From Candidatus Methylospira mobilis (GTDB lineage: Bacteria > Pseudomonadota > Gammaproteobacteria > Methylococcales > Methylococcaceae): a DNA stretch of 64,000 bases. Position numbers and translations under genes: made by a program. The stretch covers positions 1,111,716-1,175,715 of the forward strand of contig NZ_CP044205.1 in the NCBI RefSeq assembly GCF_009498235.1, given 5' to 3'. Under the pieces are notes generated by a model, which saw nothing but the letters and a program-made list of their open reading frames with translations, was not told the DNA's origin and did not search any database. Below, in pieces: positions 1-64,000 of this stretch (the first letter of the stretch is position 1; every line of letters begins with the position of its first letter).

Positions 1-267
<267 letters not shown>

Positions 268-272
268 TCATG

Positions 273-288
273 TGTAGCGACTCTGACA
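273..288 (-). promoter_or_regulatory. NifA upstream activator sequence
   Basis: TGT-N10-ACA, the palindromic NifA binding consensus, lies about 70 bases upstream of the -24 element of the nifH promoter. The DNA between the two is AT-rich (about 209-262), as expected for a region that bends, but I see no clean IHF consensus. The rest of the nifH-mraZ gap up to position 477 holds nothing else I can assign. Confidence 0.72.
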
Positions 289-477
289 AACTCCGGATTT
301 TTGTAGGGTGAAGCGTTGTTTTCTTGTGTAACGGAAGGCGTTGCCGTCATCCGTTATTGCTGGCGACTATATATGGAATGTCCGGGTTGTCCGCAGTTTG
401 TTTGCTATCGCATGCCTGGTGACGCTGATAACTGACGGGTTTTGGTGGTGATTACGCGGCTATCTCAAAAATCGTGC

Positions 478-506
478 TTGACTTGTGTTCAATAGGTTTT
501 TATAGT
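478..506 (+). promoter_or_regulatory. Sigma-70 promoter of mraZ / dcw cluster
   Basis: TTGACT at 478-483 and TATAGT at 501-506 are separated by 17 bases. Five of six positions match the consensus at each box. It sits immediately upstream of the MraZ repeat block and mraZ, and is the obvious main promoter of the division/cell-wall cluster. Confidence 0.82.
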
Positions 507-516
507 CCCACCATAT

Positions 517-552
517 GTGGAGAATTGTGGTGAAAAATGGTTAAAGGTGGGG
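517..552 (+). promoter_or_regulatory. MraZ operator: four hexamer direct repeats at 10-bp spacing
   Basis: GTGGAG (517-522), GTGGTG (527-532), ATGGTT (537-542) and GTGGGG (547-552) are each separated by four bases. MraZ is known to bind GTGG-type direct repeats with this spacing upstream of its own gene. The third copy is degenerate. The block lies downstream of the -10 box and runs to two bases before the mraZ GTG start, so bound MraZ would block transcription and overlap the ribosome binding region: autorepression. Confidence 0.85.
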
Positions 553-553
553 C

Positions 554-1012
554 GTGTTTCGCGGTGTAACCGCGATCAACCTGGACGAGAAGTGGCGATT
601 GGCAATTCCGACTCGCTACCGTGCCGAACTTAAGGAATGCTGTGAGTATCAGTTGATATTGACCGTAAGCCTGGACAAGTGTCTGTTGCTTTATCCCTTG
701 CCCGAATGGGAAGAGATCGAAAAAAAATTAGTCAAGCTCCCCGCGCTCAACAAACAGGCGAAACGCCTGCAACGCTTATTGATAGGCCATGCGACCGAAT
801 GCGAGATGGATAATCAAGGGCGTTTTCTTATTTCAGAGCCCTTGCGCAAATTTGCCGGAATCGAAAAGCGCGCCATGCTGATCGGTCAAGGCAACAAGTT
901 TGAAATATGGGACGAGGAGAGCTGGAATACCAGTAGGGATGAATGGGTTAGCGATGAAACGCTGAACGATATCAGCGATCTGTCGCCCGAGCTGGAATCG
1001 CTATCATTCTAA
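554..1012 (+). CDS. mraZ: Transcriptional regulator MraZ
   Basis: A 152-residue protein with two AbrB-like (SpoVT/MraZ) DNA-binding repeats. The first begins FRGVTAINLDEKWRLAIP and the second lies around residues 78-120 (CEMDNQGRFLISEPLR). The length is normal for the family, and MraZ usually forms an oligomeric ring. It starts with GTG right after its own operator, and it is the first gene of the dcw cluster, where it normally represses the downstream cell-division genes. Its TAA stop overlaps the rsmH ATG by one base, so the two are probably translationally coupled. Confidence 0.95.
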   Translation: MFRGVTAINLDEKWRLAIPTRYRAELKECCEYQLILTVSLDKCLLLYPLPEWEEIEKKLVKLPALNKQAKRLQRLLIGHATECEMDNQGRFLISEPLRKFAGIEKRAMLIGQGNKFEIWDEESWNTSRDEWVSDETLNDISDLSPELESLSF

Positions 1013-1941
1013 TGGAAACGGACCGCGCCCATTTTCCGGTGATGCTGCCTGAGGCCATGGAGGGGCTGGCTATCGATCCCGCCGGTTTTTACGTGGATTG
1101 TACCTTCGGGCGCGGGGGGCACAGCCGGGCGATTCTGGGCGCTTTGGGTGAGCACGGGCGTTTGTTGGCCTTGGATAAGGACCCTGATGCAGTTGTGTCG
1201 GCAGACGCGCGCGAACTTGAACAAGATCCCCGTTTCGAAATCGCCCATGCCAGTTACGCGGAACTACAGCAACAAATCGAACGGCGGCGGCAAACAGGGC
1301 GGGTTTCCGGTGTGCTGCTGGATTTGGGCGTTTCTTCGCCGCAACTTGACAGAGGCGAGAGGGGGTTCAGCTTTTTACGCGATGGCCCGCTTGATATGCG
1401 CATGAATACGGCCCGTGGCATGACCGCTGCGCAATGGCTGGATACGATAAAGGAAGAAGAGTTGATTTTTGTGTTGCGCGAATATGGTGAAGAGCGTTTT
1501 GCCGGACGAATCGCGCACGCGGTGCTTGCGGCAAGACCTTTGCGGACGACACTGGAGCTGGCGAAACTGATCGAATCCGCAGTACCGGCGCGCGAAAAAA
1601 ACAAACACCCGGCAACCCGGAGTTTTCAGGCGATCAGAATGGCGTTGAACGATGAGCTGGGCGAGCTGGAGCTTTGTCTGCGGCAAACGCTAGATGTTTT
1701 GCGTGATCAGGGACGTCTGGTGGCTATTTCGTTTCATTCGCTGGAAGATCGGCTGGTCAAACGCTTTATACGCGATGAAGAGAAAGGTATTCCTGTTCCC
1801 AGGCATATGCCGGTGGTTGCCGTCCACGTTCCAAAAATGAAAAAGGTAGGCGTGGCAAGGAAAGCGTCGCAGGCGGAACTGAATGTCAATGTAAGGTCCC
1901 GTAGCGCGGTGCTCAGGGTGGCTGAAAGAGTTGTTCTATGA
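1012..1941 (+). CDS. rsmH: 16S rRNA (cytosine-1402-N4) methyltransferase RsmH (MraW)
   Basis: 309 residues. Near the N-terminus are the SAM-binding fold with FYVDCTFGRGGHSRAIL and the motif GVLLDLGVSSPQLD at about residues 100-113. The C-terminus has the family's VAISFHSLEDRLVKRF block. It methylates the N4 of C1402 in the ribosomal P site. Its position after mraZ is the canonical dcw order. The stop overlaps the start of ftsL (ATGA). Confidence 0.97.
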   Translation: METDRAHFPVMLPEAMEGLAIDPAGFYVDCTFGRGGHSRAILGALGEHGRLLALDKDPDAVVSADARELEQDPRFEIAHASYAELQQQIERRRQTGRVSGVLLDLGVSSPQLDRGERGFSFLRDGPLDMRMNTARGMTAAQWLDTIKEEELIFVLREYGEERFAGRIAHAVLAARPLRTTLELAKLIESAVPAREKNKHPATRSFQAIRMALNDELGELELCLRQTLDVLRDQGRLVAISFHSLEDRLVKRFIRDEEKGIPVPRHMPVVAVHVPKMKKVGVARKASQAELNVNVRSRSAVLRVAERVVL

Positions 1942-2195
1942 AATTCATGATGTTCCTTTTGCTCATGATATTGGCGTCGGCCATGGCGGTGGTGCATGCC
2001 AAATACCGGTCGCGGATGCTGTTTGCAGAAGTGCAGCGTATCGAGCAGGAATTGGAGGGTTACGAAGTCGAATGGGGACTCTTGCAGTTGGAGCAGAATA
2101 CGTGGGCCGAGCACAGCCGCATAGAAGGGTTGGCTCGCAGCAAGCTGGGGATGGCGTTACCGTCCAGAAACGCTATTACTTACGTAAAACCTTGA
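1938..2195 (+). CDS. ftsL: Cell division protein FtsL
   Basis: 85 residues, a typical small bitopic divisome protein. It has a hydrophobic segment at about residues 3-20 (MFLLLMILASAMAVVHAK), then a periplasmic coiled-coil-like stretch (FAEVQRIEQELEGYEVEWG) and a short tail. It would recruit and activate the FtsQLB-FtsWI complex. Identification rests on size, topology and position between rsmH and ftsI, since FtsL diverges fast in sequence. It starts four bases inside the end of rsmH. Confidence 0.9.
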   Translation: MKFMMFLLLMILASAMAVVHAKYRSRMLFAEVQRIEQELEGYEVEWGLLQLEQNTWAEHSRIEGLARSKLGMALPSRNAITYVKP

Positions 2196-2208
2196 GTAGA
2201 GGCTGACT

Positions 2209-3924
2209 ATGATCATCACGCATGCTCGGACAGTAGATGAGGTTGAGTTTGCTGCGCGCTGGCGTTTTTTATTGCTGCTGTTGATGGGGGCAATGGTGGT
2301 GCTGGTTATGCGCGCAGCCTATCTGCAGGTAATTGATAATCAATTTTTACAAAAACAGGGCAACCTGCGCCATGTCGGCGTTATGCCAGTTCCCGCGCAC
2401 CGGGGGCGTGTCGTCGATAGAAACGGCGAGTTGCTGGCTATCAGTTCTCCGGTTAAATCGGTCTGGGGCAACCCGAAGGAATTCGAGGCGTCTCCGCATG
2501 AAATCAGTGCGCTCAGCAATATGCTGGGTATGCCGGCCGGTGAAATAAAAAAGCGCCTGTTCGATGAGCACAGAGGGTTTTCTTATCTGAAACGGCGTAT
2601 CAGCCCTGAAATAGCAGATCAGGTGCTGGCGTTGGGTATTCCCGGGATCTATGCCGATCGCGAGTATCGCCGATACTATCCGGTCGGAGAAGTAACTTCC
2701 CATATAGTCGGCTTTACCAATATCGACGATCAAGGACAGGAAGGAATAGAACTCGCTTATAATGATATGCTGAAGGGGGTTTCCGGCGCGCGACGCATCA
2801 TGCGCGACGGTAAGCACCGAGTCATTGAGGATGTCGCCAGCGTCAGTTTGCCTGTTCCGGGCAAGGATATCACGCTGACCATCGATCAGCGCATGCAGTA
2901 TCTGGCTTATCGCGAATTGAAAAAAGCAGTGATATCCCATCGCGCCAAATCCGGCTCGCTGGTGCTGCTGGACGCAAAGAACGGCGATGTGCTGGCGATG
3001 GTAAACCAGCCGTCGTTTAATCCCAATGCAAATTTTAGCGCCAACGGTGGTTTCACGCGTAATCGCGCTATTACCGACGTGTTCGAGCCGGGGTCGACCA
3101 TCAAGCCGTTCGGCGTGGCATGTGCGATGGAACTGGGGCAGATACGCCCTGAAACGGTGATAGACACCTCTCCAGGCCAGATGCATGTCGGTCCCAATCT
3201 GGTTAAGGACGTGCACAATTACGGTGTGCTGGATGTGTCACGAATACTGCAAAAATCCAGCAATGTGGGAATGACCAAAATAGCGCTGAATTTGCCGTCG
3301 CGCAAATTCTGGGCTTTTTATAACAACCTGGGGTTCGGACAAGCGCTGGATACCGGTTTTCCCGGTGAGGCGCATGGACATCTTCCCGATTATCAAAGTT
3401 TGAGATCATTTACCCAGGCGACGCTTTCTTTCGGTTATGGGCTATCTTCATCGACGCTACAGCTGGCGCGGGCCTATCTGACCCTGGCCAACGGCGGCGT
3501 GATGCCGATGGTTGGGCTGGTGAATCGTGAAGGGGACAAGGCGCCGGAAATGCATCGCATCATGTCGGCGGCTACCGCCAACAGCGTGCGTACGATACTG
3601 GAATCCGTCGTTTCTCGTGAGGGTACGGCATTGAAAGCCAGCGTGCCGGGATTCCGGGTAGCCGGTAAAACCGGCACGGTCAAGAAAACCGGCGCGCGCG
3701 GTTACGAGGAATCGGTATATATGTCGCTGTTTGCCGGCATGGCGCCTGCGAGCGACCCGCGTCTGGTGATGGTGGTGATGATAGATGAGCCTACGGCCGG
3801 AGAGTATTACGGCGGCGCGGTAGCAGCCCCGGTATTTTCAAGTGTAATGGAAGGGGCGTTGCGGATGATAAACGTGGCGCCGGACCAGGCTATGCCGGGA
3901 CCTGTCGTTACTGCGTCCAAGTAA
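2209..3924 (+). CDS. ftsI: Septal peptidoglycan transpeptidase FtsI (PBP3)
   Basis: 571 residues. There is a single N-terminal membrane anchor (about residues 20-40), a PBP dimerisation domain, and a transpeptidase domain with all three penicillin-binding motifs: S296-T-I-K (EPGSTIKPFG), S350-S-N (KSSNVGM) and K487-T-G (GKTGTVKK). It crosslinks peptidoglycan at the division septum together with FtsW. It follows ftsL with a 13-base gap. About 100 bases separate it from murE, the widest spacing in the first half of the cluster. Confidence 0.97.
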   Translation: MIITHARTVDEVEFAARWRFLLLLLMGAMVVLVMRAAYLQVIDNQFLQKQGNLRHVGVMPVPAHRGRVVDRNGELLAISSPVKSVWGNPKEFEASPHEISALSNMLGMPAGEIKKRLFDEHRGFSYLKRRISPEIADQVLALGIPGIYADREYRRYYPVGEVTSHIVGFTNIDDQGQEGIELAYNDMLKGVSGARRIMRDGKHRVIEDVASVSLPVPGKDITLTIDQRMQYLAYRELKKAVISHRAKSGSLVLLDAKNGDVLAMVNQPSFNPNANFSANGGFTRNRAITDVFEPGSTIKPFGVACAMELGQIRPETVIDTSPGQMHVGPNLVKDVHNYGVLDVSRILQKSSNVGMTKIALNLPSRKFWAFYNNLGFGQALDTGFPGEAHGHLPDYQSLRSFTQATLSFGYGLSSSTLQLARAYLTLANGGVMPMVGLVNREGDKAPEMHRIMSAATANSVRTILESVVSREGTALKASVPGFRVAGKTGTVKKTGARGYEESVYMSLFAGMAPASDPRLVMVVMIDEPTAGEYYGGAVAAPVFSSVMEGALRMINVAPDQAMPGPVVTASK

Positions 3925-4021
3925 GTGAAGCTCCCGGTAAGTTTGGTAAGAAATAAAATCATATAGTTGTCTGTAGAGGTAAAAGCTTGATTAATTCGGC
4001 GCTTCCACAAAGGATCACTTG

Positions 4022-5557
4022 ATGACGGACTCCAGCCCGGTTGAAAATTATAGTTTGAAAAAACTGTTGCAGCGGTGGGTCAACGCTTCCGTGCTCCCTG
4101 CAAGGGATGTGACGGGGCTTTGTCTGGACAGTCGCCGGCTTGTAGCTGGCGATTTGTTTTTTGCGCTGTCGGGAAACGCCGAGCATGGCATGCGTCACGC
4201 GAGGCAGGCAATCAATGCCGGAGCCTGTGCGGTGGTTTTTGATCCCGATGGCGGCGGCGCGGAAATGGCGGCAGAAGAGTGGCCGGTTCCAGTCCTGCCG
4301 CTGCCTCGACTGAATCAGAAAATCGGCTGGATTGCCGATCAGTTTAATGGCGCGCCTTCAAGCGCGCTGGAAGTAATCGCGATCACCGGCACCAATGGGA
4401 AGACATCGTGCAGTCACTTTCTGGCGCAACTATTGGGTGAACTGGCGGAAACGGCTGTTATCGGCACGTTGGGCTGGGGGCGGATCGACCGTTTACAGCC
4501 GATCAGCCATACCACGCCGCATGCGCTGGATGTGCACCGTTATCTTGCCGCTCTTTGCAAGCAAGGCGTGCGTTTTGTCGCGATGGAGGCTTCATCGCAC
4601 GGATTGGAGCAAGGACGCTTGAATGGCGTACGCTTTACCGGCGCATTGTTTACCAATCTGAGCCGCGATCATCTCGATTATCACGGCGATATGAATGCCT
4701 ATCTGGATGCCAAGCTGCGTTTGTTGGAGAGTCCGGGGCTGGGTTTTGTTGTGTTCAATCTTGACGACGACAGCGCGCAAAAAATTATGGAGCGGTCGGT
4801 AGACCAGGCGTTGAAAATTGGTTTTACCCGGCGCGCTGCGCCGGCAGCGAACCCCGATGTTCATGTGCTGAGCGCGTCGAGTATCCGGCACACAGACGGA
4901 GGAATAGAGTTTGTTGTGGAATTTAATGGCCGGAGCGTGCTGGTCAATGCGCCTGTGCATGGCGATTTTAATGTCGAAAATTTGCTGGCTTGCCTTGCCG
5001 TGTTGCTGGCGCGAGGAGAAAAGCTGGAGTCCGCAGGACGCAGGCTGGCGCGTGTAAAACCGGTAAGCGGGCGCATGGAGTTTTTGCGCGACGCGCGAGG
5101 AGTCAATGTCGTGGTCGATTATGCGCATACGCCGGATGCGTTGGAGAAGTTGTTGCGCTCGCTGAAGCTTCGGCACGGAAAGCTCATCGCGGTGATTGGG
5201 TGCGGCGGCGATCGTGATCGCGGTAAACGTCCGCAAATGGGGGCCATTGCCGAGCAGTACGTCGATCGTATGGTTTTGACGGACGATAATCCTCGCTTCG
5301 AGGATGGCGCCAAGATTATTGAGGATATTCTCGCCGGTTGTAAACGGCATGATCACAGTGTGGTACGCGATCGTTTTGCCGCGATTCGCGCAGCAATCGA
5401 AATGGCGGAGGACGGCGATACCGTGGTGATAGCCGGCAAGGGGCATGAGGCGACGCAGGAAACAGCGGGCGTGCGCATTCCTTTTAACGACAAGGAGGTT
5501 GTCAGACAGATTTTCCGGGAAATGTCTCGCGAAAGGAGCGCACATGCTGCTTTCTGA
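4022..5557 (+). CDS. murE: UDP-MurNAc-L-Ala-D-Glu:meso-diaminopimelate ligase MurE
   Basis: About 511 residues. The Mur-ligase ATP site is GTNGKTSCSHFL (about residues 124-135). The C-terminal DNPR motif (LTDDNPRFED) marks meso-diaminopimelate as the amino acid added, so the peptidoglycan is of the DAP type. I chose the ATG at 4022 because AAAGGA lies seven bases before it; a TTG directly upstream at 4019 is the alternative. The 3' end overlaps murF by 14 bases. Confidence 0.97.
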   Translation: MTDSSPVENYSLKKLLQRWVNASVLPARDVTGLCLDSRRLVAGDLFFALSGNAEHGMRHARQAINAGACAVVFDPDGGGAEMAAEEWPVPVLPLPRLNQKIGWIADQFNGAPSSALEVIAITGTNGKTSCSHFLAQLLGELAETAVIGTLGWGRIDRLQPISHTTPHALDVHRYLAALCKQGVRFVAMEASSHGLEQGRLNGVRFTGALFTNLSRDHLDYHGDMNAYLDAKLRLLESPGLGFVVFNLDDDSAQKIMERSVDQALKIGFTRRAAPAANPDVHVLSASSIRHTDGGIEFVVEFNGRSVLVNAPVHGDFNVENLLACLAVLLARGEKLESAGRRLARVKPVSGRMEFLRDARGVNVVVDYAHTPDALEKLLRSLKLRHGKLIAVIGCGGDRDRGKRPQMGAIAEQYVDRMVLTDDNPRFEDGAKIIEDILAGCKRHDHSVVRDRFAAIRAAIEMAEDGDTVVIAGKGHEATQETAGVRIPFNDKEVVRQIFREMSRERSAHAAF

Positions 5558-6920
5558 GCTGGCGCAAATTGTCGGCGGAAGTCTGGTAGGGACTGACGTA
5601 GCGTTTGACGAAATCAGTACCGATAGCCGGACCTTGCATTCCGGTACCCTATTTGTCGCCCTTTCCGGCGAACGTTTCGACGGACATGATTTTGTCGCTG
5701 CGGTACAAGCGCAAGGCGCGGTCGCGGCGCTGGTCGAGCACGAGTGCGCTGTCGAGTTGCCGCTGCTTGTTGTGGATAATACGCGGCTTGCTCTGGGACG
5801 ATATGGCGCATGGCGGCGTGCGTTGTACGCGCCCGTGGTGGCAGGCGTAACCGGCAGTAACGGCAAGACCACGGTAAAGGAAATGATAGCGGCTGTATTG
5901 GCAGGGATTGCGCCGGTGCATAAGACGCAAGGCAACCTTAATAATGATCTTGGCGTGCCTCTCACGCTGTTGCAACTGCAGCCCGAGCATGTTTATGCCG
6001 TGATAGAAATGGGCGCAAACCACACGGGTGAAATTGCCTACGCCGGCTCTCTGGCGCGCCCCGATGTAGCCGTGATCACCAATGCAGGGGTTGCTCATCT
6101 CGAAGGTTTTGGCGGACGCGATCAGGTGGCTGCAGCGAAAGGCGAGTTGCTGGGGGAGCTGGGCGAGCGGGGTGTGGCCGTTTTGAATGCCGATGACGAA
6201 TACATTACGCTTTGGCGGAAACAAGCTGCGGCACGGAAAATCATCACCTTTGGCTTTTCGGCGGATGCCGACGTGCGGGGTATGAGCGAATCGGTGCAAG
6301 TCAGCGTCGATCGTAATGAGTTCAGGACGCATTGCAGGTATCGGTATCGCGAACATAGCCGTAATTTGACTTTGAGTCTGGCCGGACGGCACAACGTGGT
6401 AAATGCGCTGGCTGCAACCGCGGCCTGTCTGGCTCTCGACGTGAGTCTGGAGCAGATAGAACAGGCTTTGAGGGAACTGAAGCCTGTTCATGGGCGTATG
6501 GAGCCCGTACCGGCCTTCAATGGCGCGCTGTTGATCGATGATACCTACAATGCCAACCCTTCTTCGCTTGCTGCCGCGTTGGATGTCATGGCCGAGTTGC
6601 CGGGCGAACGCTGGGTCGCATTAGGCGCTTTTGCCGAACTGGGAGAGCATAGCGCCGCGCTGCATACGGAAATAGGGCTGTTGTTGAGGAATAAAGGCGT
6701 GAATCGCTTGTACGCGAGCGGAGAGTATTGCAAACACGCTGTCGCTGCTTTTGGCTCCGGCGCAGTTCACTGCCAAAGCCAGGGCGAATTAATCACATTA
6801 CTGAAACAATCGTTGATCTGCGACAGCGTGCTGCTGGTAAAGGGTTCGCGGTCACAAAATATGGAGCGCGTCGTTGAAGCGCTTCGGATTCAAACACGGA
6901 GAAAAATCGCATGTTGTTAG
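5544..6920 (+). CDS. murF: UDP-MurNAc-tripeptide:D-Ala-D-Ala ligase MurF
   Basis: 458 residues from the ATG at 5544, which has a strong AAAGGAG site six bases upstream. The frame is open further upstream but only inside murE. The order is an N-terminal UDP-binding domain ([14 protein letters not shown]), the ATP loop [14 protein letters not shown] and a C-terminal ligase domain. It adds D-Ala-D-Ala to complete the UDP-MurNAc-pentapeptide in the cytoplasm. It overlaps mraY by 10 bases. Confidence 0.97.
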
Positions 6921-7993
6921 AGCTTGCCAGAATTCTCGAGGCACATTTCGATGTATTCCGGGTTTTTCATTACCTGACTTTTCGCGCCATACTCGGCGTG
7001 TTGACCGCATTGATTATTTCCTTTGTCATCGGGCCCGTCATGATACGCCGCTTGAGTGAATTCAAGATCGGCCAAAGCGTGCGAGACGATGGTCCGCAAT
7101 CCCATCTTTCCAAGTCGGGTACCCCGACGATGGGAGGCACTTTGATACTGATTTCCATCAGCGTCAGCACATTATTATGGGCGGATTTGACCAATCGCTA
7201 CGTCTGGGTAACATTGCTGGTTACGCTGGCGTTCGGCGTAATCGGTTTTATCGACGACTACAAAAAACTGGTATTGAAAAACAGCAAAGGGCTTGCCGCA
7301 CGCCATAAGTATTTATGGCAATCGCTGTTCGGTTTCGCCGCGGCCATTTTCCTTTACCAAAGTGCGACATCGCCGGCGGAAACTACTTTGATCGTACCCT
7401 TTTTTAAACAGATAACATTTAGCCTGGGCTGGTTTTATGTGGTGCTCTCGTATTTTGTCATTGTAGGCAGCAGTAATGCCGTCAATTTGACCGACGGTCT
7501 GGATGGGCTGGCCATTATGCCCACGGTATTGGTGGGTGGTGCGTTGGGTGTTTTTGCATACGCCTCGGGCAACAGCCATTTCGCAGAATATCTGGGTATC
7601 CCCTTTTTGCCTAAATCCGGCGAACTGATCGTGTTTTGCGGTGCGCTGGTGGGCGCAGGCCTGGGGTTTCTCTGGTTCAATACCTATCCCGCCCAGGTAT
7701 TCATGGGCGATGTCGGCGCGCTGGCGCTGGGAGCCGGTTTAGGCACGCTGGCGATATTGGTGCGTCAGGAAATTGTTCTGGTCATCATGGGCGGGGTTTT
7801 TGTGGCGGAAACGCTTTCTGTCGTGCTGCAGGTAGTGTCGTTCAAGCTACGGGGCAAGCGTATATTCCGCATGGCACCGATTCATCATCACTACGAATTA
7901 AAAGGCTGGCCGGAACCCAAGGTGATAGTGCGTTTCTGGATTATTACCGTGATACTGGTTCTGGCAGGGTTGGCTACACTTAAACTGAGGTAA
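6911..7993 (+). CDS. mraY: Phospho-MurNAc-pentapeptide transferase MraY
   Basis: 360 residues with about ten membrane segments. The signature motifs [20 protein letters not shown] and [12 protein letters not shown] and the C-terminal [14 protein letters not shown] loop are all present. It transfers phospho-MurNAc-pentapeptide to undecaprenyl phosphate to make lipid I. The length is normal. Its TAA overlaps the first base of murD. Confidence 0.98.
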
Positions 7994-9393
7994 TGTCTCT
8001 CATGAGTCATGTTGCAGAACGTGAAAACGCGCTGGACGTAAAGACGGCATTTTCGTCGTTGGGGTTGGATTATCAATCGCGCGTGCTGGTTATCGGGCTC
8101 GGTAAAACCGGACTTTCCGTTACGCGATTTCTTTCCAGTCTCAATCTAAAGGTCGCTGTGGTGGATTCCAGGCCCGCACCGCCGGAGCTTGGAACCTTGA
8201 GAGAGTTATTGCCGGATGTCGCCGTTTTTACAGGCGGATTTTCATCTCACGCGTTTAAGGCCGCCACACATTTGATAGTGAGTCCGGGCGTATCGCTGGA
8301 AATTCCCGAGATCAAGGCGGCTTTGATGCGCGGCGTGGAATTGATCAGCGATGTGGACTTGTTTGCCTGTGTCGCTCGCGCGCCGGTTATCGCCATCAGC
8401 GGCGCCAACGGCAAGAGCACGGTAACATGCCTGGTTGGCGCGATGGCCGAAGCGGATGATAAAAAGGCGGGTGTCGGCGGGAATTTGGGTACGCCCGCGC
8501 TGGATATGCTGAGAGACGATATTCAACTTTATATATTGGAGTTGTCGAGTTTCCAGACCGAGCGCACGCGTTTGCTGGAACCGTCGGCAGCCACCGTTTT
8601 AAATATCAGCCCGGACCACATGGACCGCTATTCCGGGGTGGAAGCATACGCAGAAGCGAAACGCCGCATATTTAACGGTAGCGGCGTAATGGTTTTGAAT
8701 GAAGATGACGAACTCGTCGCGGCGATGGCGCGTTCCGGCAGAGATTGCCGCTGGTTCAGCACACGGCCCGAAAGCCGGGCCGATTACCGTTTGGAAACGA
8801 TAAATGGAGAGGAATGGCTGCTTGCATGCGGCGAACCGCTGCTGCGCGGCAGCGAAGTTCGCATCAAGGGGCGGCACAATCTGGCGAACGCCTTGGCGGC
8901 ATTGGCTTTGGGCGACGCTATGGGTTTTGCCCGTTCATCCTTGGTGCGCGCGCTGAAGCAGTTCAACGGGTTGGATCATCGTATGCAGTGGGTTGCAGAG
9001 CAGGGCGGCGTTACCTGGATCAACGATTCCAAGGCGACCAATATCGGAGCCTGCGTCGCTGCGCTTGAGGGCTTGCAGGGGGCCGCAGTATTGATAGCCG
9101 GAGGCGACAGCAAGGGGGCTGATTTTTCGCTGCTTGCACCGGTTGCGGAAAAAAAACTGCGTGCGGCCATATTAATGGGGAGGGATGCCGGTTTGCTCGA
9201 AGTCCATCTGGGCAAGGTCGTTAAAACCGTACGGGTCGAAAACATGAAGCAGGCAGTCGCTGCCGCCCGGACGCTGGCGCAGCCCGGCGATACGGTTTTG
9301 CTGGCGCCGGCATGCGCCAGCCTGGATCAATACAAGGATTATCAGGAGCGCGGACGGATTTTTGTTGAACAGGTAAGGGTTCAGGTCGTATGA
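7993..9393 (+). CDS. murD: UDP-MurNAc-L-alanine:D-glutamate ligase MurD
   Basis: 466 residues. The N-terminal Rossmann-like domain has VLVIGLGKTGLSVTRF and the ATP loop is ISGANGKSTVTCL. The Mur-ligase central and C-terminal domains follow (SPDHMDRYSG, HRMQWV, NDSKATN). It adds D-glutamate to UDP-MurNAc-Ala. The gene starts within the mraY stop (TAATG); an internal ATG nine bases later is possible. It overlaps ftsW by four bases. Confidence 0.97.
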   Translation: MSLMSHVAERENALDVKTAFSSLGLDYQSRVLVIGLGKTGLSVTRFLSSLNLKVAVVDSRPAPPELGTLRELLPDVAVFTGGFSSHAFKAATHLIVSPGVSLEIPEIKAALMRGVELISDVDLFACVARAPVIAISGANGKSTVTCLVGAMAEADDKKAGVGGNLGTPALDMLRDDIQLYILELSSFQTERTRLLEPSAATVLNISPDHMDRYSGVEAYAEAKRRIFNGSGVMVLNEDDELVAAMARSGRDCRWFSTRPESRADYRLETINGEEWLLACGEPLLRGSEVRIKGRHNLANALAALALGDAMGFARSSLVRALKQFNGLDHRMQWVAEQGGVTWINDSKATNIGACVAALEGLQGAAVLIAGGDSKGADFSLLAPVAEKKLRAAILMGRDAGLLEVHLGKVVKTVRVENMKQAVAAARTLAQPGDTVLLAPACASLDQYKDYQERGRIFVEQVRVQVV

Positions 9394-10589
9394 ATACACG
9401 TGCCCACTCTAAAAGCCGCGGTTTGGTTCTGCAGTGGAAGGAACAGCGATTTTATGTCGACACCTTGTTGTTGACCGCTTCGCTGGGCTTGCTGTTGTTT
9501 GGCTATATCATGGTAACTTCGGCGTCGCTGCATCTGGGGGAGAAGCTTGCCGACGACAGTTTTTACTTCCCCAAGCATCAATTGATACATATTGCGATAG
9601 GTTTGGCCGCCGCGCTGATGGTCGCTTCCAGGCCGCTGGAATTCTGGCAGAAATGGTCTATTCCATTATTATTTGCCGGCATGGGTTTGCTGGTAATCGT
9701 GCTGGTGCCGGGTTTGGGCAAGTCGGTTAACGGCAGCGTCAGATGGCTGAATATTCTGGGACTCAGAATCCAGGTGTCCGAGGTGTTCAAGCTGGTTGCT
9801 GTGATCTTCATGTCCAGTTATATCACCAGGCGTCTGGAATTGGTACGGCGTTCCGTTACCGGCGTGCTCTATCCGCTCGCGTTGCTGGGGGTGGCGGATT
9901 TATTGCTGCTCAAGGAGCCTGATTTCGGTTCGGTCGTCGTAGTGATGGCAACGGCGCTGGGCATGTTGTTTCTGGCCGGCGCGCGCATGTGGCTGTTTAT
10001 AGCCTTGATGGTTCTGACCGGTGCAGGCGGTTCCTGGTTGATATATTCATCGTCATATCGTTTAAAACGGGTGCTGAGTTTTATCGATCCGTGGGCGGAT
10101 CCGCTGAATTCCGGGTTTCAATTGACCCAGGCGCTGATTGCCTTCGGGCGTGGCGAATGGTTTGGCGTCGGTTTGGGGTCCAGCGTGCAGAAGCTTTTTT
10201 ATCTGCCGGAAGCGCATACCGATTTTCTTTTTTCAGTGATAGGCGAGGAACTGGGGCTGCTGGGCGCCAGTTTTGTCATTTTATTGTTCTGCGCCATAGT
10301 CTGGCGCGCATTCGTGATAGGCCGCCTTGCTGCGCGTTCGAACAAACTGTTCGCATCGTATCTGGCTTACGGCTTGGGGATCTGGTTCGGGCTACAGGCT
10401 ATTATCAATATGGGCGTGAACATGGGGATGCTGCCTACCAAGGGTTTGACGCTGCCTCTGATGAGTTATGGCGGCGGGAGCATGATCATGATGAGTTCGG
10501 CGTTGGCGATTTTGTTTCGCATCAGGAGCGAAGTAGTGGGAGCGAACCTGAGTTCCGCGCGGAGTACGGTATGGCTGCGCACATCCTGA
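9390..10589 (+). CDS. ftsW: Septal peptidoglycan glycosyltransferase FtsW
   Basis: 399 residues, SEDS family, about ten membrane segments. Family motifs are visible: GKSVNGSVRWLNI, KEPDFGSVVV, the loop around IDPWADPLNSGFQLTQALIAFG, and near the C-terminus GLTLPLMSYGGGSMI. It polymerises lipid II at the septum as the partner of FtsI. It starts inside the murD stop (ATGA) and overlaps murG by 19 bases. Confidence 0.97.
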   Translation: MNTRAHSKSRGLVLQWKEQRFYVDTLLLTASLGLLLFGYIMVTSASLHLGEKLADDSFYFPKHQLIHIAIGLAAALMVASRPLEFWQKWSIPLLFAGMGLLVIVLVPGLGKSVNGSVRWLNILGLRIQVSEVFKLVAVIFMSSYITRRLELVRRSVTGVLYPLALLGVADLLLLKEPDFGSVVVVMATALGMLFLAGARMWLFIALMVLTGAGGSWLIYSSSYRLKRVLSFIDPWADPLNSGFQLTQALIAFGRGEWFGVGLGSSVQKLFYLPEAHTDFLFSVIGEELGLLGASFVILLFCAIVWRAFVIGRLAARSNKLFASYLAYGLGIWFGLQAIINMGVNMGMLPTKGLTLPLMSYGGGSMIMMSSALAILFRIRSEVVGANLSSARSTVWLRTS

Positions 10590-11647
10590 TTCTGGCCGGG
10601 GGTACGGGTGGTCATATTTATCCGGCGTTGGCTGTTGCCGAAGAGTTGATCGCACGCGGCTGCCGGGTTACCTGGATGGGTACGCGCTCAGGTATGGAGG
10701 CGGGTATCGTTCCTGCACGTGGAATACCCATGGAATGGCTAAATGTAGCCGGGTTCCGCGGCAAGGGCATTTCCGGCAAGCTACTAGCATTGTGGCGCGT
10801 TTTTCTGGCGGTGTTCCAGGCGAACCGTATAGTTGCCAGGTTAAAGCCGGACCTGGTGCTTGGCCTGGGCGGGTTCGTGGCCGGACCGGGCGGACTGGTC
10901 GCCTGGCTGCGACACGTACCACTGGTTATTCATGAGCAGAATCGCGTGCCAGGCACCACCAACCGTTTGCTGGCGCGATTTGCCAAAGTAAGACTGGAGG
11001 CGTTTCCCGGCAGTTTTTCCGCGAAAGTTGCAGCGCGCTGCATCGGAAATCCCTTACGCAAGGAAATCGTCGCGGCACTGGCTCCCAAGCGGAATGTACC
11101 TGAACGTGATAACGGCGTTTTGCACATACTGGTGCTGGGCGGCAGCCAGGGTGCTGCGGCTTTGAACGAGACAGTGCCGGCAGCCTTGGCGAAACTGGAC
11201 GTCCGGCTGGAGATTATTCACCAGACTGGCGCGCGTCAACAGCTGGAAACGCAAGCGCTGTACCGGCAACTGGGTCTGGATGCCAAGGTGACGGCTTTTA
11301 TTGAAGAGATGGCGGAAGCTTATCAATGGGCCGACCTGGCGGTATGCCGTTCTGGCGCAATGACCGTGAGCGAGTTGATGGCGGCAGGATTGCCTGCCGT
11401 ACTGGTTCCATTTCCTCATGCGATAGACGACCATCAGACGCAAAATGCGCGTTATCTGGTGGATGCCGGAGCGGCAGTGCTGGTGCGGCAACCCGAATTG
11501 ACCGCGCAGCACCTGGCCAGTACGCTGAAACTTGTGATTGAAAGTCCGGCTCTATTGAAGCAGATGTCCCGGCAGGCTTCCTTATTGGCGAAGACGAACG
11601 CCGCCAGCGAAGCAGCTGCGGTATGCATGGAATGGGGGAGCAGATAG
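10571..11647 (+). CDS. murG: Lipid II synthase MurG (UDP-GlcNAc transferase)
   Basis: 358 residues from the ATG at 10571, inside the end of ftsW. The N-terminal glycine-rich loop is ILILAGGTGGHIYPALAVAE. The second domain has LVLGGSQGAAALN and the UDP-sugar site CRSGAMTVSELMAAGLPAVLVPFPHA. It adds GlcNAc to lipid I at the inner face of the membrane to give lipid II. It abuts murC directly. Confidence 0.97.
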   Translation: MAAHILILAGGTGGHIYPALAVAEELIARGCRVTWMGTRSGMEAGIVPARGIPMEWLNVAGFRGKGISGKLLALWRVFLAVFQANRIVARLKPDLVLGLGGFVAGPGGLVAWLRHVPLVIHEQNRVPGTTNRLLARFAKVRLEAFPGSFSAKVAARCIGNPLRKEIVAALAPKRNVPERDNGVLHILVLGGSQGAAALNETVPAALAKLDVRLEIIHQTGARQQLETQALYRQLGLDAKVTAFIEEMAEAYQWADLAVCRSGAMTVSELMAAGLPAVLVPFPHAIDDHQTQNARYLVDAGAAVLVRQPELTAQHLASTLKLVIESPALLKQMSRQASLLAKTNAASEAAAVCMEWGSR

Positions 11648-13090
11648 ATGATAAAACTGGCGACGCAGATGGCCGGGCGCTACGGCATGAATAGCATTAA
11701 ACGTATCCATTTCGTAGGGATAGGCGGGAGTGGTATGAGCGGTATAGCGGAAGTGCTGCTGAATCTGGGGTATCGGGTATCGGGTTCGGATTTGAACCTG
11801 AATGCCACGGCATCGCGCCTTGCTACGCTGGGGATAGACGTCAGTAGCGGGCATGCCGCCGAACATGTAGCCGGAGCGGGCGTGGTGGTGGTTTCCAGCG
11901 CCGTCTCCGCCGAAAACCCGGAACTCGTTGCGGCGCGCAAGGCCAGGATTCCTGTCATATCGCGTGCGGAAATGCTGTCTGAGCTGATGCGTTTTCGTTA
12001 TGGCATAGCCGTTGCCGGTACCCATGGCAAAACCACCACCACCAGCTTAATGGCCTCGGTATTGGCGGAGGCGGGGCTGGACCCCACTTTTGTCATCGGA
12101 GGACGCCTGAACAGCGCCGGTACCAATGCGCAGCTGGGTACCGGTGATTTCCTGGTGGCGGAAGCCGACGAAAGCGACGCCTCCTTTCTGCAGTTACAGC
12201 CGATGATGGCGATTGTGACCAATATCGATCAGGATCACATGGAAACTTACGGGGGAGATGTTAAGCAACTTCAGCAGACATTCGTGCGATTTTTGCATCA
12301 TATTCCGTTTTACGGATTGGCATTGTTATGCCTGGACGACAAGGGCATCAAGGAAATATTGCCTCAGGTGAACAAACCGGTCAGAACGTATGGCGTCGAC
12401 GCCGCAGCCGATATCCGGGCGGTAAATATAGTCCGTCAGGGTTTGCAGTCGCATTTCGATGTGGCCAGAAACGGGGTGGCGGGGTTGTTGCCGATAACGT
12501 TGAATCTGCCGGGGCATCACAATATTCTGAATGCGCTTGCAGTTATCGGCGTTGCTACGGAATTGGGCGTACCTGATGATAAAACTTCACGCGCGCTTGC
12601 CGGATTCAAGGGGATAGGCAGGCGTTTTCAATTGAATGGGAAAGTTACGGTGGGCGGCGGCGAAATCACTTTCGTGGACGATTACGGTCATCATCCCAAA
12701 GAACTGGAAGCGACCTTTGATTCCGCGCGTCATACATGGCCCGACAGGCGATTGGTGCTGATTTTCCAGCCGCATCGCTATACGCGGACTCGCGATTTGT
12801 TCGAGGATTTCGTGCGCGTGCTGTCGCGCGTGGATGTATTGCTGCTGCTGGATGTATACCCGGCGGGCGAAGAGGCGATTTCCGGAGCGGATGGGCGGTC
12901 CCTGTCCCGCGCTATTCGCGCGCGCGGACAGGTCGCTCCGATATTTGTAGACACTCCGGAAGAAGTAGTAGACATATTATCGTCCATCGCGGCGCCGGGT
13001 GACGTGGTTTTAACCATGGGAGCGGGAAGCGTAGGCGCTATCGCGGGCGATTTGCCTCAGCGGCTCCAGTCGGCGGTTGCCGGAAAATGA
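11648..13090 (+). CDS. murC: UDP-MurNAc:L-alanine ligase MurC
   Basis: 480 residues. The N-terminal motif is [18 protein letters not shown], the ATP loop [17 protein letters not shown], and the C-terminal domain has [15 protein letters not shown] and [12 protein letters not shown]. It performs the first amino-acid addition to UDP-MurNAc. The start at 11648 directly follows the murG stop; the family similarity begins about 16 residues in, at NSIKRIHF. It overlaps murB by four bases. Confidence 0.97.
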
Positions 13091-14019
13091 ATGGTGTGAG
13101 CGCCTTTGTTGTAACGCCAACGCCCGATGCTTCGGCATCAGGCGGAGAACTGCTGCGCAATGTGCGTCTGGCTGATCATACTTCCTGGCGCGTGGGTGGA
13201 AACGCGGACCGCTTTTATTGGCCGGCAGGCAGTGAGGGTCTTGTCCGTTTCCTGCAGCAGTTGCCGGACGATGAGCCGTTGTTCTGGCTGGGGCTGGGGA
13301 GTAATCTGCTGGTGCGCGATGGCGGCATCAGAGGCACGGTGATTTGTACGCGTGGACGTCTGAAAGACATGAACCGGATTGCGGAGAATCGCATATACGT
13401 GGAAGCGGGTGTCCCCAGTGCTCATGTCGCCCGCTTTTGTGTGGAGCAGGGTTGCGCGGGAGCCGAATTTCTCGCGGGTATACCCGGCACCATGGGCGGC
13501 GCGCTGGCCATGAATGCTGGCGCGTTCGGCGGCGAGACCTGGTCGCTGGTCGATCACGTCTTAACCGTGGATCGTAGCGGCGTCGTGCGTAAACGTTTCA
13601 AAAGCGAATATGCGATCGGTTACAGAAGCGTTGCCGGAGCCGACGGCGAATGGTTTCTTGCAGCCGAATTAAAGCTGGAAACTGGAGACGTTGACGCCGG
13701 AAAGGAAAAAATCAGAGCGCTGCTGGCCGGACGCGCCGCTGCACAGCCGACAAACCAGCCGAACTGCGGTTCGGTTTTTCGCAACCCGGAAGGTGATTTT
13801 GCCGCTCGCTTGATCGAATCCAGCGGCTTGAAAGGCTATGCGATAGGCGATGCGCAGGTTTCCATGAAACACGCCAATTTCATCGTGAATCTGGGATCTG
13901 CGCGCGCCACCGATATAGAGGCATTGATTTATCATGTACAGCAACAGGTCGCGATGCGGCACGGCACTACCTTGCTGCCGGAAGTGCGCATCGTGGGCGT
14001 TGCCATGGAAGAGGTGTAG
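13087..14019 (+). CDS. murB: UDP-N-acetylenolpyruvoylglucosamine reductase MurB
   Basis: 310 residues. FAD-binding motifs are visible ([13 protein letters not shown] and [20 protein letters not shown]), plus [12 protein letters not shown] with the catalytic serine and [14 protein letters not shown] near the end. It reduces the enolpyruvyl group to form UDP-MurNAc, using NADPH. The arrangement is type I. It begins inside the murC stop, and ddl follows after three bases. Confidence 0.97.
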
Positions 14020-14022
14020 CAG

Positions 14023-14946
14023 GTGAGTAGACGAATACAGACAGCGGAGGAGTTTGGCCGCGTAGCGCTGTTGATGGGAGGTTACGCAGCAGAACGGGAG
14101 GTTTCGCTGAACAGCGGAAAGATGGTACTGGCTGCGCTGCAGGCGCAAGGTATTGATGCCGTGGCGTGCGATGTGGGACGCGACCTTGTTCGTCCGCTGC
14201 TTGATGAACGCTTTAACCGCGTCTTTAATATCATACATGGCAGAGGTGGTGAAGACGGTGTTCTGCAAGGCGCGCTGGAAGCGCTGTCGATTCCTTATAC
14301 CGGGAGTGGCGTGCTTGCTTCCGCTTTGAGCATGGATAAGCTGCGAACCAAGTTATGCTGGCAGGGAGCAGGGTTGCCGACGCCGCAGTGGATGATTATT
14401 GACAGTGTTGCCGATCTGGAAGCATGCGAGCATCTGGGGTTTCCGTTGATAGTAAAACCGGCCGAGGAAGGCTCCAGTATCGGCATGAGCCGCGTCGAAA
14501 GCAGGGAGCAGCTCGCAGCGGCCTATGAAACGGCGGCGCGTTACGCCAGCCGGGTTTTCGCCGAATCCTGGGTTACCGGGAAGGAATATACCGTCGGCAT
14601 ATTGAACGGGCGTGCTTTGCCGCTGATAAGGTTGGAAACACCGAATGCATTTTACGATTTCGACGCCAAGTATCGCGCGGAAACGACGAAATATCATTGC
14701 CCTTGCGGGTTGGATGATAAGCAGGAGGCTGAATTGCAGGCGCTGGCATTGCGCGCTTGCGAGGTAGTGGGAGTTGAGGGTTGGGGGCGACTGGATTTGA
14801 TGCTGGATACGCGGGGCCGGCCCTGGTTGATAGAAGTGAACACGGTACCAGGCATGACCGATCATAGTCTTGTTCCAATGGCGGCGCAAGCGGCCGGCAT
14901 CGGCTTCAACGACCTGGTCTGGCTGATATTGGAAAGTAGTCTTTAA
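14023..14946 (+). CDS. ddlB: D-alanine:D-alanine ligase
   Basis: 307 residues with the ATP-grasp fold. Motifs are VALLMGGYAAEREVSLNSG, IIHGRGGEDGVLQGALE, YTGSGVLASALSMDK and, at the end, LIEVNTVPGMTDHSLVP. It makes the D-Ala-D-Ala substrate of MurF. The start is GTG. The position between murB and ftsQ is that of the DdlB form in gammaproteobacterial dcw clusters. Confidence 0.96.
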   Translation: MSRRIQTAEEFGRVALLMGGYAAEREVSLNSGKMVLAALQAQGIDAVACDVGRDLVRPLLDERFNRVFNIIHGRGGEDGVLQGALEALSIPYTGSGVLASALSMDKLRTKLCWQGAGLPTPQWMIIDSVADLEACEHLGFPLIVKPAEEGSSIGMSRVESREQLAAAYETAARYASRVFAESWVTGKEYTVGILNGRALPLIRLETPNAFYDFDAKYRAETTKYHCPCGLDDKQEAELQALALRACEVVGVEGWGRLDLMLDTRGRPWLIEVNTVPGMTDHSLVPMAAQAAGIGFNDLVWLILESSL

Positions 14947-14948
14947 CC

Positions 14949-15815
14949 GTGGTGGCGGTGGCAGAGTCAGGTATTTATCCTATGCGCGCGCGAAAAACGG
15001 GCGAAACAGGGCGGAGAAGCAGCGGACGCGTGCGTTCTTTCCTGCTTGATGTGGCGCTGCTGATTACCATGGCGGGCGGAGGGTACGCATTGTTCACTGA
15101 CGCGTTACCGGGACAGCCGTGGTGCAGGATAGACTTTGTGCGCATCAACGGCGAAGCCGGAAACCTGAATATGCGTCGTTTGCAGCAAGCCTTGGAGCCA
15201 GAATTGGAAAAGGGATTTTTTGCGCTCAGTCTCGATAAACTTGAACAGACCGTCAGGACTTTTGCTTGGGTGGATAAGGTCAATGTCGCACGGATGTGGC
15301 CTGGCACGGTCATTTTGACAATTACCGAGCATAAAGCGGTTGCCCGTTGGGGAGATAATGCATTGTTGAGCGATCAGGGTTCGCGCTTCGCGCCTGAAGA
15401 AAATATAGCGTTTGCATCCGCTTTGCCTCGCATCATTGCGCCGGAGGGTACGGAGCATTTGACGTTGGAGGTTTTGAGGAAGCTGAACGCAATCTTTGAA
15501 GGGAAATCGCTGTCGGTCGCGTACATGGAGTTGAGTCCGCGTAACGCGTGGATAATCAAGCTGAATAATGGCCTGGAAATGTATTTTGGGCGTCAAAATC
15601 CGACCCGGCTGCTTCATCATTTTCTTGAGATAATTGCAAAAATCGGCGATGATGGACTGCGCCGGTTGCAGCGAGTCGATCTGCGTTATCATAGTGGATT
15701 TGCAGTTGTCTGGAACTCCGAACGGATGACTGGCGCGTTGGGAGATAATTCCGTACAGATGGCGCCTGAAGCGGCTTTGGGCGGGACTACCAACCAATTG
15801 GAAAAGGTCCATTGA
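14949..15815 (+). CDS. ftsQ: Cell division protein FtsQ
   Basis: 288 residues from a GTG. An ATG at 14982 would give a 277-residue form and is equally plausible. A basic cytoplasmic tail (RARKTGETGRRSSGRVR) precedes one membrane segment (FLLDVALLITMAGGGYALF), a POTRA domain starting at CRIDFVRINGEAGNLN and the FtsQ beta domain. It links early and late divisome proteins and forms the FtsQLB complex. The gene order ddl-ftsQ-ftsA-ftsZ is canonical. Confidence 0.95.
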   Translation: MVAVAESGIYPMRARKTGETGRRSSGRVRSFLLDVALLITMAGGGYALFTDALPGQPWCRIDFVRINGEAGNLNMRRLQQALEPELEKGFFALSLDKLEQTVRTFAWVDKVNVARMWPGTVILTITEHKAVARWGDNALLSDQGSRFAPEENIAFASALPRIIAPEGTEHLTLEVLRKLNAIFEGKSLSVAYMELSPRNAWIIKLNNGLEMYFGRQNPTRLLHHFLEIIAKIGDDGLRRLQRVDLRYHSGFAVVWNSERMTGALGDNSVQMAPEAALGGTTNQLEKVH

Positions 15816-15819
15816 CTTT

Positions 15820-17055
15820 ATGGCAAGAAAAACAGATAGAGACTTGATTGTCGGCCTGGATATAGGCACTTCGAAAATTGCCGCCATTGTCGGTGAGATA
15901 AACGAGGATGGCGAGATCGAAGTGATAGGCGTCGGCATCCATCCCTCGCGCGGACTCAAAAAAGGGGTGGTGATCAATCTGGAAACCACTGTTCAATCGA
16001 TACAGCGCGCGGTGGAAGAAGCCGAGCTGATGGCGGGATGCCGAATACATTCGGTATTTGCCGGAATAGCCGGAAGTCATATTGTCAGCATGAACTCTCA
16101 CGGCGTCGTTGCGATAAAGGATAAGGAGGTTGTACAGAGCGATGTCGACCGGGTTATCGATTCGGCGCGTGCTGTGGCGATACATGCTGATATGAAAATT
16201 CTGCATATCCTGCCCCAGGAATTTGTCATCGACAGACAGGAAGGCATCAAGGAGCCGGTAGGCATGTCTGGCATCCGTCTCGAAGCCGGGGTCCATATCG
16301 TTTTCGGCGCGGTCAGCGCCGTACAGAACATAGTCAAATGCATACGCCGTTGCGGTCTAGAGGTTGAGGATATTATCCTGGAGCAACTGGCCTCCAGTAC
16401 TTCCGTCCTGACCGATGACGAGAAGAATCTGGGGGTATGTCTGGTCGACATTGGCGGCGGCACCACTGATATCGCCGTATTTACCGATGGTGCGATACGG
16501 CACACAGCCGTTATTCCGATAGCGGGAGATCAGGTAACCAATGATATTGCGGTTGCTTTGCGCACGCCGACGCAGCATGCGGAAGAAATCAAGATTAAAC
16601 ATGCGTGCGCTTTGACTCAACTGGCCAATCTGGCGGATACCATTGATGTGCCCAGCATCGGCGACAGGCCGATGCGGCAAATATCGAGGCTTAATCTTGC
16701 CGAGATCGTCGAACCGCGCTACGAGGAGTTGTTGCAGCTGGTTCACCAGGAACTGCGGCGTAGCGGTCTGGAAGATCTGGTAGCCGCAGGCGTAGTGTTG
16801 ACCGGAGGTTCGGCCAGGGTTGAGGGCTTGATCGAATTGGCCGAGGAAATCTTCCATATGCCGGTACGCCTGGGCGCGCCCCAGTATGTAAGCGGCATGA
16901 GCGATGTGATACATAATCCCGCTTTATCTACGGGAGTAGGGTTGTTGCTTTTTGGACGCATGCACCATGCCGGCAGCGAACGCAGTTCGGTATCCGGCGC
17001 CGGGTTCAAGGGTGCATGGGAAAAAATGAAAAGCTGGTTTCAAGGTAATTTCTAG
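15820..17055 (+). CDS. ftsA: Cell division protein FtsA
   Basis: 411 residues with the actin-like ATPase fold. Phosphate and adenosine loops are GLDIGTSKIAAIVGE near the start, DIGGGTTDIAVFTDGAI at about 209-225 and VVLTGGSARVEG at about 325. The extreme C-terminus has the amphipathic membrane-targeting helix (WEKMKSWFQ). FtsA tethers FtsZ to the membrane. It is followed by a 175-base gap before ftsZ, the largest gap inside the cluster. Confidence 0.97.
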   Translation: MARKTDRDLIVGLDIGTSKIAAIVGEINEDGEIEVIGVGIHPSRGLKKGVVINLETTVQSIQRAVEEAELMAGCRIHSVFAGIAGSHIVSMNSHGVVAIKDKEVVQSDVDRVIDSARAVAIHADMKILHILPQEFVIDRQEGIKEPVGMSGIRLEAGVHIVFGAVSAVQNIVKCIRRCGLEVEDIILEQLASSTSVLTDDEKNLGVCLVDIGGGTTDIAVFTDGAIRHTAVIPIAGDQVTNDIAVALRTPTQHAEEIKIKHACALTQLANLADTIDVPSIGDRPMRQISRLNLAEIVEPRYEELLQLVHQELRRSGLEDLVAAGVVLTGGSARVEGLIELAEEIFHMPVRLGAPQYVSGMSDVIHNPALSTGVGLLLFGRMHHAGSERSSVSGAGFKGAWEKMKSWFQGNF

Positions 17056-17069
17056 GCGCGTTGGAATCG

Positions 17070-17128
17070 ACATGCTTTAACTGGTTCGTATGCAGGATTG
17101 TAAAAGCTTGTGAACACGAAAAGCATGT
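17070..17128. repeat. Nine-base inverted repeat in the ftsA-ftsZ gap
   Basis: ACATGCTTT at 17070-17078 is repeated inverted as AAAGCATGT at 17120-17128, with 41 bases between. It could be an operator or the base of an mRNA structure ahead of ftsZ. It has no T-tract, so it is not a standard terminator. Chance occurrence is possible. Confidence 0.3.
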
Positions 17129-17230
17129 TTCCGGTTACGATGCAGATGCCGCGCTAAGGGTCAGGGATGATAGGTTTAATTATTCAATCGCCGCATGGCG
17201 GATACTTGAGTTTAAGGGCGGGGTATACAT

Positions 17231-18382
17231 ATGAAGTTTGAATTGGTTGATTCGTATAGCCAGAAGGCTGTAATCAAGGTTGTGGGCGTAGGCGGCGGCG
17301 GCGGTAATGCTGTCAATCACATGATGAACAGCCATGTCGAAGGCGTTGAATTCATTTGCGCCAATACCGACGCTCAAGCCCTGAAAAATGTGCATTCGCG
17401 TTCCGTCATCCAGTTGGGCAATGCATTGACCAAGGGACTTGGCGCCGGAGCAAACCCGGACATAGGGCGTCAGGCTGCCAAGGATGATCGTGAGCGCATA
17501 CTTGAGGCGCTGGAAGGTTCCGATATGGTATTTATCACCGCCGGCATGGGCGGCGGAACCGGAACGGGCGCCGCGCCGGTGATAGCGGAAATTGCCAAGG
17601 AAGCGGGCATCCTCACTGTTGCCGTTGTGACCCGGCCGTTCTCGTTCGAGGGTAAGCGGCGCCGGTCGATAGCCGAAAAAGGCATAGACGAGCTGAGCGA
17701 GTATGTGGATTCGCTGATAACCATCCCAAATGAAAGATTATTGCCGGTATTGGGAAAAGACGTCAGTCTGGTACATGCATTTGCTACGGCAAATGATGTT
17801 TTGCTGCAGGCGGTGCAGGGTATAGCAGATTTGATCACGCGGCCGGGACTGATAAACGTCGATTTTGCCGACGTCAGGACTGTCATGGCCGAGATGGGAT
17901 TGGCCATGATGGGAACCGGTATCGCCAGCGGTCCCGACCGGGCGCGCCAGGCCGCCGAGAAAGCGCTGCACAGCCCCCTGCTTGACGATATCAATCTGCA
18001 GGGTGCGCGCGGTATCCTGGTCAACATCGCCGGCGGTTCGGATATGGCGATAGGCGAGTTCAACGAAGTAGGCGATGTTGTCAATTCTTTCGCGTCGGAA
18101 GATGCCGTGGTGGTAACCGGACTTTCCATCGATCCTGACTTGAACGACGAATTGCGCGTGACTGTGGTAGCGACGGGCCTGTCGAGCAAGTCGGCCAGTG
18201 ATGTTCCTACGCTGACGATAGTACCCAAACGCAATACAGGCGAAATTGCTTATGGCGAACTGGAAAAGCCAACCATTATTCGCAATAAGCCCAAGACTGC
18301 CGCCATGCGGAACGACGGTAAAAAGGAAATCGATCACGAATATCTGGATATTCCCGCTTTTTTGCGGCGTCAGGCGGATTAG
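17231..18382 (+). CDS. ftsZ: Cell division GTPase FtsZ
   Basis: 383 residues. The tubulin signature GGGTGTGAAPV is near residue 106, preceded by KVVGVGGGGGNAVNHM at the start. Synergy-loop residues are in NVDFADVRTVM. The conserved C-terminal peptide DIPAFLRRQ (about 373-381) binds FtsA and ZipA. It polymerises into the Z-ring. The linker is short (about residues 318-370). No convincing terminator is visible directly after it. Confidence 0.98.
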   Translation: MKFELVDSYSQKAVIKVVGVGGGGGNAVNHMMNSHVEGVEFICANTDAQALKNVHSRSVIQLGNALTKGLGAGANPDIGRQAAKDDRERILEALEGSDMVFITAGMGGGTGTGAAPVIAEIAKEAGILTVAVVTRPFSFEGKRRRSIAEKGIDELSEYVDSLITIPNERLLPVLGKDVSLVHAFATANDVLLQAVQGIADLITRPGLINVDFADVRTVMAEMGLAMMGTGIASGPDRARQAAEKALHSPLLDDINLQGARGILVNIAGGSDMAIGEFNEVGDVVNSFASEDAVVVTGLSIDPDLNDELRVTVVATGLSSKSASDVPTLTIVPKRNTGEIAYGELEKPTIIRNKPKTAAMRNDGKKEIDHEYLDIPAFLRRQAD

Positions 18383-18677
18383 ATCGGAAACTTGTGAGAC
18401 GAGGGTCGCAACCGTAGCCTTAGAGTGGTAGCTTCTCATCTCGTACCGATGTAACATAAACATAACAGTTTTTGCGGTCTTACAGGCAATAAGGAATGTC
18501 GCCGTGCCTCGTGCGGTGCGTCAGGGTGTTCGTTTGGTGTAAAAATGCCGATTATGGATGGACATGCGGTTTTTCCAATTGAAGGAGTACTGGTTCGTTG
18601 CATAAAGGCGTGGTTAACGATGGCAGTCTCAAGTTGTGAGATTTTGCTTTGGTGATGGAAAGCATCAGGAGAGTTGG

Positions 18678-19595
18678 ATGATCCGACAAAGAACCTTAAA
18701 AAATGTAATTCGAGCAACCGGCGTTGGACTGCACACGGGGGAAAAAGTCTATTTGACTTTGCGCCCCGCAGCGCCAAATACAGGCATCCGTTTTCGACGG
18801 GTGGATTTGGCCGAGCCGGTAGTTATCGATGCAAACCCTGAAAGCGTGGGCGAGACCATACTTTCTACCACTCTGGTAAAGAATGGGGTCAAGGTGTCTA
18901 CCGTTGAACATCTGTTGTCCGCGTTTGCCGGACTTGGAATTGATAATGCGTTTGTCGATGTCAGCGCGCCTGAAGTACCTATCATGGATGGGAGCGCCGG
19001 CCCTTTTGTTTTTCTGATTCAGTCCGCGGGCGTAGAAGAACAGAATGCGGCGAAGAAATTTATACGCATTAAAAAGCCGGTGTTGATCGAGGAAGGCGAC
19101 AAATGGGCGAGATTCGAACCTTATGAAGGTTTCAAGGTCAGCTTTACCATTGATTTCGATCACCCCGTTTTCGACAAGGAAACGCAGAGCGCAACGATAG
19201 ACTTTTCCTCTACCTCCTTCGTCAAGGAGGTCAGTCGCGCCAGAACATTCGGGTTCATGCGCGATATAGAAGCGCTGCGCAGAAATCGGCTGGCATTGGG
19301 CGGCAGCATGGACAATGCGATTGTCGTCGATAATTTCCGTATTTTGAATGAAGACGGGTTGCGCTATGCCGATGAGTTTGTGAAACACAAAATACTGGAT
19401 GCAATCGGAGATCTGTATCTTCTTGGGCATAGCCTGATCGGTTCTTTTGAAGGCTATAAATCCGGACATGGTTTGAATAATCAGCTTCTGCGTGAGTTGT
19501 TGTTGCGCAAGGACGCGTGGGAATGCGTTACCTTTGATGATGAAAATAACCTGCCGATTTCCTATATGCATGCCGCCTTTGCTGCGGTACGATGA
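18678..19595 (+). CDS. lpxC: UDP-3-O-acyl-N-acetylglucosamine deacetylase LpxC
   Basis: 305 residues from the ATG at 18678, preceded by AGGAG at 18668-18672. An upstream in-frame start at 18636 adds residues outside the family. Zinc-site motifs are [18 protein letters not shown] and [18 protein letters not shown] (HKxxD). It is the committed step of lipid A synthesis in the cytoplasm. The 295-base gap after ftsZ probably holds its promoter, but I cannot pick clear boxes. It ends in a bidirectional terminator shared with dciA. Confidence 0.97.
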
Positions 19596-19625
19596 CAAGC
19601 TGGAGAGTTTCGGGTATTTAAACAA

Positions 19626-19655
19626 AAAGGCTACGCAGGCGTAGCCTTTGTTTTA
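19626..19655. terminator. Bidirectional terminator between lpxC and dciA
   Basis: An eleven-base perfect stem, AAAGGCTACGC / GCGTAGCCTTT, with two unpaired bases at its tip is followed by GTTTTAT on the plus strand. On the minus strand it is followed by a T-rich run. It lies between the convergent lpxC and dciA genes and can stop both transcripts. Confidence 0.88.
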
Positions 19656-20120
19656 TCCGGCGTTTTTGGTCGACAATAAGGTTAGCGCCAGTCTATGCAG
19701 CGATAGGCCGAGTTTGTGCTGCGCCATCGTGCTTGCGACGACGCCGAGCGCTTCCGCAGCCGAATTACGGTTGAAATCCGGTCTGCGAGACTTCCGTCCG
19801 GGCTGTGTCATAGACGGCGCTACGATTCTGAACCGGACCGAATTGACTCGCTCTCCCTGCGCCCTCACGCCGGACAGAATGTTTTCGGCGTAAAAGCGCA
19901 GGTTGAATGCCCATGCGGCGTTTTCGCAATAAACCAGCAGGCCGCCCTTGTCATTAATGCTGCAATCGAGGCAATGTGCGTCAACGGAAGACGGAAGCGC
20001 CGCTTTGATAAGTGACAGCAGTTCCCGGTGCTTTGCCATGCGCAGCAGTAGTTTGGAGTGTCCGGACAATGATAGGACGGAAGCGGCCGCATTGTTACGA
20101 TTTTTGAGTTTTTGCGACAT
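19653..20120 (-). CDS. dciA: DciA-type (DUF721) replicative helicase loader
   Basis: About 155 residues from the ATG at 20120; a TTG four codons upstream is possible. The central portion (HRELLSLIKAALPSSVDAHC, then VYCENAAWAFNLRFYAENIL) resembles the DUF721 nucleic-acid-binding domain, with a basic stretch after it. DciA loads DnaB in bacteria lacking DnaC. Assignment leans on position: in Pseudomonas-type genomes this gene lies between lpxC and secA on the opposite strand, as here. Confidence 0.78.
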   Translation of the reverse strand: MSQKLKNRNNAAASVLSLSGHSKLLLRMAKHRELLSLIKAALPSSVDAHCLDCSINDKGGLLVYCENAAWAFNLRFYAENILSGVRAQGERVNSVRFRIVAPSMTQPGRKSRRPDFNRNSAAEALGVVASTMAQHKLGLSLHRLALTLLSTKNAG

Positions 20121-20175
20121 GTATGCGGACAAAACTTTAAGGCTCGTATTCAGTGTACAACCCTGGTCTTATTAT

Positions 20176-20205
20176 TTGAAGCTATTTAGGTTATCATCTT
20201 ATAAT
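20176..20205 (+). promoter_or_regulatory. Sigma-70 promoter of secA
   Basis: TTGAAG at 20176-20181 and a perfect TATAAT at 20200-20205 are 18 bases apart. The expected start site would leave a leader of about 20 bases before the secA ATG at 20232. Confidence 0.7.
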
Positions 20206-20231
20206 ATTTTTACAATGTTGGAACACGATAC

Positions 20232-22982
20232 ATGCTCGGTAAACTGGTAAAAAATCTCTTTGGGAGTCGTAATGACAGACTCGTCAGAAAAAAAAGAAAG
20301 CTGGTTAAAAAAATAAACCTTCTGGAGCCGCAATTCCAGTCGCTGAGCGATGAGGCTTTAAAAAATAAGACCGTAGAGTTCAGAGAACGTCTGCACAACG
20401 GCGAAACACTGCAAGGTCTGCTGCCCGAAGCGTTCGCCACGGTACGCGAAGCTTCGCGGCGTGTGATGAACATGCGTCATTTCGATGTGCAGTTGATCGG
20501 CGGCATGGTGCTCCATGACGGCAAGATTGCCGAAATGAAAACCGGCGAAGGAAAAACGCTGGTAGCTACCCTGGCCGCTTACCTGAACGCGCTGCCCGGT
20601 AAGGGCGTGCATGTCGTTACGGTAAACGATTATCTGGCAAGCCGCGATGCCGAGTGGATGGGCAAGCTATACGGCTTCCTGGGGCTTACTACCGGGGTTA
20701 TTGTCAACGGGCTGGATAACGAGGAGCGACGCCGCAATTACGCAGCCGATATTACCTATGGCACGAATAATGAATTCGGATTCGATTATCTTCGTGACAA
20801 CATGGCGTTTACGCCTGAGCAACGGGTACAGCGCGAACGATTTTTCGCTATTGTGGACGAAGTCGATTCCATCCTGATAGATGAAGCCCGCACTCCTCTG
20901 ATTATTTCAGGACCTACGGAAGACCGCAGCGATCTTTATCATAAAATAGACGAATTGATACCCTCGCTACGCAAGCAGGAAGTCGAGAATGGTCCCGGCG
21001 ATTACAGCATGGATGAAAAGTCGCGGCAGGTTTTCCTGACCGAGGACGGTCATGAGCGCATAGAACAACTGATGGAGCGGCATGGGCTGATTTCCGCTGG
21101 CGAAAGTCTTTACGACGCCACCAATATCAGGTTGATGCACTATATCAACGCCGGTTTGCGCGCGCATGCCTTATTTCAGAAGGATGTCGATTATATCGTC
21201 CGCGAAGGTCAAATCATCATTGTCGACGAGTTCACCGGCCGTGCGATGACCGGACGCCGCTGGTCAGAAGGGCTGCATCAGGCTATCGAGGCCAAGGAAA
21301 GGGTGCCGGTTCAGAATGAAAATCAAACTCTGGCATCGATTACCTTCCAGAATTATTTCCGTTTGTACGAAAAACTGTCGGGCATGACCGGTACGGCCGA
21401 CACCGAGGCTTTCGAGTTTCAACAGATTTATGGCCTGGAGGTCGTGGTTATCCCTTCCAATCGCGTCGTTGCGCGCAAGGATATGGGCGATCTGGTATAC
21501 ATGACGGTACGCGAGAAGTATGACGCCATCATCGTCGATATCAAGGGCTGTGTAGAGCGTGGCCAACCGGTGCTGGTAGGCACCACTTCGATTGAAAATT
21601 CCGAATACCTGGCTACGGAGCTCAAAAGGTCAGGCGTACCGCACCAGGTCCTGAACGCCAAACAGCACGAGATGGAAGCGCATATCATCGCCGAAGCAGG
21701 ACGCCCGAGCGCCGTTACCATCGCCACCAATATGGCGGGGCGCGGTACCGATATCGTGCTGGGCGGCAATCTCGAAGAAGAAATTACGCGCCTGGGCCTG
21801 ACCAATGCGGCTGATATAGAAAAAGCCACTGCCGAGTGGCAAATCCGTCACGATGAGGTCGTGAACAGCGGCGGACTTCATGTGATCGGCTCGGAGCGTC
21901 ACGAGTCGCGCCGTATCGACAATCAGTTGCGCGGACGCTCCGGACGTCAGGGCGACCCTGGCTCTACCCGTTTTTACCTGTCCCTGCAGGATAATCTGAT
22001 GCGTATCTTCGCATCGGACCGCGTGGCGATGATTATGCAGCGCCTCGGCATGGAGGAAGGCGAAGCGATAGAGCACCCCTGGGTAACGCGAGCGATTGAA
22101 AACGCCCAGCGCAAGGTAGAGGCGCGCAACTTCGATATACGCAAGCAGTTGCTGGAGTACGACAACGTGGCCAACGATCAGCGCCATGTGATTTATCACC
22201 AGCGCGATGAACTGATGGCTGCCGACGATATCAGCGAAACCATCAAGGCGGTGCGCGAGGATGTAGTCGATCAAATGATTACCCAGTTCATACCCTCTCA
22301 TTCATTGGAAGAGCAGTGGGATGTTAAAGGCCTGGAAGAAGCATTGGAGCGTGAACTTGGCGTAGAGGTGCCGGTTCAGTTGTGGCTGGAGCAGGATCAT
22401 CATTTGCATGAAGAGCAGCTACGGCAAAAGATACACGATGCCATAGATGCGAACTACGATGAAAAACTGGAGCGGATGGGACCCGGTATTCTGCATCATC
22501 TAGAGAAGTCGGTAATGCTGCAGGTGCTGGACAATTCATGGAAGGAGCACCTGGCGGCCATGGACCATTTACGGCAGGGAATTCATCTGCGCGGCTATGC
22601 GCAGAAGGATCCGAAGCAGGAATACAAGCGCGAAGCGTTCGAAATGTTTACGTCCATGCTGGACGGCGTCAAGGAAGAGGTTACGAGCGTACTTTCCAGA
22701 GTGCAGGTGCATAGCGAGGAAGATGTGGCGCGCATGGATGTGCAGAACCGTCCGTCCCTAGAGATGCATTACGAGCATGCCGATGCCGTATCGCTGATAT
22801 CGGAAGAGCCGGATGCTGAGCATGAAGTTAGCGGTACGTCCGGGCTCGCCAACCCAGGCCGTTCTTCTGCACCGGCTGCACAGCAACCGTTTGTCAGGGA
22901 TGCACAGAAAGTGGGCCGTAACGACCCTTGTCCTTGCGGCTCGGGTAAAAAATTCAAGCAGTGTCATGGGCGATTGAATTAG
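20232..22982 (+). CDS. secA: Preprotein translocase ATPase SecA
   Basis: 916 residues, full length. Walker A is in [13 protein letters not shown] (about residues 100-112) and Walker B in [19 protein letters not shown]. The preprotein crosslinking and helical scaffold domains follow. The C-terminal zinc-binding tail [14 protein letters not shown], which contacts SecB and ribosomes, is intact. SecA drives post-translational export through SecYEG. No SecM-like gene is present upstream; dciA occupies that place. Confidence 0.98.
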
Positions 22983-23050
22983 CGGTGAAGAAGGTACTGC
23001 CGCATTATTCTCCATGATTGCCGAGCCGGACATCGTTAGTATTTGATTCC

Positions 23051-24268
23051 ATGACATCCGATAATCTGTCCAGATATATCAATCCTCCTGCTGTGCCGGG
23101 CATACGTTTGGGTTGCGCACAGGCCGGGATCAAACGCGCCGGGCGCGACGATTTGCTGCTGGTCGCGATGGCGCCGGGGGGGAGTTGCGCCGCGGTTTTT
23201 ACGCGCAATCTATTTTGCGCCGCGCCGGTTGTTCTTGCCAGAAAGCATTTGAAGCACGCGCCTCGTTTACTGGTTGTTAATTCCGGTAATGCGAACGCCG
23301 GTACGGGAGCGCGTGGAAAGTCAGATGCCGAACAGACTTGCGCATGGGTTGCCGAGCTTGCACACACGGTTGAAACCGAGGTGATGCCGTTTTCCACCGG
23401 TGTCATTGGCGAGTATTTGCCGATGGAGAAAATATGGTCAGCCCTGCCTGCTGCCTGGGGTGCGCTGAGCGAAGAAGCCTGGGAGCGTGCGGCCGGAGCG
23501 ATCATGACTACGGACACGCGTCCCAAGCTGAGCTACAGGGAGATCGAGCTTGACGGGCATAAGATCGTTATAGTCGGTATTGCTAAAGGTTCCGGCATGA
23601 TACATCCGAATATGGCGACCATGCTGTCATTTATCGGCACAAATGCCGCAGTCGGATCCGCCACACTGCAACGATGTCTCACCGAAGCGGTGGAACGTTC
23701 ATTTAATTGCATTACCGTGGATGGCGATACTTCAACCAACGACGCCTGTGTACTGTTGGCCTCCGCTGTTACTCAAGCCCCGGAAATTGAGCAGGGCAGT
23801 ATCCATTACCATCGGTTTTCTTCGGCAATACAGGCTGTGTGCGACGACCTGGCTGAAGCGATAGTGCGTGACGGCGAAGGAGCAACCAAACTGGTGCGTA
23901 TTCTGGTTGAGCAGGCGGAATCGGATGCGGAAGCGCTCGCTATCGCCAAAACTGTAGCGCATTCACCTCTGGTGAAAACGGCGCTGTTTGCCAGCGACCC
24001 TAATTGGGGGCGTATTCTGGCCGCGATAGGGCGATCAGACTGCAGCGGTCTCGATATTCAACGGGTTTCGATCTGGCTGGGCGATGCCTGTATCGTACAG
24101 AACGGGGAACGCGCCGATGGTTATACCGAATCGGCGGGGAAGCTGGCGCTTGCGCAGGATGAGGTTCTGATACGTGTCGTCATGGGGCGCGGTCAAGGAC
24201 GGCAGCAAGTACTGACTTGCGATCTTTCCTACGATTATGTAAGGATCAACGCGGAATACCGGACATAA
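23051..24268 (+). CDS. argJ: Bifunctional ornithine acetyltransferase / N-acetylglutamate synthase ArgJ
   Basis: 405 residues from the ATG at 23051; a TTG 33 bases upstream is also in frame. The autocleavage region is GSGMIHPNMATMLSFIG, with the conserved Ala-Thr where the precursor splits into alpha and beta chains. Other family blocks are VNSGNANAGTG and DPNWGRILAAIGRS. It recycles the acetyl group in arginine synthesis and can also make N-acetylglutamate. It follows secA on the same strand. Confidence 0.96.
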   Translation: MTSDNLSRYINPPAVPGIRLGCAQAGIKRAGRDDLLLVAMAPGGSCAAVFTRNLFCAAPVVLARKHLKHAPRLLVVNSGNANAGTGARGKSDAEQTCAWVAELAHTVETEVMPFSTGVIGEYLPMEKIWSALPAAWGALSEEAWERAAGAIMTTDTRPKLSYREIELDGHKIVIVGIAKGSGMIHPNMATMLSFIGTNAAVGSATLQRCLTEAVERSFNCITVDGDTSTNDACVLLASAVTQAPEIEQGSIHYHRFSSAIQAVCDDLAEAIVRDGEGATKLVRILVEQAESDAEALAIAKTVAHSPLVKTALFASDPNWGRILAAIGRSDCSGLDIQRVSIWLGDACIVQNGERADGYTESAGKLALAQDEVLIRVVMGRGQGRQQVLTCDLSYDYVRINAEYRT

Positions 24269-24294
24269 AGGACACTATTCGTATTCGCCGGCGA

Positions 24295-24684
24295 TCAAAT
24301 ACCGTTCTTCCAGCTATTATAGAACGAGATAACACTGACATAAAGCAAAGTGCCGACGAGCGCGCCGGAAGCATTGGCTTCGGCATCCAGTAATGAAAAT
24401 TGCCGCCGGGTTGTAAACAGAAATTGTGCAATCTCTATGGAAAAGCCTAAAACGATGACTGCGGCAAGAACGGCAAGTGTGTTGAGCGGATGTTTGCGGT
24501 GAGAGGGGCAGGATGCCAGCAGCATTATCGTCAACCCAGCATAGGCCAGACAATGGTCGATAAAATCCCATGTCAAAGATGAATCATCGGCAACCCCTGC
24601 CGGATCCGGACGCAACCAGGGGTTTAAGCTTAAAAAAAGCAATACGCTCAGGTAAATTAGAATGTATTTTTTCATAATGCGCAT
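24295..24684 (-). CDS. VanZ-like integral membrane protein
   Basis: 129 residues with about four membrane segments. The VanZ-like pattern is visible: LSLNPWLRP, DFIDHCLAYAGLTIML, VLGFSIEIAQFLFTTRRQFSLLDAEANASGALVGTLL. Homologues often sit at the edge of surface polysaccharide loci, as here, but their biochemical role is not established. The start at 24684 or at the ATG three codons later cannot be separated. It converges with argJ and diverges from the polysaccharide genes. Confidence 0.75.
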   Translation of the reverse strand: MRIMKKYILIYLSVLLFLSLNPWLRPDPAGVADDSSLTWDFIDHCLAYAGLTIMLLASCPSHRKHPLNTLAVLAAVIVLGFSIEIAQFLFTTRRQFSLLDAEANASGALVGTLLYVSVISFYNSWKNGI

Positions 24685-24739
24685 TATATGCGATGCATTG
24701 TAGTTTGTTAGGCACTTCTTCCATTTTAGGCGCGGATTT

Positions 24740-26125
24740 ATGCTGTTAAGGATAATAACCCTCAGATTGCTTGATGCGCTGGTTTGGTTGCTTGCCGGCG
24801 AGCTGGCTGCGGAGCTGGTGTTCGGGCGGCTGTATCATGAAGATTACGGTAATGTTCACCAAACGCTGATCTACCTTTCCCCGTTCATAACCTGGCTGGT
24901 CAGTCCGGCAGCAGGACAATACCGTGTCGGCTGGGATGAGGAAGGCGCTTTGAAGATCGCAGGGCGAATTCTACTCGGCTGTTTTGCGACTTTCGCCTGC
25001 GGCATTATTATTGTCTATATCGTTCTACATCAATCGCACGTGCTTTCCCGTTTGTGGTGGGGGCTAACTCTGCTGTTTGCATTTGCGCTGAGCGGCATGC
25101 TGCGTATAGTGGCATTCGGAGTGGACCGGCGCGCCGGTTTTCGGCGCGGAATACGGAGTTACAAGCGCAGAATTGCCGTTATGGGCAGCGAAAAACCGGT
25201 AAAGGCATTGATAAATAGACTAATGAACGATGCGGATGCCGGTTACCGTGTCGAGGCGGCCCTGTGCGATGCGGACATCGGCGCTGCGTCAGAGGTGAAC
25301 AAACTTCAAACTTTGGAACAACTCGAAACATTCGTCTATCAGCATCATATAAGGGAGGTCTGGCTTATGCCTGACCCTGAACGCGTTTATGATTGGCGGG
25401 AAGCCATTACTCGTCTGGAGAATACCGCGACAACATTGCGATGGTTTCCTGTGATGCCGGCTGCCGTGACGGAAAAGTTCGGTTATTGCGCGGGAGCGCC
25501 TTCTTTTGAACTTAATGCCGCCGTTATCGACAGCAAGGGGGTGTTGCACAAGACTTTGTTCGACCGCTTGTTTTCATTGGTTGTGTTGTTGATGCTGAGC
25601 CCGCTGTTGTCGGCGATTGCTGTCGCAATCAAGCTCAGCTCTCCCGGTCCGGTGCTGTTTAGGCAACTGCGACATGGTGTTGGTGGGAAAGCATTTACCT
25701 GTCTGAAATTCCGCACCATGAAACTGCATCAGGAGCAGGATAAGGTGACACAGGCCAAGACCCACGACCCTCGTACGACAAAAGTCGGGCGTTTTTTGCG
25801 TAAAACCAGTCTGGATGAATTGCCGCAATTTATCAACGTACTGATGGGGGATATGTCGGTAGTGGGGCCGCGCCCTCATGCCGTGCAGCACAACGATTAT
25901 TACAGCCATGAAATCCAGCGTTATATGTTCAGGCATAAGGTAAAACCCGGTATTACCGGGTGGGCGCAAATTAACGGCTGTCGCGGAGAAACCGACACGC
26001 TGGATAAAATGCAGCGGCGCGTGGATCTGGATATTTACTACATCAGGCATTGGTCGTTCTGGCTGGATGTGAAGATAGTTTTCTGGACAGCATTTCGCGG
26101 CTGGTCAGGCAAACATGTGTATTGA
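24740..26125 (+). CDS. Undecaprenyl-phosphate sugar-1-phosphate transferase (WcaJ family)
   Basis: 461 residues. The N-terminal half has four to five membrane segments and a CoA-binding-like domain ([18 protein letters not shown]). The C-terminal catalytic domain has [42 protein letters not shown] and [12 protein letters not shown]. It loads the first sugar phosphate, usually glucose or galactose, onto undecaprenyl phosphate and so starts repeat-unit assembly. It is the first gene of the polysaccharide locus. The sugar cannot be told from sequence. Confidence 0.9.
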
Positions 26126-26175
26126 TATGGCAGCCTGGTTGAATATGTGCTGTATAGCGTAAGCCCGAGGGCCTT

Positions 26176-27444
26176 TTGAACCCTTTTCTGCGCAGAATGA
26201 TAGCTGGCGTTGCAGCTCATGGCTTGGGGTTGGGGGGTACCATAGCTATCCAGCTGTTTTCAGTGCCGTTGTATCTGAGCGTCTGGAGCACAGCCGAATA
26301 CGGCGAATGGTTGACTTTGTCTGCCATGCCGGTTTATCTGACTCTGGCCGATCTTGGACTGGTAAAAACAGCGGGTACCAGTATGACCATGGCGGTTGCG
26401 CGCGGAAACTTCAGCGAAGCCAATGTCCTTTTTCAAAGCGCTATAGTATTCAGTACGCTGGTTTGCGGTTTGCTGGCGCTGGTCATTATTCCAGGAGCGC
26501 TATATCTGCCGCTACCCGTGCAGGTGACGGATGAGCATAGATGGGCGCTGGCTTTGCTTTTCGCCAGCGTGTTGCTGACGACTTTCAGCGGTATATCCAT
26601 TGCGGCGTATACCGCCACGCATCGATATGCGTTGGGTGAAATGATTTCTAACGTGGCGCGCCTGCTGGAGTGGTGCGGCGGTATAGCCGGACTGATTATA
26701 TGGAAATCGTTTACTGCAGTAGCGCTTTGCGGTTTGTGCGTTCGTGTGTGCATGACGCTGGTGCTGTTAGGGGTACCCTTTGTCGATGCGCGCGGCCTGG
26801 TGTGGGGCGTAAGACTGGCGCGTTTGGGCATGATCAGGCAAATGGTGAAGCCGGCAGGCTCTTTCCTGCTACTTACATTGACCAGCGCATTGTCGTTGCA
26901 GGGCAGCACCCTGATGGTTGGTTATCTATTCGACAGTTCCAGCGTAACGCTATTTAATATTTATCGCACCTTTGCCCGCTTACCGGTACAGATGACCGCA
27001 ATTGTTTGTTATACCATGGAGCCCGAATTTTCGCGTCTGTATGGGGGCAAGCAATATCAGGCAATCAAACGCAGCTATGTTCGGTTGTTCCTGCTGGCTT
27101 TTCTTCAGGTTTGCGTGACTTATTCCCTGTTGTACTGGTTCGCACCACGGTTGCTGGAAATTTGGACCAAGGGAAGCGTACCTATTGATTTAACATATAT
27201 TGCATTGATTTTGGCCGCAATGGTCTGCGCCAGCCTGTTCTGGGTGCCACGCTCACTATTGGTCGCGCTCAACAGGCACCATCGACTCGCTGCCTGGGTA
27301 TTCATGACAGTGCTGGCCGGGTTGGGATTGAGCTGGTCTTTGGGAAACGCGATGGGGCTGGAAGGCGTACTTGTCTCCGTATTGGCCACTGAATTCGTCG
27401 GCCTTTTGGTATGCACTTATCAGGCCAAAAAGGTTTTGCGTTGA
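26176..27444 (+). CDS. Polysaccharide repeat-unit flippase (Wzx-like)
   Basis: 422 residues with about 12 membrane segments and the MATE/polysaccharide-transporter pattern: an N-terminal GLGLGGTIAIQLFSVPLYL and repeated hydrophobic pairs. It would flip the lipid-linked oligosaccharide across the inner membrane. The start is TTG at 26176; an ATG seven codons later (26197) is an alternative. It overlaps or abuts the polymerase-like gene. Confidence 0.8.
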   Translation: MNPFLRRMIAGVAAHGLGLGGTIAIQLFSVPLYLSVWSTAEYGEWLTLSAMPVYLTLADLGLVKTAGTSMTMAVARGNFSEANVLFQSAIVFSTLVCGLLALVIIPGALYLPLPVQVTDEHRWALALLFASVLLTTFSGISIAAYTATHRYALGEMISNVARLLEWCGGIAGLIIWKSFTAVALCGLCVRVCMTLVLLGVPFVDARGLVWGVRLARLGMIRQMVKPAGSFLLLTLTSALSLQGSTLMVGYLFDSSSVTLFNIYRTFARLPVQMTAIVCYTMEPEFSRLYGGKQYQAIKRSYVRLFLLAFLQVCVTYSLLYWFAPRLLEIWTKGSVPIDLTYIALILAAMVCASLFWVPRSLLVALNRHHRLAAWVFMTVLAGLGLSWSLGNAMGLEGVLVSVLATEFVGLLVCTYQAKKVLR

Positions 27445-28826
27445 ACTTTACCATTTCCCTGGTGTTGTTATTTAATTTTGTTGCCCTTTACCTGGGTGAT
27501 CTCGGATATCCCGGCTATCTTTTTTTTTCAGGCGTTGATGCCGCCATCTGTCTATGGGGATACGCGGTTTTCCTGTTCAGGCCGGAAAAGTCCAATCTTG
27601 CCGTCTTCTGTATGACTACGCTATTGGCGTTTTATGCCGTTAGCACGTTATCCACTGAGTTAAAGGCGTTGTCCAACCATGGCCGTAGCGTTGCCGAACT
27701 GGAGTTTTATCGTCAATATGCATTAAATTATGCATTGGCGGTGGTTAACCTATCTGCTTTTGTATTCATGCTGCTGGGGCGTTACAACTATCCGCTGGTT
27801 ATTCACGGCGACAAGTTTAGACGCGAATGTCTGGTTTTTTTATATATGCTATGCATTTTCGCGATGTACGCCTTTGTAAGCGGACAAATAAAATATGCCG
27901 GCGTGATCACTATAGACGAAACCCGCAGCAACAAAATCTCCGCATTTGCCAGCATCACCGTACTGGCGCTTCCGGCCTTGCCTGCGGTCTTGCTTAGAGA
28001 GGCTATGCTGGCTACAAAGAAATGGGAAAAAACGCTCTGTCTCTGGTTAAGCGTTTTCTGCATGTTTGCGGTTTTTACCATGGGCCGGCGTTTGCTGATG
28101 GGATCTCTGTTGTTGGGATTGTTTGTGTGGGAGGCTTATGTCGCGCCCACCCTGCGCATTAACATGGTTAAGAAATATCTTTACTATGCGGTTCTGGGCT
28201 TGTTTGCCTCATTCGGCTACAAGCTTTACTATGCAATGCGTTTGGTAGGTTGGATGCATCCGGATGCCGAGCTTTATGATCAACTGATGATGGGGTTGGA
28301 TTTTATGACCAGCAATGGCTCTGAACTGGCGGCGCAGCTGGCGGAAAATGCCGAGTTCAGAGCTTATATTATCGGTTATCTGTCTGAAATTGCAGAGGCC
28401 GTATCAAAAGGGCGGGTTACGGACGGCGCGGCCTTTTGGGAGAACCTGTTGATTGCAATTCCTTCGCTGTTTATCAATAAGGATGGATTGGAAAGCGGCG
28501 AATATGTGGTAACGAGATTTCTGGCGATGTGGGATACCGATTACCCCAGTTCCTTTCTAAGTTATGGCTATGCGGATTTTGGTTTGTTGGGCGTCGTACT
28601 TTATACCTGTTTTGATTATTTCAGTATTTATTGGTTTCTGCGTGTAATAGGCTGGTTGAACCTGGGTACGGCAAGCCTGTTTTTTATCCTTTTTGCATTA
28701 ACCAGCTTTCAGCAGATTGAGGGTGAGTTTGTCTATGCTGTTTTCTTGCGGGAGGGCGCCATATTGCTTATCCTGTTTCTGGTAATAAAACATCTCGGCG
28801 TTCTGGATGTAAGGAAAAACGCGTAA
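27411..28826 (+). CDS. Polysaccharide polymerase-like membrane protein (Wzy-like)
   Basis: Up to 471 residues with about 11-12 membrane segments and a hydrophilic loop in the second half, the topology of O-antigen/exopolysaccharide polymerases. No conserved sequence signature is expected for Wzy. Position after the flippase supports the call. The ATG at 27411 lies inside wzx. A TTG at 27441, within the wzx stop and preceded by AAAAGG, may be the real start and would give a 461-residue protein. Confidence 0.65.
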   Translation: MHLSGQKGFALNFTISLVLLFNFVALYLGDLGYPGYLFFSGVDAAICLWGYAVFLFRPEKSNLAVFCMTTLLAFYAVSTLSTELKALSNHGRSVAELEFYRQYALNYALAVVNLSAFVFMLLGRYNYPLVIHGDKFRRECLVFLYMLCIFAMYAFVSGQIKYAGVITIDETRSNKISAFASITVLALPALPAVLLREAMLATKKWEKTLCLWLSVFCMFAVFTMGRRLLMGSLLLGLFVWEAYVAPTLRINMVKKYLYYAVLGLFASFGYKLYYAMRLVGWMHPDAELYDQLMMGLDFMTSNGSELAAQLAENAEFRAYIIGYLSEIAEAVSKGRVTDGAAFWENLLIAIPSLFINKDGLESGEYVVTRFLAMWDTDYPSSFLSYGYADFGLLGVVLYTCFDYFSIYWFLRVIGWLNLGTASLFFILFALTSFQQIEGEFVYAVFLREGAILLILFLVIKHLGVLDVRKNA

Positions 28827-28983
28827 TTATGTTGTGCGATAGTTCATTGGGATTGAAGATGATTTTAGATGGAAGTATTGAGTCGGTATGCCCTGAGAGA
28901 ATTATATTGTGATTTGTCCATCCAATAGTCTTTGTGTAAGGGAAATTAATGTAAAGCCGGGTTGTGGCTGTTTTAAAATATTT

Positions 28984-31278
28984 ATGCCTTTTTTATCAGG
29001 CATTCGTTTTCTGGTTTTATTGTTTTTTATCATCGCGAATCTTCCCCTGCCGGCGATTGCGCAAACGAGCAAGAAGGCAGTCACGCGGGCTCCGGTTATA
29101 TTCAATTACCAGCAATCGGCGAAACCGGGCGATTTGTTTTACTTACAGGGAAGCAATCTGTCAGGCGCGCAGGTTACGCTTGTTGGGCATGGCGCCATAC
29201 CCGTGCTTAATTCATATAGAGCATCGGCGCTGACGGCGCAACTGCCGAAAAATGCAACCGGCGCACTTGCTGTTTATGTCAGAAATTCATCGGCAAGCAG
29301 TCCGGTGATCTATCTCAATCAGGCGCACCCCTATCATATGGACGCGTCATTGATAGCGCCAGGCGCGCCGTTTCGAATTTTCGGGAAGAACCTTCTGCTG
29401 GCGGGATACACGCCGATTGTGAACATAGGCGGACAAACTGCGATTATCAATGCAGCCAAAAGCACGGAAACCATATTGCTCGGCACCGTACCGGCTGGAT
29501 TGCCCGAAGGGGCCGCCACTGTGACGGTCGACAATGGAAACGGCTCCGGAGCTTCGAAAATGGTGCAGCCGGTAGCGGTGATTGCCGGCAGCGGCGCTGA
29601 TCCGTTCAGCCTTGACGTGGGATGGGCATCAGGCTTCACAGCGATTGCAAGCGTCGTAATCGACCCAACGACGGATACGCATGTAAACCCGCGCATGGTT
29701 GCCGATGGTGTGACGGATAATACGGATGCCCTTCAGGCCGCCATAGATTATGCGAGCGCAATAGGCGGAGGAACAATCGATATTCCGGTGGGCGCCTATT
29801 TGATAGAAAAAGGAAGTTTGCAACTGAAATCGAATGTCGTAATCAAGGGTGCGGGGAAAAGCGCTACGACTTTGAATTATACCGGAGCCCGTCCAATCTA
29901 TTCGTTGCATAATGACCGTGTTGGACTTGCCAATTTGACCCTATCGACAGCAACAAGCCCGAATGCATTGTATTGGAATGGAAATAGCCGATCGTTTTTG
30001 AAAAATTTAGCGATTTCGTTCAAAACGTCAACACATGTATTTACCGAAGCCAACGTAAATCTGGCGATAGAAGACTGTAACTTCAGCCAGTCGGGGCCGG
30101 GGGTTAACGGGCAAGGTGTGCAGTGGCTGGCAGGAAACTCCGGGCTGATTGTTACCGGCAACACTTATCAGTTCCTGACCGGCTTAGCTTTTTCGGTAGA
30201 TGGTTCGCAAGACGCGTATATTGCCAACAATACGATCATTTGGGATGGCTCCATGCAGAACAAAGCGGGTGGGAGCATCGTAACACATGGAGTAACCACG
30301 AATTTTCTGAAAAGGGCCACGATAGATTCAAATACGTTCAAAGTCGTCAATGGGCCTATCGTCAATCATAATCGGAACGATGGGGAAGCGCTGCTTTCCG
30401 AAGGCGGAGGGGCAGGCAGGACGGAGACGGTTGGAACCGCAACCTCAGCGACCTCGACTACGCTGACCGATGCGAAGAACAATCTGAATCGCTCCGATAG
30501 CTCCGGGATAACCGGGCTATCCGCTATTCATTCCATAATTATCATTTCCGGTACGGGTACCGGTCAGAAACGCGATATTATCGGATATAGCGGCCACACC
30601 ATGACGGTTGATCGCCCGTGGGACGTAGTTCCGGATACATCAAGCAGGTATATGACCGCTGTCATGTCTATCGAGAATGTGATAATTAGCAACAACCGCT
30701 TCAGTCAATGGCCGAGGGGAACCTGGGTATACTTCGCTGCCACGGACGGTTTGGATATCATTAATAATACCTATACAGAGGGTGGGGGTATACTGCTCAG
30801 AGCGGAGAGCAGCGCTGCCGTACATGATACGTTGCTCAATATTAATGTCGCGGGCAACAGGGTTATCAATACAACGCACACTTGGGGGTCGTATTTCATG
30901 CTGGCCTATGTTGCTGATACGCAGAACTCCCCAGATGGGCTGGGGGCGGCTGGAGTTGTTTTTAAAAATAATGACTTGCAGGCGAACAATCCAAACTACG
31001 CGCCTGATTTGAAGGATGTAGCCAACTTTGAGGGCTATGGCAACTTTTTTTTGGCCTGGATGCCGCCCGGTCCTTATGCTCAGCCTGCAATGGGCGGGAT
31101 CATAGGCACAATCTTTCAGGGGAATACGTGTACAAATTGTTCTGCGGTATTCCGAACCGGAACCAATGTTTTTGCCGGTGCGTATGTCGACACCTTACTG
31201 AAGAATTCATCTAAACTGGTGGTTGATTCCTATCTTGTGCCGGGGGCCGGCGCATCGCAGGGCGCTTACACACACTAA
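28984..31278 (+). CDS. Secreted right-handed beta-helix protein (pectate-lyase-3-like)
   Basis: 764 residues from the ATG at 28984, which opens a clear signal peptide (FLVLLFFIIANLPLPAIAQ). A GTG 25 codons upstream (28909) is in frame but gives a poor leader. Two IPT/TIG-like modules (about residues 38-110 and 118-200) precede a pectate-lyase-3-type entry, DGVTDNTDALQAAIDYASA, and a long parallel beta-helix with repeated asparagine ladders. Such proteins in polysaccharide loci are lyases, epimerases or hydrolases acting on the exported glycan. Activity is not predictable here. Confidence 0.72.
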   Translation: MPFLSGIRFLVLLFFIIANLPLPAIAQTSKKAVTRAPVIFNYQQSAKPGDLFYLQGSNLSGAQVTLVGHGAIPVLNSYRASALTAQLPKNATGALAVYVRNSSASSPVIYLNQAHPYHMDASLIAPGAPFRIFGKNLLLAGYTPIVNIGGQTAIINAAKSTETILLGTVPAGLPEGAATVTVDNGNGSGASKMVQPVAVIAGSGADPFSLDVGWASGFTAIASVVIDPTTDTHVNPRMVADGVTDNTDALQAAIDYASAIGGGTIDIPVGAYLIEKGSLQLKSNVVIKGAGKSATTLNYTGARPIYSLHNDRVGLANLTLSTATSPNALYWNGNSRSFLKNLAISFKTSTHVFTEANVNLAIEDCNFSQSGPGVNGQGVQWLAGNSGLIVTGNTYQFLTGLAFSVDGSQDAYIANNTIIWDGSMQNKAGGSIVTHGVTTNFLKRATIDSNTFKVVNGPIVNHNRNDGEALLSEGGGAGRTETVGTATSATSTTLTDAKNNLNRSDSSGITGLSAIHSIIIISGTGTGQKRDIIGYSGHTMTVDRPWDVVPDTSSRYMTAVMSIENVIISNNRFSQWPRGTWVYFAATDGLDIINNTYTEGGGILLRAESSAAVHDTLLNINVAGNRVINTTHTWGSYFMLAYVADTQNSPDGLGAAGVVFKNNDLQANNPNYAPDLKDVANFEGYGNFFLAWMPPGPYAQPAMGGIIGTIFQGNTCTNCSAVFRTGTNVFAGAYVDTLLKNSSKLVVDSYLVPGAGASQGAYTH

Positions 31279-31315
31279 ATAATCATGATTAAAGCATAGT
31301 ACCAAGGATATTCTC

Positions 31316-32056
31316 ATGGATCCCAACACATCTTATCGTAGCCGTATTTACAGTACTTATGTCAATGCCCGGAATACGGCATTGGCACCGGAATCGCTGG
31401 AAGGTTTAAAACCGCGCGCCGTTTACCTCACTCATCTGATACGCTCGCACTTTCCCGATAACCGCCAGTCGGATGTTTTGGAGCTTGGTTGTGGGCATGG
31501 CGCCATGATTTATTTCGCACGCAAAGAGGGGTATGTCAACATTGGCGGTGTGGATGGCTCGCCGGAACAGGTTGCCGCCGCCAGGCGGTTGGGTATAGCA
31601 GGTGTCGATGAAGGTGATCTGATGCAGGCATTAGCCGCGCTTCCCGACGAATCCAAAGACTGTATCGTAGCTTTCGATGTAATCGAGCACTTCACCCGCG
31701 ATGAACTGATCAGACTGGTGGACGAAGTTCGGCGGGTTTTGCGGCCGGGCGGGCGCTGGATTATCCATGTGCCTAACGGCGAGTCGCCTTTTGCCGGGCG
31801 AATGAGATATTGGGATATTACCCACGAACTCGCGTTTACCCATACTTCGATAGGGCAGCTATTGCATTCATCCGGATTTTCGGAAGTACGTTCCTATGAG
31901 GACGCGCCCATTCCGCATGGGTTCAAGAGCTTCGTGCGCTGGTTGTTGTGGAGGTTTTTTCGAGCCATGTTACGTTTATATATTGCCGCCGAGACTGGCG
32001 ATACTGAAAGCGATTGTATTTTCAGTCAGAATTTGCTTGCGGTAGCGAAAAAGTAG
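31316..32056 (+). CDS. SAM-dependent methyltransferase in polysaccharide locus
   Basis: 246 residues, class I methyltransferase. SAM-binding motif I is VLELGCGHGAMIYF, followed by the acidic GGVDGS and later CIVAFDVIEHF and RVLRPGGRWIIHVPNG. AAGGATA precedes the ATG. It probably methylates a sugar or lipid-linked intermediate of the neighbouring glycan; the substrate is not identifiable. Its 3' end overlaps the end of the convergent glycosyltransferase gene by 35 bases. Confidence 0.8.
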   Translation: MDPNTSYRSRIYSTYVNARNTALAPESLEGLKPRAVYLTHLIRSHFPDNRQSDVLELGCGHGAMIYFARKEGYVNIGGVDGSPEQVAAARRLGIAGVDEGDLMQALAALPDESKDCIVAFDVIEHFTRDELIRLVDEVRRVLRPGGRWIIHVPNGESPFAGRMRYWDITHELAFTHTSIGQLLHSSGFSEVRSYEDAPIPHGFKSFVRWLLWRFFRAMLRLYIAAETGDTESDCIFSQNLLAVAKK

Positions 32057-33209
32057 CGATCGAAGAAGAAATGCCGCAAGCTTTTCCGAGCGCGCGTTCT
32101 GTAGCTGAAATCACCTCATCGACAGAAATCGATCGCATGCATGGTTTCTCGGGTACATTGCACTGTTCCAGCAGGCAGCCGAAACAATCGGTCTTGTGAT
32201 AAATCACTTGATGCCGGTTTCCATAGGGAAACCAGATTCCCGGTTTATCCTGGGCCGAGAATAGGGCTACACAGGGTGTGCCGACCGCAGCGCCCAAATG
32301 CATGGGGCCGCTGTCATGTCCGACAAAACATTGCGCCTGACCGATAACCCAGGCGCTTTCGCGTGGCGTCAGCATGCCGCAAAGATTCAGCGTCGGGCCT
32401 TTCCATAAGCGGGCTACGCTATCGCAGTGCGTTTTTTCGATGTTCGAGCCGATCAGCGCCAGTCCATAGTCAGGAAAGCGCTGGGAAAATGCTGCCGCCC
32501 ATTGCTCCCAGCGATCCAGCCCCCAATCTTTGCTTTCCCATTTAGCGCCTATGGAACAGACGATATAGCGCCCGGCTCCGGCCCAGTTCTGTAGGATATT
32601 CGCCGCCCGGACGGTTTCATCGGTTTTTAATCCCAGATCCCATGCCGCTTCGGATTGTAGATCGATCTCACCCAAAACCGCCAGATTTCGCACTAATCTA
32701 TGCGCTTCCGCTTCGAATAGTCCGGTTTTTTCGTCCCATAGATGAGGTTGCGCCTTGCTGTTCAAGGATAACCCGATAATTTTCGGAATCCCGACAACGA
32801 ACTTAAAATAGAGCAGGTCCCTGAACAGTTGCAAACTGCTTCTGACCGGCATCATGTATATCAGCACTTCGGGGCGCCACTGCTGCAATGTTTTTCGGCA
32901 GGTCAGCAAGTCCGCCCATTGCTTCAATCCAAGGGGATAGTCGAAATATCCGTCCACCAATCCGGATTGACCAATGACGCTATGCAGGGGCGCGGCTTTC
33001 AATCCTCCGTCTATCGGAAAGTTGGTCAGCACCCTGATATCGGCGCTGGAAAAATGTTGGCGCACAAGGCGTAATGCCGGGATGGCGATGCAGGTATCTC
33101 CGAGACTGCCGTTGCGGAAGACAAGCACGCGCTTGGCCGAGGCTGTCATAGGTTTGTCAGGTAGGCGAATAGTCATCAATCTGGTTTTCGCGCAAATCGT
33201 CCGAGTCAT
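32022..33209 (-). CDS. Glycosyltransferase family 9 (heptosyltransferase-like)
   Basis: About 395 residues. The N-terminal part has VLVFRNGSLGDTCIAIPALR and the C-terminal donor site has the family signature VGHDSGPMHLGAAVGTPCVALFS. It is a GT-B enzyme of the ADP-heptose transferase type. It is the only gene of the polysaccharide locus on the minus strand, so it has its own promoter in the 33213-33471 gap. Start choice is uncertain: ATG at 33209, or a later ATG at 33149 just before ASAKRVLVF. Confidence 0.85.
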   Translation of the reverse strand: MTRTICAKTRLMTIRLPDKPMTASAKRVLVFRNGSLGDTCIAIPALRLVRQHFSSADIRVLTNFPIDGGLKAAPLHSVIGQSGLVDGYFDYPLGLKQWADLLTCRKTLQQWRPEVLIYMMPVRSSLQLFRDLLYFKFVVGIPKIIGLSLNSKAQPHLWDEKTGLFEAEAHRLVRNLAVLGEIDLQSEAAWDLGLKTDETVRAANILQNWAGAGRYIVCSIGAKWESKDWGLDRWEQWAAAFSQRFPDYGLALIGSNIEKTHCDSVARLWKGPTLNLCGMLTPRESAWVIGQAQCFVGHDSGPMHLGAAVGTPCVALFSAQDKPGIWFPYGNRHQVIYHKTDCFGCLLEQCNVPEKPCMRSISVDEVISATERALGKACGISSSIATFSLPQANSD

Positions 33210-33471
33210 CAACGGGTCATCGTCTCCGTTGTTAAAAGTAAATTAGTTGATATTATACCCGTATGGCGTGCAGCTATTTAGTATCCGTGAGGTTAGAACT
33301 GGTTAAAATGACCTGGCCCGGACCGAAACCGTCTGCTATGTAGTGAGTATGTATACGTTATGGCTAGCCTTTGTAGTCTATGTATTACTACCCGCCGCGG
33401 GTCATAAATAAGCCGGAGCGGTTTGCGGCGCATATTGCCAGTAAGTCCTTGGTTACATTTCAGGAAGATCC

Positions 33472-35301
33472 ATGTGCGGATTGAGCGTTTTTTTTGCGCG
33501 TACTGCTTTGATTACGGAAGATAAGTTGCAATGTCTGCAGCGAGTGAGTGATCGCATGAGCGTGCGTGGGCCGGATTCTTCCGGCCATTGGGTCAGCGCC
33601 TGCAATCGCCTTGCATTAGCGCACCGGCGTCTGGCGATACAGGATCTCAGTCCTGCCGGGCATCAGCCGATGTCTGAGCCGTCTGGACGCTACACCATCG
33701 TATTCAATGGCGAGATTTATAATTTTTCCGAGTTACGCTCCCAACTGGCGCAGCGTGGGGTTGTTTTTCAGGGCCATTCCGATACCGAAGTGCTGATTCA
33801 TTCCTACGCGGCCTGGGGCTTGGACTGTTTATCACGTCTGCGCGGCATGTTTGCATTCGTTATCTGGGATGCAGTGGAGCATGTTTTGTTTGCAGCGCGC
33901 GACGCCTTCGGCATCAAACCCTTGTATTGGGCGCAGGATGCAACTGCAGGCGGCGTCTGGTTCGCATCTCAGGTAAAGGCGCTGGCCATGGCCCTGCCGC
34001 GTATGACTGAGTCGGCTGCCGGACGAGCCGGTTTTCTGATTTGGGGGCATATACCGGAGCCGTTTACCCCGTTCAACGAAATACGCGCATTGCCCGCCGG
34101 GCATTATTTACTGTTGAGGGCGGGTGAAACCTCACAACCGACCCCGCGCCGCTGGTTTGATCTGGGTGCGTCGTTTATTGAGTGGAGCGCTGCCTCCTCG
34201 TTCCGTCCGAAGAGCGAGGCCGATTTGTGTGACTATGTGCGCTACAGCCTGCTGGACAGTGTTCATGCGCATCGTATTGCCGATGTGCCGGTCGGCGTAT
34301 TTTTATCAGCCGGACTCGACAGCAGCACCTTGGCTGCGTTATGCGCGGAAGACGGCAGCAACGATAACCTGCGTGCGGTAACGCTGGGGTTTTCCGAGTA
34401 TCGGGCCAGGTTACAGGACGAAGTGCCTTTGGCGACCGAGTTGGCCGAGCGTTTGGGCGCGAAGCATACGGTCATGTGGGTATCGAAGAGTGACTTCCTG
34501 CGCGATTTCGATCATATCCTCGACGTAATGGATCAGCCCAGTATCGATGGAGCGAACACTTACTACGTCAGTAAACTGGCGCATCAATCCGGACTTAAGG
34601 TGGCTATTTCCGGTTTGGGCGGCGACGAACTGTTCGGTGGCTACGGCAGTTTCAGACAGGTGCCGCAACTGGCCGCCTTACCTTCGTTCCTGCAATACCT
34701 TGGCAGGCCAGCGCGGGCCTTGCTTGAGCCGTTTTTATTAAACTGGAAGCCCAAGCTAGCGGGGGTACTGGAATATTCCGGCTCTTATGAGCGTGCCTAT
34801 TTGCTGCGACGCGCGTTGTTCATGCCTTGGGAATTACATCGGGTGTTGGAGCCGGAACAAGCGGCTGAAGGTCTGGCGGCTCTGTCAACCTTGCCGCAAC
34901 TGCGGTCGAGCCATGCGTCGGTAAGCGACGGTCAGTTGAAGGTTTCTTTGCTTGAAAGTCAGTGGTATATGCGTAACCAGTTGCTGCGCGACTCCGATTG
35001 GGCGAGTATGGCGCACAGCCTGGAATTGCGCGTGCCGCTGGTTGACTTGGAGTTTTGGCGGCGCATGGCGCCTTTACGTCTGAAGCCGACCCGCGTATCC
35101 AAGCAGGTTATGGCGCAAACGCCGCGGCTTGCGCTGACCCTGGAGCAGATCCGGCGTAAAAAAACCGGATTCGCCATTCCGATTACGCGCTGGTTTGCGG
35201 AGTCGATCAACGAAGGAGAACAAAACCTGTCCGGAGGGCTTGGGTTCAGGCATTGGGCGGTGAATCTGTATCCGCGCTGGTTGCAAACAATAAAAAAATG
35301 A
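33472..35301 (+). CDS. asnB: Asparagine synthetase-type glutamine amidotransferase
   Basis: 609 residues. The N-terminal nucleophile Cys2 (MCGLSVFF), RGPDSSG and VFNGEIYNF mark the class II glutaminase domain. The synthetase domain has FLSAGLDSSTLAAL in place of the usual SGGLDSS loop, and SGLGGDELFGGY. In polysaccharide loci such enzymes are thought to amidate uronic or other acidic sugars rather than make free asparagine; that is inference. It overlaps the next glycosyltransferase by four bases, so it belongs to that operon. Confidence 0.88.
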   Translation: MCGLSVFFARTALITEDKLQCLQRVSDRMSVRGPDSSGHWVSACNRLALAHRRLAIQDLSPAGHQPMSEPSGRYTIVFNGEIYNFSELRSQLAQRGVVFQGHSDTEVLIHSYAAWGLDCLSRLRGMFAFVIWDAVEHVLFAARDAFGIKPLYWAQDATAGGVWFASQVKALAMALPRMTESAAGRAGFLIWGHIPEPFTPFNEIRALPAGHYLLLRAGETSQPTPRRWFDLGASFIEWSAASSFRPKSEADLCDYVRYSLLDSVHAHRIADVPVGVFLSAGLDSSTLAALCAEDGSNDNLRAVTLGFSEYRARLQDEVPLATELAERLGAKHTVMWVSKSDFLRDFDHILDVMDQPSIDGANTYYVSKLAHQSGLKVAISGLGGDELFGGYGSFRQVPQLAALPSFLQYLGRPARALLEPFLLNWKPKLAGVLEYSGSYERAYLLRRALFMPWELHRVLEPEQAAEGLAALSTLPQLRSSHASVSDGQLKVSLLESQWYMRNQLLRDSDWASMAHSLELRVPLVDLEFWRRMAPLRLKPTRVSKQVMAQTPRLALTLEQIRRKKTGFAIPITRWFAESINEGEQNLSGGLGFRHWAVNLYPRWLQTIKK

Positions 35302-36449
35302 AAATACTCCGTATTATTTCCAGCATGAATCCACGCTCAGGAGGGCCTTCGGAAGGCATACGTCAACTGGCGGTGCATATGCAGGCTTCCGGTCATGTAA
35401 CCGAATGTTTGACAGCCGATGCCGCTGATGCCGACTGGCTCGCCGGGCAGCCGCTGACCATTCACGCCCTGGGGCCCGGACGCAGCGGTTATGCTTATTG
35501 CCCGGCCATGGGAGGCTGGTTACGCAGCCATGCTCATGAATACGATGCCATCATAGTCAGCGGACTGTGGCAATATCACGGGTTGATGGCGCGTAAGGTT
35601 TTGACGCGGCTGGGCATACCCTACCATGTCATGCCGCACGGCATGCTGGACCCTTGGTTCAAGCATACTTATCCACTCAAACATTTGAAAAAATGGCTGT
35701 ATTGGCCGTGGGCCGAATACCGCGTGTTGCGTGACGCCCAAACAGTTATTTTTACCTGCGAGGAAGAGCGCTTACTGGCTCGCGAGTCTTTCTGGCTGTA
35801 TCAATGCAACGAAAGGGTGACGGCATATGGCACCGATACGCCCCCTCAGGACAAGGAGCGCCTGCAAAACGTTTTCCTGGCACAATATCCGCAATTATCC
35901 GGCAAGCGTCTCATATTGTTCTTGAGCCGCATACACGTTAAAAAAGGCTGCGATCTGCTGATCGAAGCTTTTGCAAGTATAGCAGCGCAGTATTCCGACG
36001 CACACTTGCTGATGGCCGGGCCGGATCAAACCGGCTGGCAGCGGGAGCTGGAACAGCTCGCTCAGGCTTTGGGCATCGCTGACCGCATCAGCTGGCCCGG
36101 CATGTTGACGGGCGATATGAAATGGGGTGCATTTCACTCCAGCGAGGTGTTTTGTCTGCCTTCGCATCAGGAAAACTTTGGGATAGTGGTTGCCGAGGCG
36201 CTGGCTTGCGGCAAGCCCGTGCTTATTTCCAACAAGGTGAATATCTGGCGTGAAATCGAAGCCGATAGAGCCGGCTGGGTCAACGAGGACAGCATAAAGG
36301 GTACGCAGTCAGGGCTGCAATCCTGGCTGGGCAGTTCAGTGCAGCAGCGGGAGGAAATGAGCGCCAATGCGGTTGCATGCTTCAATAATCGCTTTAGAAT
36401 AGACCGGGTTGCTGTACGTTTGTTGGAAATTATTAATAATAACGCATGA
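35298..36449 (+). CDS. Glycosyltransferase family 4
   Basis: 383 residues from the ATG at 35298 (ATGA overlap with asnB). The N-terminus has KILRIISSMNPRSGGPSEGI. The C-terminal GT-B donor domain has FLSRIHVKKGCDLLIEAFA, LLMAGPDQTG and FCLPSHQENFGIVVAEALACGKPVL, the EX7E-type motif. It adds a sugar to the lipid-linked repeat unit in the cytoplasm; donor and acceptor are unknown. It overlaps the acyltransferase gene by four bases. Confidence 0.88.
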   Translation: MKILRIISSMNPRSGGPSEGIRQLAVHMQASGHVTECLTADAADADWLAGQPLTIHALGPGRSGYAYCPAMGGWLRSHAHEYDAIIVSGLWQYHGLMARKVLTRLGIPYHVMPHGMLDPWFKHTYPLKHLKKWLYWPWAEYRVLRDAQTVIFTCEEERLLARESFWLYQCNERVTAYGTDTPPQDKERLQNVFLAQYPQLSGKRLILFLSRIHVKKGCDLLIEAFASIAAQYSDAHLLMAGPDQTGWQRELEQLAQALGIADRISWPGMLTGDMKWGAFHSSEVFCLPSHQENFGIVVAEALACGKPVLISNKVNIWREIEADRAGWVNEDSIKGTQSGLQSWLGSSVQQREEMSANAVACFNNRFRIDRVAVRLLEIINNNA

Positions 36450-37024
36450 ATAAACACGTACTGGATTACCGCGTAACCAATCCCAAAAGCGGCGGCCCCA
36501 GCTTTTCACTTAAAAACCGCATTATTCGCGCTTTATGGATAGTGGTTTGGGCGGTTTTCGCTTCATGGACTCCGCCGTTCATGGCGTCCTGGCGGCGGTC
36601 TTTGTTGAAACTGTTCGGCGCGCGCATGGGGCCGGGAACCTGCGTTTACGGCAGTGCGCGCGTCTGGTATCCGCCGTTGCTCGAGATGAAGTCCGGCGCT
36701 GCGCTGGGAAGCAAGGTGAATTGTTATAATCAGGACTGGGTGGTACTCGATGAAGGCGCGCTGGTATCGCAGGGCGCACATCTGTGCGCCGGCAGCCACA
36801 ATATTAACGATGAGAGTTTTCAATTGATTACCAAGCCGATATACATTGGAAAAAATGCCTGGATCGCCGCGGAAGCTTTTGTCGGTCCCGGTGTGACCAT
36901 ACAGGATGATGCAGTGCTGGGCGCGCGCGCGGTCGCATTTTCCGATATAGGCAGGGGCATGGTTTTTATTGGAAATCCGGCAAAATTCCTTCGCTATAGA
37001 AAAAATGCAGGTAAGCAGCCATGA
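36446..37024 (+). CDS. Left-handed beta-helix acyltransferase (WcaF-like)
   Basis: 192 residues. Hexapeptide repeats run through the middle and C-terminal parts (ACVYGSARVW-type turns, GALVSQGAHLCAGSHNIND, GKNAWIAAEAFVGPGVTIQDDAVLGA). The HNIND segment holds the likely catalytic histidine. It probably transfers acetyl from acetyl-CoA to a sugar of the glycan. It lies in the four-gene overlapping run asnB-GT4-acyltransferase-GT2. Confidence 0.85.
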   Translation: MNKHVLDYRVTNPKSGGPSFSLKNRIIRALWIVVWAVFASWTPPFMASWRRSLLKLFGARMGPGTCVYGSARVWYPPLLEMKSGAALGSKVNCYNQDWVVLDEGALVSQGAHLCAGSHNINDESFQLITKPIYIGKNAWIAAEAFVGPGVTIQDDAVLGARAVAFSDIGRGMVFIGNPAKFLRYRKNAGKQP

Positions 37025-37863
37025 GCGGTATTTCCATTCTGATACTCACCAGGAACGAACAGGAAAATTTACCCGGCTGTTTGCAGAGCGTCGCGTGGTC
37101 GGACGATATTCATGTTTACGATTCCATGAGCAGCGATGACACCTCCGCCATAGCGGAACGCGCCGGCGCGCGCGTCACGCAACGCGTTTACGACAGCCAG
37201 CGCATATTCGGAGGCGACGAAGGCGAATACCGTACCTGGGGATTGCGTAACATTCCGTTTAAATACCCCTGGGTGTTTGTGATAGACGCAGATGAGCGCA
37301 TGACGCCTGAGCTGATTTCATCGGTGCAGGCCGCTGTCGCATTGCCGCAGGGAATGGTTGCTTTTGATGTGCAGCGCCGTGATTTTTTTATGGGCATCTG
37401 GCTGCGCCATGTACAGGCTTCCCCGTTTTACCTGCGTTTGTTACGCCCGGAGAAGGCGCATTACGAGAGGTTGATCAATTGTGTCACCGTGGTCGACGGC
37501 GAGGCGGGGCGGCTTGGCGGCTATCTCGATCATTTTCCGTTTAATAGGGGCGTGGCGTATTGGATCGAACGGCATAACTGTTACAGTACGTTGGAAGCGA
37601 AGCATGCCCTTGAAAATAAGACCAAAGCGACAGAGTACCACTGGCGCAAGGCGCTTACCTCCAGGAGTTTTTATGAGCGGCGCTATCACCAGAAGATATT
37701 GTTTTACCGCATGCCGTGCCGGCCTATGATCAAGTTTTTTTGGTTGTATTTTGTAAAAGGCGGATTTCTTGATGGACGCGCCGGATTGACCTACGCGTTT
37801 TTGCAGTCGATTTACGAATATTTCATTGTGCTAAAGGTGCGTGAACCCGAAGATCCTATGTAA
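37021..37863 (+). CDS. Glycosyltransferase family 2 (WaaE/KdtX-like)
   Basis: 280 residues with the GT-A fold. It starts ISILILTRNEQENLPGCLQS; the metal-binding DxD lies in WVFVIDADERMTPEL. Similar proteins act on lipopolysaccharide core or exopolysaccharide. Four-base overlap with the upstream acyltransferase. It is the last gene of the polysaccharide locus; 255 bases of non-coding DNA follow, up to the phosphoketolase start. Confidence 0.86.
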   Translation: MSGISILILTRNEQENLPGCLQSVAWSDDIHVYDSMSSDDTSAIAERAGARVTQRVYDSQRIFGGDEGEYRTWGLRNIPFKYPWVFVIDADERMTPELISSVQAAVALPQGMVAFDVQRRDFFMGIWLRHVQASPFYLRLLRPEKAHYERLINCVTVVDGEAGRLGGYLDHFPFNRGVAYWIERHNCYSTLEAKHALENKTKATEYHWRKALTSRSFYERRYHQKILFYRMPCRPMIKFFWLYFVKGGFLDGRAGLTYAFLQSIYEYFIVLKVREPEDPM

Positions 37864-38000
37864 GAATGCGAGTGTAAGGGTAAAACTTTGAGTTATGCGG
37901 TCGAGGAAATTACTCGCGCACTAGCCCGACAGGGATGTTTCCGGAGTTTGCGATGCCCGTTGCAGGAATAATTTCTGCTCGTCATCGCCGCTTACGCGTT

Positions 38001-38029
38001 TTGTAACAATAGAATGTGTACGCTATATG
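38001..38029 (+). promoter_or_regulatory. Possible promoter of the phosphoketolase operon
   Basis: TTGTAA (38001-38006) and TATATG (38024-38029) are 17 bases apart, four of six matches each. It is the best candidate in the gap after the polysaccharide locus and leaves a leader of about 80 bases before the ATG at 38119. Confidence 0.35.
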
Positions 38030-38118
38030 TCTAATTGTTAATACCTCGCGTATTTCAGGGATATCATGTATCGAGACGAGGTATCCAGTTTCCGATTAAC
38101 CCAATCCAAGGAGCACTT

Positions 38119-40590
38119 ATGACCGGAGTTTCAAATATCTCAGCAAGCAGCTTGTCAGGAGATCAGTCGCTTAGCGCTTTTGGCAAAGCGCGCGCTACAG
38201 TCGACGGCGCTCCGCTGGCGCCCGATGAGCTGGTCGGAATGCATGCGTTCTGGCGCGCATGCAACTATCTGGCTGTAGGGATGATTTATCTCCGCGATAA
38301 TCCGTTGCTGCGCGAGCCGCTGAAACCTGAGCATATTAAAAATCGCCTGCTTGGACACTGGGGCGCAAGCCCGGCGCTCTCGTTTTCCTATACGCATTTA
38401 AGCCGGATCATCAGGAAAAACGACCTGGATATCATTTTCATGGCGGGTCCGGGCCATGGCGCGCCGGGCGTGCTTGCGCCGGTTTATCTGGAGGGCAGCT
38501 ATTCGGAAATCTATCCGGATAAAAGCCTGGACGAAGAAGGTTTGCTGCGGTTTTTCCGGCAATTTTCTTTCCCGGGCGGTATCGGCAGCCATTGCACCCC
38601 GGAAACGCCGGGCTCCATTCATGAGGGCGGCGAACTGGGCTATGTGTTGTCGCACGCCTGCGGCGCGGCATTCGATAACCCGGATTTGATCGTAGCGGCG
38701 GTGGTCGGCGACGGCGAAGCCGAAACCGGCCCGCTGGCCACCTCCTGGCACATCAGCAAGTTCCTGAATCCGATCCGTGATGGCGCGGTGCTGCCGATCC
38801 TGAATCTGAACGGTTACAAGATCAATAATCCGACCTTGCTGGCGCGCATCAGCCATCAGGAGCTGGAAGCGCTGTTTGTCGGCTACGGATACAAGCCTTA
38901 TTTCGTCGAAGGCTCCGATCCCGAAACCATGCATCAGGCCATGGCTGCGACGCTGGATCAGTGCGTGAAGGATATACATGCGGCGCAACAGGAAGCGCGC
39001 AGCAGCGGCGTCGCCACGCGCCCGCGCTGGCCGATGATCGTGCTGAGAACGCCGAAAGGCTGGACCGGGCCGGGCGAAGTCCACGGTCACAAGGTTGAAG
39101 GCTTCTGGCGCGCGCATCAGGTGCCGGTCGGCGATGTGAAGAAAAATCCGGAGAGTCTGAAACTGCTGGAAAATTGGCTGCACAGCTATAAGCCGGAAGA
39201 GTTGTTCGACAGTAACGGCGCGCCGAGCTCTGCATTTGCGAATTTACTGCCCGCCGGTAATCGCCGCATGGGTTCCAATCCACATGCGAATGGCGGCTTG
39301 CTGCGCAAGGCTCTGCGTATGCCGGATTTCCGCGATTACGCGGTCGAAGTCCTGCATCCGGGGCAGAGCGAAGCGGAAAACACGGTGCCGATGGCAAAAT
39401 TTCTGCGCGACATCATGAAAGCCAACATGAACAACTTCCGCGTGTTCGGCCCGGATGAAAACACCTCGAACAAGCTCGGGGCGATATACGAGGTCAGCAA
39501 GAAATTCTGGATTGCCGAGTATTTTCCGGAAGATTCGGATGGCACCGAACTGTCCACCGACGGTCGCGTCATCGAAATGCTCAGCGAACACACCATGGAA
39601 GGCATGCTGGAAGGCTATCTGCTGACCGGCCGCCACGGTTTCTTCTCTACCTACGAAGCATTCGTGCATGTGATCGATTCCATGTACAACCAGCACGCGA
39701 AGTGGCTGTCTATCTGCAATCACCTGCCGTGGCGGCAGAATATTTCGTCGCTGAACCTGTTGATCACTTCCACGGTATGGCGTCAGGATCACAACGGTTT
39801 CACCCATCAGGACCCCGGTTTTCTGGATGTGGTGGTTAATAAAAGCGCCGAGGTGACGCGCATCTACCTGCCGCCGGACGCCAATACTCTGCTGTCGGTG
39901 GCCGATCACTGCCTGGTTTCGCAAAACTATGTGAATGTCATTGTCTGCGACAAGCAATTGCATTTGCAGTATCTGGACATGGAAGCGGCGGTTATTCACT
40001 GCACCAAGGGTGTCAGTATCTGGGATTGGGCCAGCAACGATTACGGTGTGGAGCCCGATCTGGTCATGGCTTGCGCCGGCGATGTGCCTACCCAGGAAGC
40101 GCTGGCGGCAACCGCCTTGCTGAACGACGAGTTCCCGGATTTGAAAATCCGCTTTATCAATGTTGTCGATCTGCTGCGTCTGCAGCCGGAATCCGAACAT
40201 TGCCACGGTTTGAGCGACCGTGACTTCGATGGCCTGTTTACCCGCGACAAGCCGATTATTTTCAACTTCCATGGCTATCCCTGGCTGATACACCGTCTGG
40301 CTTATCGCCGCACCAATCATGCCAACATGCATGTGCGCGGATACAAGGAAAAGGGTAATATCAACACGCCGCTGGAATTGGCGATCAGTAATCAGATCGA
40401 CCGCTTCAGTCTGGCGATAGACGCGATCGACCGCGTGGAAAAACTGAGAGTAGTCGGCGCGCATGCCAAGGAGCGCTTCCGTAACCAGCAGATCGCCTGC
40501 CGTGCTTATGCGCATACGCACGGTGTCGACAATCCTGAAATCGTAAACTGGCGTTGGCCGGTGCGCCATGCAACAGATAGCGGTAGTTAA
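38119..40590 (+). CDS. xfp: Xylulose-5-phosphate / fructose-6-phosphate phosphoketolase
   Basis: 823 residues from the ATG at 38119, with AAGGAG seven bases before it. The frame is open further upstream but without family sequence. Thiamine-diphosphate motifs are visible: [57 protein letters not shown] and, near the end, [19 protein letters not shown]. It cleaves xylulose-5-P or fructose-6-P with phosphate to acetyl phosphate and a shorter sugar phosphate. With ackA it yields acetate and ATP. In a formaldehyde-assimilating organism it would drain ribulose-monophosphate-cycle sugars to C2 units. Confidence 0.95.
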
Positions 40591-41728
40591 CGCGGGATCG
40601 TCGACGCTCAAATTATCGCTTTTCGAGGGCTGCATCAGGCGGCTCAGCGTATTGGCAGACCGGCTTGACGGGCCTGATTCGCGGGTCTCGATTCGCAATG
40701 AGGATGGAGCGGTCTGTTTCGATGCTGTCATTGCTGTCGATGGCCATCACGGCGCATTGGCTTGGCTGTTCGACTGGCTTGCGGCCGAAAGGCCGCAGAT
40801 CCGTCTGATGGCTGTCGGTCATCGCGTGGTGCACGGCGGTGATTTGTTGACGGAATCGGTCCTGGTCACCCCTGCGATTTGCGAGCAGATACGCGCGTTG
40901 ATTCCACTGGCGCCTTTGCATCAGGAGCTTAACCTGGATGCAATTGAGTTTATCGCAAGGCGTTTTCCGGAACTTCCTCAGGTTGCCTGCTTCGATACTG
41001 CGTTCCATACGACGGCGGGACCCATGGAACGCATGTTCGCGTTGCCGCGCCGTTACCTGGAACAAGGCATACGCCGTTACGGTTTTCATGGACTGTCGTA
41101 TGAATATATCTCCGGCCGCCTGCATGTCATGGAAACGGATTTGGCGGGCGGACGCAGCATCGTCTGTCACTTGGGTAATGGCGCCAGTCTCTGTGCGATG
41201 AAACGTGGACGCAGCATGGCGACGACCATGGCGTTTACCGCGCTGGAAGGTTTGCCGATGGGAACGCGTTGCGGCTCGATAGATCCAGGCGTGTTGCTGT
41301 ATCTGCTGGAGCACGAAAAAATGTCGGCGGCGGAATTGTCCGATCTCCTATACAGGAAGTCCGGTCTGCTGGGTATTTCCGGTATCAGCCAGGATATGCG
41401 GGATCTGCTGGCAGACAATACGCCGACGGCAGCAGAAGCCGTGGAGTATTTCTGCTATCGCATAGCCAGAGAAATCGGCTCGCTGGCTGCAGTTTTGGGG
41501 GGGCTCGATACGCTGGTGTTTACCGGCGGCATAGGGGAGCATGCGCAATGGGTGCGTGCGCGCGTTTGCGCCTTGTCGCGCTGGCTGGGCGTCGATATCG
41601 ATTTGTCCGCCAATACCCGTCATGCCGATGTTCTCAGTACCTGGAGCAGCGCCGTGCGCGTGCTGATCATACCGGCGAACGAAGAAAGCGTGATTGCCGG
41701 ACACACCGTCCGCATCGCGATGCAATAG
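40568..41728 (+). CDS. ackA: Acetate kinase
   Basis: 386 residues, overlapping the phosphoketolase gene by 23 bases, so the two are translationally linked. Motifs are [73 protein letters not shown] and [14 protein letters not shown]. It converts acetyl phosphate and ADP to acetate and ATP, the direct follow-on of Xfp. Slightly shorter than typical AckA (about 400). Confidence 0.94.
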
Positions 41729-41730
41729 TG

Positions 41731-41760
41731 GCTTTGCGCGGCTGGTCCGCCGCGCAAAGC
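41731..41760. terminator. Perfect 12-base inverted repeat between convergent ackA and methyltransferase genes
   Basis: GCTTTGCGCGGC (41731-41742), six-base loop, GCCGCGCAAAGC (41749-41760). It starts two bases after the ackA stop. There is no T-tract on either side, so it is a strong hairpin that may protect or end both transcripts rather than a classic intrinsic terminator. Confidence 0.6.
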
Positions 41761-41790
41761 ACACTTAATCGGGAGCGGGAGCCAAAGACC

Positions 41791-42489
41791 TTACCCTGAT
41801 TTTTTGGCGACAACGACCATGCTCTTCCATAAGTAAGGTATACGCCCGACGCCGTGGAACCCGATCACGCTGAAACCGTTTTCAACAAGGAGCGTAGTGA
41901 GCGTCTCCCTGCTCCAAAACTTGATATGTCCTCCATGCCAAAGCGGATTGTGATGAAAATCCCATTTGTTAACGATGGATAGCGCCAGGTTTTTCAGGTA
42001 GCCGTGGTAGGGCGTGCTGATTATGAGATAACCGTCGTCCTTGAGTATCTGTTTCGCATAGACCGGCAGCAGATGCGGGGAGAAAAGATGCTCTATGACT
42101 TCCGTAGAAATAACGGCGTCGAAGGGTCTTTCGGCAGCCAGAAGCGCCTGGGGATCATCCTGGACGCCGAAGTTGTAAAAGTGAATATCCCGGTAGGCGG
42201 AGCGCGCAATCTCAACGCCTTTGGCATCATATTCAACGCCCGCTACTTCGTAGCCCTGGGCAGCCAGCATGGCGCATAACGCTCCATTACCCGCACCTAA
42301 ATCCACCACTCGCTTGACATCCAACCTGTTAAGCAGCTTAAGAATGAATGGCGCGATGTATCCGCAAGAACATGGGGCTTCGACTGAACTCCAGCCGTAA
42401 TTATCTGCAACGTCGTTCTTCATATGCTTTTCCGGTAGGCAAAGGTTTTGGGGAGGGCGATATTCGGGGGTAAATTGTTTGCGCTTCAC
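41791..42489 (-). CDS. SAM-dependent methyltransferase (UbiG-like) at the end of the GT28-GH1 operon
   Basis: 232 residues from a GTG overlapping the upstream gene stop by three bases; an ATG 22 codons later (42423, MKNDVADNYGW) is an alternative. SAM motif I is VVDLGAGNGALCAM, followed by AGVEYDAKGVEIA and VISTEVIEHLFSP. The substrate is unknown. Its coupling to the GH1 and GT28 genes suggests a glycolipid or other product of that pair. Confidence 0.78.
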   Translation of the reverse strand: MKRKQFTPEYRPPQNLCLPEKHMKNDVADNYGWSSVEAPCSCGYIAPFILKLLNRLDVKRVVDLGAGNGALCAMLAAQGYEVAGVEYDAKGVEIARSAYRDIHFYNFGVQDDPQALLAAERPFDAVISTEVIEHLFSPHLLPVYAKQILKDDGYLIISTPYHGYLKNLALSIVNKWDFHHNPLWHGGHIKFWSRETLTTLLVENGFSVIGFHGVGRIPYLWKSMVVVAKKSG

Positions 42490-43973
42490 ATTTTAGCTTT
42501 AATCGCCTGGCTGTATGTTTCTGACGGGCAGTCGCCGAAATGATCCTGTGCGAGCCGCTCCATGCTTTGCTGGTAATCGACGCTGAATAGACCGAAACGT
42601 GGCGAATAGGTACCCCATTCGTAATTGTCGAACAATGACCAGTGAAAATACCCGAACAATGGGATGCCTTCCTTGACGATGCGCCGGACCTCGGCGACAT
42701 GCAGACGCACGAAACGGCTGCGCGACATGCGGTCTCTGCGCTGGGAATGCGTGTTGTCCAGCGTGCGCCTGAGCGCCATGCCGTTTTCGGCTATCATGAT
42801 GGGACGATCGAAGTTGGCGGCATGGTACTGACAGAAGAAGTGCATGCCTTCCGGCAGTACACGCCAATCCCACCATTTGCTGCGTATCGAGCCTATCAGT
42901 CTGGCGCGTAGCGAAGGGATAGGGTGGTGGTGATCGTGCCAGGCCGGCGCCCGTAAAATATGTGCAAAAAAAGGGTCGTAGTAATCAATGGCAATGTAGT
43001 CCAGCAGCCGTGGTCTTTGCGATTGCCGCAATGTTTGCAGAAATACGCTGAACTGATCGATGTTCAGGGTATGCCGTGCCATGATGTCGACCACCCACGC
43101 CAGCAACGCGCCGAAGAGGACGTTTTTCAGCGGCAGTTCGGCGGTTTTGACAGCCGTTGAAAATGCGCGCGCGCGTTCACGCAGGAAAGCGATGGTATCC
43201 TGCTCCTCTACCTGTTTTTCTCTTAGCGTCAGCAAGTCGAATATCAGCATATCCAGCCAATACAGATCGCTGCAATAGCTATTGATGGCGACTGACGGTT
43301 GCGTCCAGCGGTTGAGCTGGTACAGATCATGTATCGTGTTATAGGCCAGCACATGGGCGCTTAACAGGTGGCTCAATGCTTCGAAACCGGTTCGAAATCC
43401 CGATCTCGATCCGCCTGGAAACTCGTGGCCTATATAGGTGTTAAGCACCAGCATGCCCGGTTCGTTAATCGTGATGAAGTAGCGAAGCGGAGGGTGTTTG
43501 CGGGCCACAAGGCGCTGGTTGATGTAGTGGATACTGGTTGAGACGTAGTCGCTAAAGTATTTCAGCGTGTCGGCGCATAACCAGGCATCCGGGTGCAACC
43601 ATGCGGGATGAATGAAATGGTGCAGGGTAACGATAGGCTCCAGCCCGTACTCACGGCAACTGAGCAGAATATCGGCATAATGTTCCAGCGCGTCGAAGTC
43701 AAAAGGCGGCGCCGCGCCCGGCGCGCGCGCGCTTTCCGTTATTGGTTGTATGCGGCTCCATTCCAGACTCAGGCGAAATGCATTGAGTCCCATCCGGCGG
43801 CAATGCGCAAAATCTTCGCGATAGTGATGCCAGAAGTCGGATGCCTGTCCCAATGCTTCGACATCACCTTTGCGTTCCGCTTCCGCCCAGTTGGTTTGCG
43901 GTTGTCCGGGCTGGTTGTATCCGCCTTCCGACTGGTAGGCGGAAGTGGCGACGCCCCATAAAAATTCAGTCAC
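42486..43973 (-). CDS. Glycoside hydrolase family 1 enzyme
   Basis: 495 residues, (beta/alpha)8 GH1 fold. It starts FLWGVATSAYQSEGGYN; LSLEWSRIQP follows. The acid/base glutamate is E171 (FITINEPG) and the nucleophile E396 (IMIAENGMA). No signal peptide is visible, so it is cytoplasmic or peripheral. GH1 enzymes are usually beta-glucosidases or galactosidases, but the family also contains the plant galactolipid transglycosidase SFR2. The gene overlaps a diacylglycerol-glycosyltransferase-like gene by eight bases, so a role in glycolipid trimming or remodelling is more attractive than sugar catabolism (inference). Confidence 0.88.
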   Translation of the reverse strand: MTEFLWGVATSAYQSEGGYNQPGQPQTNWAEAERKGDVEALGQASDFWHHYREDFAHCRRMGLNAFRLSLEWSRIQPITESARAPGAAPPFDFDALEHYADILLSCREYGLEPIVTLHHFIHPAWLHPDAWLCADTLKYFSDYVSTSIHYINQRLVARKHPPLRYFITINEPGMLVLNTYIGHEFPGGSRSGFRTGFEALSHLLSAHVLAYNTIHDLYQLNRWTQPSVAINSYCSDLYWLDMLIFDLLTLREKQVEEQDTIAFLRERARAFSTAVKTAELPLKNVLFGALLAWVVDIMARHTLNIDQFSVFLQTLRQSQRPRLLDYIAIDYYDPFFAHILRAPAWHDHHHPIPSLRARLIGSIRSKWWDWRVLPEGMHFFCQYHAANFDRPIMIAENGMALRRTLDNTHSQRRDRMSRSRFVRLHVAEVRRIVKEGIPLFGYFHWSLFDNYEWGTYSPRFGLFSVDYQQSMERLAQDHFGDCPSETYSQAIKAKM

Positions 43974-45174
43974 CTAAGTCGGCTCCGGTAATATTCAACA
44001 TTTGGTTTCGTTGCTGGCGTGATAGCGCCAGAGGCGGCAACCGGTCTTCGATCAGGGTGTCGACTACCGTTAGCGCTGCATGGGGTTTGGCGATGCGCCG
44101 GGCATTATGGCGCATCTGCGCCAAGCGTTCCGGATTATCCAGCAGGCGCTCTATTTTCCAGGACAGCGTGCAAGGTTCATTGCATTTAATGGCGACGCCT
44201 TGCTCCAGCAGGTGATCGCTGTTGCGTTCCTCCTGTCCGGGGATCGGGTTGACGATGCAGATCGGAAGCTCGCTGGCAAGTGCTTCGGAAACAGTGAGGC
44301 CGCCGGGTTTGCCGATAAACAAATCGGCGGCCTGCATAAGCCGGTGCATTTCTTGGGTATAGCCCATGATTCTGAAATGGTCGGGATCATGGCCGACACG
44401 CTGTTCTATCTGCTGTTTAAGCTCTGCATTTCTTCCGCAAACGACCAGCGTTTGCGCTTCTCTGTTCAGGCAGCGCAAACGTTCCACCAGAAAATCGGTT
44501 TGGCTGGCGCCGAGCGCGCCGGCGGAAAGCAGTAAAACAGGTAGTTCCGAATTCAAACCCAGTTCAAGTTTGGCCTGCCGTAAATCGGTACGTTGCGAGA
44601 ACACCGGGTCGATAGGAATACCGGAAACGGTAATACGCTCTTCCGGCAAGCCCAGCATCTGCAGGTAGGCCTGGGTTTCGTCCGATGCCACGAAGTAGCG
44701 GTGGAAGGCTCTGGATAGCCACATCGCATGAAAGTCGTAGTCGGTAACTACGATCGACAAATGTGCCTCGAGCTGTTTGTTGGTAATGAGGTGGGATATG
44801 ATGCCTGCCGGCATGAAATGGGTGCAGACAGTGATATGCGGTTGATAGGAGCGAATAAAACGCACCAGCGGCTTGGTATTGAGACGATCCAGCATATGGC
44901 GCATGGTATCGGTGCTCCAGGGCTCATCGCTGGTTTTGTACCACCAGCCTAAAAAATTCGGCGCCGACTTGACCAGTGAATCGTAGAAGCGCGAATAAAA
45001 GTCGCGGAACAGCTTGTTGGTGTATTGCAGGGCATCCAGGTTGATGACTTCAGTCACCCTGTGGTCGGCTCGGAAACTTTTTTCCAACGCCTCGGCCGCT
45101 TTGATGTGACCGGCGCCGGCGCTCACCGAAATGATGAGTATGCGTTTTCCTGTCGGCGTAATCTGGTTACCCAT
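43966..45174 (-). CDS. MGDG-synthase-type GT28 glycosyltransferase (diacylglycerol glycosyltransferase-like)
   Basis: 402 residues. The N-terminal MGDG-synthase domain begins ILIISVSAGAGHIKAAEALE, with HxxAA-type residues conserved, and contains SIVVTDYDFHAMWL. The C-terminal GT28 donor domain has LLSAGALGASQTDFLV and FIGKPGGLTVSEALASELP. Relatives are plant MGD1 and bacterial UgtP, which put galactose or glucose on diacylglycerol at the membrane. First gene of a three-gene minus-strand run (GT28-GH1-methyltransferase), about 60 bases after the fae-like gene. Confidence 0.88.
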   Translation of the reverse strand: MGNQITPTGKRILIISVSAGAGHIKAAEALEKSFRADHRVTEVINLDALQYTNKLFRDFYSRFYDSLVKSAPNFLGWWYKTSDEPWSTDTMRHMLDRLNTKPLVRFIRSYQPHITVCTHFMPAGIISHLITNKQLEAHLSIVVTDYDFHAMWLSRAFHRYFVASDETQAYLQMLGLPEERITVSGIPIDPVFSQRTDLRQAKLELGLNSELPVLLLSAGALGASQTDFLVERLRCLNREAQTLVVCGRNAELKQQIEQRVGHDPDHFRIMGYTQEMHRLMQAADLFIGKPGGLTVSEALASELPICIVNPIPGQEERNSDHLLEQGVAIKCNEPCTLSWKIERLLDNPERLAQMRHNARRIAKPHAALTVVDTLIEDRLPPLALSRQQRNQMLNITGADLGD

Positions 45175-45235
45175 AATGTTGAGCCGCTTGGTTTAATGTG
45201 CATGATACGGCTGCTGTGGCGCGGGACAGTAGCAC

Positions 45236-45685
45236 TTATTTCCCTTGTGCGGCGTATTTAATCGCCATCTGCATCGTCTGGTAGTTGAATTCTTCTATAC
45301 GGGAATAGTCTTCTGCGCTGGGGTGTACGAAAACGCTGGCGAAAATAAACAGGTCGTCGGCCTTCTCCACAGGAATGATACCGTCTACGAGGCATTGCGT
45401 TACGCCTCTGGCTATGCCGCGCTGAGCGGGGCCAAAAATAATCGCAGGTTGCTTGGAATGCTTGATCGCGATTTTGTTGCGCATAACCGTATAAGGTCGG
45501 CAGGGCAGGTTCGGTGCCATCAGCGCCAGTAAAGAAGTGAAGCCATCGTGGTTTCTGGTCAGCGTTTTTGCAAAAAGAAGCTCGGCGTTGCTGCCCCTGG
45601 GGCCGATGATCAGGTCAATATTAGCCACTTCGTGGCCGCTACCATAGTGTGCCTGACCTGTCAGCACGTTATCAAAAATAGACAT
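45236..45685 (-). CDS. Formaldehyde-activating enzyme (Fae) homologue, divergent
   Basis: 149 residues from the ATG at 45685, with GGAG nine bases upstream. The family core is clear: NIDLIIGPRGS, FTSLLALMAPNLPCRPYTVM, IFGPAQRGIARGV and VEKADDLFIFASVFVHP. Fae catalyses condensation of formaldehyde with tetrahydromethanopterin. Canonical Fae, as I remember it, reads NEVAHIDLIIG with a proposed catalytic histidine. Here that position is Asn22 (HEVANIDLIIG). The C-terminal tail is also about 20 residues short. It may be one of the secondary Fae-like proteins of methylotrophs with an altered or regulatory role. Confidence 0.88.
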   Translation of the reverse strand: MSIFDNVLTGQAHYGSGHEVANIDLIIGPRGSNAELLFAKTLTRNHDGFTSLLALMAPNLPCRPYTVMRNKIAIKHSKQPAIIFGPAQRGIARGVTQCLVDGIIPVEKADDLFIFASVFVHPSAEDYSRIEEFNYQTMQMAIKYAAQGK

Positions 45686-45984
45686 TTTTTCTCCGTAATT
45701 TCGCTTTGGATGCTTCCCGGTCTGTTGGCGGATTATAACCGTGACTCCCATGATAAAGGTATGTTCTCTCCGGAGCAAATGACCTGCGCAACTGCGGTTA
45801 TTGAGCCGGGTTTGGGGCTAATTGTAATTTTATCGTAGCTATTCAGCGTGAGCTTTTGGGGCATGACCGAGGCAGTCGTAAATAAGGCGAGCCGGTCGAG
45901 AGACGCGGAAGCGTGTCGGTAAATTAACCACGCGCCGTTAATCCATCCTTTCGACTACGCTCAAAACAAGCCATGAGGGCTCGT

Positions 45985-46006
45985 TGTGGCCATCCATGTG
46001 GCCACA
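45985..46006. repeat. Small inverted repeat in the fae-tRNA gap
   Basis: TGTGGCCA, six bases, TGGCCACA. It lies in a 385-base non-coding stretch (45686-46070) with no ORF that looks real. The segment just before it (about 45955-45980) reads like a dispersed intergenic repeat, but a second copy is not present in this window. Confidence 0.3.
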
Positions 46007-46070
46007 CGGGTTCCACCAGGCTTGCCTCACTTTCTCTACCACTGACTACGCTGAATAGTTACATTTTATC

Positions 46071-46099
46071 TTGACTAAAAGAAAATGATCCGCGATAAT
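46071..46099 (+). promoter_or_regulatory. Promoter of tRNA-Leu
   Basis: TTGACT (46071-46076), 17 bases, GATAAT (46094-46099); five of six at each box. It leaves about 47 bases before the 5' end of the mature tRNA. Confidence 0.75.
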
Positions 46100-46152
46100 A
46101 CTAAAATCAATTGGGAGTATAGTTATTGCTGGAAGGATTCCGGTCTCCTAAT

Positions 46153-46237
46153 GCCGGGGTGGTGAAACTGGTAGACACGCATGTTTCAGGTACATGTGAG
46201 GCGACTCGTGGAGGTTCAAGTCCTCTCCTCGGCACCA
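46153..46237 (+). tRNA. tRNA-Leu, anticodon CAG
   Basis: 85 bases. Acceptor arm GCCGGGG pairs with CCTCGGC, followed by A and an encoded CCA end. The anticodon stem is CATGT/ACATG with loop TTCAGGT, giving anticodon CAG (codon CUG). A long variable arm (class II) and a T arm containing GTTCAAG are present. The 3' half is the attachment target for the decayed integrase element that follows. Confidence 0.95.
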
Positions 46238-46271
46238 AATTCTAGATTCAGGCAGTCTCATGCCGTCTCAG

Positions 46272-46304
46272 AACCCGCAAGCTACAAGGCTTAGCGGGTT
46301 TTTT
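46272..46304 (+). terminator. Intrinsic terminator after tRNA-Leu
   Basis: AACCCGC-A-AGC, loop, GCT-TA-GCGGGTT followed by a run of Ts. It is 35 bases downstream of the tRNA CCA end and upstream of the integrase remnant. Confidence 0.85.
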
Positions 46305-46337
46305 ATTGTCTCGCGTAGTCTCACTAAGTATCATCTA

Positions 46338-46399
46338 ATACCATGAGTCATTATGGTATTTTCTATGGTATCGGCTCATACCATGAAAACCGATACCAT
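46338..46399. promoter_or_regulatory. Five heptamer repeats (ATACCAT / ATGGTAT) upstream of the integrase
   Basis: ATACCAT at 46338-46344, 46378-46384 and 46393-46399, and its complement ATGGTAT at 46353-46359 and 46365-46371. Five copies in 62 bases, in both orientations, between the tRNA terminator and the integrase start. This fits arm-type integrase sites and/or an autoregulatory operator of a tyrosine-recombinase element. Confidence 0.65.
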
Positions 46400-46417
46400 A
46401 AAGCGAGGTGAAAGCCC

Positions 46418-46860
46418 ATGTTGAGTGATATTCAGGTACGCAAAGCCAAGCTCCAAGAAAAGCCTTACAAGCTGGCCGATGAGCGGGCGCTGTATATGTT
46501 GGTCAACCCGACCGGCGCGAAACTATGGCGTATCAATTACCGTTTCAACGGCAAGCAAAAACCCCCACAGGCACTGGGTGTCTATCCCGAAGTTTCCCTA
46601 TCCGATGCCCGCATCAAGCGCGATGAAGCGCGGCAACTGCTGGCGCAAGACATTGATCCCGGCGAACAGCGCAAGGCAACCAAGGTCATGAAGGCCGAGA
46701 GCCTGTCCAATAGCTTCGAGTTGCCGAGATTACCGCCAGCGAAATGCTGACCTTGTTAAACAGGACCGTGGAGCGGGGCAGGATTGATACAGCTACCCCG
46801 TCTGCGATCGCGTGTTTCGCTATGCGGTTGCGACAGAACGGGCGGAGCGTGGCCTACCGC
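46418..46860 (+). pseudogene. Degenerate P4-type tyrosine integrase
   Basis: The first about 98 codons are intact and encode the N-terminal arm-binding (DUF4102) domain: MLSDIQVRKAKLQEKPYKL, LYMLVNPTGAKLWRINYRF, LGVYPEVSLSDARIKRDEAR. After SNSFE the frame jumps: EITASEMLTLLNRTVERGRIDTAT resumes in another frame from about 46726, and VFRYAVATERAERG in a third from 46812. About 50-70 residues between the first two blocks are missing, and the catalytic domain is absent. The gene is dead but still sits in the usual place next to a tRNA 3' end. Confidence 0.88.
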
Positions 46861-46871
46861 TGAATTGATGA

Positions 46872-47248
46872 ATCACTGCCGACGGTGGCGGTGGCAACGG
46901 CAGTCGGGTACGGCTTTGGAAATTGGAATTACAGAAACTGGCTGACGAGATCAAGATCCCTATTTATCTCTCTCACCAGCCTCCGGGTACAGTAAATGGA
47001 ACAAAATTGAGCATCGCCTGTTCTCGTATATAAGCATGAATTGGCGTGGACAGCGATTGATTAGCCATGAAGTGATCGGCAATCTCATTGCTGGGACTAC
47101 CACGCGTAAAGGGCTGAAAGTCCACGCCGAACAGGATTGCTCCTTGTACCCGTCAGGAATTAAAGTCAGCGATGCAGCGTTTGATGGTATTCATATTACC
47201 CGAAATGGATTTCATGGCGAATGGAACTACAGGATTGATCCAAACTAA
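46872..47248 (+). pseudogene. C-terminal fragment of an ISAzo13-family transposase
   Basis: One open frame of about 125 codons with no start codon at its beginning; a TGA sits directly upstream at 46869. The translation has ITADGGGGNGSRVRLWKLEL, the WNKIEHRLFSYISMNWRG block with the catalytic Glu, LIAGTTTRKGLKVHAEQD, YPSGIKVSD and GFHGEWNYRI, characteristic of this DDE family. The N-terminal half is missing. It abuts the integrase remnant within about ten bases, so the junction is a deletion or insertion scar. I could not see terminal inverted repeats. Confidence 0.82.
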
Positions 47249-47346
47249 CTATGACTGAATATGTCATACATATTAATTAACGGCTCCTAATGTTGCCGAG
47301 CCAAGACCTCGCACAGCGAGACAATTAGCTCTCGGAGCTTTGGCAA

Positions 47347-48111
47347 TCAGCCGGCGTGATGCATGCTGATTTTCCTCATCGTGGTTTCTATCCACTCTTT
47401 GGCGCGCCCGTTAACTTCCTGCGCGCTGAGTTGGCCGGCATCCAGTGGCGGGCCGATGTGCACTTCTATGGTGCCGGGCAATTTGAGGAATGCGTTGCGT
47501 TTCCAGAATTCTCCGGCATTGTGTGCTACCGGAACCACCATGCAGCCTGCACGGGCTGCCAGCAATCCACCGCTGGCATTGTATTTACCGGTTTGTCCTG
47601 GAGCAATGCGGGTTCCTTCGGGAAATATTACCACCCATTTGCCGCTACGCAGTCGCTCGTTGCCTTCCTTTAAAACCTGTTTTAGCGCGGCGCTGCGCGC
47701 CGAGCGATCTATGCTGATCGGCTCGAGCGTAGCCATCGCCCATCCCCAGAAAGGGATGCGCAGCAATTCCTGCTTCAGGATGAACACCATGGGTGGGAAA
47801 ATGGTCTGCAAGGCCAGGGTTTCCCAGGCCGATTGGTGTTTGCACAGGATCACGCCGGCTTCATCAGGGATATTTTCCAGACCCGTTACTTCATGCTTGA
47901 GCCGGCAGACGGCGGCGAGAGACCACAGGTTGAAGCGTACCCATAATTGGGCCAGTCCATAGCGTTTTGAAAAGGGCAGGGGCTTTGCCAGCAGCATCAG
48001 CAGCGCAACGAGTACGGCAGAGCTTGCCATGCCGGTAAAATACACGCCGGAACGTAAATAAAGGAACAGCTTCTCAGCTGTAGTGACGCACGATGTACTT
48101 GGCTGCTTCAT
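47347..48111 (-). CDS. plsC: 1-acyl-sn-glycerol-3-phosphate acyltransferase (PlsC family)
   Basis: About 250 residues. An N-terminal membrane segment (FTGMASSAVLVALLMLLA) is followed by the acyltransferase motifs CKHQSAWETLAL (HX4D-like, with Glu) and VVIFPEGTRIAPGQTGKY. It makes phosphatidic acid from lysophosphatidic acid at the inner membrane. It follows gmhB on the same strand; the ATG at 48111 lies inside gmhB, and a later start near 48030 (MASSAVLV) cannot be excluded. Confidence 0.9.
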   Translation of the reverse strand: MKQPSTSCVTTAEKLFLYLRSGVYFTGMASSAVLVALLMLLAKPLPFSKRYGLAQLWVRFNLWSLAAVCRLKHEVTGLENIPDEAGVILCKHQSAWETLALQTIFPPMVFILKQELLRIPFWGWAMATLEPISIDRSARSAALKQVLKEGNERLRSGKWVVIFPEGTRIAPGQTGKYNASGGLLAARAGCMVVPVAHNAGEFWKRNAFLKLPGTIEVHIGPPLDAGQLSAQEVNGRAKEWIETTMRKISMHHAG

Positions 48112-48613
48112 TGAGGTTGGCGAAATAGGGAAATTCAAAGTCGGGGTAGCGTTCCAGTGTGAGTTCGCCCTTGCCGGTTTCTACCAGCAGCGGCGCGCAA
48201 CCGACGCGTTGGGCTGCCTGTATGTCGCGTATCGCGTCGCCGACCATGGGTATTCCGTCAAGGTCGACATCGTATTTCTGCGCGAACTGTTCGAAAAGTC
48301 CGGTCAGCGGCTTGCGGCAATTGCAATTGTCTTCGGGGCCGTGAGGGCAGTAAAAGATATCGGTGATTTTTCCGTCCGCAGCGGCAACGCTGGCATGCAT
48401 CTTGGCGTGTATCCGCTCCAGTGTGTCGAGATCGTACAGTCCGCGCGCGATACCGGATTGATTGGTCACTACCACCACCTTGAATCCGTGCGCGTTCAGC
48501 AGCGCAACCGCTTCCGGGCTGCCGATAATCGGCTGCCATTCTTCCGGCGATTTGATGTAGTTGTCAGAGTCGTGGTTGATTACGCCGTCACGATCCAGTA
48601 TGACCCATTTCAT
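48074..48613 (-). CDS. gmhB: D-glycero-beta-D-manno-heptose-1,7-bisphosphate 7-phosphatase GmhB
   Basis: 179 residues, HAD superfamily. The nucleophile motif is VILDRDGVINHDS at the N-terminus; VVTNQSGIARG follows. The zinc-binding insert CPHGPEDNCNCRKP is typical of GmhB, and MVGDAIRDIQAAQRVG is the late acidic motif. It acts in ADP-heptose synthesis for the lipopolysaccharide core, a donor type that the GT9 enzyme at 32022-33209 could use. It lies five bases after glyS. Confidence 0.94.
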   Translation of the reverse strand: MKWVILDRDGVINHDSDNYIKSPEEWQPIIGSPEAVALLNAHGFKVVVVTNQSGIARGLYDLDTLERIHAKMHASVAAADGKITDIFYCPHGPEDNCNCRKPLTGLFEQFAQKYDVDLDGIPMVGDAIRDIQAAQRVGCAPLLVETGKGELTLERYPDFEFPYFANLNEAAKYIVRHYS

Positions 48614-48618
48614 ATGAT

Positions 48619-50691
48619 TTATTGCAGGTAGGAAATATCGGCGATTTGCATGAATAGCCCTTCTATCAGGGTCAGCAGCCCCAGCCGCTGTTTGCGTAAT
48701 GCTGCATCTTCGCTCATGACGATCACGTCGTTGAAAAAAGTATCCACAGGATCGCGTAGTGCGGCGAGACGGCGCAGCGCAGCGGTATAGTCGCGCTGCC
48801 GTATCAGTGGAGCGAGCTCTTGCTGTGCGCTTTCAGCTGCTTTCAATAAAGCTATTTCGGCTGTTTCGCTTAAAGCAGCCGCTTGCGGCGCTTCACTCGG
48901 CTCGTTTTCGTTTTTGCGCAAAATGTTGCGGATGCGCTTGTTGGCGGCCGCCAGACTTTCCGCTTCAGGCAATGTTCTGAATTCGGCTACGGCTTTCAGG
49001 CGCAACTCGAAATCAGTTAACAGCTGCGGCTGAGTCGCCAGTACCGCTTCGAATTCGTCGTAACGGGTGCCTTGATCCAGCAGGTAGCCGCGCAGGCGTT
49101 CGAGTACGAACGCTTCGAGTTGCTTTTGCACTGTCGCATGATCGAATGAATGCGTGTGTTGCGCCAGCGCGCTGCTTATCAATGCGGGCAGATCCAGCTC
49201 CAGGCCCGCTTCAATCATAATACGCACAATGCCGAGCGCGGCGCGGCGCAGAGCATAAGGATCTTTGTCGCCGGTCGGAACCATGCCGGTGCTGAAAATA
49301 CCGCTCAACGTATCGAGCTTGTCGGCCAAGGCCAGTATTTGGCCTGTAGCTGTTGAAGGAATAACACCGCCGGAAACTTTCGGCAGATATTGTTCTTCGA
49401 TAGCGGTGGCGACTTCGGCGTCTTCGCCATCAGCCAAGGCATAGTAACGTCCCATGGTGCCTTGCAGGTTGGGGAATTCGCCCACCATTTCTGTCAGTAG
49501 ATCGGTTTTGGATAATAGCGCCGCGCGTTGCACATGCGCAGTCTCTTGCTCTAACAGTTCCGCGATGGTTTTACCAAGATTAGCGGTTCGCAGGGTTTTA
49601 TCGTGCAGCGATCCCAGCTTCTGCTGGAATGTCACCTGTTTCAGGTGGCCGAGCCGTTCCTGCAATCGCTGCTTGCGATCCTGCGTCCAGAAAAACTCCG
49701 CATCCGAGAGCCGCGGGCGCACTACCCGTTCGTTGCCCTGGCGCACAGTATCCGGATTGTTGCTGTCGATATTGCTGAAGGTGATGAAATAGGGCAGCAG
49801 TTTGCCGCCGCCGTCCTCGACCGGAAAATACTTCTGGTTTTCCTGCATGGTGGTGATCAGAACTTCCGCCGGCAAGGTCAGATAGCGCGGGTCGAAGTGG
49901 CCGCGCACCGGTACCGGCCATTCAACCAGCGCGGCGACTTCATCCAGTAAATCGGGTTCGATATGCGCGATACCCTGCACGGCTTGTGCGCTTTGTTCGG
50001 CGAGCGCTTGAATTTTCAGCTTTCTTTCGGCGAAAGACGCGATGATCCTGCCTTGTGAATCCAAGGTTTCTTCATACGCAGCCGGTTCACTGATCAACAG
50101 TGCTTCCGGGTGGTGGAAGCGATGTCCGCGCGTCGCGCGTCCGGCGGTGATGCCGAGAATTTCCGCGTCGATGACATCGTTGCCCAGCAATAACATCACC
50201 CAATGTACCGGGCGCACGAACTCAGCGTTGCCGCTGCCCCAGCGCATGCGTTTGGCGATAGGGAGATTCGCCAGGGCGCTGCTGACGATGTCGGGGATCA
50301 ATGTTCTGGCTTCAGCTCCTTTGATCAGCTCCCGGAAGCAGAGCCATTCGCCCCTGTCGGTGCTTAGTGTGATCAATTGGTTTATTGTTGCATTGCAACT
50401 GCGCAAAAAGCCTGCGGTTGCCTTGCTCGGGCTGCCGTCGGCGTTGTAGGCGGCATTGACTGCCGGACCGCGCTTTTCGATCTGCTGGTCCGGCTGGGCA
50501 AGCGGCAGATCGCGTATCAACAAAGCCAGCCTGCGCGGTGTGGCGTAAGCCGTGATAATGCCATGAGACAGCCCGGCTTTCTGCAGTCCGCTTTCAACTC
50601 CCGACTGTAACGCGTCAATCAGTGTCGACAGCGATTTCGGCGGTAGTTCCTCTGTACCCAGTTCGAATAAAAGATCGCGAGTCTCAGCCAT
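48619..50691 (-). CDS. glyS: Glycyl-tRNA synthetase beta subunit
   Basis: 690 residues from the ATG at 50691 ([17 protein letters not shown]), the usual family start, which overlaps the glyQ end by eight bases. Typical blocks include RFVRPVHW-type [21 protein letters not shown] and [11 protein letters not shown], and an anticodon-binding-like domain at the C-terminus. It forms the alpha2beta2 synthetase with GlyQ. Upstream in-frame codons within glyQ are not family sequence. Confidence 0.97.
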
Positions 50692-51625
50692 GAGTCGAAT
50701 CCTTTTTGTTTGGTTGCGGGGTTTTGTCCAGTAGCGGGAATCCAAGATGTTCGCGGCGCGCATAATAGGCTTCGGCAACCGCTTTGGCCAGTTCGCGCAC
50801 TCGCAGGATATAACGCTGGCGCTCGGTTACCGAAATCGCGCGCCGCGCATCAAGCAGGTTAAAGGTATGCGAAGCCTTGAGCACCATTTCGTAAGCGGGC
50901 AATGGCAGACCTGTTGCTATCAGCTTCCTGCTTTCCTGTTCATGGAATGCGAAGTGTTCGAATAATTTGTCGATGTTGGCGTGCTCGAAATTGAATGCCG
51001 ACATTTCCACTTCGTTTTGATGATAAACATCACCGTAACTGACGATTCCCTGCGGACCTTCGGTCCAGACCAGATCGTAGACGCTCTGCTTATCCTGTAA
51101 ATACATCGCGATGCGTTCCAGTCCGTAGGTGATTTCGCCGCTGACCGGGCGGCATTCGAGGCCGCCAACCTGTTGAAAGTAGGTGAACTGGGTGACTTCC
51201 ATGCCGTTGAGCCACACTTCCCAGCCCAGCCCCCAGGCGCCGAGGGTCGGCGAGTTCCAGTTATCTTCGACGAAACGCACGTCGTGTTCCAGCAGGTCGA
51301 GTCCGAGATGTCGCAACGAACCGAGATACAGTTCCTGGATATTCTCCGGCGAAGGTTTCATCAACACCTGAAATTGATAATAGTGTTGCAGCCGGTTCGG
51401 GTTCTCGCCGTAGCGTCCGTCGGTAGGACGCCGCGACGGTTGCACATAGGCGGCATTCCACGGCTCCGGGCCGATGGCGCGCAAAAAAGTAGCAGGATGG
51501 AACGTGCCTGCTCCCACTTCGATATCGAGCGGTTGCAGGATCACGCAGCCCTGGGCTGCCCAATATTCCTGCAGCGCGAGGATCAAGCCCTGGAAAGTTG
51601 ACGATTTGTTTGCTGGTTTGGCCAC
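50684..51625 (-). CDS. glyQ: Glycyl-tRNA synthetase alpha subunit
   Basis: 313 residues. Class II catalytic core: [40 protein letters not shown]-type sequence ([20 protein letters not shown]), [20 protein letters not shown] and [10 protein letters not shown]. It catalyses glycine activation. It heads a minus-strand run glyQ-glyS-gmhB-plsC. The 264 bases before the next gene (51626-51889) show no ORF or clear signal beyond its own upstream region. Confidence 0.97.
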
Positions 51626-51889
51626 GATGAACGCTAGACGGTAAAAATGTTGATGCCGATTATAGCGGATTTGCGGCTATTCGGCTTTATCCTGTCGCTG
51701 GCGGTGTGTCTGTTACGGTGTAGGATGCAGGGGGTTCAAAGTCTATGAGGCTTGATGTGGTGCTGCAACTCTGCAAATATAAGCGCTTTCTTTTTTGAAA
51801 TTAAGTTGGTAGGGATAAACCACACTTTCATTGAAAACGATGGAAAGCATGGTCTTCCCCAGTTTTTTCCGACAACAGCAGAAAATTGC

Positions 51890-52261
51890 CTATGAGTCGG
51901 CTTCTACGATGTTAAGCAAGTACTCCTGTTCCACGCCTTCTACCTCTAAAGAGAAATCGAGGCTGGATGTGTAAAAATCTTCGTGATCACCGACATCGAT
52001 AGGCCAGAACGGACATTGATTGCCGTTCTTGTCAAAAGCCCACATGAATTTATAGTTGCATTCGGTGGGGTTTTCACTTTTTAATACGCCGCCGACAACC
52101 CTGGTGCCGTCCGCATATGCGGTGGAAATAGCCATGACGATCGGGGTACCCGTATAGATCTTATTAGAGACAGGCGTGCTGCCCTGCATTATGTCGGTCC
52201 AGGCTTGCTTGCCGCCTTTGGGAAGGAGCATCACTGCTGTGTAATTGGGCTCGTTGCTCAT
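51890..52261 (-). CDS. Unrecognised 123-residue protein
   Basis: I do not recognise this protein. A strong AAGGAGAG ribosome site precedes the ATG by about six bases, so it is probably expressed. There is no signal peptide or membrane segment; composition is acidic towards the end (DVGDHEDFYTSSLDFSLEVE). It contains three tryptophans, two cysteines and a moderately hydrophobic core, and looks like a small soluble beta-rich protein. It stands alone between glyQ and the DUF1249 gene on the same strand, with about 270 non-coding bases on each side. Confidence 0.7.
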   Translation of the reverse strand: MSNEPNYTAVMLLPKGGKQAWTDIMQGSTPVSNKIYTGTPIVMAISTAYADGTRVVGGVLKSENPTECNYKFMWAFDKNGNQCPFWPIDVGDHEDFYTSSLDFSLEVEGVEQEYLLNIVEADS

Positions 52262-52375
52262 GTTCTTCTCTCCTTATGATTAAAAGATGCGAAAAATAAC
52301 GCTCTGAGTTCGTTGTTTTGTGCCTGTGCATATTAAGGCTGTTTCAGTGTACTATTTTCTATTTTTGCAGGTAAG

Positions 52376-52391
52376 CTGTCATTTCTGACAG
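52376..52391. repeat. Short hairpin upstream of the 123-residue protein gene
   Basis: CTGTCA, four bases, TGACAG. It lies in the 269-base gap 52262-52530, between the DUF1249 stop and the 123-residue gene on the minus strand. It has no T-run on the transcribed side. It could be a regulatory stem or chance. Nothing else in the gap is assignable. Confidence 0.3.
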
Positions 52392-52530
52392 TCATGCTTA
52401 CTTATTTGGAGTGCAAGGCGCCCCGCGCGTTGCTGTTTAATGGATGGGGTAAGTGCTCTTCCCGTTTGGCGCGTACGGGTTTCGATTCCGCGCTACTGGC
52501 GGTACCGGCGCCTTGCTTTTCTGATGCCGC

Positions 52531-53031
52531 CTAAAAACTGCCGACCCGTCCCGAGCCACGTTGGCCTGTACTCTCGAACTCGAATTGATAATCGCAACGG
52601 ATGCAATGATCCAGCCAGGTCGACAGGAAGTAATTCAGCTCCCATTTCAGCGCCAGCATTTCAGCGCCATAGTAGGGTTGGCAACTGCAGGCGCCTGCGC
52701 GCTGGTGATCGTATAGCGCTTCGATGTTGCACGCATCCAGATATACGCGCATAACAATGCCGGGTTCGAAGCTGTGATTGCCGGTGTTGGAAAAGTGATG
52801 CGTGAGTTGTATCGTGGCAGTGTAAGGCGATAGTTCCAGGCGTCTTAGTAATAAATCGGGGCCGCCGGGCGTCGTTCCCACCAGATCGTCCGGTAATTCG
52901 TCTATCGGGTAGGGCAGCAGCCGCGCAAGCTTTTGGTAGTTCTGGTCGCACAGCCGCGACAGCCAGAAGGATTTGTTGGCGGGCTCCAGAGTACACTGCA
53001 CGCTGCCCCTGTTGAGAGTGGCGTTGCTCAT
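52531..53031 (-). CDS. DUF1249 family protein (YqiB-like)
   Basis: 166 residues. Similar to the DUF1249 family in the central part: SRLCDQNYQKLARLLP, LSPYTATIQLTHHF, VMRVYLDACNIEAL and the C-terminal LKWELNYFLSTWLDHC. Function of the family is not established; in enterobacteria the gene sits near nudF and cpdA. Here it overlaps the queD stop by four bases and is the last gene of a lipoprotein-PilZ-queD-DUF1249 run. Confidence 0.82.
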   Translation of the reverse strand: MSNATLNRGSVQCTLEPANKSFWLSRLCDQNYQKLARLLPYPIDELPDDLVGTTPGGPDLLLRRLELSPYTATIQLTHHFSNTGNHSFEPGIVMRVYLDACNIEALYDHQRAGACSCQPYYGAEMLALKWELNYFLSTWLDHCIRCDYQFEFESTGQRGSGRVGSF

Positions 53032-53432
53032 AGTTCGGAATACAGTGCGCAGCAGCTTGAGGTTTCCCAGAGCGCGACGCTCTGTATGGGCAGACCTTCC
53101 GTCTTGAGGTAGTCGTATATCATGCGGGCAAGGTATTCGGCGGTTGGATGTTCCACTAGCGTCATGAACCGTTCGTTGGCTGTTTGCAATATTGAAACCA
53201 GCGGATCGTCCCGATGGAGCAGCAGATTATGATCGAGCTGTTTATCGATAAAACCTTCCGCCGCTGCGGCGATATCGGCAAAATCGCAGACCATGCCTTG
53301 ATCGTTGAGTCGGGATGCGCTTAATGTGATCGCGGCTTTGACGCTATGTCCATGCAAATGCCGGCATTTACCGGGGTGTCCCATCAGTCTATGACCGTAA
53401 CAAAAATATACTTCCTTGGTAATGCAGTACAT
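53028..53432 (-). CDS. queD: 6-carboxytetrahydropterin synthase QueD / PTPS family
   Basis: 134 residues from the ATG at 53432; a TTG at 53468 is an alternative start. The zinc histidines and catalytic cysteine are in FCYGHRLMGHPGKCRHLHGH; VCDFADIAAAAEGFIDKQLDHN and PTAEYLARMIYDYL follow, then a late ALWETSSC block with the conserved Glu. It makes 6-carboxytetrahydropterin, a precursor of queuosine and archaeosine-like bases. queC, queE and queF are not nearby, so a pterin role other than queuosine is possible. Confidence 0.88.
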   Translation of the reverse strand: MYCITKEVYFCYGHRLMGHPGKCRHLHGHSVKAAITLSASRLNDQGMVCDFADIAAAAEGFIDKQLDHNLLLHRDDPLVSILQTANERFMTLVEHPTAEYLARMIYDYLKTEGLPIQSVALWETSSCCALYSEL

Positions 53433-53464
53433 CGGGCGTCTCTTATCCGAATTTATTAGGTTTT

Positions 53465-53755
53465 TCAATCGCTTTTTATTGCGCGTATGATAGCGGTAAC
53501 GCGGAAACGGCTGTTATCCGATGGCTGGCACTCGGTTACTTCGACGAAGGCGGTAAAAACCGGGTCCAGCCCGTTGCGCGGCGTTATTTTTGCGGCAAGC
53601 GCATGCCCGGGCGCGCAGTATCTATCCGTAAGGAATAGCAGCCGGGTTTCATTGATCGATAAACAGCATCCTTGATGCTCGCTTTGTTGTCCCGCGGGGT
53701 GGAAACTGAGGTCGCAGCCTTCTCCCGGCTGGTTCTGGCTGTCGGCTTGAAGCAC
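53465..53755 (-). CDS. Small PilZ-like protein
   Basis: 96 residues starting with GTG. The pattern CCLSINETRLLFLTD...GHALAAKI resembles the second half of a PilZ domain, but the c-di-GMP-binding RxxxR is not visible, so nucleotide binding is doubtful. Overlaps the lipoprotein stop by three bases and the upstream end of queD's frame, so it is in the same operon. Confidence 0.5.
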   Translation of the reverse strand: MLQADSQNQPGEGCDLSFHPAGQQSEHQGCCLSINETRLLFLTDRYCAPGHALAAKITPRNGLDPVFTAFVEVTECQPSDNSRFRVTAIIRAIKSD

Positions 53756-54285
53756 TATTCACCTTGCCGCATAAAAATCAACGTATTATTACCGCGTTTA
53801 TCGTACAGTGATAAACGCTCTGCGTCTTCCCGGTAGCTGCTGCCTGCTTCCAGGGTTTTTAGAAAAAACGTCAGGCTTTCGGGGTGGAGGCAGTGTTTGC
53901 TGGGGTGAGAGTGCAACAGGATCAGGGCAATTCGGCCGTCTTCGGCTTCGTACATGCCGTCCCCCTTGAAACAGGGCGATTCTACATTGAACCAGCCGTC
54001 GGTTTTGAGTTCGAGAAAGTAATTATCGAGATGCAGCAAATGCCGTTTGTTGTCATGTGCCTGCACCGTCGTTACCCATTTCCAGCGCGCATTGGAAAGA
54101 TGGGTTCCGTCATTGTAAATATCCGGGGCAGGAACGTCGGGTCTTATAGGCGCTTTTTTCGCCGATGTGGCAACTTTCGCAGGTTTGGCTGTGGTGCATG
54201 CGCCTGCGGCGCACAGGAACGCCAGTATTATCAGCAGCCGTGCGGCGAATCGATACGGATTGCTTGGCGTTGCTCGGGCTTTCAT
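53755..54285 (-). CDS. Lipoprotein of unknown function (META/HslJ-like)
   Basis: 176 residues. A signal sequence ends in a lipobox (LCAAGAC, Cys about residue 30). The mature part has WKWVTTVQAHDNKRHLLHL, ELKTDGWFNVESPCFKGDG and LHSHPSKHCLHPESLTFFLK, which resembles the META/HslJ fold found in outer-membrane lipoproteins. It lies five bases downstream of trpS on the same strand, and starts the lipoprotein-PilZ-queD-DUF1249 run. Confidence 0.7.
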   Translation of the reverse strand: MKARATPSNPYRFAARLLIILAFLCAAGACTTAKPAKVATSAKKAPIRPDVPAPDIYNDGTHLSNARWKWVTTVQAHDNKRHLLHLDNYFLELKTDGWFNVESPCFKGDGMYEAEDGRIALILLHSHPSKHCLHPESLTFFLKTLEAGSSYREDAERLSLYDKRGNNTLIFMRQGE

Positions 54286-54289
54286 CTTG

Positions 54290-55300
54290 TCAGACCAGTT
54301 TCCTGATGCCGGTTGCGGCGCGTATTTTTTGCATGAAGGGTTGGCTGTAGCGGCGCGCTTTTTCCGCCCCAGTCTGTAATATATCTTCTATTTTTTCCGG
54401 TGTCTGTATTAATGCATCGTAGCGCTCGCGTGCGCTGTGCAGATGTTCATTCAGATGTTCGAACAGGAATTGTTTCATTTCGCCCCAGCCGATACCCTCT
54501 TCGTAACGCTTGCGTAACGCCAGTGTTTGCTCGCGCCCGGCAAATGCTTTGTAGATACTGAACAGTGTGCAGGTGTCGGGGTCTTTGGGGGCGCCCGGCT
54601 CAAGCGAGTTGGTTTTAATCTTCATGATCAGTTTTCTGAGCTGCTTTTCCTCTATGAACAACGGAATGGTGTTGTCGTAGCTTTTGCTCATCTTGCGTCC
54701 GTCCAAACCGCTCAGTATGGCGGTTTCTTCGGTGATTTCTGGTTCCGGCAGGGTGAAATGTTCGCCGTATATGTGGTTGAAACGTCCCGCTATGTCTCGC
54801 GCCATTTCGATGTGCTGTATCTGGTCCTTGCCGACCGGAACGCGATTGGCGTTGAACATCAAAATATCCGCGGCCATCAGGATCGGGTAATTGAACAGCC
54901 CCATGGTAACGCCCTTGTCGGGATCGTTTTCGCCGTTTTCTTCGTTGGTCTGCAGTGCGGCCTTGTAGGCATGCGAACGGTTCATCAGTCCCTTTGCGGT
55001 AACGCATCCCAGCAGCCAGCAGAGCTCGGCGATTTCCGGTATGTCCGATTGACGGTAGAACACCGCATTTTCGGTATCGAGCCCAAGCGCCAGCCAGGTT
55101 GCGGCTATCTCCAGCGTCGATAGACTGACACGCGCGGGTTCCTGGCATTTTATCAATGCATGATAATCGGCCAGAAAATAAAACGGCAAGACATCAGGGT
55201 CCTTACTGGCGGCTATAGCCGGCCTGATCGCGCCGACATAATTGCCCAGGTGCGGGGTGCCCGTTGTTGTAATGCCTGTTAATACAATAGCTTGCTTCAT
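54290..55300 (-). CDS. trpS: Tryptophanyl-tRNA synthetase
   Basis: 336 residues, class I. The HIGH-equivalent is [14 protein letters not shown] and the KMSKS loop is [15 protein letters not shown]. Other blocks are [20 protein letters not shown] and [17 protein letters not shown]. It charges tRNA-Trp. It lies 43 bases after galE, on the same strand. Confidence 0.97.
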
Positions 55301-55343
55301 ATTATAAAACCAGAGGGTTATGTTCGGGAGCGTATGCGGCGTT

Positions 55344-56339
55344 TCAGGCGCGTTGTTTGGCCGCCAGTTTTTTTTCCCAATCCAGCGAGGTTTTGACTAT
55401 GAATGCAAGATCATCATAACGCGGTTTCCAGTTTAAGGTTTTTTGTATTTTATCAACTGCGGCTATCAACTGCGGTGGGTCGCCGGCGCGTCTGGGGTGT
55501 TCCACCACGGGAATGGGCGCGCCGTTCACGTGGTTGACGGTATCTATGACTTCGCGCACGCTGAAACCGTGTCCGTAACCGCAGTTGAGCGTTGTCGATG
55601 CTCCGCCTTGACGCAGGTAATTCAGGGCCTGGATATGCGCATCGGCCAGATCGTTGACATGTACATAGTCACGTACGCCGGTGCCGTCAGGCGTTGGGTA
55701 GTCGGTTCCGAACAGGGACAGGCTGGCTCTTTTTCCGGTGGCGACTTCGGCGGCGACCTTGATTAACAGCGTTGCGTTTTCCGTGGATTGTCCAATCAGC
55801 CCGTCAGGGTCCGATCCGGCCACGTTGAAGTAGCGCAGTATCACGTGGCGTAACGGATTGACGGCCGACACGTCTTTGAGCATGGTTTCGCTCATCAGTT
55901 TACTCGTGCCGTACGGGTTGATCGGTTGCAGCGGGCTTTCTTCCGAAAGCGCATGCTTTTCCTGTATGCCGTAAATCGTTCCTGTCGATGAAAAGATGAA
56001 ATGCTCGACTCCGGCATCAATGCAGCATTGCAACAAGTTGCGGGTATTGCAGGTATTGTTCGCATAGTACTTGAGCGGCTGCGCCACCGACTCGGGGACT
56101 ATGGTGTGAGCGGCAAAGTGCAGAACCGATTTGATCGAGCGGGTTGCGAGCAGCCGGCCTACCAGTTCCATGTCTCCGGTATTCCCTTCTACAAATTCGC
56201 CATAAAGCACGGCGTCGCGGAAGCCTGTGGACAAATTGTCCAGAACCACCAGGTTTTCGCCCATTTCGCCCAGTCGTTTGACGATGTGGCTGCCGATATA
56301 GCCGGCGCCGCCAGTGACCAGAATAGTATCATTACTCAT
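55344..56339 (-). CDS. galE: UDP-glucose 4-epimerase GalE
   Basis: 331 residues, short-chain dehydrogenase fold. The NAD loop is [30 protein letters not shown] and the catalytic [11 protein letters not shown] (Tyr and Lys of YxxxK) follow, then [13 protein letters not shown] and [14 protein letters not shown]. It interconverts UDP-glucose and UDP-galactose and could supply UDP-galactose to the polysaccharide locus or to the MGDG-synthase-like enzyme. Confidence 0.94.
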
Positions 56340-56420
56340 GCGTTGAGTCTCGTTCGATATGCGGTTGGTAAGGTATAACTTACAATTATCCGATATTTTT
56401 GATGGATAAGGTATGTGTAA

Positions 56421-56954
56421 CTATTCGGTTATCCGTGCGGTTTGCATGTAGGAGAGTATGAAATCGCGAATCTGTCCGGCATTGTTGATATCAAGATGAG
56501 GAATGTTCGTATCAGGAATCGGCCCGTTGTCGCTGGCCAATGCGATGATGGATGGGTCGTTTCGAAACTCGAGCGGGTTATCCCGTTGCTTTCGGTGCAG
56601 TTCGATCTTGGGAATATTCGCGTCTTTGAAGCCTTCGACCAGAATAATATCAAGGCCCTGCTGGTCTATCTGCGCCAGTTCCTCGCATAAATCCGGTTCT
56701 TTTTGCATGTCGTGTTCGACGATTATTGCGCGCCGGTAGGGGGAGCACAGCAAGACTGTGGCTGCGCCCGCCTGACGGAGGCGATAACTGTCTTTGCCGG
56801 GACGGTCGATTTCGATGTCGTGATGGCTTTTTTTGATCAATCCAACGCGTAATCCGCTTGCCTTGAGCAGCGGAATCAGTTTTTCGAGCAAGGTGGTTTT
56901 GCCTGTTCCGCTACGGGCGGCAAAACCCAATACCGGGATCGGCGCGTTGATCAT
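56421..56954 (-). CDS. mobB: Molybdopterin-guanine dinucleotide biosynthesis adaptor MobB
   Basis: 177 residues from the ATG at 56954, which overlaps the upstream epimerase stop (ATGA). A GTG at 56975 would lengthen it by seven residues. The P-loop is FAARSGTGKTTLLEKLIPLL; IKKSHHDIEIDRPGKDSYRL and ILVEGFKDANIPKIELHR are typical MobB blocks. It binds GTP and assists MobA in forming the Mo cofactor. mobA is not next to it; instead it ends an operon of parA and an epimerase, an unusual place. Confidence 0.92.
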   Translation of the reverse strand: MINAPIPVLGFAARSGTGKTTLLEKLIPLLKASGLRVGLIKKSHHDIEIDRPGKDSYRLRQAGAATVLLCSPYRRAIIVEHDMQKEPDLCEELAQIDQQGLDIILVEGFKDANIPKIELHRKQRDNPLEFRNDPSIIALASDNGPIPDTNIPHLDINNAGQIRDFILSYMQTARITE

Positions 56955-57955
56955 CGATAGTAGTTTTTGTACCACTCGACAAAGCGCGCTACGCCGGTTT
57001 CTATGGATGTTTTGGGCTGGTAGCCGGTGTCTCTGCTTAGGTCGTCGATGTCTGCATAGGTGGCGGGTACGTCGCCGGGCTGCATCGGCAGGAAGTTTTT
57101 AAGGGCCGTTCTGCCAAGGTTGGTTTCAAGCAGCTCAATGAAATACATCAACTCGACGGGTTGATTGTTGCCGATATTGTAAATTCGGTAGGGCGCTTTA
57201 CTGCTGCCCGGGTCGGGACGATCGCTGTCCCAATCGCTATTGGGTTGCGCGGCATGATCGATGCTGAGTACGATGCCGTCAATGATATCGTCGATATAGG
57301 TGAAGTCGCGTTTGTGCCGTCCGAAGTTGAATACGTCGATCGGTTTGTTTTCTAGAATATTGCGTGTAAACAGGAACGGAGCCATGTCGGGTCTGCCCCA
57401 GGGGCCGTAAACGGTAAAGAATCGAAGGCCGGTTACAGGCAGGTTGAACAGATGACTATAGGTATGCGCCATCAGCTCGTTGGCTTTTTTGGTTGCGGCG
57501 TACAGGCTGACAGGATGATCCACGTTGTCGTGTACCGAAAAGGGCATGGCCGTATTGGCCCCATACACCGAACTGCTGGACGCAAATACCAGATGCTCGA
57601 TCCGATGGTGACGGCAGGCTTCGAGGATATTACAGAATCCGCTGACATTGGCGTCGATGTAGGCTTGCGGGTTGAGCAGCGAGTAACGCACGCCGGCCTG
57701 AGCCGCCAGATTGACGACGCGTTGCGGACGGTGTTCTTCGAATACCCGTTCAATCCGGGCGTTATCCTCAAGTGACGCTCGTACCTCGGTGAAACAGCGA
57801 TAGTTTTTAAGGTGGGAAAGCCGCGCTTCCTTGAGCGCCGCGTCATAGTAGGCATTGACATTGTCGATGCCTACTACTTCATCTCCTCGTTCCAATAAGC
57901 GCCGGGCAAGCGCCGCGCCGATGAACCCCGCCGTTCCGGTTACAACCAGCTTCAT
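56951..57955 (-). CDS. UDP-glucuronate 4-epimerase-like NAD-dependent epimerase
   Basis: 334 residues. The NAD loop is VTGTAGFIGAALARRL; IDNVNAYYDAALKEARL, AAQAGVRYSLLNPQAYIDAN, FASSSSVYGANTAMPFS and LYAATKKANELMAH (YxxxK) follow, then VYGPWGRPDMAPFLFTRNIL, the pattern of UDP-GlcA 4-epimerases (LspL/Cap1J type). It would make UDP-galacturonate for surface glycan. It overlaps the small membrane protein gene and mobB by four bases each, so the three are translationally linked. Confidence 0.9.
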   Translation of the reverse strand: MKLVVTGTAGFIGAALARRLLERGDEVVGIDNVNAYYDAALKEARLSHLKNYRCFTEVRASLEDNARIERVFEEHRPQRVVNLAAQAGVRYSLLNPQAYIDANVSGFCNILEACRHHRIEHLVFASSSSVYGANTAMPFSVHDNVDHPVSLYAATKKANELMAHTYSHLFNLPVTGLRFFTVYGPWGRPDMAPFLFTRNILENKPIDVFNFGRHKRDFTYIDDIIDGIVLSIDHAAQPNSDWDSDRPDPGSSKAPYRIYNIGNNQPVELMYFIELLETNLGRTALKNFLPMQPGDVPATYADIDDLSRDTGYQPKTSIETGVARFVEWYKNYYR

Positions 57956-58302
57956 GCAATCGATGTGGTTTCGCTTTCAGTTGCCGACGCTTGTGTATCC
58001 ACGTTGCTGTTTTCAAAAGACTTACGTGCAGCGACAGTGCCGTCTGCGATCGCTTTACCCAGGAAGTTGCGGCCCGGTATAAACGATGAAACCACCAGGG
58101 CGCCGAAGACTATGCCGTACGAAGCATAATAAACGGAGGTATACACGGCCTTACCGATCAGATTTTTTGCTTTTTCCTGGTCGGCGATGAGGCCGGCGTC
58201 CGCCGTCAATGCAGGTGAATTCCCTGCGGATTCATTGATAGAGGATTTTGGCGAGATGTTTACTGATTTTTTTTTGGTGGTAGTAGTGCTGGTCATACTC
58301 AA
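57952..58302 (-). CDS. Small membrane-associated protein coupled to ParA
   Basis: 116 residues, family not recognised. A polar N-terminal tail with a lysine cluster (TTTTKKKSVNISPKS, residues 6-20) is followed by a mildly polar region, one hydrophobic or amphipathic segment at about residues 52-76 (VYTSVYYASYGIVFGALVVS), a basic patch (PGRNFLGKAIADG) and a Ser/Thr/Glu-rich tail. It starts in the ParA stop and ends in the epimerase start (both ATGA). Size, basic disordered tail and coupling to ParA are what one expects of a ParA-activating adaptor, but this is inference. Confidence 0.75.
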   Translation of the reverse strand: MSMTSTTTTKKKSVNISPKSSINESAGNSPALTADAGLIADQEKAKNLIGKAVYTSVYYASYGIVFGALVVSSFIPGRNFLGKAIADGTVAARKSFENSNVDTQASATESETTSIA

Positions 58303-58922
58303 AACTCCATGATTTCATGAACAAGTGATTTGATTTCTTTAGCGGCTGCGCCTTTCGGTTCGAACTCGAGGACCGAAAGACCTTGTGCCGCGCTTTCGGC
58401 GAAGGCCACGCGTTGACCCACTATGCTTTGGGTTAATGCAAAAGGGTAGCCTGCCAATGCGCTGGATACATCGCGGCCTATAGCCGTATTCGCTATTTTG
58501 CGATTGACTATGAAGAGCGCTTTGATGTTTTCGCGGAAAACGAGCGCTTCTTGGATGAGCTTGACAATTTCGTCTGCGGCCCAGACATCGTAGGGAGACG
58601 GCTGTAACGGAATAAGCACGATATGGCTGGCCATAATTGCAGAGCGCGCTACATCGTTGGCGCGCGGCGGGCCGTCGATGATAACGTGATCGTAAGGGCC
58701 GGCAAGTTCCGGTATATCCTTGTGCAGGGTGGGTTTGGCCAAACCGACGACAGGAAAAAGAGCCTCCTGTACACGGCTGGAATGCCAATCGAGCGCGCTT
58801 CCCTGTGTATCTGCGTCCACCAGCAATACCTTGTTGCTGCCCAGCGCAAGCGCTGTCGCGATATTGACGGAAAGAGTAGTCTTGCCTACGCCGCCTTTTT
58901 GATTGAGTACGCTGATAATCAT
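58299..58922 (-). CDS. Orphan ParA-family ATPase
   Basis: 207 residues, ParA/MinD superfamily, short form without an N-terminal helix-turn-helix (type Ib or McdA/ParF-like). The deviant Walker A is NQKGGVGKTTLSVN (signature Lys9, Lys15), A' is LLVDADTQGSALDW, and Walker B is DHVIIDGPPRANDVARSA. No parB-like or parS-like element is adjacent. It leads a minus-strand operon parA - small membrane protein - epimerase - mobB. Such orphan ParAs position cargo other than DNA (protein clusters, microcompartments, secretion machines). The cargo here is unknown. Confidence 0.9.
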   Translation of the reverse strand: MIISVLNQKGGVGKTTLSVNIATALALGSNKVLLVDADTQGSALDWHSSRVQEALFPVVGLAKPTLHKDIPELAGPYDHVIIDGPPRANDVARSAIMASHIVLIPLQPSPYDVWAADEIVKLIQEALVFRENIKALFIVNRKIANTAIGRDVSSALAGYPFALTQSIVGQRVAFAESAAQGLSVLEFEPKGAAAKEIKSLVHEIMEF

Positions 58923-59038
58923 CGTTTGTTTGTCTTGTAAGTGCAGCCGCGTATCCGCTTACGGTTAGTTTGACATGCATGGGCTCCGGCTTCAAGCTCA
59001 CTAATCGTTATTTAGCATCAAGGCAATATTTTTTTGGG

Positions 59039-59050
59039 TATAAGCTTATA
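59039..59050. repeat. 12-base palindrome upstream of cysT
   Basis: TATAAGCTTATA is a perfect palindrome in the 271-base gap between divergent parA and cysT, about 145 bases before the chosen cysT start. Its place suits an operator for either gene. No regulator can be named. I see no other clear signal in this gap. Confidence 0.3.
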
Positions 59051-59193
59051 TCGAAAATGTAAGGCATGAACACCCGATACTCAGCTAACATTATCAGCTG
59101 GAAAATCATAGTGTATGACGTTGCCTGGGCGCGGCATGCATCGGCGTGGTCACATTCGGGGTTTGGATAAAACTTTCAATGAACGTTTCGTTA

Positions 59194-60027
59194 ATGACGG
59201 CAATAAGAAAACCCAGTGTGCTGCCTGGTTTTAATTTGACCATGGGCTTTACGCTGCTTTACCTCAGCCTGATTGTGCTGATTCCTCTGTCCGCCACTTT
59301 TCTGAAGAGCGCAACGCTGGGGTGGAGCGCTTTTTGGGACACGATCACTGCTCCAAGGGTGCTGGCATCCTATAAGCTGACATTTGCCGCATCGCTGATA
59401 GGCGCAACGATCAATACCTTTTTCGGGTTATTGGTGGCCTGGGTGCTGGTGCGTTATGAATTTTACGGCAAGCGTATCGTCGATGCCGTAGTGGATCTGC
59501 CTTTTGCACTGCCCACGGCGGTAGCCGGTATAGCGCTTGCCAATATTTATTCCACCAAAGGCTGGGTAGGGCAGTTATTTGCGCCCCTGGGCATCAAAAT
59601 CGCGTTTACGCCATTGGGAGTGGTGATTGCGTTGACGTTTATCGGGCTGCCGTTTGTCGTTCGCACCGTACAGCCTGTCCTGGAGGATTTTGAATCCGAA
59701 CTGGAAGAGGCGGCGGCCAGTCTCGGCGCGACGCGCTGGCAGACTTTTCGCATGGTTATCTTCCCCAGCGTGTGGCCGGCGTTGCTGACCGGTTTTGCAA
59801 TGGCTTTCGCGCGCGCGATAGGCGAGTACGGCTCGGTTATCTTTATTGCCGGCAACATACCGATGGTATCCGAAATTACGCCGCTGCTGATTATTACCAA
59901 GCTCGAGCAATACGACTACGCAGGCGCGACTGCGCTGGCGGTGGCGATGCTTGTTGTCTCGTTCATGATGCTGCTGACAATTAACGTGCTTCAGTGGTGG
60001 GGCGCCAACCGTTACGGCAGACGCTGA
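59194..60027 (+). CDS. cysT: Sulfate/thiosulfate ABC transporter permease CysT (CysU)
   Basis: 277 residues from the ATG at 59194, which best fits the family start ([20 protein letters not shown]); ATG 59179 and GTG-type 59146 are in-frame alternatives. Six membrane segments and the EAA loop [22 protein letters not shown] are present. [19 protein letters not shown] is typical of CysT. It pairs with CysW to form the channel for sulfate or thiosulfate. No binding protein (sbp/cysP) gene lies in the window. Confidence 0.94.
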
Positions 60028-60042
60028 AGATAAGAGGTTCAT

Positions 60043-60891
60043 ATGTCAACTCATTCCATTAGATTGGCTAATACCGAGCCGGCTGCCGTGCGGTGGGCAT
60101 TGGTCGCGATTGCATTGCTGTTTCTGGGTGGATTTCTGTTCATGCCGTTGCTGGTCGTGTTTTTGCAAGCTTTCAACAAAGGGTTTTCCTTCTATTGGGG
60201 GGCGCTGGGCGACCCGACCGCGCTGGCGGCAATCCGCTTGACTTTGCTGGTGACAGCGATTGCTGTGCCGCTTAATATGGTGTTCGGACTGGCGGCGTCC
60301 TGGGCGATCGCCAAGTTCGATTTCCATGGCAAAAGCCTGCTGATTACCTTGATCGATCTGCCGTTTTCAGTGTCTCCGGTGGTGTCGGGATTGATTTATG
60401 TGTTGATGTTCGGCATGCAGGGCTGGATGGGCCCCTGGCTGGCCGAGCACAACATCCGTCTGATGTTTGCAGTACCCGGCATCGTGATGGCGACCGTGTT
60501 CGTGACCTTTCCGTTTGTCGCGCGTGAGCTGATCCCGTTGATGGAGGCACAAGGAAGTGATGAGGAGGAGGCGGCTATCGTGCTTGGCGCCAGCGGGTGG
60601 CAAACCTTCTGGCGGGTAACCTTGCCGAATATTAAATGGGGCCTGCTTTATGGCGTAATTCTGTGCAATGCGCGGGCGATGGGAGAGTTCGGCGCGGTTT
60701 CGGTCGTCTCCGGTCATATCAGGGGCTTGACCAACACCATACCTTTGCATGTCGAAATTCTGTACAACGAATATAACAGCACGGCGGCGTTCGCCGTCGC
60801 TTCCTTGCTGGCCATGCTGGCTCTGGTGACGCTGGTGCTGAAGAGCGGATTGGCCTGGCGCTTGAAATCGACCCTGGAAACCAGTGGCTAG
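60043..60891 (+). CDS. cysW: Sulfate/thiosulfate ABC transporter permease CysW
   Basis: 282 residues, six membrane segments. EAA loop: DEEEAAIVLGASGWQTFWRV; CNARAMGEFGAVSVVSGHI and LHVEILYNEYN are CysW-typical. It lies 15 bases after cysT and 19 before cysA. Confidence 0.95.
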   Translation: MSTHSIRLANTEPAAVRWALVAIALLFLGGFLFMPLLVVFLQAFNKGFSFYWGALGDPTALAAIRLTLLVTAIAVPLNMVFGLAASWAIAKFDFHGKSLLITLIDLPFSVSPVVSGLIYVLMFGMQGWMGPWLAEHNIRLMFAVPGIVMATVFVTFPFVARELIPLMEAQGSDEEEAAIVLGASGWQTFWRVTLPNIKWGLLYGVILCNARAMGEFGAVSVVSGHIRGLTNTIPLHVEILYNEYNSTAAFAVASLLAMLALVTLVLKSGLAWRLKSTLETSG

Positions 60892-60910
60892 GATTTAGGA
60901 TAAAAGTCGC

Positions 60911-61996
60911 ATGAGTATACGCATAATCAATATCGAGAAAAGTTTTGGCGGCTTCCGCGCGCTGAAGGGCATCGACCTGGAAATCAACTCCGGTGAACTG
61001 GTTGCCTTGCTCGGCCCGTCCGGGTGCGGCAAAACTTCTTTGCTCAGAATTATCGCAGGGCTGGAGGCGCCCGATTCGGGGCAAATACTGTTTTACGGAG
61101 AAGATGCGACACGGCGTCATGTGCGCGAGCGTCAGGTCGGGTTCGTGTTTCAGCACTATGCGTTGTTTCGCCACATGTCCGTGTTCGAAAATATCGCTTT
61201 CGGCCTGCGCGTGCGTCCGGCGGCAACGCGTCCTTCCGGTGCGGAAATCAGTGCAAAGGTGCATCAGCTATTGGCGCTGGTGCAGCTGGACTGGGTGGCT
61301 GACAGATACCCGCCCCAGCTTTCCGGCGGACAAAGGCAGCGCGTCGCGCTGGCGCGAGCTTTGGCGGTAGAACCGCGTGTGTTGCTGCTGGACGAGCCGT
61401 TTGGCGCGCTGGACGCCAAGGTGCGCAAGGATCTTCGCCGCTGGCTGCGCCGTATGCATGACGAGTTGCATGTGACCAGCGTCTTTGTGACCCACGATCA
61501 GGAGGAAGCGCTTGAGGTTGCGGACAGAGTGGTGGTGATGAATGCCGGGCAGATCGAACAGATAGGCTCTCCCGAAGAGGTATACGATAACCCCGCCACG
61601 CCTTTCGTTTACCATTTTCTGGGAGATGTTAATCTGTTCCATGGTCGGGTCAGCGATGGCAGCGCCACAATCGCCGATGCCGGCTTAGCCCTGCTGGATC
61701 AGGCGGAAAACCGCCCGGCTGCCGTGTTTTATGCGCGGCCTCATGAAATCGAAATTACCGCCTACCAGGATGGATCATCGGGAATCAAGGCGCGTATTCT
61801 TGATATCCGCCGTTTTGGTGCGCTGGTCAAATTCGAGCTGGAGCGTTCGGACGGGCAGGGTATCGTCGAGGCGGAGATGAATCGGGAAAATTTCCAGGGC
61901 AAAGCCTTTATCGAAGGCGATGAAGTGATCATTCAACCCAAGCGCCTGCGGGTTTTTACCGAAATAGATGAAACAGCTGCAGGCGGTTGTATCTAG
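60911..61996 (+). CDS. cysA: Sulfate/thiosulfate ABC transporter ATPase CysA
   Basis: 361 residues. Walker A is [16 protein letters not shown], the signature [14 protein letters not shown], and Walker [15 protein letters not shown]. The C-terminal third is a TOBE-like domain. It powers CysTW. Between its stop and modB lies a 98-base gap with a ModE-like operator, so the molybdate genes are a separate unit. Confidence 0.96.
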
Positions 61997-62018
61997 AGAT
62001 ATACAGGAATTGGCACGG

Positions 62019-62042
62019 CGGTATATTATGATGGTAATAACG
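62019..62042 (+). promoter_or_regulatory. ModE-type operator upstream of modB
   Basis: A 24-base element beginning CGGTATATTATG and ending ATGGTAATAACG, with half-sites CGGTAT and (on the opposite strand) CGTTAT. It matches the layout of the E. coli modA operator as I remember it, including spacing and both ends. It lies about 53 bases before the modB ATG. A Mo-loaded ModE would repress modBC here. Confidence 0.68.
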
Positions 62043-62094
62043 TCCCTGTGTTTTCAGGCGGATTTTTGGCATCACGATAACGGAGTGCACCGCT

Positions 62095-62814
62095 ATGCCG
62101 GATTTTCTCTCGCCCGAAGAGCTTTCCGCTCTATTGCTTTCCATCAAGGTTTCGATTTGGGCGACCTTGATGAGCGCCCCGCTCGCCATTTTTACCGGCT
62201 GGCTGCTGGCTCGTAAAAACTTTCCAGGGAAAGGCGTGTTCGATGCGCTGATCCATTTGCCTCTGGTGTTGCCTCCCGTCGTTCCCGGCTACCTGCTGCT
62301 GCTGCTGTTCGGGCGGAACGGTCCGTTGGGACGCGCGCTGGACGGCTGTTGCGGAATTACGCTGGGTTTCAGCTGGAAAGGCGCGGCGCTGGCTTCCGCA
62401 TTGATGGCTTTTCCATTGATGGTTCGATCGGTGCGCTTGTCGGTCAGTTTGATCGATATTCGCCTGGAAAGCGCGGCCAGAACGTTGGGTGCTTCGGCTT
62501 TGTCGGTTTTTTTCGCGATAACGCTGCCGATGGCGATGCCGGGCATCGTATCCGGTCTGGTGCTGGCCTTTTCACGCAGTTTGGGCGAGTTCGGCGCCAC
62601 CATTACCTTTGTCGGCAATATCGCCGGTGAAACCAGGACGCTGCCATTGGCTATTTATACGGCCAGCCAGATACCCGATGGGGACATGCAGGCGATGCGC
62701 CTCATTGCATTGTCGCTGATCGTAGCGCTGGCCGCTCTGGTGGGCAGTGAGCAACTATCGCGCAGAATGGAGCGAAAACTCGGTTTGGGGGCGGTCGACA
62801 ATGCTGGAGCTTGA
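62095..62814 (+). CDS. modB: Molybdate ABC transporter permease ModB
   Basis: 239 residues, about five membrane segments. VVPGYLLLLLFGRNGPLG and the EAA loop RLESAARTLGASALSVFFAITLP-type sequence are typical, as is FSRSLGEFGATITFVGNIAG. It forms the molybdate channel. No modA (binding protein) gene precedes it in the window. It overlaps modC by 14 bases. Confidence 0.94.
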   Translation: MPDFLSPEELSALLLSIKVSIWATLMSAPLAIFTGWLLARKNFPGKGVFDALIHLPLVLPPVVPGYLLLLLFGRNGPLGRALDGCCGITLGFSWKGAALASALMAFPLMVRSVRLSVSLIDIRLESAARTLGASALSVFFAITLPMAMPGIVSGLVLAFSRSLGEFGATITFVGNIAGETRTLPLAIYTASQIPDGDMQAMRLIALSLIVALAALVGSEQLSRRMERKLGLGAVDNAGA

Positions 62815-63898
62815 TATTGCTGTCAGGCGCAAGGGGTTCGACGCCCATTTCGCGGTGGAAATAAAAGAGCCGGTCAGCGGTGTTTTCGGCGCATCCGGTT
62901 CCGGCAAAACGACGCTGTTACATGCGCTATCCGGACTGATACGCCCGGATAGCGGGCGCATTGTTCTGAGCGGCAATGTGTTGTTCGATGCCGAGAGCGG
63001 GGTTTTCCTGCCGCCGGAGCAGCGGCGCATCGGACTGGTGTTCCAGGATGCCCAGCTTTTTCCGCATCTATCGGTGCGTGACAATCTTTTGTTCGGCTAT
63101 AGACGCTTGTCTCCGCAAGCCCGGCAATTCGAATTGAAGGAAATAGTCGGGTTGCTTCATCTTGGGCATCTATTGGAACGTCGCCCCATCGCTTTGTCGG
63201 GCGGCGAAAAACAGCGTGTGGCGCTTGGGCGCGCATTGTTGTCCAGTCCGCTGCTGCTACTGTTGGACGAACCTCTGGCTTCGTTGGATGATGGGCTGAA
63301 ACGCCAGATTCTTCCGTTTTTGCGGCGTGTGCGCGATGAAATTGCGCTGCCGATGCTTTGCGTCAGTCATGCGCTCGATGAGTTGCTGTATCTCAGCCCG
63401 GTGCTTACCCTGATAGAGGGTGGGCATGTTTTGGCGCACGGGCATTATCTTGATATTCTGGAACGCTTGCCGGGTTACGCGTCAGGCGAGTTCAGCGAAA
63501 TGAAGAATTTCTGGCCGGTAGAAATAGTTGCGCTGGAGCCGGACGACGGGGTGGTTCTGGCTAAACTGGCTGGTCAGCCTATCGTCATGCCGGTGCGGTC
63601 CGCTTGGAGTCCGGGCCAAATTGTCACCATAGCGGTAAAGGCATCCATGATTGCATTGGCGCGCGAGCGAGTAGTGTGCAGCATACAAAATCAGTTATTC
63701 GGCCGGATAACGCGTTTTATTCCGCATAAATCCGGCATGCTTATTCTGGTCGATATCGGCGACGGTATCGAGCTGGTATCGGAAGTGAGCGAGCGTTCTG
63801 TGGAGAGGCTGGCATTACAGCTGGGCGAAACCGTCTGGTGCCTGATAAAATCCCAAGTCTTCGAATATACCGATACCGTAGAGAATATAGAATCCTAG
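62801..63898 (+). CDS. modC: Molybdate ABC transporter ATPase ModC
   Basis: 365 residues from the ATG at 62801; an ORF extension to 62747 lies inside modB. Walker A is FGASGSGKTTLLHAL, signature SGGEKQRVALGRAL, Walker B LLLDEPLASLDD. The C-terminal Mop/TOBE domain runs from about residue 290. It energises ModB. With nifH and mobB in the same window, it supplies molybdenum for nitrogenase and the Mo cofactor (inference). Confidence 0.95.
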   Translation: MLELDIAVRRKGFDAHFAVEIKEPVSGVFGASGSGKTTLLHALSGLIRPDSGRIVLSGNVLFDAESGVFLPPEQRRIGLVFQDAQLFPHLSVRDNLLFGYRRLSPQARQFELKEIVGLLHLGHLLERRPIALSGGEKQRVALGRALLSSPLLLLLDEPLASLDDGLKRQILPFLRRVRDEIALPMLCVSHALDELLYLSPVLTLIEGGHVLAHGHYLDILERLPGYASGEFSEMKNFWPVEIVALEPDDGVVLAKLAGQPIVMPVRSAWSPGQIVTIAVKASMIALARERVVCSIQNQLFGRITRFIPHKSGMLILVDIGDGIELVSEVSERSVERLALQLGETVWCLIKSQVFEYTDTVENIES

Positions 63899-63900
63899 TC

Positions 63901-64000
63901 ATGCCCAGACTGAAAACCAAGCGAACTTCATCAATGCTGCTCTCCGCCGACTCCGGGAAATCGGAACATGCAGCGCCGCGTCTCAAACTTAATCTGCGTT
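63901..64000 (+). CDS. Start of an unidentified gene after modC (runs off the right edge)
   Basis: The ATG at 63901 is two bases after the modC stop and the frame stays open for 33 codons to the edge. The visible residues are basic (PRLKTKRTSS, then PRLKLNLR) with no domain yet. Position after modC and the ModE-like operator make a ModE-type regulator or another Mo-related protein a reasonable guess, no more. Confidence 0.55.
   Translation, partial: MPRLKTKRTSSMLLSADSGKSEHAAPRLKLNLR

Follow-up and report, generated by a model that had tools for sequence, protein, structure and literature searches.

The window, a 64,000-nucleotide stretch from a genome that consists of one contig of 4,703,534 bases, carries on its minus strand (local G+C 0.52-0.58) four open reading frames, among which Pfam and NCBIfam confirm a ParA, a sugar epimerase and MobB. 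The first, parA (58922-58299; ORF, Pfam and NCBIfam), encodes a ParF-class ATPase of 207 aa; the second (58296-57952; ORF) encodes a small partner of 114 aa from the ATG at 58296, TTG 58302 being an alternative start; the third (57955-56951; Pfam/NCBIfam and PDB matches) encodes a NAD-dependent sugar epimerase of 334 aa; and the fourth, mobB (56954-56421; Pfam/NCBIfam), encodes 177 aa from its ATG. The original prediction described this as a four-gene operon with an ATGA overlap at every junction and a small protein of 116 residues. Two of the three junctions have exactly this overlap (small gene/epimerase, 57955-57952, and epimerase/mobB, 56954-56951, both on the minus strand), whereas the parA stop codon (TGA, 58301-58299) and the small-gene ATG are separated by a two-base gap; an overlap at this junction, TTGA, arises only under the TTG start, which is also the only one to give 116 aa. 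In 16 relatives, the partner starts 0 to 9 bases past the parA stop, that is, the genes are closely coupled without ATGA. Promoter and terminator patterns at the window locus were not above shuffles, and in the 300 bases upstream of parA no 7-mer repeats were found beyond shuffles, a test that degenerate sites escape.

All four frames are present as described, but the set is not kept elsewhere: among 29 other parA loci (21 of the window's family and 8 of other families, 1.9-10 kb examined at each), no match to the epimerase, mobB or galE was found at E ≤ 0.01. Thus, the epimerase and mobB, which had been placed in the same system as the pair, appear to be its operon neighbours, outside the module; the four-gene operon is local and tells little about the cargo. 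The closest solved chain to the epimerase is 5u4q (E 8e-132), followed by the 6zl6 group, and from this likeness we take it to be, plausibly, a UDP-glucuronate 4-epimerase. The preference for surface-glycan sites that had been drawn from this gene fails because neither the epimerase nor MobB travels with the pair.

The window ParA scores 272.2 bits against the NCBIfam model NF041546 (ParA family partition ATPase; cut-off 180), and its closest solved chains are 4dzz, the ParF of TP228 (E 9e-26), and 5u1g (E 1e-25), presumably the ParG-bound form of ParF. Among 72,556 plasmid records, 791 match the window ParF at E ≤ 1e-30, 147 of these at 60-80% identity; plasmid ParFs reach 65% identity to it. 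Judging by the model score, the closest solved chain and the plasmid matches, this ATPase belongs to the plasmid-partition ParF class and not to a class defined by cargo positioning. Hence, of the initial description as a short ParA of the cargo-positioning class without parB, the length and the lack of an adjoining ParB or ParG gene hold, and the class does not. The protein has a deviant Walker A motif (K9, K14) and a P-S-P-x-D motif (P108-D112), and K9, K14, P108, S109, P110 and D112 are invariant across the compared ParFs. In the alignment to 4dzz, S109, P110 and D112 correspond to Ser108, Pro109 and Asp111 of ParF, residues that, according to PMC7308502 and PMC5393062, sit beside the ParG helix in the published structure. 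The ATPase motifs of the window ParF are intact. For parA, dN/dS is 0.04-0.11 (7 genome pairs).

The survey of relatives that had been proposed as a check found the pair widely kept. This ParF occurs in 22 of the 38 genomes of the window's family, the 21 others at 62-73% identity to that of the window, and the next-best matches are at 45-47% identity. The small partner (109-135 aa) lies directly downstream of parA in 17 of these 22 genomes, the window included, across 7 genera. In genus g12, three parA genomes have no ORF of at least 50 aa directly downstream of parA, and in two more the locus is cut by a contig end. For the small gene, dN/dS is 0.20-0.38 (5 pairs; 2 more were saturated), and the ParA/small-protein pair is real, conserved and under purifying selection. 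ParF trees set the ParFs of the window's family apart from the rest (support 98 and 97); in the tree with support 98, a contig-cut ParF of another family (L105) groups with genus g6 inside the window-family clade. Sequences left out of ParF trees were L102 (partner identical to that of L101), L105 and L060 (cut by contig ends), L108 (the same gene as L240), and L249 and L250 (no frame recovered). A scan of genome contigs for ParAs yielded mostly distant ones; partners were looked for at its seven best loci, and two further loci were used as outgroups.

In the slot held by the small gene, close ParFs elsewhere have a ParG-like ribbon-helix-helix (RHH) protein. Five genomes of family f8 of the same order carry ParFs at 61-64% identity, with an RHH partner of 72-82 aa downstream in all five (two of these partners are identical). 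Two f8 partners scanned against Pfam ParG scored 23.4, which passes the cut-off of 21.4, and 19.0; four align at 56-67% identity to the one that passes. A ParG-like RHH gene also follows ParF in each of the three plasmids read: in that of Aeromonas bestiarum, the gene after parA is annotated ParG and overlaps parA by 4 bases, and in those of Desulfolutivibrio and Serratia its place is taken by an unnamed gene (79-81 aa) that visual inspection and the tail motif described below mark as ParG-like. A ParG-like profile made from four f8 partners had no match in the window's genome and weak ones in 3 of the 38 family genomes (E 5e-6 to 0.008), two of which bear parA. The small protein itself has no Pfam match, hence none to an RHH or ParG model. 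Thus, a partition partner of the kind whose discovery in relatives had been named as counting against the prediction does exist beside the closest parA, in family f8, as a ParG-type protein, but it is a replaced gene and not a companion of the pair: the small gene occupies the ParG position, with the RHH gene replaced.

The original prediction read the small protein as a ParA stimulator whose N-terminus is basic and flexible and which has a single hydrophobic segment, and this layout is seen in the conserved linked partners, that is, those next to parA: the net charge of the first 25 residues is positive, and a variable linker separates the tail from the hydrophobic module. The tail contains a motif (residues 9-18, KKSVNISPKS; 58272-58243, minus strand; alignment and motif pattern) in common with ParG-like partners. 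Its pattern, KK-x-V-x-I/F-x-x-KP, occurs in 17/17 linked and 0/39 unlinked proteins of the module family and in all seven tested ParG-like partners whose ParFs have an identity of roughly 60% or above; the pattern is post hoc, having been written after the linked tails and four of the seven ParG-like ones, with the three plasmid tails fetched later. Fisher's test for linked versus unlinked proteins gives 1e-14, a value that overstates independence because the sequences are related. K9, K10, I14 and K17 are the invariant tail residues in 13 aligned partners. In two more distant RHH partners (L106 and L107), the motif was not found. In a weaker test with a profile of the linked tails, close ParG tails rank right after the linked proteins (E 0.03-0.9) and the best unlinked paralogue has E 1.1, L106 and L107 ranking among the paralogues; within the linked set, the tail of the window protein diverges most, with KS for KP (E 0.48). 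When aligned to ParG tails, 11/17 linked and 2/39 unlinked proteins score above 95% of shuffles; the other 6/17 linked ones do not, the likeness being weak per sequence and spanning about ten residues.

One tail position is G in 6/7 ParG-like partners and S, T or A in the linked proteins; we take it to be that of Gly16 of TP228 ParG. This glycine is reported to be needed (PMC5393062). The D/E-x-W-V/I element of ParG-like partners is, by eye, absent from the methanotroph partners, so that their likeness to ParG rests on a shorter tail. The tail of the small protein resembles that of ParG partners, and the reading of a basic-tailed ParA stimulator stands in a sharper form, as a probable partner of a ParF-class ATPase with a ParG-like tail motif.

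Behind the tail lies a hydrophobic helix-PG-helix module, at about residues 47-94 (58158-58015, minus strand; alignment and fold model), which is common to the unlinked paralogues. Its invariant residues in the 13 aligned partners are Y52, S59, P74, G75, D85, G86 and A90. A single-sequence AlphaFold model has two helices (32-72 and 76-105) around the invariant PG, with pLDDT of 80-88 over residues 41-70 and a pTM of only 0.29. Peak hydropathy over 19 residues is 1.5-2.1 in linked members, borderline for a membrane helix, in a stretch of 19-24 residues; at such values, both a membrane helix and a surface-seeking hairpin are possible. The module appears to be undescribed, beyond scattered weak matches: NCBIfam gave none for the small protein; when 29 module cores were scanned with Pfam, seven families were hit, none of them in more than two members (best E 0.0025); phasin models of Pfam matched neither the small protein nor any of the 29 cores; and in the PDB nothing matched the small protein and two chance-level matches (E 0.9) were obtained for the module profile. 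The family occurs in 36/38 genomes of the window's family vs. 11/263 others of the order; in a class-wide sample of 369, three matches were found, two in the window's family and one in a genome of another family. In a tree of the module family, in whose alignment tail columns are partly included, the linked members fall outside a group made up of the unlinked ones (support 83), the topology that a single joining of tail and module would produce. From the later loci, only ORFs longer than 90 aa and shorter than 400 aa were kept, which removed fragments in L194, L195 and L198 and long frames in L202 and L204; proteins with identical last 70 residues were dropped as well. In 8 genomes, which span four genera, an unlinked paralogue and a glycogen phosphorylase gene are convergent neighbours. 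Other unlinked paralogues lie near EcsC, cation P-type ATPase or Na/Ca-exchanger genes. Such neighbours hint at storage or ion-handling structures for the unlinked paralogues and say nothing on the linked protein.

Taken together, we consider it probable that the two genes form a domesticated positioning system of ParF type on the chromosome, whose cargo is a membrane or granule surface; this kind of cargo is suggested by a partner module that is hydrophobic and not RHH. ParF-ATP dimers would coat the nucleoid, and the small protein would attach to the cargo through its helix-PG-helix module. Like the ParG tail, its basic tail would dock at the ParF dimer and thereby stimulate hydrolysis of ATP and release of ParF, and a diffusion ratchet would then space or segregate the cargo. 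From the sequences, we infer that the tail binds ParF and stimulates its ATPase, that the small protein attaches to a membrane or granule, that movement is nucleoid-based and that the tail descends from ParG. This reading draws on published roles of such tails together with the invariant ParF motif beside the ParG helix: according to PMC5393062 and PMC7308502, the ParG tail forms a helix at the interface of the ParF dimer and an arginine in it stimulates the ATPase, and PMC10241942 and PMC12204374 describe partner N-termini as a general ParA/MinD handle, the remainder being devoted to cargo.

The pair is similar to ParF-ParG (type Ib, TP228) in ATPase class, gene order, the coupled downstream partner and a basic N-terminal tail with a motif common to close ParG-like partners. 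It differs in the hydrophobic module in place of RHH, in a genome free of ParG-like profile matches and in upstream repeats not exceeding shuffles. The combination of an ATPase with a small adaptor, in which the basic N-terminus is the handle and the rest is given over to the cargo, recalls, in sequence layout only, McdA-McdB carboxysome positioning and other ParA/MinD cargo systems as outlined in PMC10241942 and PMC12204374, from which the window pair differs in its ParF-like ATPase, ParG-like tail, module and cargo. PhaM, PhaF and PhaH tether polyhydroxybutyrate granules to the nucleoid (PMC13052382). The small protein of the pair may likewise connect the nucleoid with the surface of a granule or membrane, but those three proteins bind DNA themselves and are unrelated to ParA. 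MinD-MinE belongs to the same ATPase superfamily and, according to PMC5393062, involves stimulation by an inserted helix of the partner; the window pair, however, has no MinE or MinC partner, and its hydrophobic part belongs to the small protein instead of the ATPase.

Several other explanations bear on what is moved. The small protein could be an integral membrane anchor that brings ParF to the cytoplasmic membrane or to intracytoplasmic ones, so that stacks of membrane or a cluster of membrane proteins are distributed, a possible but rather unlikely reading to which the single hydrophobic stretch of 19-24 residues (hydropathy 1.5-2.1) and the intracytoplasmic membranes that methanotrophs mostly keep (PMC6680624) lend some weight. 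Against it stands the distribution of the module family, 36/38 family genomes vs. 11/263 others of the order, by which the module is no membrane factor common to these methanotrophs; a general role in intracytoplasmic membranes was rejected on these counts. Alternatively, the module could be a granule coat protein and ParF would share out glycogen granules at division. We regard this as unlikely: unlinked module members do adjoin glycogen phosphorylase genes in the 8 genomes, and the enzyme is found in 38/38 family genomes, but no glycogen genes adjoin the linked version at the loci read, genomes with and without the pair alike have the enzyme, and the paralogue and phosphorylase genes are convergent and hence do not form an operon. 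Being found in all 38 genomes, glycogen phosphorylase is uninformative as a discriminating marker. The polyhydroxybutyrate (PHB) granule is also unlikely as the window's cargo, as the class I PhaC model TIGR01838 has no match in the window's genome; it also has none in genus g2 (0/6 genomes) or in the g8 genome, and the pair is present in every one of these. It does match in 15/38 family genomes, none over the cut-off, and 8 of the 15 also bear the pair.

That the pair still moves DNA, either by tethering ParF or the chromosome to a membrane or with a ParG-like protein acting in trans, would agree with the place of the ParF class in plasmid partition and with DnaA-box-like sites upstream of the partnerless parA in three g12 genomes. 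This is improbable in view of the ParG-like profile, which found nothing in the window's genome and only weak matches in 3/38, two with parA, and of 7-mer repeats that do not exceed shuffles in the 300 bases before the window's parA. It is very improbable that the pair is a functionless, decaying remnant of a plasmid: plasmid ancestry, the missing RHH and the absence of a partner in three g12 genomes fit it, but dN/dS for both genes (0.04-0.11 for parA and 0.20-0.38 for the small gene) and conservation of the pair over 7 genera do not. Scarcely credible is a surface-glycan system of all four genes with ParF placing glycan export sites, for which the operon shared with the epimerase in the window speaks and against which stands the absence of epimerase, mobB and galE from the stretches examined at all 29 other parA loci.

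A parallel to the methanotroph module was found in α-proteobacteria. A Rhodoblastus MAG encodes a ParF at 58% identity whose partner has a ParG-like start and a hydrophobic end. In the family of this MAG, 38/149 genomes match its ParF at E ≤ 1e-50, and 12 genomes, the MAG included, carry ParFs at 66-100% identity to it; at these 12 loci, the partner ends are RHH in three, hydrophobic in six and phasin in three. Peak hydropathy of the six hydrophobic-end partners is 0.7-2.1, at which membrane insertion is possible but not implied. By eye, the D/E-x-W-V/I element is present in 12/12 of these partners, as in ParG-like ones, and a loose V/I-x-F/I-x(1-3)-P pattern in 11/12 tails. In a ParF tree that contains only one of the three RHH-type sequences and has a weak backbone between clades, hydrophobic-type and phasin-type ParFs form separate clades (support 90 and 100).

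It is already known that ParA/MinD partners have a basic N-terminus in common and differ in the rest, a diversity that obscures the origin of new cargo systems. Here, related ParFs carry DNA-binding, hydrophobic or phasin partner ends behind seemingly the same tail, and because of these three end types behind a like tail, the birth of a cargo system becomes traceable in sequence. We put forward, as a tentative view with a little less than even confidence, that the tail with which ParG docks is a handle for ParF that can be moved between proteins and that evolution joined to a new cargo end on at least two and probably three occasions (the methanotroph hydrophobic hairpin, the alphaproteobacterial hydrophobic segment and the alphaproteobacterial phasin), and that this would amount to active ParA-type segregation of internal membranes or of storage granules, with a ParF-phasin pair serving polyhydroxyalkanoate granules among these systems. 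The principle itself is known; the traceable exchange of the adaptor end and the module family are new. A literature search by title and abstract, with most subscription papers and bioRxiv preprints outside its reach, found neither a ParG tail on a non-DNA cargo end nor a ParA-phasin pair. A 2025 review (PMC13052382) treats as open whether PHB granules are spaced by a carboxysome-like mechanism, and the granule-positioning proteins it reviews are unrelated to ParA; ParF-phasin pairs make this question directly testable. Of the three phasin partners, two pass the Pfam Phasin_2 cut-off of 24.9 bits (29.9 and 31.3) and the third, at 23.8, lies just below it.

In three alphaproteobacterial genomes (loci L246, L247 and L248), a gene for a ParF-class ATPase is followed by a partner gene that overlaps it by 4 bases, and the encoded partner combines a ParG-like start, resembling the RHH partner of plasmid ParF, with a Phasin_2 domain (Pfam; over the cut-off in two partners and just under it in the third). 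Judged from sequence, ParF together with such a phasin-ended partner is a candidate for a system of the ParA type that segregates PHA granules. Molybdate-transport-like genes, named by eye, lie close to the ParF module both in the window (62095–63898) and in one phasin-type locus, L260 (5022–7033); this is probably a coincidence.

Among four parA genes of g12, a genus within the family of the window's organism, three for which no partner was seen (L088, L089 and L091) share a conserved cluster of sites that resemble DnaA boxes (TTATCCACA and variants of it), located within 340 bases upstream. The cluster is absent upstream of the fourth g12 parA (L095) and upstream of three parA genes that have a partner (L066, L073 and L090). 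In the g12 genomes that have it, the cluster may be the sign of an origin or of regulation by DnaA.

Unlinked members of the module family, i.e. paralogues encoded away from parA that carry the hydrophobic helix-PG-helix module, have neighbours of their own. A glycogen phosphorylase gene adjoins such a member, in convergent orientation, in 8 genomes of four genera, a count that comprises L064, L065, L077, L078, L079 and L082 as well as further cases found by coordinates. At L067, L070, L063 and L212, genes for EcsC, an HMA_2-type cation P-type ATPase or a Na/Ca exchanger are located near other unlinked members, and these neighbours suggest a cation-handling locus. In one g12 genome (L075, 5400–7000), an unlinked module gene is directly followed by a ParA-like gene with a broken frame.
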